This document shows positions 1 through 33,658 of a stretch of 33,658 nucleotides of DNA, piece by piece (positions within the stretch are counted from its first letter, which is position 1; each line of letters begins with the position of its first letter). A program made the position numbers and the translations under genes. The stretch is from Prolixibacteraceae bacterium (GTDB lineage: Bacteria; Bacteroidota; Bacteroidia; Bacteroidales; Prolixibacteraceae). The stretch spans positions 1-33,658 of the forward strand of contig JAFGGF010000122.1 of assembly GCA_016930735.1 (NCBI GenBank). The letters run 5' to 3'. Under the pieces are notes generated by a model. That model was not told the origin of the DNA. It was given only the letters and a program-made list of their open reading frames with translations, and did not search any database.

Positions 1-873
1 ATACAAAACAAACATTTCTGGGTTGGAATAATTCTCTTTATTATCTCTGTTGGCTGGTATTATTTGATAAGGGAAATCAAATTGCCTGGCTACCTGAAAG
101 CAGTCTGGAATAATGAAATATTCGGGCGCTTTTTTAATGCAAACGACGGGCATAGGGAAAACTTACGCTTTTATATTGACGGATTAATTAACAGGAGATT
201 TTATTTCTGGTGGATTTTACTACTTTCTCCTGTAACTTTTTTTTCTGATAATAAAAACCTGAAAAAAATAACCTTTTATGCTGTTATTACAGGATTAAGT
301 TATTTACTGATAATCAGTATTTCAAAAACAAAACTGGCATGGTACGACCTCCCTCTTTATCCTGCTTTTGCAGTTCTTATTTCCGGTACTGTTTACACAA
401 TTATCTCCTTTCTTTCCAGGTGGAGATTTATTAAAAACAAATTCATTGTTGATCTTGCCTTTTTAGTGATTTTACCTTTATTATTTTTTCAACCTATATC
501 AAAAATTATTGATTTTACTTTCAATCCAAAACAGCAATCCTGGGATCAGGATTTTTATTATATCAGCTATTACCTTCGCGACCAGGTCGAAAACAACAAA
601 ATATTAAAGAACTGTTATGTCCTGCAACCTGAAGATTTAGGGCTTAGCCCCGGTATTCCGTTTCACCTGTCGCACATGATATTCTATACAAATATTTTAA
701 TCAGCAGAGGCAGCAATATCAGGTTTATTCCAAAGGAACTTTGCAAATCGGAAAGCCAGGTAATTACCAACAGCCAGCCCTGTAAAAAATATATCGATGA
801 AAACTTTGAGTCTGAAGTTGTTGAATCATACAAAAATGTTGAAGTATATAATCTTACCCGAAGAAAAAATTAG
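1..873 (+). CDS. ArnT-like / PMT-family glycosyltransferase, C-terminal part (5' end outside window)
   Basis: The reading frame is open from base 1. Multi-TM hydrophobic segments and the motif 'ISISKTKLAWYDLPLYPAFAVLISG' are typical of ArnT-family membrane glycosyltransferases. Stop at 873. Confidence 0.75.
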   Translation: MQNKHFWVGIILFIISVGWYYLIREIKLPGYLKAVWNNEIFGRFFNANDGHRENLRFYIDGLINRRFYFWWILLLSPVTFFSDNKNLKKITFYAVITGLSYLLIISISKTKLAWYDLPLYPAFAVLISGTVYTIISFLSRWRFIKNKFIVDLAFLVILPLLFFQPISKIIDFTFNPKQQSWDQDFYYISYYLRDQVENNKILKNCYVLQPEDLGLSPGIPFHLSHMIFYTNILISRGSNIRFIPKELCKSESQVITNSQPCKKYIDENFESEVVESYKNVEVYNLTRRKN

Positions 874-921
874 CTTTAAAAACAAATTGTATTTCCTTAT
901 TTTTACACAAATTTTAGTTGA

Positions 922-1500
922 ATGAAACTGGTATTTGCAACCAATAATAAACACAAGCTGGAAGAAATTCAGGCTATTCTGGGTAATGAGTTCGAACTGC
1001 TGGGACTGGAAGAAATAGCCTGTAATGAAGAAATTCCTGAAGAACAACCTACCATCGAGGGAAATGCTTCACAAAAGGCTTTTTATATCTTTAATTATTA
1101 CGGATACAACTGTTTTGCCGATGATACAGGCTTAGAAATTGAGGCTTTAAACAACGAACCCGGAGTTTATTCAGCCCGGTATGCAGGTGAAGAAAAAAAT
1201 CCGGAAGCAAACATGGATAAAGTTTTACAAAAACTTTCTGAAATAAATAACCGAAAAGCCCGTTTTAGAACTGTTATTTCGCTTGTTTTAAATGGTTCCG
1301 AAATCCAGTTCGAAGGAATTGTAACCGGTGAAATTCTCAGGGAAAAAAGAGGGAAAAAAGGTTTTGGCTACGACCCTGTTTTCCTTCCTGAAGGATTTAA
1401 TGAGTCGTTTGCAGAAATGGATTTATCCGTAAAAAACACTATCAGCCACCGAGGAAGAGCTATGGAAAAACTGGTAAAATACCTGAAAACACTTGACTAA
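922..1500 (+). CDS. rdgB: XTP/dITP diphosphatase (non-canonical purine NTP pyrophosphatase, Ham1/RdgB)
   Basis: N-terminal MKLVFATNNKHKLEEIQAILG plus FADDTGLEIEALNNEPGVYSARYAG, GFGYDPVFLPEG and SHRGRAM motifs. Confidence 0.95.
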   Translation: MKLVFATNNKHKLEEIQAILGNEFELLGLEEIACNEEIPEEQPTIEGNASQKAFYIFNYYGYNCFADDTGLEIEALNNEPGVYSARYAGEEKNPEANMDKVLQKLSEINNRKARFRTVISLVLNGSEIQFEGIVTGEILREKRGKKGFGYDPVFLPEGFNESFAEMDLSVKNTISHRGRAMEKLVKYLKTLD

Positions 1501-1501
1501 A

Positions 1502-3805
1502 ATGAAAAAACACATTTTTACATTTTTACTCTTTTTAAGTATAATATCCGTTTCATCTGCTCAAAAAATCGGAGAATGGAAAGAGTTTCTTTCGTTTTCG
1601 TATGCCCTTGATGTTGCCGATGGCGGAGAAAAAATTTACTGCGCTGCCCAGGGTGGATTGTTTTATTATAACATCATTGACAACAGTATCCAAAAAATCA
1701 ACAGGTTGACCGGGTTAAACGATTTTAACATCACTTCGATTGAATACAGCCCGGAAAACCAGCTTTTAATGGTTGCCTATAAAAACAGCAACATCGATCT
1801 GATTTATGACAATAACATTATAAACCTTTCCGATATAAAACGCAAATCGATTATGGGAGACAAATCGATTAACAATATCTTTTTCAGAGGTTCGGAAGCA
1901 TATATTTCCTGTGGATTTGGAATCGTTGTAATAAACCTTGAAAAACAGGAAGTTAAAGATACATACCTAATAGGAAACGAGGGTTCCCAGATCGCAGTTT
2001 ATGATGTTGACATTAGCGGAAATACTATTTATGCAGCAACCGAAGAAGGGATTTATTTTGCCGATATTAACAGCCCTAATCTTCTTGATTACAGAAACTG
2101 GTCGCGAATTTCCTCAATTCCGCATTTTAATGAAAAGTATACTGAAATAGAATCATTTAACGGAAATATCATTGCCGTTTGGAATGGTAGTGAAATGTAT
2201 TTAAAAAATGGAGAGAGCTGGGATCGGTATCTTTCATATATTAATACTGTAAGAAATCTGAGCGGGACAGAAAACTACCTGACTGTTACCGGAAATAAAA
2301 TCGTTTATATTATCGACCAGAACCATCAGCAATTTGCCAGGATTCAGTCCTATCCGGGTATTGAAGCAATTCAAACCAATATCGGGACTTTAAGTGCAGT
2401 TTATAATGAAAATACCGGACTATGGATTGCCGATTACAATTTTGGCCTGGTAAAAGCTTCAGGTGAGCCCTTTGAATCGATTTACCCTGAAGGGCCTATC
2501 GATAATAAGGTCTTTTGTTTGTATGCCAATGATAATGACTTATGGGTAGCTTCCGGCGGATACAATGCTTCGTGGGATAATAACTGGACTCCTCCGCAAT
2601 TCCAGCTTTTCAGGGAAGATAGCTGGAGCTATTTTACCAGAAATGAAATACCTGAAATGGGGGGACTTTCAGATGTGGTTTGTATGATTGCAAACCCGGC
2701 GGATAAAAACCACCTTTTTGTTGGAGCCTGGGGTGGTGGTTTACTCGAATTTCAAAACGGGGAATTACTGAACAGGTATACAGAAAATAACAGCTCTTTG
2801 CAGACTGCCATAATCAACCAGCCTTATGTGAGAATTGGTGGGCTTGACTTTGATTCGAAAGGAAATTTATGGGTTACAAATGCAGATGTCCCCGATGTTT
2901 TAAGCGTACTTTATGCCAATGGCGAATGGGAAGCCTTCAGCCTTCCAAACATTTCACAAATAAAAACCGGGAAGGTTTTAGTAACACAAAACGATGACAA
3001 ATGGGTGGTTGCACCACGGGGACACAACATTTGTGTAGTAAACAATGACGGATCCCAAAAAGAATATCTGCAGGTCAAATCATATTTTAACAATGGAGAA
3101 ACAGAACTGATAACCGATATGAACGACATTTTCTCTATTGCTGAAGATCAGGATGGGGCAATCTGGATCGGAACTTCAAAAGGTGTTGCTGTGTATTTTA
3201 ATCCTGAACGTATCTGGGAATCAGAATTTCTTTATGCTACACAACCCAGCCTTGATTTAAACGACGGACTTTATCATCCGCTCCTTCAGACTGAAACGGT
3301 TACTGCAATCGCTGTTGACGGGGCAAACCGGAAATGGATGGGGACTGCCAATTCGGGCATTTACCTGATATCAGCAAACGGGGAAGAAGAAATCCATCAT
3401 TTTACAGAAGATAACAGCCCTCTGTTATCCAATAATATTACCAGCATAGCAATTAATCAGATTTCGGGTGAAGTTTTTATTGGAACCCAGGATGGCATTG
3501 TCTCATATATGGGTGATGCAATTGAAGGGCATGATACTTTTGAAAATGTGCTGGTTTATCCGAATCCAGTCAGGGAAACATATGATGGGCCAGTTGTAAT
3601 CACCGGGCTTATGGAAGAATCGGATATTAAAATCACAGATATTTCCGGGAACCTTGTCTACAATACTACATCGCTGGGGGGGCAGGCAACATGGGATGGT
3701 AAAAACCTGAATGGCAACCGGGTTAAAACAGGTGTTTACCTGATTTTCCTATCTGATAAAAACGGAGAAAAAACGCACATTTCAAAATTACTTTTTATAA
3801 ATTGA
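1502..3805 (+). CDS. porZ: PorZ-like T9SS accessory protein: signal peptide, two-component-regulator-type beta-propeller, C-terminal sorting-like domain
   Basis: N-terminus KIGEWKEFLSFSYALDVADGGEKIYCAAQGGLFYY, propeller repeats, CTD 'VLVYPNPVRETYDGPVVITGL...GVYLIFLSDKNGEKTHISKLLFIN', about 770 aa. The ORF track starts at TTG 1493; ATG 1502 is the likelier start. Confidence 0.8.
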   Translation: MKKHIFTFLLFLSIISVSSAQKIGEWKEFLSFSYALDVADGGEKIYCAAQGGLFYYNIIDNSIQKINRLTGLNDFNITSIEYSPENQLLMVAYKNSNIDLIYDNNIINLSDIKRKSIMGDKSINNIFFRGSEAYISCGFGIVVINLEKQEVKDTYLIGNEGSQIAVYDVDISGNTIYAATEEGIYFADINSPNLLDYRNWSRISSIPHFNEKYTEIESFNGNIIAVWNGSEMYLKNGESWDRYLSYINTVRNLSGTENYLTVTGNKIVYIIDQNHQQFARIQSYPGIEAIQTNIGTLSAVYNENTGLWIADYNFGLVKASGEPFESIYPEGPIDNKVFCLYANDNDLWVASGGYNASWDNNWTPPQFQLFREDSWSYFTRNEIPEMGGLSDVVCMIANPADKNHLFVGAWGGGLLEFQNGELLNRYTENNSSLQTAIINQPYVRIGGLDFDSKGNLWVTNADVPDVLSVLYANGEWEAFSLPNISQIKTGKVLVTQNDDKWVVAPRGHNICVVNNDGSQKEYLQVKSYFNNGETELITDMNDIFSIAEDQDGAIWIGTSKGVAVYFNPERIWESEFLYATQPSLDLNDGLYHPLLQTETVTAIAVDGANRKWMGTANSGIYLISANGEEEIHHFTEDNSPLLSNNITSIAINQISGEVFIGTQDGIVSYMGDAIEGHDTFENVLVYPNPVRETYDGPVVITGLMEESDIKITDISGNLVYNTTSLGGQATWDGKNLNGNRVKTGVYLIFLSDKNGEKTHISKLLFIN

Positions 3806-3829
3806 CCCTTATTTAATAGGGGAAATTAC

Positions 3830-4558
3830 ATGCTTTCACAAACAAAAGGAATTTTTCTGCATGGTGTAAAATATGGCGAGAGCAGCCTGATTGCTACCAT
3901 TTATACCGAAAAATTCGGAAGGCAATCGTATATTATTAATTCTGTAAAAGGGAAAAAAGCAGGTAATAAAAGTTCAGCCCTTCAGCCTCTTTTCCTGCTC
4001 GATATGATTGTTTATCAAAAAGAGAACAGGGAGGTTCAGCGAATGAAAGAGTTTAAAACATACGAAACTTTCCGTTCGATCCCTTTTGATATAAAAAAAT
4101 CGACCCAGGCTATTTTTATTGCTGAAGTATTGTATAAACTGCTGCAGGAAGAAGAAAGCAATCCCGTCCTGTTCAGTTTTTTTGAAAACGCCATAAAATA
4201 CCTCGACCTTACAGGAGAATCCATCGGTAATTTTCATTTGTTTTTTCTTGCCCGGCTAACCGAATTTGTTGGCATCAGGCCACAATTTAATTCATCGGTG
4301 AACAATTCCTTTTTCGATTTGAAAAAGGGTGAAACATCTTTATCAGAACCGGCTCATCCCTTTTTTATGGATAAAAATGAAACCAGCCTGTTTTTTAATC
4401 TTGTTGAAATGAAAACAGAAAAATTGCAGGAATTTAAAATTAACAGGGAATACCGGAACCGGTTGTTAATAAAAATTATTGATTATTACCGGCAGCACTT
4501 CGACACATTGCGGGAAATTAAATCGCTGGCTGTTTTAAACGAAATATTCAGTCTGTAA
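3830..4558 (+). CDS. recO: DNA repair protein RecO
   Basis: N-terminal KGIFLHGVKYGESSLIATIYTEKFGRQSYIINSVKGKK OB-fold and the C-terminal helical region. Confidence 0.92.
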   Translation: MLSQTKGIFLHGVKYGESSLIATIYTEKFGRQSYIINSVKGKKAGNKSSALQPLFLLDMIVYQKENREVQRMKEFKTYETFRSIPFDIKKSTQAIFIAEVLYKLLQEEESNPVLFSFFENAIKYLDLTGESIGNFHLFFLARLTEFVGIRPQFNSSVNNSFFDLKKGETSLSEPAHPFFMDKNETSLFFNLVEMKTEKLQEFKINREYRNRLLIKIIDYYRQHFDTLREIKSLAVLNEIFSL

Positions 4559-5981
4559 TTTGTTTATTGCTGAAAACTTCAGCTTCATAAACAAATAAAT
4601 CGGCATCTTTCCATCCATCCCACCCCAATCCTGCTTTATCGCGTGAGCAATGCCCCAGAAAATGCTCAAGGTCCCAACCTGTTTTTGTTGCAACCTGTGG
4701 CAGGAAAGTACCTGAAATAAAATCCTTTTTTAAATAAATTCCATGCCTCCCCAATTCAATTTCATCAATTGAACTTATCTTTTTTAAAGGTGAAAGAACC
4801 GAAATTTCTATGGTCATATTTTTAACCATTTCCTCACCTGCCTTTTCAAACCGCCTGTCGTTCGATGAAGAAACAGCCAAACGTTTAATTACCTTAAACA
4901 AAGGTTTATCACTTTCAAACTGGCCGATGCAACCCCGCAATTCCTTACCGTTATAAAGGCTCACAAATGCCCCAAGATTTAATTGTAGAGTACCTTCAAG
5001 GTCAAGCCCTTTTTCGTTATATTTTTCAAGCCCGTAAGAATCAAAAAGCGACCTGCGTGCTATTTCAAGCAATGCCTGTTTTTCTTTTTCAGAAACATTG
5101 AAAATATCATCCCGGATCTGATAAACAGCAATTGCGTGATAGCCTACAACCCTGTCTTTGCCTCCGTAAACCGGATTATCTCCTGAATTTAAATATTGAA
5201 TTCTTTCGTATCTGTATTTTTTGTTTACAGTAAGATTCATTAATGTCAGCACGGAAGTCCAGCCACACATCGAAGTTGCCAGGCCGGGAATCCGGCGTTC
5301 CCTGTTCGATTCTATTGTGTCAAGCAATTTTTCCGGATTTCCTGAAACAAGGGCTTCTGCAGTAATGTCATCAACTTCATTTGCATCTTTGTATTCAGGG
5401 TAATGCGAAAAATCGGTGCTGATAACAAACAGATTTTTAGAATTATACCAGGGTTCCAAAGCTTTTGCTATTAATTTGACCTCAGCCTTTGACTGTGTTC
5501 CAAGAATTATCGGGACCAAAAGAAACTCATTGCCAAGTTTATGCTGAAGGAATGGCAACTGGACTTCAAGGCTGTGTTCAAAATAATGAGGATCAGTCCG
5601 GTCTGAAAAAATACGGGAGGTTTCACTTAGTTCCTTTGTCAACTCAAGGTCAACCCTGATTGTTCCTAATGGAGTTTTATAATTCCCTTTGGTAAAAACC
5701 GAAGCACCACTAAAATGCATTTGGTGGCTTGATGCAAGAACAAATACTCTTTCATATTCTGCTCCATCCGGGATTTGGTTAAAAGCTGAAGCAGCAACCT
5801 GCCCACTGAAGACATAGCCGGCATGAGGTGAAATTAAGGCTTGTGGTTTATCTGAAGTTTTTGGCTTTTCTGCTTCCAGAAACAACTGGCTCAACTCATT
5901 TTTGAGCTCTTTTTTGGTTCCCGGATAAAATCTGCCTGCAAATTCGGGTTCCCTATCTTGTGATGTAAGCCATCGGGTCAT
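4548..5981 (-). CDS. AmmeMemoRadiSam system protein B fused to protein A (Memo domain + AMMECR1 domain)
   Basis: Memo motifs EFAGRFYPG, ISPHAGYVFSGQVAASAF and STDFSHYPEY, followed by AMMECR1 motifs LRGCIGQF, SSSNDRRFEKAG and MTIEISVLSPL. Confidence 0.9.
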   Translation of the reverse strand: MTRWLTSQDREPEFAGRFYPGTKKELKNELSQLFLEAEKPKTSDKPQALISPHAGYVFSGQVAASAFNQIPDGAEYERVFVLASSHQMHFSGASVFTKGNYKTPLGTIRVDLELTKELSETSRIFSDRTDPHYFEHSLEVQLPFLQHKLGNEFLLVPIILGTQSKAEVKLIAKALEPWYNSKNLFVISTDFSHYPEYKDANEVDDITAEALVSGNPEKLLDTIESNRERRIPGLATSMCGWTSVLTLMNLTVNKKYRYERIQYLNSGDNPVYGGKDRVVGYHAIAVYQIRDDIFNVSEKEKQALLEIARRSLFDSYGLEKYNEKGLDLEGTLQLNLGAFVSLYNGKELRGCIGQFESDKPLFKVIKRLAVSSSNDRRFEKAGEEMVKNMTIEISVLSPLKKISSIDEIELGRHGIYLKKDFISGTFLPQVATKTGWDLEHFLGHCSRDKAGLGWDGWKDADLFVYEAEVFSNKQITD

Positions 5982-6597
5982 TCTCTAAACTCAGTTTATA
6001 ATAAAGCCAGGCATCGGCATACAAAGGATTGTCGCCCCTGTAACCCTGTAAATACTGGCGAGCTTCCACTTCATTGTTGTACCGTTGTACGATAACTCTG
6101 TTAAAACCGTTATCGAAAAACTGTACATATGTATTCCCGTACCCGATATTTTTTAAATGCTCGGCAAACATATCTGCATAAAGTTTATTCTGAAAACTCC
6201 CGCTGACAATATGGTAAAACGTTGGCCTTGAACGGCTGTGAACCAGATTATCCACAATTTCCTCAACATAAGCATCAATAGCATCCGGTTCGGTTTTTTC
6301 ACCTTCATCTGCTTTTTCTTGTACCTCCGAAACTATGTTTTCGGGTTCGGTTTGTTCCACCGGAATTATATCATCTTTTGTAATTTCATCGGGAAACAGC
6401 TGAACATAATGCACCTGGCCTTTACTTTCAGTCCTTAATGAAGAAGGCAGGTCTTCGGCATTGATAATTTTTTTTGGTATTTTAAACATATTGGCCGTAC
6501 TTGAAGACTTTCTGGATGTTGAACAGGTTGAAAGCCCCAAAACGATCAATAACAATACAGTTAATTTTAAAAATTGGTTTACTGTTATAAATTTCAT
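5953..6597 (-). CDS. SPOR domain lipoprotein
   Basis: Lipobox-like LGLSTCSTS near the N-terminus. C-terminal SPOR fold FYHIVSGSFQNKLYADMFAEHLKNIGYGNTYVQFFDNGFNRVIVQRY. Confidence 0.85.
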   Translation of the reverse strand: MKFITVNQFLKLTVLLLIVLGLSTCSTSRKSSSTANMFKIPKKIINAEDLPSSLRTESKGQVHYVQLFPDEITKDDIIPVEQTEPENIVSEVQEKADEGEKTEPDAIDAYVEEIVDNLVHSRSRPTFYHIVSGSFQNKLYADMFAEHLKNIGYGNTYVQFFDNGFNRVIVQRYNNEVEARQYLQGYRGDNPLYADAWLYYKLSLENDPMAYITR

Positions 6598-6599
6598 AG

Positions 6600-7052
6600 T
6601 CAGTTGTTGTTATTATTTTCAATTTCCTGCATGACCTTCAGGTAACACATTGCAGGATTTTGGTCAATTTCATGTTGCCAGAACCGGATAACCTTATATC
6701 CTAAATATTGAAGCTTTTCATTCGCTTCACTGTCGCGCACAATATTTTTTTCAATTTTAGGTACCCAGTATTCTTTATTTGATTTAATTTTCCCCTTTTT
6801 ATTTTTCCAGTTATGCCCATGCCAGAATTCGCCATCTATAAAAATTGCAATCCTGTATTTCCGGATAACCAAATCGGGCGAACCGGGCAGTTTTTTTACA
6901 TTCTTCCGATACCTGATCCCTGCATTCCACAATAATTTTCTTAAAGCTATTTCAGGACCAGTGTCCCTACTCCGGATTTTTTTCATCAAACCGGAACGCT
7001 CCCTGCTTGTTTCAAATCCGTACTTCGATTTCATCAGACCAGATATCTTCAT
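6600..7052 (-). CDS. vsr: Very short patch repair endonuclease (Vsr)
   Basis: Motifs KIRSRDTGPEIALRKLLW, GSPDLVIRKYRIAIFIDGEFWHGHNW and GYKVIRFWQHEI. Confidence 0.9.
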   Translation of the reverse strand: MKISGLMKSKYGFETSRERSGLMKKIRSRDTGPEIALRKLLWNAGIRYRKNVKKLPGSPDLVIRKYRIAIFIDGEFWHGHNWKNKKGKIKSNKEYWVPKIEKNIVRDSEANEKLQYLGYKVIRFWQHEIDQNPAMCYLKVMQEIENNNNN

Positions 7053-7342
7053 TTAAAAGTACTTAAAACACTATAAGATATCGGGGGATAAAACTCCTTT
7101 AAGGCTTTACTTATCAACGATCGAATGTTAAAACAACAAAAATCTCGGGATTGCGACTTTAAGTGGCTGAAAATGAAAATACTGGCACTTGAGAGATATA
7201 ATATTAACCATAATATGTTAAAAACAATTATGGTTTGTTCTTTACAGGTTAAAAACAATAGATGGTTTTAGAATTGAATAATTCAATCGTGATAAACAAA
7301 CAAACCGACTTATATTAAAAGGTTTAATCCCAAAAATAAGGG

Positions 7343-7350
7343 TATCTTTA
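7343..7350 (+). promoter_or_regulatory. Bacteroidetes-type -7 element-like sequence (TATCTTTA) upstream of the HAD gene
   Basis: One mismatch to TAnnTTTG, about 19 nt upstream of ATG 7369. Pattern match only. Confidence 0.35.
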
Positions 7351-7368
7351 CATCGCACTAAAAAATTT

Positions 7369-8172
7369 ATGAAAAAAAAAGTATTGTTCGATGCTGTAAT
7401 ATTTGATCTCGACGGAGTTATTACAAAAACAGCTGTTGTTCACGCGCGGGCCTGGAAAAAAATGTTTGATGATTACCTGCATAAACGAGAAGCTGAACAC
7501 GGTGAAAAGTTTGTGGAATTTACTCATGCGGGAGATTATCTTCCATATATTGATGGCAGGCCCCGGTATAAAGGTGTGGAATCATTTCTTAAGTCAAAGG
7601 ATATAAATATTCCATTCGGAGAACCTTCAGATACTCCTGATTCTGAAACCTGTTGCGGGTTGGGAAATCAAAAAAATATTGCTTTTAACGAAGTACTGGA
7701 TACCGAAGGCGTGGAAGTTTACCCTTCGACAGTTTCATTAATTCACGAACTGAAAAATGCCGGAATTAAGCTGGGAGTTGCATCTTCAAGTAAAAACTGT
7801 AAACAGGTGCTTGAAAAAGTCAACTTACTGAATTTATTTGATACCCGAATTGATGGAGTAGTATCTGCCGAAAAAGGATTAAACGGAAAACCTGAACCTG
7901 ATATTTTCACGACAGCCTGCGACCAACTTGGAGTAAAATATGCCAATGCAATTGTTGTTGAAGATGCAGTTTCAGGAGTGCAGGCGGGCAAAAAAGGTAA
8001 TTTCGGGCTTACCATTGGAATTGCACGTGAAAACAATAAAAAAGAATTGACTGATGCCGGTGCCGACATTGTTGTTGAAGACCTGGAAGACATAATGGGG
8101 CTTGGCGGACTTAACAGTTTATTTAACCAGTTTTCTGCTAAACAGCCAATCAGAAGTGCTAAGTGTGAGTAA
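7369..8172 (+). CDS. HAD-IA hydrolase, beta-phosphoglucomutase-like
   Basis: DAVIFDLDGVITKTAVVHARAWKKMFDDYL, ELKNAGIKLGVASSSKNC, GKPEPDIF and VVEDAVSGVQAGKKG motifs. Confidence 0.87.
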   Translation: MKKKVLFDAVIFDLDGVITKTAVVHARAWKKMFDDYLHKREAEHGEKFVEFTHAGDYLPYIDGRPRYKGVESFLKSKDINIPFGEPSDTPDSETCCGLGNQKNIAFNEVLDTEGVEVYPSTVSLIHELKNAGIKLGVASSSKNCKQVLEKVNLLNLFDTRIDGVVSAEKGLNGKPEPDIFTTACDQLGVKYANAIVVEDAVSGVQAGKKGNFGLTIGIARENNKKELTDAGADIVVEDLEDIMGLGGLNSLFNQFSAKQPIRSAKCE

Positions 8173-9597
8173 ATATAATCCGCTTGATATTTCCTGAGTA
8201 TTTATTTTACAATCTACAGAACCGGATTCTTTTTCAAATACCAATTGCCCGTTTATATTAAATAGTTTTATATGTAATGGGAGCCTTTCTGAATTCCTGT
8301 TTTTAATATAAAGGTATTCATCAGAAAAATATACCTGTACAAAATCTTCTTTAATCTCAATTGAATTGCTTTGAATGATTTCTGTTTCAAAAGCACCCAG
8401 GTCAGGCGCAGATCCCGAAAATGGTAATCCTATGTTTGTTCCTGCGTCAATTAAATCACTGCCCTCAGAAAGATGTATAAAATCAACATCAGGCAGGCTG
8501 CCATCCTCTTTACGCGGAGCAGAAACACCTGATGTATCAATCGTAATAAAATCGCTTTCATCGACATAAAAAGGCGGCATCCAGCTATTAGTCTCCTGAA
8601 TTGCAAAACTTCCCAGTTCTACTTTGCCTTCATATGAAACACAATTTTTTACAATCAATTCATTCTCCCCAACTAATTCTTTTTTTATCCTGAAATTTGA
8701 AGAGCCATTGCCAAATCCAGTACAATTCAACATATACATAGTACCAACATTGTTATTTTGATCGAAACCTTTTGCCTTGTTGCTAAAAGACATACAATTT
8801 GTCAGATAAAAATGATGCGTAAGGTTCTGGCTGTTGCTGTTGTCGCCACCCCCCATTTTAAATCCGTTGCCATTAGCCTGAGACCCCGGATTTGTTCCGT
8901 CTTTTAAATAACCATTTCCCCAGGTCCAGCAATTTTCAAGGATAGTTGTAACATTGGTAGCTCCACGCATATAACCATCCCATCCGTCATCACAGTTGCC
9001 CCATGAACGACATCCGATAAACCTGTTGTTGGAACCTACATCAAGTTTTGGTGCAAATCCATCGGCATCGCCATAATCCGGCGGATCGGCATTATAGTAC
9101 GAATCACAATTTACAATCGTATTATCATGGGCCCCATTTCCCAATTGAAGGCCGGTATCTTTATTTTCATAAAAGGAGCAAAACTCAATAATATTATTAC
9201 CGCCCCCTGAAATGTTCATTCCATTGTCGCCTGCATACCTGATATCAAAGCCCTTGATATACCAGTAATTCCCGGTTAAACTAATCCCCTTTTTCCCAAA
9301 CGCTGTTCCTGAAAAATCAAGTATTGGCCGTTCTCCGGGATATGCCATTAAAAAACAAGTGTCAGACTCGGTGCCGTTTTTTGAAATACTAATTGTTGAA
9401 GAATAGCTATGTACTCCTCCCCTGACATAGATAATATCGCCAGGATTAATTAATGAAATTGCTTTGGTTATTGTTTTTAAAGGATTTTCAATTTCCTCCC
9501 CTGAATTTAAATCATTCCCATCAACCGAAACATAAAGTGATTTAGCTTTCAATGAGAATACGGTAAACAGAAAAACTATTGATAATAAATATTTCAT
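8119..9597 (-). CDS. Right-handed parallel beta-helix pectate lyase, PL9-like, secreted through T9SS
   Basis: Signal peptide MKYLLSIVFLFTVFSLKAKS; beta-helix with 'DGFAPKLDVGSNNRFIGCRSWGNCDDGWDGY' typical of PL9; T9SS-type CTD ending YLLTLSTSDWLFSRKLVK. The ORF extends to 9642, but ATG at 9597 precedes the signal peptide. Confidence 0.82.
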   Translation of the reverse strand: MKYLLSIVFLFTVFSLKAKSLYVSVDGNDLNSGEEIENPLKTITKAISLINPGDIIYVRGGVHSYSSTISISKNGTESDTCFLMAYPGERPILDFSGTAFGKKGISLTGNYWYIKGFDIRYAGDNGMNISGGGNNIIEFCSFYENKDTGLQLGNGAHDNTIVNCDSYYNADPPDYGDADGFAPKLDVGSNNRFIGCRSWGNCDDGWDGYMRGATNVTTILENCWTWGNGYLKDGTNPGSQANGNGFKMGGGDNSNSQNLTHHFYLTNCMSFSNKAKGFDQNNNVGTMYMLNCTGFGNGSSNFRIKKELVGENELIVKNCVSYEGKVELGSFAIQETNSWMPPFYVDESDFITIDTSGVSAPRKEDGSLPDVDFIHLSEGSDLIDAGTNIGLPFSGSAPDLGAFETEIIQSNSIEIKEDFVQVYFSDEYLYIKNRNSERLPLHIKLFNINGQLVFEKESGSVDCKINTQEISSGLYLLTLSTSDWLFSRKLVK

Positions 9598-9757
9598 GCA
9601 GGAAAATTTTAAATGAAACTGCGAATTTAGAAATTCTTTCATTGCCTGAATTAAAAGATACGGGAGCTACTGTTTTTTGGTACTAATGGCTCTATGAATA
9701 AAATTGCTTTATCTTGTGAATGGGCTAAGACCTAAACATTTTTTTGCTTGCAGACAT

Positions 9758-9777
9758 CCGTCGGCTGAAGCCAACGG
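9758..9777. repeat. Hairpin-forming REP-like sequence CCGTCGGCTGAAGCCAACGG
   Basis: 9-bp arms with one mismatch and a 2-nt loop, in the non-coding gap between the PL9 and molybdenum hydroxylase genes. Confidence 0.45.
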
Positions 9778-9814
9778 CAATAGATAGTCTCATCAATAAA
9801 AGGCAGCAACTTAT

Positions 9815-9850
9815 CCTTTGCCGCCCCTTTTTAAGGGACGGACAAAAGAA
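9815..9850. repeat. Second imperfect hairpin (CCTTTGCCGCCCCTT-TTT-AAGGGACGGACAAAAG)
   Basis: 9-bp core arms (CCGCCCCTT/AAGGGACGG, one mismatch), extended outward across a 1-nt bulge. It lies just past the 3' end of the Mo-hydroxylase operon, so it may act as a terminator. Confidence 0.4.
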
Positions 9851-9878
9851 CACACAATAAAAATCAGGAGATCAACCC

Positions 9879-12032
9879 TTAATCCTTCTTCAACGCTTTC
9901 AGCACTCTTTCCGGTGTCATAGCCATTTCAAACAGCCTGGCTTTTGTGGCATCGTAAATGGCATTGGATATTACTGCCCCCATGCATATAATAGCAGGTT
10001 CTCCTCCACCTTGAGGGGGTTCATTCCTTTGAAGGATTTTAGTATGAATTTCAGGAATCCATGAAAATCTTGGAATTTCATATGTGTCGAAATTTGATGT
10101 TTTAACTTTTCCTCCATCAAATTCAACAATCTCTTTCAATGCATAACCCAAACCCATATTTATACAACCTTCCATTTGAATGGTTGATCCCTGCGGATTT
10201 ACGCAGAAGCCCATTTCCTGTGCACACCAGATTTTCAACACTTTAACTTCTCCAGTTTGTTTGTTCACTTCAACCTGTATGATGTGTGCCACATAAGTTC
10301 CGGCATCAGAACCTATAGCCACTCCAAAACCTCTTCCTCTTGGTGATTTTGCCGGTTTCCAGTCAGCCATCTCTGCAACAGCTTCCAGTACGTCAATAGC
10401 CCTTTTATCGGTAAGATTTTTAAGCCTGAATTCAACAGGATCGATTCCGGCTTTGGCAGCCATTATATCAACCTGAACCTCTCGGGCAAAGACGTTTGTA
10501 CTGTTGCCCGGTGCTCTCCATGCTCCGGTTCCAAACGGATGGATCCCCGGAGCAGTCCAACCTCTGCCATACACTGTCCGTTTCTGATGCGGAACATCAT
10601 ACATGGTTTCAGCGCCCCGGTCGCCGGCATAATAAACATGATAATCCCAAAAAGTTATTTTCCCATTACTGTCAATGCCGGAATTCACTTTTACAATAGC
10701 TGCCGGACGGAACTCATCAAAGAAAAATTCCTCCTTCCGGTTCCAGTCAACCATGACAGGCTTTTTTGTGAGCTTAGCCAGCAATGCAGCTTCAATTGCC
10801 TGCTGATGTGCAGACTTTCCTCCAAAACCACCTCCCAGAAAAGGAGGTTGCACCCTCACTTTTTCCTCTTCCATTCCAAGTGCACGGGCAATGTTGCTTT
10901 TTGCCGGGAAAGGAGTTTGTGTTCCTGCCCTGACAATCATTTTATCGCCTTCCATATAAGCCAGGGCTGTATGTGGTTCCATTGGTGAATGTGCTACATA
11001 TCCGTCATGATATTCATTTTCAAACACCACAAAAGACTGTCCTTTTCCTGTTGAAAGATCACCCTCGTTTATATTGCTGTTTCCATCCGGAGCATTTTTC
11101 AGCAGGTAATTAAACATGTTATCATTACGGATATCTTTTTCTTCTTCGATTGAAAATTTTGCCTTAAATAAACTTCGTGCTTTCCCTGCCATTTCAGAAT
11201 CTTCATGCAAAGCAGCCACCAGGTCTCCATCCCTTACAACCTGCACTCCCTCAACCTTTTCCGCTTCCGAAGTATCAACCGAAACCAAACTTGCAGCATG
11301 TGAAGGCGGACGCAAAATTCGGGCATAAACCATTCCGGGCATTCGTATATCGCCGGAATAAAGGGCTTTCCCGGTTACTTTATCCAAAGCATCCTGATGA
11401 AATTTTGGAGTTCCCATCACTTTCAATTCAGAATAATCTTTCAGTGCAGGTTTTTGCTCCATGTGCCGTTCGATCTTCTTCCCTTTGGCAAGTTCCTGAT
11501 ATGTAACTTTCTTTTTACTGTTATTTTTAATAAATATCACTCCGTCCTTTACAGAAAGCTGGTCAACCGGGATACCAAGTTTTTCGGAACCAAGCTCTAA
11601 TAAAACAGCTCTTGCTTCGGCGGCGGCAGCCCTGAGTGTAGGACCTAAAATCCGCACCGACATCGATCCGAAGGTTCCCATATCCCAGGGGCATAAATCA
11701 GTATCGCCTAAAACCATTTCTACTTTTTCATAAGCCACATCAAGTTCGTCGGCAACCATCTGAGGAAAGGAAGTAATGGCTCCCTGCCCCATATCGATTT
11801 TACCTACAAAGCAGGTAATTTTGCCATCTTCTTTAATCCTGACAAAAGCATTAAAATCGTCAGACACTCCTCCCCTTCCATACTGATCGCCATCAGCAGC
11901 TAATAAATCCAGAGCTTTTCCTACACTGAAGAAGACATAAATTCCGCCTCCCATCCACTTAAAAAAGTCTCTTCGTTTTACTCCGGGGACATGTGTTTTC
12001 AGATATTCTTTATAATCTTTTAATTCATCCAT
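9879..12032 (-). CDS. Xanthine dehydrogenase/aldehyde oxidase-family Mo-binding subunit (IorB-like), Tat-type N-terminus (paralogue 2)
   Basis: VKRRDFFKWMGGG twin-arginine motif; GKIDMGQGAITSFPQMVADEL, GGGFGGKSAHQQA, GTGAWRAPGNS and QGGGEPAIICMGAV molybdopterin/active-site motifs. Confidence 0.9.
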   Translation of the reverse strand: MDELKDYKEYLKTHVPGVKRRDFFKWMGGGIYVFFSVGKALDLLAADGDQYGRGGVSDDFNAFVRIKEDGKITCFVGKIDMGQGAITSFPQMVADELDVAYEKVEMVLGDTDLCPWDMGTFGSMSVRILGPTLRAAAAEARAVLLELGSEKLGIPVDQLSVKDGVIFIKNNSKKKVTYQELAKGKKIERHMEQKPALKDYSELKVMGTPKFHQDALDKVTGKALYSGDIRMPGMVYARILRPPSHAASLVSVDTSEAEKVEGVQVVRDGDLVAALHEDSEMAGKARSLFKAKFSIEEEKDIRNDNMFNYLLKNAPDGNSNINEGDLSTGKGQSFVVFENEYHDGYVAHSPMEPHTALAYMEGDKMIVRAGTQTPFPAKSNIARALGMEEEKVRVQPPFLGGGFGGKSAHQQAIEAALLAKLTKKPVMVDWNRKEEFFFDEFRPAAIVKVNSGIDSNGKITFWDYHVYYAGDRGAETMYDVPHQKRTVYGRGWTAPGIHPFGTGAWRAPGNSTNVFAREVQVDIMAAKAGIDPVEFRLKNLTDKRAIDVLEAVAEMADWKPAKSPRGRGFGVAIGSDAGTYVAHIIQVEVNKQTGEVKVLKIWCAQEMGFCVNPQGSTIQMEGCINMGLGYALKEIVEFDGGKVKTSNFDTYEIPRFSWIPEIHTKILQRNEPPQGGGEPAIICMGAVISNAIYDATKARLFEMAMTPERVLKALKKD

Positions 12033-12062
12033 GATTTCAATTTTTCGAAAATTAATACAGAA

Positions 12063-14210
12063 TTAAGCTAGCGCAGCTAAAACTCTTTCCGGTGTTACAG
12101 GCATTCTGAATACTCTTGCGCCACACGCATCGAAAACAGCATTGGCAACAGCCGCCCCCATACAAATTATTGCCGGTTCGCCCCCTCCTTGTGGTGGCTG
12201 ATCCATCGCATCAGCTAAAACCGTTTCAATAGTTTCGGGTACCGTTGAAAAATGAGTTATCTGATAATCATCAAAATTTTTGGATTTAACCGTTTTCCAA
12301 TTAAATTCGACATCTTCGGAAAGGGTGTAACCCAGGCCCATGTTAACACATCCTTCAGCCTGAATAATTGTTCCCTGGGGATTTATAACCTGACCCATGT
12401 CCTGTCCAACCACAGCTCTTATAACCTGAACCTGACCCGAAGATTTATCAACTTTAACTTCAACCATAACGGTTACTAAAGTGCCCGCATCCTCACCAAC
12501 AGCAATTCCTTTTCCGTGTCCTTCGGGCAATTCCTTATTCCAGTCAAACGATTTTGCTGCTAATTGCAAAGAATTCAGAGCTCGTTGATTATTCATGTTT
12601 TTTAATCTGAATTCAAGCGGATCCATGTTAATTTTCGAAGCCATAATATCAATATGGGATTCACGGGCAAAGGTAGTTGAAGGATTTCCGGGGGCGCGCC
12701 ATGCTCCAGTGCCAAAAGGATGAACTTCCGGACCATCAGACACGGTGGTCTGATGATTGGGAATATCGTAAAACAATTCTGTTCCACGGTCCCCTGCACA
12801 AAAAATTTCAAAATTCCAGTAATTTAATTTACCTGTTTTATCCATTCCGGCGCCAACTTTAACCACAGCCGCGGGCCTGAACATGTCATACATAAATTCT
12901 TCCTGCCTGTTCCACATTAACTGTATGGGCGTACCTTCTTTTTTGATGGCAATACGAGCAGCTTCCCTTGCCTGTTGATCGTAAATTTTCCCTCCGAATC
13001 CACCGCCAATGTATATTTGTTTTATAAGAACATTTTCAAGCGGGATAGAATACCTTTCCGAAATTGCCTGACGGGTTCCAAAAGGAGTTTGTGAAGAAGC
13101 ATATATGGTCAGCTTTTCATTATTATAAACTGCTGTTGCGGCATGTGTTTCAATTGAAGCATGCGCCTTATATCCATCGTGATATTCTTCTTCAACTATA
13201 ATTGCCGATTCTTTTTTACCCTTTTTCAGGTCACCGCCTTTATATCGGACATTTGTATCGACAGCTGTTCTTTTTATGTGTTCAAAAATCGTTTCATCAT
13301 CAGCTTTGGCATCCGGAATTTTCCACTCAGCTTTTACCTTATCGGCTGCCAGCATTGCCGCTTCTGGATCGGAATGTAAAACAACAATAAAATCTTCTTC
13401 ACGAAAGATTTCCACTCCTTCCATGCTTTCTGCCTCCGATGTATCGGCAAAAATCAGAGTTGATCCGTGAGCAGGCGGCCTTACAATCCGGGCATACAAC
13501 ATCCCGTCAATCTTAACATCGGCTGTGTATTTTGCTACCCCTGTAACTTTTTCAACAGCATCTCTCCGAAAAAAAGGTTTTCCGATAACTTTAAATTCAC
13601 CCGGTTTTTTAAGAGGAATTTTCTCACCAAGGCCTTTTACAATTTTTTTACCTATTGTAAGCTTGGCATAACTGATATTTTTCTTCGGATTATTTATGCT
13701 GATAATTTTTCCGTCTTGCGCTTTTAATTCCGACACAGGAATTTGCAGTTTTTCAGAAGCCAGTTCTTTTAAAACTTCTCTGGCTTCGGCAGCGGCAGCC
13801 CTGATCAATGGATCGTGAAATCGTGTTGTCATCGACCCCCATGTTCCTGCATCATAAGGAACCAAACTGGTTTCACCCATGATCATATTTATGCTTTCAA
13901 AAGGCACTTCCAGTTCATCGGCTAAAATCTGGGAAAGCGAAGTATTAATTCCCTGCCCCATTTCTATTTTACCACTGTAACAATCAACAGTGCCATCTTC
14001 CTTTACCCGCAGATAGGCGTTAAATTCGGGGACATCGCCGGCTTCTTCCTCTTCTTTTTTCTGAAGGCATCCATTTACAACAGTGTAAGCGCTAAACGAA
14101 AAAACTATGATAATTCCACCACCCAGCTTTTTCAAAAAATCGCGGCGGTTAACTCCTGGTGGAGAGTTTACATCGCTGAAATAATATCTATTAATTTCTT
14201 CAGGTTTCAT
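12063..14210 (-). CDS. Xanthine dehydrogenase/aldehyde oxidase-family Mo-binding subunit (IorB-like), Tat-type N-terminus (paralogue 1)
   Basis: VNRRDFLKKLGGGIIIVFSF; GKIEMGQGINTSLSQILADEL, GGGFGGKIYDQQA, GTGAWRAPGNP and QGGGEPAIICMGAA motifs. Confidence 0.9.
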   Translation of the reverse strand: MKPEEINRYYFSDVNSPPGVNRRDFLKKLGGGIIIVFSFSAYTVVNGCLQKKEEEEAGDVPEFNAYLRVKEDGTVDCYSGKIEMGQGINTSLSQILADELEVPFESINMIMGETSLVPYDAGTWGSMTTRFHDPLIRAAAAEAREVLKELASEKLQIPVSELKAQDGKIISINNPKKNISYAKLTIGKKIVKGLGEKIPLKKPGEFKVIGKPFFRRDAVEKVTGVAKYTADVKIDGMLYARIVRPPAHGSTLIFADTSEAESMEGVEIFREEDFIVVLHSDPEAAMLAADKVKAEWKIPDAKADDETIFEHIKRTAVDTNVRYKGGDLKKGKKESAIIVEEEYHDGYKAHASIETHAATAVYNNEKLTIYASSQTPFGTRQAISERYSIPLENVLIKQIYIGGGFGGKIYDQQAREAARIAIKKEGTPIQLMWNRQEEFMYDMFRPAAVVKVGAGMDKTGKLNYWNFEIFCAGDRGTELFYDIPNHQTTVSDGPEVHPFGTGAWRAPGNPSTTFARESHIDIMASKINMDPLEFRLKNMNNQRALNSLQLAAKSFDWNKELPEGHGKGIAVGEDAGTLVTVMVEVKVDKSSGQVQVIRAVVGQDMGQVINPQGTIIQAEGCVNMGLGYTLSEDVEFNWKTVKSKNFDDYQITHFSTVPETIETVLADAMDQPPQGGGEPAIICMGAAVANAVFDACGARVFRMPVTPERVLAALA

Positions 14211-14212
14211 GG

Positions 14213-14689
14213 TTATTTCCCTCCATTTATTTCACCGGCAGCAGTTTGAATTGCGTCGATAATCCGGTTGTGGGCACCGCATCGGCATAGGTTGTCTTCC
14301 ATTCCCCAAATAATATCTTCCCTCGAAGGATTAGGATTTTGATTTAATAAACCAACAGCATTCATAATCATTCCGGGAGTGCAGTAACCACATTGTAATG
14401 CATCGTGTTCGACAAATGCCTTTTGAACAGGATGTAATACATCACCTTTTGCCAGCCCTTCAATTGTTACAACACTTTTACCAGCAACTTCTCCCATTTT
14501 TGTAGCACATGATCTGACTGCCTCGTTGTTGATCAAAACGGTGCAAGCTCCGCAGTAACCTTCTCCGCAACCGTATTTGGTGCCGGTCAGGTTAAAATAA
14601 GTCCTTAAAACCCACAGCAGAGTTTGCGACTTATCGAGCTCAACATTTACTTTTTTGCCGTTTAACTCAAATTCAATTTTTTCTTTCAT
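14213..14689 (-). CDS. 2Fe-2S ferredoxin-type subunit of molybdenum hydroxylase (IorA/CoxS-like)
   Basis: GTKYGCGEGYCGACTVLINNEAVRSC and LQCGYCTPGMIM...NLCRCGAHNRIIDAI cysteine motifs. Confidence 0.94.
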   Translation of the reverse strand: MKEKIEFELNGKKVNVELDKSQTLLWVLRTYFNLTGTKYGCGEGYCGACTVLINNEAVRSCATKMGEVAGKSVVTIEGLAKGDVLHPVQKAFVEHDALQCGYCTPGMIMNAVGLLNQNPNPSREDIIWGMEDNLCRCGAHNRIIDAIQTAAGEINGGK

Positions 14690-14696
14690 GATCAGT

Positions 14697-16322
14697 CTAT
14701 TTTATTGTTTTTTTATAATCTTCCGGTGTATCCAGGTCCCTTAGAATTTCTTCCGAATCAACCTCCAGTTCAACTATTTCGTCCGGATTAAGTTCCATTA
14801 ACTCTCTTAATCCTGTATTTCCTGTCAAATTATTAATTTCTTTTCTGAATTTTAAATCAATCAGAACAGGATGGCCTCTTTGGCCCAGAAAGACAGGGAT
14901 AATTATCCCTCTTTGTTTTTTGTGATATTCCTTAATCAAACTATTTATTACCGATGTTTGTATCATTGGCTGGTCGCCAAGCATAACAATTACTGCATTT
15001 ACTTTAGCAGGAATCGCATTAATTCCGCATAATACAGATGAAAACATTCCTTTTTGATATTCTTTGTTTTCTACGCATTGAATTTGATATAGTTTTATCC
15101 GGGTTTCAACATTTTCACTATGGCTGCCGGTTACAACCAGCACCTTATCTGCTTCCGAATCCTTTGCTTTTCCAACAACAGTTTCTATAATGGTTTTTCC
15201 ATCATAAGGCATTAACAGTTTCTGTTGTTTCATACGTTTTGATTCGCCGGCAGCCAAAACCATACACCAAATCTCTTTCCGTGGTTTTTGATTTTTAAAA
15301 CAAATAAGCTGCGCAACAATGCTCACTGCTATTTCTTTTACTGTAACTGAATTTATATCAAGACCAACCGGAGCATACACTTTATTAAATTCCGAGTCAG
15401 TACAGGTCCCACTTGAAATCATATTTTCACGTATCAGGGCTATTTTTCGTTTACTGCCAATCATTCCAATGTAACCAGCCTCTGATTTAATACAACCCTG
15501 CAATGCTGCTGCATCTTCTCGGTGCCCTTGTGTTACAATTACTATAAACGAGCCCAAAGTAACTGGTACTTTTTCAAAACAGGTTTCAAAGTCGGATACA
15601 ACAATACCACCTGCATCGGGGAAACGTTCTTTTGTTGCAAGTTCAGGACGGTTATCAATAACTGTAACATTAAATCCTGAAAAAGCCGCAAGGTGACACA
15701 ATGCTTTCCCCACATGCCCGGCTCCGACAATAATCAAATGTGGTTCAGGATAAACCGGCTCAACAAAAAGTACCCGGCTTTTTTCCTGGTTTTCTATAAT
15801 TCCCGGTTTTTTTTGCTGAAGTATTTGTGCCATCTCTTCACATCCCAATCCATATTCAGCATAAAAATCACAAGGGATTTTTTCACCTTCAGAAAACCAA
15901 CTGCGATTAACAATAACACCACCTTCAAACAGATTAATTTGTGTAATGAGAATACCCTGTTTATGATTTTCAAGGGATTTTTTCAGTTGCAAAAAAGCAT
16001 CCAGATTCCTGGCCGGATCGGCATCAAGAAGAAATACAGCTGAACCTCCACAGATAGCTCCGGTTTTATCGTTGATTGAAGCATTGAGTTCAAACTCCTG
16101 GTACATATTGGTTTTAGTGTGAGCAACTTTCAGGGCAAGTTTTTGTGCTTCTGCCTCAAGAACTCCACCCCCCATGGTTCCCGATTTTAATCCTTCCGAA
16201 CTGAAAATTGCTGAAGAACCAGGTACCTGAGGTGTTGAACCTTTGGTTTTTATTAAAGTACCTAAAACCACATTTTTGCCTGATCCAATTTCAGCAACTA
16301 TTTTCAGGTAGATATTATTCAT
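14697..16322 (-). CDS. XdhC-family chaperone fused to a MocA-like molybdenum cofactor cytidylyltransferase
   Basis: N-terminal XdhC/CoxI (TLIKTKGSTPQVPGSSAIF...GTMGGGVLEAEA), Rossmann XdhC_C (PHLIIVGAGHVGKALCHLAAFSGFNVTVIDNRPE), then MocA/MobA-like nucleotidyltransferase (WCMVLAAGESKRMKQQKLLMPYDGKTIIE...VMLGDQPMI...GQRGHPVLI). Confidence 0.9.
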   Translation of the reverse strand: MNNIYLKIVAEIGSGKNVVLGTLIKTKGSTPQVPGSSAIFSSEGLKSGTMGGGVLEAEAQKLALKVAHTKTNMYQEFELNASINDKTGAICGGSAVFLLDADPARNLDAFLQLKKSLENHKQGILITQINLFEGGVIVNRSWFSEGEKIPCDFYAEYGLGCEEMAQILQQKKPGIIENQEKSRVLFVEPVYPEPHLIIVGAGHVGKALCHLAAFSGFNVTVIDNRPELATKERFPDAGGIVVSDFETCFEKVPVTLGSFIVIVTQGHREDAAALQGCIKSEAGYIGMIGSKRKIALIRENMISSGTCTDSEFNKVYAPVGLDINSVTVKEIAVSIVAQLICFKNQKPRKEIWCMVLAAGESKRMKQQKLLMPYDGKTIIETVVGKAKDSEADKVLVVTGSHSENVETRIKLYQIQCVENKEYQKGMFSSVLCGINAIPAKVNAVIVMLGDQPMIQTSVINSLIKEYHKKQRGIIIPVFLGQRGHPVLIDLKFRKEINNLTGNTGLRELMELNPDEIVELEVDSEEILRDLDTPEDYKKTIK

Positions 16323-16409
16323 TTTAATATAGTTACAAAAATATTTTTCTGATTAGCCATTCTAAATTAAAAATTTATTGAATGTTAATCAATAAAAAGA
16401 GGTTTATAA

Positions 16410-16437
16410 AAAAAACTTCCAAATACAAGGAAGCTTT
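16410..16437 (-). terminator. Putative intrinsic terminator of the metal-uptake operon
   Basis: Minus-strand AAAGCTTCC-TTGTATTT-GGAAGTTTT: 9-bp stem including one G.U pair, then a T tract. It sits between the metal operon and the XdhC-MocA gene. Confidence 0.6.
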
Positions 16438-16507
16438 AATTAATTATTTTATAAAATCAGAAAGTAATTTAAATAAGAATGTTTCAGCAGTTGGTTTTAA
16501 ACATTGG

Positions 16508-17371
16508 TTAATTATCTGAAATTTGCTTCCGGAAGATTTTTTTGAAAATCAGGGATAACATCAATACTACTCCCAGAAATAAAATAATTACAGGCGAACT
16601 GGGCACGTCCAGTTGCCATGAAAAGTACAATCCAAGGATAGTCACAACTGCACCAACCCCTAGCCCGATAAAAATCCGGGAGGACCAATGATTTGCATAA
16701 AGCGACGAAATAGAAGCAGGTATAATCAGGAACGCAAAAACCGTAAGGATTCCACCAACGCTAACAGCCTGGACAATAACCAATCCGAATGAAAAATAAA
16801 AAAGGAAGTCCCATAACCCTTTGTTTTTTACACCAGTGTCCGCTTTATGGTAATTATCAGTCAGTTTAAAAAACTTCTTCCTGAAAATAAAATGAAACGC
16901 GCCAACCAGGCTAATCACAATTGCAAGGATAGTAACCTCATGCCAACCAACCCAGAGAATTGCTCCGGTTAACATATCGTGAATATGGACATCGCCACCG
17001 GCGCTTTTATCAAGGATTATCACCGCAGCAGTAGTAGCAACAGCATAAGCGATCCCGATTAATGCTTCAAGCGGGATTTTTATTTTTTTGTTCTTTAACA
17101 AGGAAAACACAAGAGCTGCCAGTGCACAAAATATAAAAGAAAAAGTAAAAGTAAACCAGGGTTGCCCCTCATGACCATGCCCGGCAAGTGAATTTTCATT
17201 TGACTGATGAATTACCTCTGCAATAACTCCTCCAAGTGCCGCTATCTGAGCCAGAGCAATATCAATAAATATAATTTCCCTTTTCAAAACATGTATCCCA
17301 AAATACACATTAATACTAATCAACAGGATACAGGCAATAAAAGGTATGAACATAAATTCAAGTATTTCCAT
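16508..17371 (-). CDS. Metal (zinc/manganese-type) ABC transporter permease with a His-containing loop
   Basis: ABC-3 family permease: ILLISINVYFGIHVLKREIIFIDIALAQIAALGGVIAEVIHQ. SLAGHGHEGQPW insertion. Confidence 0.88.
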   Translation of the reverse strand: MEILEFMFIPFIACILLISINVYFGIHVLKREIIFIDIALAQIAALGGVIAEVIHQSNENSLAGHGHEGQPWFTFTFSFIFCALAALVFSLLKNKKIKIPLEALIGIAYAVATTAAVIILDKSAGGDVHIHDMLTGAILWVGWHEVTILAIVISLVGAFHFIFRKKFFKLTDNYHKADTGVKNKGLWDFLFYFSFGLVIVQAVSVGGILTVFAFLIIPASISSLYANHWSSRIFIGLGVGAVVTILGLYFSWQLDVPSSPVIILFLGVVLMLSLIFKKIFRKQISDN

Positions 17372-17377
17372 AAGGCA

Positions 17378-18214
17378 TCAGGATTTTAGGGTTTGTTTTC
17401 TGAATAATTTTACAAAAGCCAGGATAAAAACACTGATACCCAGCAGGCACACAATTGCAGGTCCATTCGATATATTAAAAACATACGAAATGTAAATCCC
17501 GAGAACCGATCCAACAACACCAATCACCCAGCTTCCGATAAACCTCTTTTTCCAGTTCGATGTAAAAAGGGTAATTGCAGCTGTTGGGGCTACAAGTAAA
17601 ATAAAAACCAGGAAGATCCCTGCAATAGGTACAGCCTTTACAATTACAATCCCGAAAGTAATGTAAAACACCAGTTCAAACATTCGGGTTTTTTGTATGG
17701 AAAATGGCAAACTGCCATTTCTGTTTGAATCAGAAATACCTTTGAATTGTTTCCTGAAATAAATATGTATTATACCTATTAAAGCAAAAAGTAGCGCACA
17801 ATAAATCACCTGTTTCCAGGTAACCCAGAGTATGTTTCCTGTAATGGTTTTTGTAATATAGTTTGACCCACCAGGGATTTTTTCAACCAACAGCAATGCC
17901 AGCCCCAGCCCAAGGCAATATATAATACCGATAATAGCTTCCTGTGAAATCTTCTGCTTTTGGAATTTAGTCAGTGCAAAAAAAGAAATCACAATTAACG
18001 TAAAAACATAAGAAGATATTTCAACAGAAACAGAATCTTCAGCAAAACCAAGCAAAAGGCCGATCATTGTTCCGAGAGCTGCAATTTGTGCAACCGCAAT
18101 GTCAATAAAAATAATGCCTCGCGAAAGGATATGGTTCCCGAAATATCCAAGGATTCCTGCCAGAAGAATGCTGCCCGCAATAGGAGCCGATAAAAAAATC
18201 AGATTATCAAGCAT
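17378..18214 (-). CDS. Metal ABC transporter permease (ABC-3 family)
   Basis: SILLAGILGYFGNHILSRGIIFIDIAVAQIAALGTMIGLLLG; multi-TM; paralogous to the neighbouring permease. Confidence 0.88.
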   Translation of the reverse strand: MLDNLIFLSAPIAGSILLAGILGYFGNHILSRGIIFIDIAVAQIAALGTMIGLLLGFAEDSVSVEISSYVFTLIVISFFALTKFQKQKISQEAIIGIIYCLGLGLALLLVEKIPGGSNYITKTITGNILWVTWKQVIYCALLFALIGIIHIYFRKQFKGISDSNRNGSLPFSIQKTRMFELVFYITFGIVIVKAVPIAGIFLVFILLVAPTAAITLFTSNWKKRFIGSWVIGVVGSVLGIYISYVFNISNGPAIVCLLGISVFILAFVKLFRKQTLKS

Positions 18215-18219
18215 AATTT

Positions 18220-19269
18220 TTATTTAAGTGATTCATTAATCCTGTCAATCCAGAAATCAACCAGTTGAAAATTGTCTTCCACTTCCTCAGTGCCTGCAAC
18301 AAACAACGGCAGCGACAAGGCTTTCACCCCTGTTTTTTCTTCAATCATTTCCGATGATTTTTTTTCGAAATAACTGGCAACCAGCATTAACTCTATGTTT
18401 TGGTCTTTTACAAGATTTACAATATCCTGAACGTGTTTTGCTGAAGGTGGTATTCCCGGTTTAGGCTCGATGTATCCGATAATAATCAGCCCGAATGTAT
18501 CGCTGAAATATGCCCAGTTTTTATGGTATGCAATTACTTTTTTATCTCTGAAAGGCATGGCTTTTTTTAACCATCCCCCAAGTTTTTCCTTCAGTTTCAC
18601 TCCCTCGTAGTCTCTCTCAAGAAAAGGAAACAATGTTTTATTTTCAAGTAATTTACAAAGTGTTTCTCCGCCAAACATATCAACCAACTCGTTGCCGAAC
18701 AGAGCCCGGTCAACTTTATCACAGAACGCATCGCAATTTTGTTCATAGAACGATGAATTTTCCGGGTCAACTTTCATTAATCCTATTGTAATGTTATGAG
18801 CAATGACTTTCCAGTTTAACGGACCGGTATTTATATGCGGATTCCCCATCAAATGCACATCGCCTTCGGTACGGTCTGCTTTATCAACTTTCTGAAGAAT
18901 ATTAATCCCATCCGATACGGAAACAAAACCAACTGCTCCGTCCATAATTTTTTTATTCCTGGCTTTATCAAGCAGAGTCGATGACCAAACCTCCAGGTCC
19001 ATCCCGGTAGTAATCCACATATCGGCACTTTTAAGCATCATGGCAAAACTCGGTTTTGGGGGCACAAAATGCGGGTCTTGTTCACCTGAGGCAATAAAAC
19101 TGACTTCTCCTTTATCTTTAACAATTGCCTGTACAATCGTTGCATAGTCGGAAAAGGAACAAACAATGTTTAATTTTTCTTCACCTGAATCCGAAAAACT
19201 TTTATTTGAATCACTCGCCTGTAAGCCAGTGCTGAATGCAATTAAAATAATTAACATTAACTTTTTCAT
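18220..19269 (-). CDS. Metal ABC transporter substrate-binding protein (ZnuA/TroA-like, cluster A-I)
   Basis: Signal peptide; LNIVCSFSDYATIVQAIVKDKGEVSFIASGEQDPHFVPPKPSFAMMLKSADMWITTGMDLEVW; GNPHIN; AYHKNWAYFSDTFGL; EPKPGIPPSAKHV. Confidence 0.9.
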   Translation of the reverse strand: MKKLMLIILIAFSTGLQASDSNKSFSDSGEEKLNIVCSFSDYATIVQAIVKDKGEVSFIASGEQDPHFVPPKPSFAMMLKSADMWITTGMDLEVWSSTLLDKARNKKIMDGAVGFVSVSDGINILQKVDKADRTEGDVHLMGNPHINTGPLNWKVIAHNITIGLMKVDPENSSFYEQNCDAFCDKVDRALFGNELVDMFGGETLCKLLENKTLFPFLERDYEGVKLKEKLGGWLKKAMPFRDKKVIAYHKNWAYFSDTFGLIIIGYIEPKPGIPPSAKHVQDIVNLVKDQNIELMLVASYFEKKSSEMIEEKTGVKALSLPLFVAGTEEVEDNFQLVDFWIDRINESLK

Positions 19270-19295
19270 ACTCTTATTTTTTACTTTTTTGAATT

Positions 19296-20645
19296 TTAAT
19301 ATGCTTCGTGTTTGTGTGGTCCCATCGCCCAGCTAATCTGTAATATCAGGCTATGGTCAGAAGGCAGTTTAACATCCGGCACGGGTTTCATATCAAAAAT
19401 ATCCCTTTTGTTATATTGATACTGAAGCCTGAAAAACACAAATTCGCTTTGCCAGAAATCGATATTCGCGGTAAAATCCCATTCACTTTGATTGCTGTCG
19501 TATGGAAGTTCTGAATACCCGATCCTTCCTCCCATCCAGAACCTTGCATTTAATTTATTCTCGAATGAACTATAAAAGCCCTTGCTTTTAACCGGTTGCC
19601 CGGGCATCTCGTAAACTCCATAAAAAAACTCGGTTTTCCATTCGAAGGTGCGGTATTTTTCCCTTCCTAACGGAACCCATTTATATATTAACCCAAGGCT
19701 CGAAATCCAGGAATTGTATTTCCCTTCCATATCGTTTTTACCGGTAACGCTGTTCAGGCTGAATTCAAAATAACTGTTTTTTGACAAGTCGTAATAATTT
19801 TTCCAGTGCCCGACATACAGAATCCGCCTCTTCCCTTCATCAATGAAACTTACGCCATTGCCTCCATTTATAATTGAAATATCAAGGTTGCTGGCATCTG
19901 CAAAAAGTAAACGGGGAAGTAAAAAGCTTGTGGCAATTCCGGTTCCGCTTAATCCACGGTTACTGAAATAATTCACCAGGACACTTGGCCTGTCGAATTG
20001 TGGCAGGGCATGGTCGTGGTACCTGTTTAAGGGACCAAATTCTGCATAAAAAATCCCTGCTTTCAGGTTCATATTTAACGGAAGGTTCAGCAGTTCCATA
20101 TAGGCTTCTTCAATTGAAATGCCCTCTTTTGTAACAGAAAGAAACGCCTTCCCCCTTGTAAATGGGTCTAACGGGGCAACAAAGGCTAATTCCGTTTCAC
20201 GCATAAAAAAACCATTATTCCCATAAAAAAAATCACCGGCTTCGTTTATAAAATCAAAATCTGACGAACTGCATCCGGCAAAAAAATCGCCTCCAAGGCT
20301 TATATTCGGATTCAGTCCTTGCTGGCTCCTCACGCCGCTCATAAACTTTTTAGAGATATCAGCCTTTTCCTCTTTTTCCTTTGAACTTAGCTGATTGGCT
20401 TCCTCAAGTAACTTTTTTAATTCATCTTGCTGCTCTGCATTATCGAGCCTTGCTTTCAACGACGAAATTAATTCCTCAAGCCGGGCAATATTAATTTCAT
20501 TTGATTCTTTTAACTCCTGAAGTTGTTTTTTTAAAATTGCTGTTTCAGTCTCCTGATTGCCGGAGTTAATCTTATCCTGCGCATGCAAAATATTTGAATA
20601 CAGGATAAAGCCGATCATGATTAGTAAAAAATATTTGATTTTCAT
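19296..20645 (-). CDS. Porin-like outer membrane beta-barrel protein with N-terminal coiled coil, in the metal-uptake operon
   Basis: Signal peptide; coiled-coil ETAILKKQLQELKESNEINIARLEELISSLKARL; alternating aromatic beta-strands; C-terminus ILQISWAMGPHKHEAY. Gap of 26 nt to the solute-binding protein gene. Confidence 0.7.
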   Translation of the reverse strand: MKIKYFLLIMIGFILYSNILHAQDKINSGNQETETAILKKQLQELKESNEINIARLEELISSLKARLDNAEQQDELKKLLEEANQLSSKEKEEKADISKKFMSGVRSQQGLNPNISLGGDFFAGCSSSDFDFINEAGDFFYGNNGFFMRETELAFVAPLDPFTRGKAFLSVTKEGISIEEAYMELLNLPLNMNLKAGIFYAEFGPLNRYHDHALPQFDRPSVLVNYFSNRGLSGTGIATSFLLPRLLFADASNLDISIINGGNGVSFIDEGKRRILYVGHWKNYYDLSKNSYFEFSLNSVTGKNDMEGKYNSWISSLGLIYKWVPLGREKYRTFEWKTEFFYGVYEMPGQPVKSKGFYSSFENKLNARFWMGGRIGYSELPYDSNQSEWDFTANIDFWQSEFVFFRLQYQYNKRDIFDMKPVPDVKLPSDHSLILQISWAMGPHKHEAY

Positions 20646-20673
20646 GTGTTTTAACTTAAATTACATCGATTGC

Positions 20674-20698
20674 TTGTGGCATAATTCATATGCCACAA
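20674..20698. promoter_or_regulatory. Perfect inverted repeat TTGTGGCATA-ATTCA-TATGCCACAA upstream of the porin-like gene
   Basis: 10-bp perfect arms with a 5-nt spacer, 29 nt upstream of ATG 20645. Confidence 0.6.
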
Positions 20699-20708
20699 TT
20701 GTTTATAT

Positions 20709-20727
20709 TATTGAACAGTGTTCAATA
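20709..20727. promoter_or_regulatory. Perfect 19-bp palindrome TATTGAACA-G-TGTTCAATA, Fur-family-like (contains a 7-1-7 repeat)
   Basis: 9-bp perfect arms with a 1-nt centre, upstream of metal-transport genes. Confidence 0.6.
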
Positions 20728-20744
20728 CAAATAATAATCAGAAG

Positions 20745-21113
20745 TTAAAACGAAAATGGAGGAGCCCGGAGGCTGCAATTCAGGTGATAAATGTTTTTTA
20801 CAAAATCCTCTGAAGGGATATAAATTTTCTGAACCCTGATTTGCGCCAGTAAAAATGTTAATCCTAAAAAACCAATAACAAACTGAAAAAAATGGAATAT
20901 CTGATTCAGTATAAAAATTTCAAATCCTGAGTGTTTGTGGTTTTGAAAAGGGACTCTTGTATCAGCATTTTTTTGATAGGGATGCGCATGAGATATGATA
21001 TCACCTTTAATATAATGTGAATGAAGATTTACTGTATTATTATACAATAAAAAGCATAAAGCCGGAAATACCAGATACAATAAAATTCTTTTGTTTTTCC
21101 GAAGGACTCCCAT
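20745..21113 (-). CDS. Small two-TM protein with three HxH motifs in the inter-TM segment
   Basis: TM1 ILLYLVFPALCFLLYNN; HSHYIKGDIISHAHPYQKNADTRVPFQNHKH; TM2 FHFFQFVIGFLGLTFLLA. Located immediately upstream of the metal operon on the same strand. Confidence 0.7.
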   Translation of the reverse strand: MGVLRKNKRILLYLVFPALCFLLYNNTVNLHSHYIKGDIISHAHPYQKNADTRVPFQNHKHSGFEIFILNQIFHFFQFVIGFLGLTFLLAQIRVQKIYIPSEDFVKNIYHLNCSLRAPPFSF

Positions 21114-21209
21114 AATTCCCGGTTAGTTGATTGAGGGTAAATTTAAAAAAAGAAATGTTATGAACAAAAGTCCTTTATAGTTTTATATAAAAAACTTCTA
21201 ATTCTTTTT

Positions 21210-22058
21210 CTATAAGCTTTTTAAAAACTCTGCACTTTCCTTAAAAGTTGCAGGATCCATCTCAACAAAAAAGTTCTTTACACCACCGGTTTTTGCAGCT
21301 TCGAAAAACTCATTCCAATCGACCACTCCCTGTCCGATCGGCACCTGAGCTTCTTTTTCAGTTGACCAGTCAGCCAAATGAGCCGATACAAACCTTCCAG
21401 GATATTTACGAAAATAATCGGCAGCCTTGTAACCAATACTTATCACTGCAACCTGAAACTGCATTTTAACCAAATCAGGGTTCAGTTCTTTCATCAGGAC
21501 ATCGTAAATCAATTCACCATCCCTTTTTTCAAATTCCATGTGGTGGTTATGATATCCTGTTACCAGTCCTGCATTATTGACCTTTTCAGCAATCACATTT
21601 AATTCACCACAGGCTTTACGGTATTCATCCATTGAACCTTCGGGTAGCCAAAAACTGGAAAGTATAATCTGCTCAATCCCCATTTTGAGTGTCCAGTTGA
21701 TTGTATCATCAAGGGTTTCTTTTAATTCTGCAAAATTGTAATGCGAACTCCTGCAAATCAACCCTGAATCATTTATTATATTTTTCATTTCAGAGGGAGC
21801 CATGTCGGTAAAGGTTTCAAATTCGGTACCTGTGTACCCTTTAGGCGAGCACATTTCAATTTCACTATAACCATAGCCAGCCATTTTTTTCATGGTGCCT
21901 GCAAAATCTTCAGCCAGCTGTTGACGAATAGTCCACGACTGAAATCCAAAATTTACACCCTGTTTACCACAGGCTGATAAGCTTAAAGGAAGAATACAGG
22001 CAGTTGCAATTCCTGCCGATGTTGTGCGGATAAAGTTACGTCGGTCAATTTTTTTCAT
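21210..22058 (-). CDS. Sugar phosphate isomerase/epimerase-like TIM barrel protein with Tat/lipoprotein-type signal
   Basis: DRRNFIRTTSAGIATACILPLSLSAC; xylose isomerase-like TIM barrel motifs MAGYGYSEIEMCSPKGY, GLVTGYHNHHMEF and VSAHLADWS. Confidence 0.85.
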   Translation of the reverse strand: MKKIDRRNFIRTTSAGIATACILPLSLSACGKQGVNFGFQSWTIRQQLAEDFAGTMKKMAGYGYSEIEMCSPKGYTGTEFETFTDMAPSEMKNIINDSGLICRSSHYNFAELKETLDDTINWTLKMGIEQIILSSFWLPEGSMDEYRKACGELNVIAEKVNNAGLVTGYHNHHMEFEKRDGELIYDVLMKELNPDLVKMQFQVAVISIGYKAADYFRKYPGRFVSAHLADWSTEKEAQVPIGQGVVDWNEFFEAAKTGGVKNFFVEMDPATFKESAEFLKSL

Positions 22059-22083
22059 AATTCAGGTTTTTCATTTGGTTAAG

Positions 22084-22100
22084 AATCCTAATTTAGGATT
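22084..22100. promoter_or_regulatory. Palindrome AATCCTAA-T-TTAGGATT in a divergent promoter region
   Basis: 8-1-8 perfect inverted repeat between divergent genes starting at 22058 (-) and 22214 (+). Confidence 0.4.
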
Positions 22101-22213
22101 ATTTCAGTGAATTTGAAAATTCTGTGATTTCAAATCCTGGTGTTTTTACTACCCTTAAAAAAATTACTATTTTTATAAAAAGAAAAAATATTTATATAAT
22201 TAAAAATCAAGCT

Positions 22214-24166
22214 ATGAAATTAAAAAGCCTTTTCAACTTATTATTTATTTTAGTTGTTCTTGCGGCAATGATGAATTGCCAACCCAAAGCCCCGGAAAAT
22301 GCTGTTAATATTGATATTAACAAAACCGGTGCTCCCATCGAAAAATATATTTACGGCCAATTTATCGAACACCTTGGAAAATGTATTTATGGTGGAATAT
22401 GGGCAGAAATGCTGGAAGACAGAAAGTTCTACTACCCGATAGTTGAAGATTTTAATCCATGGGCTCAGGACTCTGATGCTTTCTGGAACACAGGACCCTA
22501 TACATATCTTAATGGTTCACCATGGGAAATGATCGGTGGAGCAAAAGTCGTAATGATGGATAAGAAAAATCCTTTTACGGGAGAGCAGTCTGTAAAAATT
22601 ATCTCCCCGGGAGATGGTTCTGAGGTGGGTATAAAACAGGCAAGACTTGCTGTTTTAAAAGATAAAAAATACAATGGAAGTATTGTGCTTTCCGGATCAG
22701 CTGATGTTTTACCGGTTGCCATTGAACTTGTAAACCAGGCTGGCGAAAAGGTAACAGCGGAAATAGCTGAAATCTCCGATGATTTTACCAGTTACCCGTT
22801 TGAAATTACTCCCGGATTTTCTTGTGGCAATGCTACCCTGCAGGTCATTCCCAAGGGAAAAGGTCAATTAAACATTGGTACAGTTTCACTGATGCCATCC
22901 GATAATATCAAAGGCTGGAGACCCGATGTTGTTGCCTTGCTGAAAGAATTAAACTCTCCTGTTTACCGCTGGCCAGGAGGAAATTTTGTAAGCGGCTACA
23001 ACTGGATGGATGGAATTGGTGAACGCGACAAACGCCCTCCAAGGAAAAATCCGGCATGGAAAGGTGTTGAAGCAAACGATGTGGGGATTCATGAATATAT
23101 GGAACTGATGGCGATGATCGGTGCAGAACCGTTTGTTGCAGTAAACACAGGCCTTGGAACCCTAGAAGAAGTTACAAAAGAAATCGAATATTGTAACGGA
23201 TCAGCAGACACCGAAATGGGAAAATTAAGATCTGAAAACGGGCATTCCGATCCATATAAAGTTAAATTCTGGGCTGTGGGTAACGAAATGTACGGAGACT
23301 GGCAGTTAGGACACATGCCGTTGGAAGAATATGTAAAAAAACACAATGCCATGGCTGAAGCTATCTGGAACATTGACCCCGACGCTCAGCTTATCGCTGT
23401 TGGTTCAGTTGGCGACTGGAGTAAAACCATGCTTGAAAACTGCGCTGACCATATGAACCTCTTGAGCGAACATATCTATGAAAGAGAACTGGACGATGTA
23501 ACGGACCATATTGCACAGGTAGCAAATTCAATCAAGCGTGTTGCCGATGCACACCGCGAATACCGGGAAACCATTCAGGGGCTGGCCGAAAAAAATATCC
23601 GTATAGCCATGGATGAATGGAATTTCTGGTATGGTGATTATATTTACGGCGAACTGGGAGTCCGCTACCATCAGAAAGATGCTCTGGGTATTGCAAAAGG
23701 ACTGCATGAATATTTCCGAAACAGCGACATTTACTTTATGGCCAATTATGCGCAAACCGTGAATGTGATAGGATGTATTAAAACTACTAAAACAACTGCT
23801 GGATTTGCCACAACCGGATTACCATTGAAACTTTACAGGAACGAATTTGGAACCATTCCCGTTAATATTGAAAACTCTTTGGAAGGTTTGGATATTTCTG
23901 TTGCTTTAACTGGAGACAGGAGCCAGCTTACCATTGCAATTGTAAACAGCACTCCTGAAACAAAAGAGGTCCCGTTTTCTTTTGAAAACATTAAAACTGC
24001 AAAAACCGGTAAACAATGGGTGATTCAGAATGATGATCCAAATATTTACAATGAACCGGATAAAGAACCCAATGTAAAAATTGTGGAATCAGAGCTGAAT
24101 TTTAAAAATAATTCTTTGACTGTTCCGGGGTATGCGATTGTAATAGCTAAAGTGGATGTAAAATAA
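22214..24166 (+). CDS. Alpha-L-arabinofuranosidase, GH51, lipoprotein
   Basis: KYIYGQFIEHLGKCIYGGIWAEMLEDRKFYYP, YRWPGGNFVSGYNWMDGIG, FWAVGNEMYGDWQLGH (acid/base E), IAMDEWNFWYG (nucleophile E). Lipobox MMNCQPK. Likely start ATG 22214. Confidence 0.92.
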   Translation: MKLKSLFNLLFILVVLAAMMNCQPKAPENAVNIDINKTGAPIEKYIYGQFIEHLGKCIYGGIWAEMLEDRKFYYPIVEDFNPWAQDSDAFWNTGPYTYLNGSPWEMIGGAKVVMMDKKNPFTGEQSVKIISPGDGSEVGIKQARLAVLKDKKYNGSIVLSGSADVLPVAIELVNQAGEKVTAEIAEISDDFTSYPFEITPGFSCGNATLQVIPKGKGQLNIGTVSLMPSDNIKGWRPDVVALLKELNSPVYRWPGGNFVSGYNWMDGIGERDKRPPRKNPAWKGVEANDVGIHEYMELMAMIGAEPFVAVNTGLGTLEEVTKEIEYCNGSADTEMGKLRSENGHSDPYKVKFWAVGNEMYGDWQLGHMPLEEYVKKHNAMAEAIWNIDPDAQLIAVGSVGDWSKTMLENCADHMNLLSEHIYERELDDVTDHIAQVANSIKRVADAHREYRETIQGLAEKNIRIAMDEWNFWYGDYIYGELGVRYHQKDALGIAKGLHEYFRNSDIYFMANYAQTVNVIGCIKTTKTTAGFATTGLPLKLYRNEFGTIPVNIENSLEGLDISVALTGDRSQLTIAIVNSTPETKEVPFSFENIKTAKTGKQWVIQNDDPNIYNEPDKEPNVKIVESELNFKNNSLTVPGYAIVIAKVDVK

Positions 24167-24312
24167 CAGTTTATATAAATTAAAGCTTTATCCTGAGTTA
24201 AATAAAATTTTAAATCTGTACGATATTAAAAAGCCTCCTTTAATCTGCATTTTGCATAAACTTCCATATATGATGAATTGTGAAATGAGATTAAAAATTA
24301 CTTATTAATTTT

Positions 24313-24320
24313 TATATTTA
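24313..24320 (+). promoter_or_regulatory. Bacteroidetes-type -7 element-like TATATTTA upstream of rhaT
   Basis: One mismatch to TAnnTTTG, 36 nt upstream of ATG 24356. Confidence 0.35.
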
Positions 24321-24355
24321 ACTCGCATAATCAATAACTAATTAACTAATCTGAT

Positions 24356-25408
24356 ATGCAGGTTATACTCGGAATTATTTATCACTCGATTGGCGGATTT
24401 GCCTCGGGAAGTTTTTACATGCCTTTTAACAAAGTCAGGAAATGGTCGTGGGAAACCTACTGGATTGTAGGCGGATTATTTTCATGGCTGATTGTACCAC
24501 CGCTGGCAGCATGGCTTACCGTGCCCGGATTTGCAGAAATCATTGCCGCCACTTCAAAACAGGTCATTTATTTTACCATTTTAATGGGTTTGATGTGGGG
24601 GATCGGAGGTCTTTCATACGGATTGGGAGTCCGTTACCTGGGAATGTCGCTTGGAAACTCAGTCGTGTTGGGATTCTGTGCAGCTTTCGGAGCCATAGTC
24701 CCATCCATTTATTACGACATTAATCCGGTTGCCGGAAAAATTTCTTTTACCGATATGCTTGCAACTCCCGGTGGAAAACTCGTATTGCTTGGAGTAGCAG
24801 TTTGCCTTGCAGGAATAGCCCTTTCAGGAAAAGCAGGAATGATGAAAGAAAAGGAACTTTCAGAAGAAGAACAGAAAAAGAGTGTTGCTGAGTTCAGCCT
24901 GGTAAAAGGACTGATAATCGCAATCCTTTCAGGAATTTTAAGTTCATTTTTCAACTTTGGGATTGAAGCCGGAAAACCCATGGCACAAGCTGCTGTTAAT
25001 GCAGGATTTAATCCCTTGTACCAGAACAATGTTACTTATGTCGTCCTTTTATGGGGGGGATTGACTACCAACCTTATCTGGACAACCATCCTCAGCCTGA
25101 AAAACCGGTCATACGGCGATTTTGTCAATACCTCAACTCCTATTGCCAAAAATGTTTTGTTTTCGGCACTGGCCGGTACAACCTGGTTCCTGCAGTTCTT
25201 TTTCTACGGAATGGGTGAAAGCAAACTGGGCAATGGTGCAAGCTCATGGATATTGCATATGTCAACCATAATACTTACTGCCAATATGTGGGGAATCTAC
25301 CGCAAAGAATGGATGGGTGTTGCACCAAAAACCAAGTGGACAATTATTATCGGGATATCCGTAATTATTGCTTCAGTATTTCTGGTGGGAATCGGCAATT
25401 CAATGTAA
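24356..25408 (+). CDS. rhaT: L-rhamnose/H+ symporter RhaT
   Basis: GIIYHSIGGFASGSFYMPFNKVRKWSWETYWIVGGLFSWLIVPPLAAWLTVP; LGNSVVLGFCAAFGAIVPSIYY. Confidence 0.93.
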   Translation: MQVILGIIYHSIGGFASGSFYMPFNKVRKWSWETYWIVGGLFSWLIVPPLAAWLTVPGFAEIIAATSKQVIYFTILMGLMWGIGGLSYGLGVRYLGMSLGNSVVLGFCAAFGAIVPSIYYDINPVAGKISFTDMLATPGGKLVLLGVAVCLAGIALSGKAGMMKEKELSEEEQKKSVAEFSLVKGLIIAILSGILSSFFNFGIEAGKPMAQAAVNAGFNPLYQNNVTYVVLLWGGLTTNLIWTTILSLKNRSYGDFVNTSTPIAKNVLFSALAGTTWFLQFFFYGMGESKLGNGASSWILHMSTIILTANMWGIYRKEWMGVAPKTKWTIIIGISVIIASVFLVGIGNSM

Positions 25409-25427
25409 ATCAAAATATAAAATTGCT

Positions 25428-26693
25428 ATGAATAATTCAGAACTCATAAATAAAGCATACGAAATTGCCAGAGAACAATACACAGTAATAGGTGTGGATT
25501 CTGATGCTGCCATTTCAAAAATGAAGGATGTAAACATCTCGTTACATTGCTGGCAAACCGACGATGTTGGCGGTTTTGAAACAACCGGCAATGAGCTTTC
25601 AGGAGGAATACAGGCAACCGGCAATTACCCAGGCAAAGCCTCGACTATTGCTCAGGTTCGTGCCGATTTGGATAAAGTATTGTCTTTACTTCCCGGCAAA
25701 CAAAGGCTGAACCTGCACGCCATTTATGGTGATTTTAGTGGCGAATTTGTCGACCGCGACCAGATTGAAGTTAAACACTTTCAAAGCTGGATCGATTGGT
25801 GCAAGGCTCAGAGAATCGGGATGGATTTTAATGCTACCTGCTTTTCACACCCCCGTGCTGCAGACGGTTTTACCCTTTCAAGTAAAAACGAAGAAAATCG
25901 CAAATTCTGGGTTGAACATGTAAAACGCTGCCGTGCAATTTCAGCAGAAATCGGGAAACAACTGGGAACACCATGTGTACACAACACCTGGATCCCGGAT
26001 GGTTCAAAAGATACACCAATTGACAGAAATGGTTACCGTATACTTTTAAAAAAATCACTGGATGAAGCTCTGAAAAAAAAATACCCGAAAGAGTATATGA
26101 AAGATGCCGTTGAAAGCAAGTTATTCGGGATTGGTTTTGAGTCGATGACAGTTGGCTCACATGATTTCTACCTGGGTTATGCAATTAAAAACGACATTCT
26201 GATTTGCCTCGATAACGGGCACTTCCACCCTACAGAACAGGTGGGAGATAAAATTTCGTCGGTTCTTCAGTTTGTTGATGAAATTCTTTTACATGTAACA
26301 CGCCCTATCCACTGGGACTCCGACCATGTTGTTACGCTTAACGAAGACGTACAATTAATTGCATCGGAGATCATGCGCAACGATTTCCTCAGCAGGGTAA
26401 ACATCGGTTTGGATTTTTTTGATGCATCCATTAACCGAATCGGTGCCTATGTTACCGGTACCCGTGCAGCCATGAAGGCTTTCCTGATCGCGGCCCTGGA
26501 ACCAACCGAACAACTCATAAAACTGGAAGAAGAAGGTAAATATTTTGAACGACTGGCTATGCTGGAAGAATTAAAAACCATGCCTTTCGGTGCCGTCTGG
26601 GATTATTACTGTTTGCAGGAAGTTGTACCTGTTGGGACTGATTATATTGAAGAAATTCAAAAATATGAAAATAAAGTTCTTAGCAAACGATAA
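25428..26693 (+). CDS. rhaA: L-rhamnose isomerase
   Basis: VNISLHCWQTDDVGGFE, LNLHAIYGDFSGEFVDRD, GMDFNATCFSHPRA, HNTWIPDG, LDNGHFHPTE and HWDSDHVV motifs. Start at ATG 25428. Confidence 0.96.
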   Translation: MNNSELINKAYEIAREQYTVIGVDSDAAISKMKDVNISLHCWQTDDVGGFETTGNELSGGIQATGNYPGKASTIAQVRADLDKVLSLLPGKQRLNLHAIYGDFSGEFVDRDQIEVKHFQSWIDWCKAQRIGMDFNATCFSHPRAADGFTLSSKNEENRKFWVEHVKRCRAISAEIGKQLGTPCVHNTWIPDGSKDTPIDRNGYRILLKKSLDEALKKKYPKEYMKDAVESKLFGIGFESMTVGSHDFYLGYAIKNDILICLDNGHFHPTEQVGDKISSVLQFVDEILLHVTRPIHWDSDHVVTLNEDVQLIASEIMRNDFLSRVNIGLDFFDASINRIGAYVTGTRAAMKAFLIAALEPTEQLIKLEEEGKYFERLAMLEELKTMPFGAVWDYYCLQEVVPVGTDYIEEIQKYENKVLSKR

Positions 26694-26696
26694 AGC

Positions 26697-27539
26697 TTCT
26701 ATACTAAAGATGTTGTTCGTTTTAAAAAAATATATCAGGAAAGAAAAGACTTTTCTAATAATACGTTTGTAAATGAAAATGGTAAAACTCTGGCTTTGAC
26801 GGGTGGTGGTGAATTTGGTTCACTCCGGGCAGCCAAATCCGGATATAAAGTTGCCAATACTCAAACTTCATATGATGTTGTACTGGCACTTGGCACTTTT
26901 CATAACAATAAGATTCAGCAAATGGCTCAAAACCTGGCGCAGACGGTTGAACGGGAAAATACAGATGACGGCGCAGTTGTTCATACGGAGTATTCCTTAA
27001 TGACAGGATTTATCGGAACTGCCTGGATCAGCAAAGCTCTTTCCGATAAGTGCTACAACAAACCTGCTTACAATATATTACAAAATGACAAATATCCATC
27101 CTAACTATACTCCATCGATCTGGGAGCGACTTCCATTTGGGAACGTCTGAATGGCCATACCGTGGAAAACGGATTTGGCGGCAATAACAGCATGAAATCC
27201 TTTAACCATTATTCCTTCGGCGCAGTCGGCCAGTGGATGATTGCATATTCCCTGGGAATTCAGCGTGATGGGCCCTGATTCCAGCGATTTATTCTTCAAC
27301 CCACACCTGAGACCTCCCCGGAGAAATGACGCCGGCGGAAGGATATTACGATTCAATGTATGGCAGAATTAACAGCAAATGGGAAGTAAATAACGGGCAA
27401 GTGATTTATAGCAACCGTGTCGGCAAAATCGGAACGTGATGTTTTGGATGAAAACGGGTGCAGTTTAATTGATTTTGAAAACGGAAAAGCTATATATAAA
27501 CTGGGTTCCGGAAAATACAGATTTGTAAGCATATTGTAA
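26697..27539 (+). pseudogene. 5'-truncated, decayed GH78 alpha-L-rhamnosidase remnant
   Basis: Readable GH78 C-terminal fragments across frames: FYTKDVVRFKKIYQERKDF...GYKVANTQTSYDVVLALGTF...EYSLMTGFIGTAWISKALSDKCYNKPAYNILQNDKYPS*LYSIDLGATSIWERLNGHTVENGFGGNNSMKSFNHYSFGAVGQWMIAYSLGIQRDGP*FQRFILQP, frameshift, GEMTPAEGYYDSMYGRINSKWEVNNGQVIY, frameshift/deletion, AKSERDVLDENGCSLIDFENGKAIYKLGSGKYRFVSIL*. Confidence 0.9.
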
Positions 27540-27762
27540 AAACAGTCCCCTGTTTTATTCAGATATTTACGAATTAAAAATATATGAAAGCATCTGTGAA
27601 ATTCCGGAATACCTCCTTTCCGGTCTGTATCCCCGTTTGACGACCCGACTGGAGGAACCATTCGGACTGGAACGGCAGGAATTCGAATTTTAAAATTCGG
27701 TTCATTATCATTCCTGAAAATAATTTTATATCATTGCCTTCAATAACTCAACCATCTGAATT

Positions 27763-29688
27763 ATGAATTTTCAAAGAATAAAAATTCTCTTTTTTATATT
27801 TTGTATAATTTGCTTAAACGTTTTATTCGTAAACGGACAAAACGAAACCAATTGTTTTTTAAATGATTTTGAGCCCAAATCGGCAACAATCCCGGTTTTT
27901 GAACTTGCAGACAAAACCCTGGAAGCACCGAATGTTACAGTAAAAATATATGCTGATACCTTGTCAAAGATATCCAGGTATATTTTCGGAAATGCCTGGG
28001 CGGTTTGGGTGGGCAATGTTACCAACGATCCGGTTTTGTTAAATAACGTTCAAACACTCAATCCTTCTCTTATCCGTTTTCCCGGTGGCAGCTGGGCCGA
28101 TATATTTTTCTGGAACGGGAACCCGGCAGACATTCCGGATTCGATTTATGATGGAACCACAAGTAAAAAAACAAAATTCTACGCAATTTCGGGGAAAAAC
28201 GACTGGCCAACCACCACCGCGAATTACTACAAAATGCGGGAAGAAACCGGTTCCCAGGGTTTAATTTCCATCAATTATGGCTACGCCAGATACGGCCTCA
28301 GTGAAAAACCTGCTGAACAGGCAGCCCATATGGCTGCCGAATGGGTGCGCTTTGATAACGGAAGGACTAAGTTCTGGGAAATCGGAAATGAAAACGCCGG
28401 TCCCTGGGAAGCAGGCTGGATGATTGATACATCAACAAACAAAGATGACCAGCCAAAGGTTATAACCGGAGAATTATACGGTAAACATTTTAAAATCTTT
28501 GCCGATTCCATGCGGGCTGCTGCCACAGAAATTGGTGCGGAAATTTATATCGGTGGTCAGGTTTTGCATTTTGACGGCACTGACAGCTGGAATTCACCAG
28601 ACAGAAAATGGAATGAAGGTTTTTTCAGAGAAGTTGGCGATGCCGCCGATTTTTATGTCATGCACAATTATTATGGTTCGGGAGCAACGGTTAATAATGT
28701 ATTATCTGCTGCGCTTTCTGAACCACAAAAAAATATTGAATTTATCAGACAAGATATCGAAAATAAAAATGCATCCTATAAACCTGTTGCTGTTACCGAA
28801 TATAACATGAATCACAACGACAGCAATCCTCAGATGACAGTTTCATTTATCAATGGAATTCAGGCTGTTATTCTGTTTAATGAATTTATAGAAAACAATT
28901 ACGGGCTTGCTGCACGATGGTTATTGGTAACCGGAGAATCGGGAATGTTCTATGATGGCGATAACACCAGTTTACGATGGCAGCCCAGGCCTGATTTTTA
29001 TTATGCCTATTACCAGCAGAAATTTACCGGAGACCATGCAGTATCCACATCTTCAAACAACTCAAATATACTGGCCTATGCATCCAAATTTGCATCGGGA
29101 GAAACAGGAGTGGTTATTGTAAATAAAGGTACAACAGACCGGATCGTAAGTATTAAACCAACTGACATACCTGTCGGAGAAAAGTATTATTGCTACACTC
29201 TGACCGGTGGTTCTGACAATGGCGATTTTTCGTTTTATGTTTCCATAAACGATGAAAGCCCTTCAGGAACCCAATGGGGCCCCCGGGAGAATCTTGAAAA
29301 TATTCCGGCCAAAGCATATTTTATTGAAGATGATATTCTGGTTGATTCTCCGGCACGCTCGGTTCAGTTTCTTTTACTTGATTCCGGAGATAAACTTATG
29401 CATACAAAACAAATTGCCGTGTTGGATGATTTGCCTGCTTTACATTGTTTTCCCAATCCGTTTAGCGCAAATACTACAATTGAATTTCAAATATCGGCAC
29501 CTGATGTTGTTTCACTGGAAATATATAACCAAACAGGTTCAAAAACAAGCACTCTTGTACATGCACCCTTACCTGGGGGAATACATACCTTTCATTTTAA
29601 CAGGAATTCCCTCGCCGATGGAATTTATTTCTGTAAATTACAAACCGGAAAGTATACAATTACTCAAAAAATAGTTTTAATGAAATAA
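27763..29688 (+). CDS. Secreted clan GH-A-like glycosidase (arabinofuranosidase/GH51-like) with T9SS C-terminal domain
   Basis: Signal peptide; SLIRFPGGSWADIFFWNG, FWEIGNENAGPWEAGW (putative acid/base E) and VAVTEYNMNH (putative nucleophile E); CTD LHCFPNPFSANTTIEFQI...LADGIYFCKLQTGKYTITQKIVLMK. Confidence 0.75.
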   Translation: MNFQRIKILFFIFCIICLNVLFVNGQNETNCFLNDFEPKSATIPVFELADKTLEAPNVTVKIYADTLSKISRYIFGNAWAVWVGNVTNDPVLLNNVQTLNPSLIRFPGGSWADIFFWNGNPADIPDSIYDGTTSKKTKFYAISGKNDWPTTTANYYKMREETGSQGLISINYGYARYGLSEKPAEQAAHMAAEWVRFDNGRTKFWEIGNENAGPWEAGWMIDTSTNKDDQPKVITGELYGKHFKIFADSMRAAATEIGAEIYIGGQVLHFDGTDSWNSPDRKWNEGFFREVGDAADFYVMHNYYGSGATVNNVLSAALSEPQKNIEFIRQDIENKNASYKPVAVTEYNMNHNDSNPQMTVSFINGIQAVILFNEFIENNYGLAARWLLVTGESGMFYDGDNTSLRWQPRPDFYYAYYQQKFTGDHAVSTSSNNSNILAYASKFASGETGVVIVNKGTTDRIVSIKPTDIPVGEKYYCYTLTGGSDNGDFSFYVSINDESPSGTQWGPRENLENIPAKAYFIEDDILVDSPARSVQFLLLDSGDKLMHTKQIAVLDDLPALHCFPNPFSANTTIEFQISAPDVVSLEIYNQTGSKTSTLVHAPLPGGIHTFHFNRNSLADGIYFCKLQTGKYTITQKIVLMK

Positions 29689-29700
29689 CCTTTCATTGAT

Positions 29701-29719
29701 CCGGATTTTATAAATCCGG
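29701..29719 (+). terminator. Hairpin CCGGATTT-TAT-AAATCCGG after the GH-A-like gene, followed by a T run
   Basis: 8-bp perfect stem, 3-nt loop, 12 nt after stop 29688. The T run begins about 10 nt later, so it is a weak intrinsic terminator candidate. Confidence 0.45.
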
Positions 29720-29736
29720 CAATACATGATTTTTTT

Positions 29737-29744
29737 TATATTTG
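29737..29744 (+). promoter_or_regulatory. Bacteroidetes -7 element TATATTTG upstream of the GH43 gene
   Basis: Exact match to TAnnTTTG, 60 nt upstream of ATG 29804. Confidence 0.5.
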
Positions 29745-29803
29745 AACAATTACTTTCAATATTGCCAGAATTGGTATAACATAATAATAAATAAAAATTT
29801 CGC

Positions 29804-31405
29804 ATGAAAAATCTTATTGCCATTCTGTTACTTGCCATAACATTTCATTCAATTGCCCAGAATAATTCAAGGCTGGTAAGGCAGAATCCATTTGCAGCAC
29901 CTCCGGGGCCGGATGAACCGGCAACTTTTCATAATCCCGTAATTCCGGGTTTTCATTCCGATCCTAGTATTTGCCGGGTAGGCGATGACTACTACCTGAT
30001 TACAAGCACCTTTGAATATTTTCCCGGAGTTCCGGTTTATCACAGCAAGGACCTTGTAAACTGGGATTTGATAGGATACTGTTTGGATCGTAAGGAACAG
30101 ATTCCCAGGGGAATTAATATATACGCTGCTACCATACGGTATCATGAGGGCATATTTTATATGATTACAACCAACATAACAGGGGGAGGAAATTTTTATG
30201 TAACTGCTACAAATCCGGCAGGCCCCTGGTCCGATCCGGTTTGGTTAAGTGGAGTTCCGGGAATTGACCCCGACCTCTTCTGGGATGAAGACGGGAAAAG
30301 TTATATCATTTCTTCTGAATTTAATCTTTTTGAAGTTGATCTGGAAGCCGGTAAATTATTAACCGAAGGAGAAAAAATCTGGAATGGAACCGGAGGGCGC
30401 TATGCAGAAGGTCCGCATATTTATAAAAAGGATGGATTTTACTACCTTATGGCAGCCGAAGGTGGTACCGAAGAAGCCCATTCAGAAACCATTGCCCGAA
30501 GCCATAACATTTGGGGACCGTACACCGAAAACCCTGCAAGCCCGATTCTTGCCCATGCCAATGCTGCCGGCCAACAAAGCCCGATACAGGGAGTGGGGCA
30601 TGCCGATATAATTCAGGCTCACGACGACTCATGGTGGATTGTTTTTCATGGCTACCGAACCATTTCTTACCCTGTCCATCACCTGCTTGGCCGCGAAACC
30701 TGCCTGGCTCCGGTTTCATGGCCAAAAAACGGCTGGCCTGTTGTAAATGGCAATGGTGTTGTGTTTGAAAAAATGACCTGCCCCACCCTTCCGTTAAAAT
30801 CCTACCAGGAAAAACCGGTACGTATTGATTTTGACCAACCATTGGGGCTTGAATGGAATTATATTCAGTATCCCGAATCCGATAATTTTTCTATAGATGC
30901 AAAAAAAGGATTTCTACGGTTAAGAGGAACCGCGGAAACTATCAACATAAATAAAACATCAACATTTGTCGGCAGGCGAATCGAGGATTTTACTTTTACA
31001 ATTACTACTCAATTGGATTTTAATCCCGGAAGCGATAACGAAGAAGCCGGGATTATCCTTCTTAATAACGGAACCCATTTCGACCTTGTTATCAGCAAAA
31101 TTAAAAACAAGCGGATTCTGATAGTAAAACTTCAGTTTGGCTCAATCATCTATGAATCCGATCCGGTAGTACTTAAATCGGGTCCGGTTAACCTGCAAAT
31201 TAAAGGAGATAAAAACACCTATTCATTCTTCTGTTCTCAGGGGAACGATGATTACAAAAAGATCGAACAGGTTGACGCTCGCTTTTTAAGTACTGAAACA
31301 GCCGGTGGTTTTACCGGTGTTTATGTTGGATTGTATGCTACCGGCAATGGGAAAGCGTCGAAAGCTGCTGCTGACTATGACTGGTTTGAGTATGTAAAGA
31401 ATTAA
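29804..31405 (+). CDS. GH43 family beta-xylosidase/alpha-L-arabinofuranosidase with C-terminal beta-sandwich
   Basis: TFHNPVIPGFHSDPSICRVGDDYYLITSTFEYFPGVPVYHSKDLVNWDLIGYCLDR, GIDPDLFWDEDGKSY, EGPHIYKKDGFYYLMAAEGGT motifs. Signal peptide MKNLIAILLLAITFHSIAQ. Confidence 0.92.
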   Translation: MKNLIAILLLAITFHSIAQNNSRLVRQNPFAAPPGPDEPATFHNPVIPGFHSDPSICRVGDDYYLITSTFEYFPGVPVYHSKDLVNWDLIGYCLDRKEQIPRGINIYAATIRYHEGIFYMITTNITGGGNFYVTATNPAGPWSDPVWLSGVPGIDPDLFWDEDGKSYIISSEFNLFEVDLEAGKLLTEGEKIWNGTGGRYAEGPHIYKKDGFYYLMAAEGGTEEAHSETIARSHNIWGPYTENPASPILAHANAAGQQSPIQGVGHADIIQAHDDSWWIVFHGYRTISYPVHHLLGRETCLAPVSWPKNGWPVVNGNGVVFEKMTCPTLPLKSYQEKPVRIDFDQPLGLEWNYIQYPESDNFSIDAKKGFLRLRGTAETININKTSTFVGRRIEDFTFTITTQLDFNPGSDNEEAGIILLNNGTHFDLVISKIKNKRILIVKLQFGSIIYESDPVVLKSGPVNLQIKGDKNTYSFFCSQGNDDYKKIEQVDARFLSTETAGGFTGVYVGLYATGNGKASKAAADYDWFEYVKN

Positions 31406-31432
31406 GCTGAAAATTCAGGTTATAAACAAAAA

Positions 31433-31460
31433 GCAATCATGAATATTTTATCATGATTGC
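31433..31460. terminator. Hairpin GCAATCATGA-ATATTTTA-TCATGATTGC between convergent genes
   Basis: 10-bp perfect inverted repeat with 8-nt loop, located between the ends of GH43 (+) and DUF4386 (-). Confidence 0.5.
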
Positions 31461-31514
31461 CCATCTTCATTTTAAAGTATATCCGATTTAATCAATTTTA
31501 AATTTAACTATTGT

Positions 31515-32234
31515 TTAATCGTTGCCACATCTGTGTTTTTCAAATTTACGCCTCTTTAAAAAAAGGAACAGGCACAGTGTCAATTCTGAAACCACGGCTA
31601 CAGTCATAACCAATATTTCACTGGTTGAAGAAAGTTCAGGAAAGAGAAAACTGACAAAACAATCGATCAAATAACTGATTCCGGCAGAGGACACTAAAAT
31701 CCCGAGCCACTTTGGAAAATACTCAGCTTTAAAAATTAAAATGCCAAGTAAAATACAACTGATTCCGAAAAACACTCCGCTGATAAGGTAGCCGTAGGAA
31801 TGGGCATTCAGGAAAAGTAACGACAATGAATTTAACTGTTCGCCGGAAAAACTGTTGAGGTAAAAGTCGTCACCAAGGAGCAACAAGGGCAAATAATAAT
31901 TCAGCAAATTAATCCCGATTACAGTAGCCTGTGCCAACCTGAAAAATGCAGCTAAAAGGGAAATCCCCTGGTTAACCGATTTTAAAAGCAGGTAAAAAAG
32001 CAAGGCGAGCCCTACGTCGCTTATGGCCATAATCAAGTCGCTGATAAACCCAAAACGAAACAACAACTCATTTTTTGCAATTTTCTCGGCAGTAGCCATT
32101 GCATCGCCCGGGACAATAATTCCCGAACGGACAAAAAGTTCGCTGAACAACCCGGCCAAAATAACGATCAGGTACAACACACCCGCAGTCCGGGCATTGG
32201 TTTTAATAGTATTTTTTGTTTGAATAGTTTTCAT
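31515..32234 (-). CDS. DUF4386-like membrane protein
   Basis: TNARTAGVLYLIVILAGLFSELFVRSGIIVPGDAMATAEKI and multi-TM topology. Confidence 0.75.
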   Translation of the reverse strand: MKTIQTKNTIKTNARTAGVLYLIVILAGLFSELFVRSGIIVPGDAMATAEKIAKNELLFRFGFISDLIMAISDVGLALLFYLLLKSVNQGISLLAAFFRLAQATVIGINLLNYYLPLLLLGDDFYLNSFSGEQLNSLSLLFLNAHSYGYLISGVFFGISCILLGILIFKAEYFPKWLGILVSSAGISYLIDCFVSFLFPELSSTSEILVMTVAVVSELTLCLFLFLKRRKFEKHRCGND

Positions 32235-32245
32235 GGCTTTGAGTT

Positions 32246-32965
32246 CTAAAATTCTGTTTCTGTTTTTTGTATTTTACGGTATAATGTTTTTGGTTTTCCG
32301 CCCCGGATGATTAACCAAATTGCAAAGCCAACCTCTCCTAAAGTCATCGGCAGCATTAAAATCATTTCCATGGTTTTTATCAGGCTTTCAAATTCGGGAA
32401 AAAGTTGTTTGGCACTATGGATTAAGATGTAAGAAACAGCTGCAAAAACCAGCAGGATTCCCCAAAAGAGGTGGATTCTTTTTGATTTTAATACCAGAAA
32501 TCCAAGTAATAATAAATGAAACCCGAATATTATTAAACCTAAAGACCAAGTGTTTTCAAACGACTGGAAATGTGTGATTACCTGTTGATTTATTGTTTTA
32601 TCAGCAATGGCTGAATTCCCGTTTAAAACTTTCAGGATTTGAAAGAAATTAAAAATGGCAATCCCTAAAGCACCTGAATAGACGATTCTCAGCCATGCCA
32701 TGGCAGCTGAGAGTTTTCTGTTTTCATTTCTGAAAAAGTTATAAAGAGCCCAGGCAACAACCATGTCAAGGATCAGGATTAAAGTCCAACCCATAATTTC
32801 AGCTTTAAAAAGCAAGCCTGACGATTGTAAGTTATTTACTGTGATTTCAGTGTTTCCCGGTACAACAAGCAAGTTGTGGACATATCCAAATGAGAATGCT
32901 GCTGCAACAGCCATCAAGATTAGGGCGAAGCCAGCTATTAATGCAGATTTTCTTTCTGTTTTCAT
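32246..32965 (-). CDS. DUF4386-like membrane protein (diverged tandem paralogue)
   Basis: KSALIAGFALILMAVAAAFSFGYVHNLLVVPGNTEITVNNLQSSGLLFKAEIMGW, similar TM layout and identical length (239 aa) to its neighbour. Confidence 0.65.
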   Translation of the reverse strand: MKTERKSALIAGFALILMAVAAAFSFGYVHNLLVVPGNTEITVNNLQSSGLLFKAEIMGWTLILILDMVVAWALYNFFRNENRKLSAAMAWLRIVYSGALGIAIFNFFQILKVLNGNSAIADKTINQQVITHFQSFENTWSLGLIIFGFHLLLLGFLVLKSKRIHLFWGILLVFAAVSYILIHSAKQLFPEFESLIKTMEMILMLPMTLGEVGFAIWLIIRGGKPKTLYRKIQKTETEF

Positions 32966-32976
32966 TTTTCTGTTTT

Positions 32977-33658
32977 TTAAGGTTGAACAATAATTACTAC
33001 ATTTCCTTTTTTGTGGCCCGAGGCAATATACGTATGAGCTTCAGCAACTTTTTCAAGTGGGTATTGCCGGTCGATAACGGTTTTCAGGTGCCCTTCTGTA
33101 AAAACTTCCACCAACTCAGTGAGCATACTTTTTAATTCTTCATCTTTCCGCAAACCTGTTGCGGCAAATTTGGCTTTCTTTTTACTAAGCATTGACGTCC
33201 ACATCATCTGCAAAAACAACAAAAATTTGAGTACAGGCGAAACATACAAACCTGAACCGGAAAGGATGTTTTTGCTTTTTGAAAAGGAACTTTTTCCGAT
33301 GGTATCATAAACCACGTCATAGGTTTCTTTCACTTTGGTGAAATCTTTTTTAGTGTAGTCAATCACAAAATCAGCGCCCAGCGATTTAACCAGTCCAACA
33401 TTCTGTGTGCTGCATACACTGGTGACTTTGGCACCCATATATTTGGCAATTTGTATTGCTGCTGTTCCCAGGCTTCCCGAAGCCCCGTTTATTAAAACGC
33501 TTTGACCCGGTTTAACGTGGGCAATTTTTTTAAGAAAATTATATGATGTAATATGCCCGTCGCCATAAGTAGCCCCTTCGGCATAACTCATATTTTCGGG
33601 CATGGGCAGGATAACTCCGGTTTCGGGCATTGTAAAATATTCGGCATTGGTGCTGAAT
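32977..33658 (-). CDS. Zinc-type alcohol dehydrogenase / quinone oxidoreductase family protein (5' end outside window)
   Basis: PMPENMSYAEGATYGDGHITSYNFLKKIAHVKPGQSVLINGASGSLGTAAIQIAKYMGAKVTSVCST. The frame stays open upstream of 33630 to the window edge (FSTNAEYFTMPETG...). Confidence 0.88.
   Translation of the reverse strand, partial: FSTNAEYFTMPETGVILPMPENMSYAEGATYGDGHITSYNFLKKIAHVKPGQSVLINGASGSLGTAAIQIAKYMGAKVTSVCSTQNVGLVKSLGADFVIDYTKKDFTKVKETYDVVYDTIGKSSFSKSKNILSGSGLYVSPVLKFLLFLQMMWTSMLSKKKAKFAATGLRKDEELKSMLTELVEVFTEGHLKTVIDRQYPLEKVAEAHTYIASGHKKGNVVIIVQP

Follow-up and report, generated by a model that had tools for sequence, protein, structure and literature searches.

The ATPase is a defining part of ABC importers. 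The window examined here is a stretch of 33,658 nucleotides (contig JAFGGF010000122.1) from a Prolixibacteraceae bacterium, and it raises the question of what remains of such an importer when this subunit is missing. Four minus-strand ORFs at positions 16508-20645, separated by gaps of 5-26 bp, were described in a first-pass annotation as a metal-uptake operon with a porin, a binding protein and two permeases but no ATPase, and all four were recovered in our analysis. With modest confidence, we favor the reading that these genes make up most of a trans-envelope system of five parts. It would take up a transition metal, with zinc as the likeliest substrate, and would derive from an ABC importer by loss of the ATPase.

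The family assignments made at first reading hold. Permease A (278 aa, 17378..18214, minus strand) and permease B (287 aa, 16508..17371, minus strand) match the ABC-3 family PF00950 above its cut-off (E 8.2e-31 and 3.3e-24, respectively), and the AlphaFold2 model of permease A (pLDDT 88.3) matches the fold of PsaC (7kyp) with a TM-score of 0.78. Scores against NCBIfam equivalogs fall below their cut-offs (55-69 of 280 bits for AztB, 27-33 of 284 for ZnuB). The solute-binding protein (349 aa, 18220..19269, minus strand) is a cluster A-I, ZnuA-family member, as evident by a PF01297 match (E 1.3e-40; 140 bits against a cut-off of 29) and by sequence matches to proteins of ZnuA/TroA fold in the PDB, and it carries an inter-lobe insertion of ~40-50 aa. 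Residues H67, H139, H145 and H249 are invariant across 28 homologues, and three of the histidines align to the metal site of YcdH/ZnuA structures. This combination of a ZnuA-family binding protein with ABC-3 permeases, as identified by Pfam, supports the view of the locus as a metal-uptake module.

The fourth gene encodes a predicted outer-membrane porin (449 aa, 19296..20645, minus strand), and the coiled coil noted originally is present. The AlphaFold2 model (mean pLDDT 82.5) comprises a signal peptide, a coiled coil at residues 33-88 and a barrel whose 16 predicted strands are the number characteristic of OprP/OprO-like porins; the best PDB match found by Foldseek is OprP (2o4v, E 9.6e-12). 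The protein matches none of the porin families of Pfam or NCBIfam. There are 27 invariant columns across 29 homologues, including H210, H212 and H446, and the C-terminus (WAMGPHKHEAY) is conserved. The same porin family precedes the binding-protein gene in those relatives for which enough sequence is available, with or without an ATPase, and thus the description of the porin as dedicated is well founded. A conserved fifth gene (20745..21113, minus strand), absent from the earlier four-gene description, also belongs to the set. It encodes a 122-aa membrane protein with an N-terminal transmembrane helix, HxH and HAHP motifs, a His-rich composition and a C-terminal LRAPP sequence, and it lies upstream of the porin gene in most loci, including those of an ATPase-bearing sister clade. 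This conserved position suggests a role for the small protein in the system. It is distantly DUF2946-like: two of its relatives approach PF11162 (E 5.7e-4 and 1.7e-3; 21.1 and 19.6 bits, below the 23.7-bit cut-off), and the window's own copy yields no match to this model. Chance association or mis-annotation can be ruled out, because gene order and flanks are identical in a congener (locus L035, genome G002), whose binding protein and permeases are 78-81% identical to those of the window, and because 35 other public loci carry the module.

Is an ATPase truly missing? Pfam scans that took in nearly all minus-strand ORFs around the operon and most of the others revealed no ABC ATPase among the window proteins scanned. 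None is encoded just outside the operon within the window, and none was seen in the flanks of relatives. The 35 public loci (L040-L074), some of which are cut by contig ends, have no ATPase adjoining the module; 13 of 13 further Bacteroidota loci, with flanks of up to ~6 kb, likewise show none for it, and none lies beside the module in a Sulfurovum record or on a Vibrio campbellii replicon. By contrast, every canonical ABC-3 permease examined from these same genomes (L105-L121) has an adjoining ATPase. Two nearby ABC ATPases were considered as partners and set aside: the one near locus L175 is GldA-like (gliding motility), and the one near L063 is ~4.4 kb away on the opposite strand.

In all, the ATPase-less module was found in ~50 genomes or records, many of them metagenome-assembled genomes (MAGs), from Bacteroidota, KSB1, Krumholzibacteriota, Latescibacterota, Acidobacteriota, Binatota, Campylobacterota and Vibrio. 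All ATPase-less members form one clade in separate trees of permeases (support 98/96, or 99/95 when Vibrio and Sulfurovum are added) and binding proteins (99/93), and a related porin-bearing clade retains the ATPase. Absence of the ATPase requires one change on the tree, versus 15.7-19.8 in shuffles. It is therefore an old, clade-wide trait and not a peculiarity of the window's genome, explained most simply by a single loss in the common ancestor. Permease B falls in a paralogue clade separate from A, and the fixed order of the two clades makes a heterodimer of the products plausible, as was originally proposed.

The first-pass annotation had placed the ATPase elsewhere in the genome. By analogy with those sugar ABC importers that have an ATPase in common, the permease pair could be powered in trans by a canonical ZnuC or by a promiscuous FecE-type or other ATPase. 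A search for an orphan ZnuC indeed uncovered one canonical ZnuC in the window's genome (G000, contig C274) that could serve the module, but this protein is no orphan, as it has its own binding protein and permease. Canonical systems are also present in about half of the carrier genomes. However, no cognate ATP-binding subunit was found in the window, in the 35 and 13 relatives' loci, or genome-wide in 26 carrier genomes. In ten of these, which are 98-100% complete, the module is the only true ABC-3 system and no ZnuC-type ATPase was detected: the best ATPase scores 135-181 bits, or nothing appears at the limit of the search. The outcome was the same in sixteen MAGs, with best scores of 126-194 bits. 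For reference, where a genome has a canonical or sister system, its best ATPase scores 213-373 bits.

FecE-type ATPases fare no better as hidden partners. Stand-alone examples near nusB (G064, G398) lend this idea some support, but the nusB-linked genes do not track the ATPase-less clade, several other FecE-type genes adjoin FecCD permeases, and relatives also occur in genomes (G115, G074, G284) in which an ATPase is encoded with the porin system. Moreover, six of the ten near-complete genomes lack any FecE-type match at E 1e-28. Dozens of other ABC ATPases are encoded in every genome, and therefore an unrelated partner could still be among them.

A second line of evidence comes from the site at which an ATPase would dock. 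In place of the canonical FDxExAxxxG motif, the coupling loop of permease A reads GISDSNRNGSLPFSIQ (17693..17740, minus strand) and that of permease B reads KLTDNYHKADTGVKNKG (16817..16867, minus strand), such that neither window permease retains the D/A motif of the conserved coupling helix. These D and A residues are present in 100% of ATPase-bearing permeases, compared with 13% and 23%, respectively, of the ATPase-less clade, where the remaining shared invariants are mostly retained. Conservation of the motif window relative to the rest of the protein is 1.00 for canonical permeases, 0.26 for A, 0.48 for B and 0.53 for single permeases. In six members the loop is deleted (L174-L177) or visibly shortened (L185, L198). 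Two observations speak against our preferred reading: in the AlphaFold2 model of permease A a short helix (residues 154-166) still occupies the coupling site, and a partial FDPxxA..G motif persists in single-permease members (L065, L066, L165), which also counts in favor of an ATPase acting in trans. Because no ZnuC-type ATPase was detected in 26 carrier genomes and the motif is eroded or deleted, a trans-acting ATPase is disfavored as a general rule, despite the one canonical ZnuC in the window's genome, and we regard this alternative as unlikely.

The loss of the motor, and in most cases of its docking site, suggests that the module operates without using ATP directly. In the system we favor, the porin would let metal through the outer membrane, the three-His binding protein would capture it in the periplasm, and the A+B heterodimer of ABC-3 fold, with no cognate ABC ATPase, would carry it through the inner membrane. 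Transport, whether secondary or facilitated and dependent on the binding protein, might draw on the inward metal gradient plus membrane potential, or else on an ion gradient. Asp38, Glu92 and His28 of the permeases, which are part of a polar signature specific to the ATPase-less clade, may belong to a rebuilt path for metal or protons. Asp38 (codon at 18101..18103 in permease A, minus strand) occurs in 69/69 clade members and 0/21 ATPase-bearing relatives in the clade-wide alignment; Glu92 is invariant and His28 nearly so. Relative to the D-H-D translocation triad of MntC (PMC8487065), the module carries Q for H and E for the second D.

Loss of ATPase and coupling motif could also mean that transport itself was abandoned. 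In that case the binding protein and permease might store, sense or hand on metal in the periplasm, while ZIP or other proteins import it. ZIP importers are encoded in 25 of the 26 genomes tested, and therefore zinc may enter mainly by a route other than the module. However, neither the acidic residues of the putative path nor the histidines of the binding protein vary, and therefore the proteins are still under selection. Retention of the ABC-3 fold, long-term conservation over many phyla and duplication into A and B likewise make a non-transporting role very improbable.

The identity of the substrate is a separate matter from the energy source, with which our main reading is concerned, and the two can overlap. 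Copper, iron, manganese, nickel or a chelate might be carried, or the system might export. Models of Mn- and Fe-type binding proteins match as well, though less strongly, and sequence cannot fix the substrate. The distant likeness of the small protein to DUF2946 counts in the same direction, as a DUF2946 gene is listed beside the Zur-activated zinc-efflux genes czrCBA in Caulobacter (PMC4176598). The three invariant histidines nonetheless align with a zinc-type site, the best NCBIfam relatives of the binding protein include the zinc protein AztC (E 4e-25, at 88.8 bits below the 350-bit equivalog cut-off), and a ZIP zinc transporter gene lies directly downstream of the module in L066. These features suggest zinc, and the presence of a binding protein suggests import; we consider another substrate or direction improbable. 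The Sulfurovum record, whose module has a single permease, annotates the parts as a zinc/metal ABC transporter.

Regulatory elements were sought in the window and its relatives. An Rfam scan gave no match, and no conserved palindrome with perfect arms of at least 8 bp that would support Zur control was found in the upstream regions of ~30 loci, a search that weaker motifs could escape. The hairpin or palindrome TTGTGGCAT-N7-ATGCCACAA (20674..20698), which lies in the gap separating the small gene from the porin gene, was dropped as a regulator site, as it is not conserved in other loci. The terminator-like hairpin reported at the operon end is present before an XdhC/MocA gene (16412..16437, minus strand; nine pairs, three of them GC, followed by a T-run), but chance alone would yield about as many sites of this kind (4 found, 4.8 expected in shuffled sequence).

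We found no account of an ATPase-less ABC-3/porin module in the literature searched. ZrgABC of Vibrio (PMC9820375), which has an ATPase of its own, is a separate system. It is roughly an even call whether the module merits a transporter class of its own, one that lost its ATPase once, shed the coupling helix, duplicated to a heterodimer, gained invariant Asp/His residues, depends on a binding protein but not ATP, has its own porin and spans many phyla. If our interpretation is correct, an ABC permease can switch energy source by losing motor and docking site while keeping its binding protein, the annotation of ‘metal ABC transporter’ genes would change, and the clade would serve as a natural experiment showing what the ATPase contributes. 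The porin would also be a candidate for a dedicated outer-membrane zinc route besides TonB receptors.

Partial precedents exist. TRAP and TTT transporters depend on binding proteins and are not ATP-driven, but their permeases are of unrelated families and their cargo is mostly organic acids. The ECF S-components CbiMN and solitary BioY reportedly work without an ATPase; these are ABC-superfamily parts that function, or are thought to, without the motor, but they have an unrelated fold, no binding protein and no porin. ZnuABC, TroABCD and PsaABC share with the module the binding-protein family, the permease family and fold, and the adjacency of the two genes, whereas the module lacks the ATPase and coupling motif and adds the clade-specific Asp38/His28, its own porin and the small protein. 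AztABC(D) is among the best NCBIfam matches (AztC 4e-25, AztB 4.5e-19), far below cut-off, and has the AztA ATPase that the module lacks. OprP and OprO share the 16-strand barrel and top fold match, but identity is 11-15% and the module porin, unlike these proteins, is linked to a metal-binding protein. The closest counterparts are Bacteroidota operons encoding a porin, binding protein, ATPase and permease (L085-L087, L091-L096, L178-L182), which have the same porin family and a small RAPP protein. Their binding proteins form a neighboring clade and their permeases adjoin the ATPase-less clade in the tree, but unlike the module they retain both the ATPase and an intact FDxExA..G motif.

The operon lies on the minus strand of a Prolixibacteraceae-like draft genome; among public genomes, a Mariniphaga MAG is its closest relative. 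In transcription order, its genes encode a small membrane protein of 122 amino acids (21113-20745), a porin of 449 amino acids (20645-19296), a ZnuA-family binding protein (SBP; 19269-18220), permease A (18214-17378) and permease B (17371-16508), the last two both of the ABC-3 family. The last four genes and their coordinates, as described in the first-pass annotation, proved correct on recheck, but the small gene had been overlooked. A hairpin (16437-16412, minus strand) lies 3′ of permease B, before an XdhC/MocA gene that is followed by molybdenum-hydroxylase genes. No ABC ATPase was found among the window proteins scanned with Pfam.

The XdhC/MocA product (14697-16322, minus strand; 541 amino acids) fuses an XdhC domain to a MobA-like NTP transferase of the MocA type, and genes for a 2Fe-2S subunit and then two molybdopterin-binding subunits lie 3′ of it; the order is identical 3′ of the metal operon in a congener (L035). 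The gap from the small gene to the porin gene contains a palindrome (20674-20698; TTGTGGCAT-N7-ATGCCACAA) that the congener lacks. Two tandem DUF4386 membrane-protein genes (31515-32965, minus strand) adjoin a zinc-type dehydrogenase gene.

The module recurs in 35 public loci from six named phyla, in 13 more Bacteroidota loci from a sample of 396 genomes, and also in a plasmid record from Sulfurovum and a replicon of Vibrio campbellii. No cognate ATPase adjoins it in any of these, with some of the 35 public loci ending at contig edges. Where canonical ABC-3 permeases of these genomes were examined, they had an adjacent ATPase, and certain relatives (L085-L087, L091-L096, L178-L182) carry the small gene and porin along with an SBP, an ATPase and a permease. 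The ATPase-less members fall into a single group, beside the porin-plus-ATPase set, both in the permease tree (support 98/96, or 99/95 with Vibrio and Sulfurovum included) and in a separately built SBP tree (99/93). These trees are midpoint-rooted, and the direction of change assumes that canonical systems are the outgroup; the simplest history for these sequences would be a single loss of the ATPase.

The porin has no match to any Pfam or NCBIfam family model. Its AF2 model, built on 29 homologues, combines a coiled coil with 16 strands (mean pLDDT 82.5), and in the PDB it best matches OprP, along with other porins. The C-terminus GPHKHEAY and an R-x-H-x-H motif around R208, H210 and H212 are kept from Bacteroidota through Acidobacteriota. 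Because relatives with and without an ATPase alike have a porin of this family ahead of the SBP, the link to metal uptake is strong, although the function is inferred. SBP residues H67, H139, H145 and H249 are invariant among 28 homologues, and H67, H145 and H249 correspond by alignment to the zinc-type sites in structures of the YcdH/ZnuA type; zinc is probably the metal bound, as our best guess.

Permease A adopts the ABC-3 fold in its AF2 model (pLDDT 88.3; TM 0.78 to PsaC). Relatives carry either both paralogues, A and B, arranged in a constant order, or, in Acidobacteriota, Binatota and others, one single permease, some with a C-terminal extension. ATPase-less single permeases at L062, L064, L065, L067, L074 and L165-L167 are above normal length (~400-500 amino acids). 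The L062 extension matches HEAT repeats (E 1e-6; HEAT-like, one match among those scanned), and a scan of the L067 permease gave no clear extra domain.

In metal ABC importers, coupling helices connect the TMDs with the NBDs (PMC11779740). We take the motif FDxExAxxxG in the mid-permease cytoplasmic loop to be the probable coupling helix, on the basis of its position and of homology with permeases of the PsaC/BtuC type. Its D and A are present in 100% of 21 ATPase-bearing permeases versus 13% and 23%, respectively, of 69 ATPase-less permeases, which mostly retain the remaining positions common to ATPase-bearing permeases. The conservation ratio of the motif window to the rest is 1.00 (equal) in canonical permeases and 0.26, 0.48 and 0.53 in A, B and single permeases, where it is among the least conserved stretches. 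The loop is wholly deleted in L174-L177 and visibly shortened in Sulfurovum (mangrovi) and Vibrio (L185, L198), and these six members form one group (96/87). With the V. campbellii replicon and S. mangrovi among its members, this subclade offers possible culturable hosts. Caution is needed, as members with one permease (L065 and L165, for example) retain a residual motif, and the permease A model still has a short helix at the site.

An unrelated or shared ATPase might instead act in trans, which we judge unlikely. The window's own genome has a canonical ZnuC, so sharing may occur there; this ZnuC has its own SBP and permease. As a general rule, the earlier proposal of an ATPase encoded elsewhere is disfavoured. 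Sixteen of the 35 draft genomes lack a second true ABC-3 permease (G486 being uncertain, with a truncated fragment), and their best ATPases score 126-194 bits against the ZnuC profile, versus 342-373 bits in genomes with a canonical system; ATPases of the sister clade reach 213-244 bits with this profile. In ten near-complete genomes (98-100% complete; G260, G316, G064, G425, G153, G232, G138, G398, G426, G304), which likewise lack another true ABC-3 permease, the best score is 135-181 bits or there is no match down to the limit. Those hits of 150-194 bits that were examined are FecE/heme-type, several adjoining FecCD permeases, and at E 1e-28 no relative of this type turns up in six of the ten near-complete genomes. 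FecE/heme-type ATPases without an adjacent permease, 45% identical, lie near nusB in two genomes from separate families of Bacteroidota (L183:2500-3315, minus strand; L184:2657-3454, plus strand).

The membrane path of MntC requires Asp47, His51 and Asp94 (PMC8487065). Relative to MntC, the alignment shows His replaced by Gln in both the ATPase-less clade and its ATPase-bearing sister clade, and the second Asp by Glu in the ATPase-less clade. Asp38 occurs in 69/69 ATPase-less versus 0/21 ATPase-bearing permeases and His28 in 94% versus 0%, suggesting that both were gained in the ATPase-less clade. Loss of transport function is very unlikely in our estimate. The five conserved parts would form a route from the outside to the cytoplasm, with the ATP-burning part missing and its dock apparently gone in most members. 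We favour, with somewhat better than even confidence, import of metal without a cognate ABC ATPase, with the metal's own gradient or a coupled ion gradient as the driving force.

The individual parts are members of known families. Our searches of open-access papers turned up no description of the porin/SBP/permease combination with clade-wide motor and dock loss, and there is a real chance that it represents a new transporter class. Another substrate or direction, a reading that overlaps with ATPase-independent import, seems distinctly doubtful. ZIP transporters occur in 25 of 26 carrier genomes tested, and thus the module is not necessarily the main zinc route. In one Acidobacteriota MAG, a ZIP zinc transporter gene (L066:3273-4097, plus strand) lies immediately 3′ of the ATPase-less permease gene.
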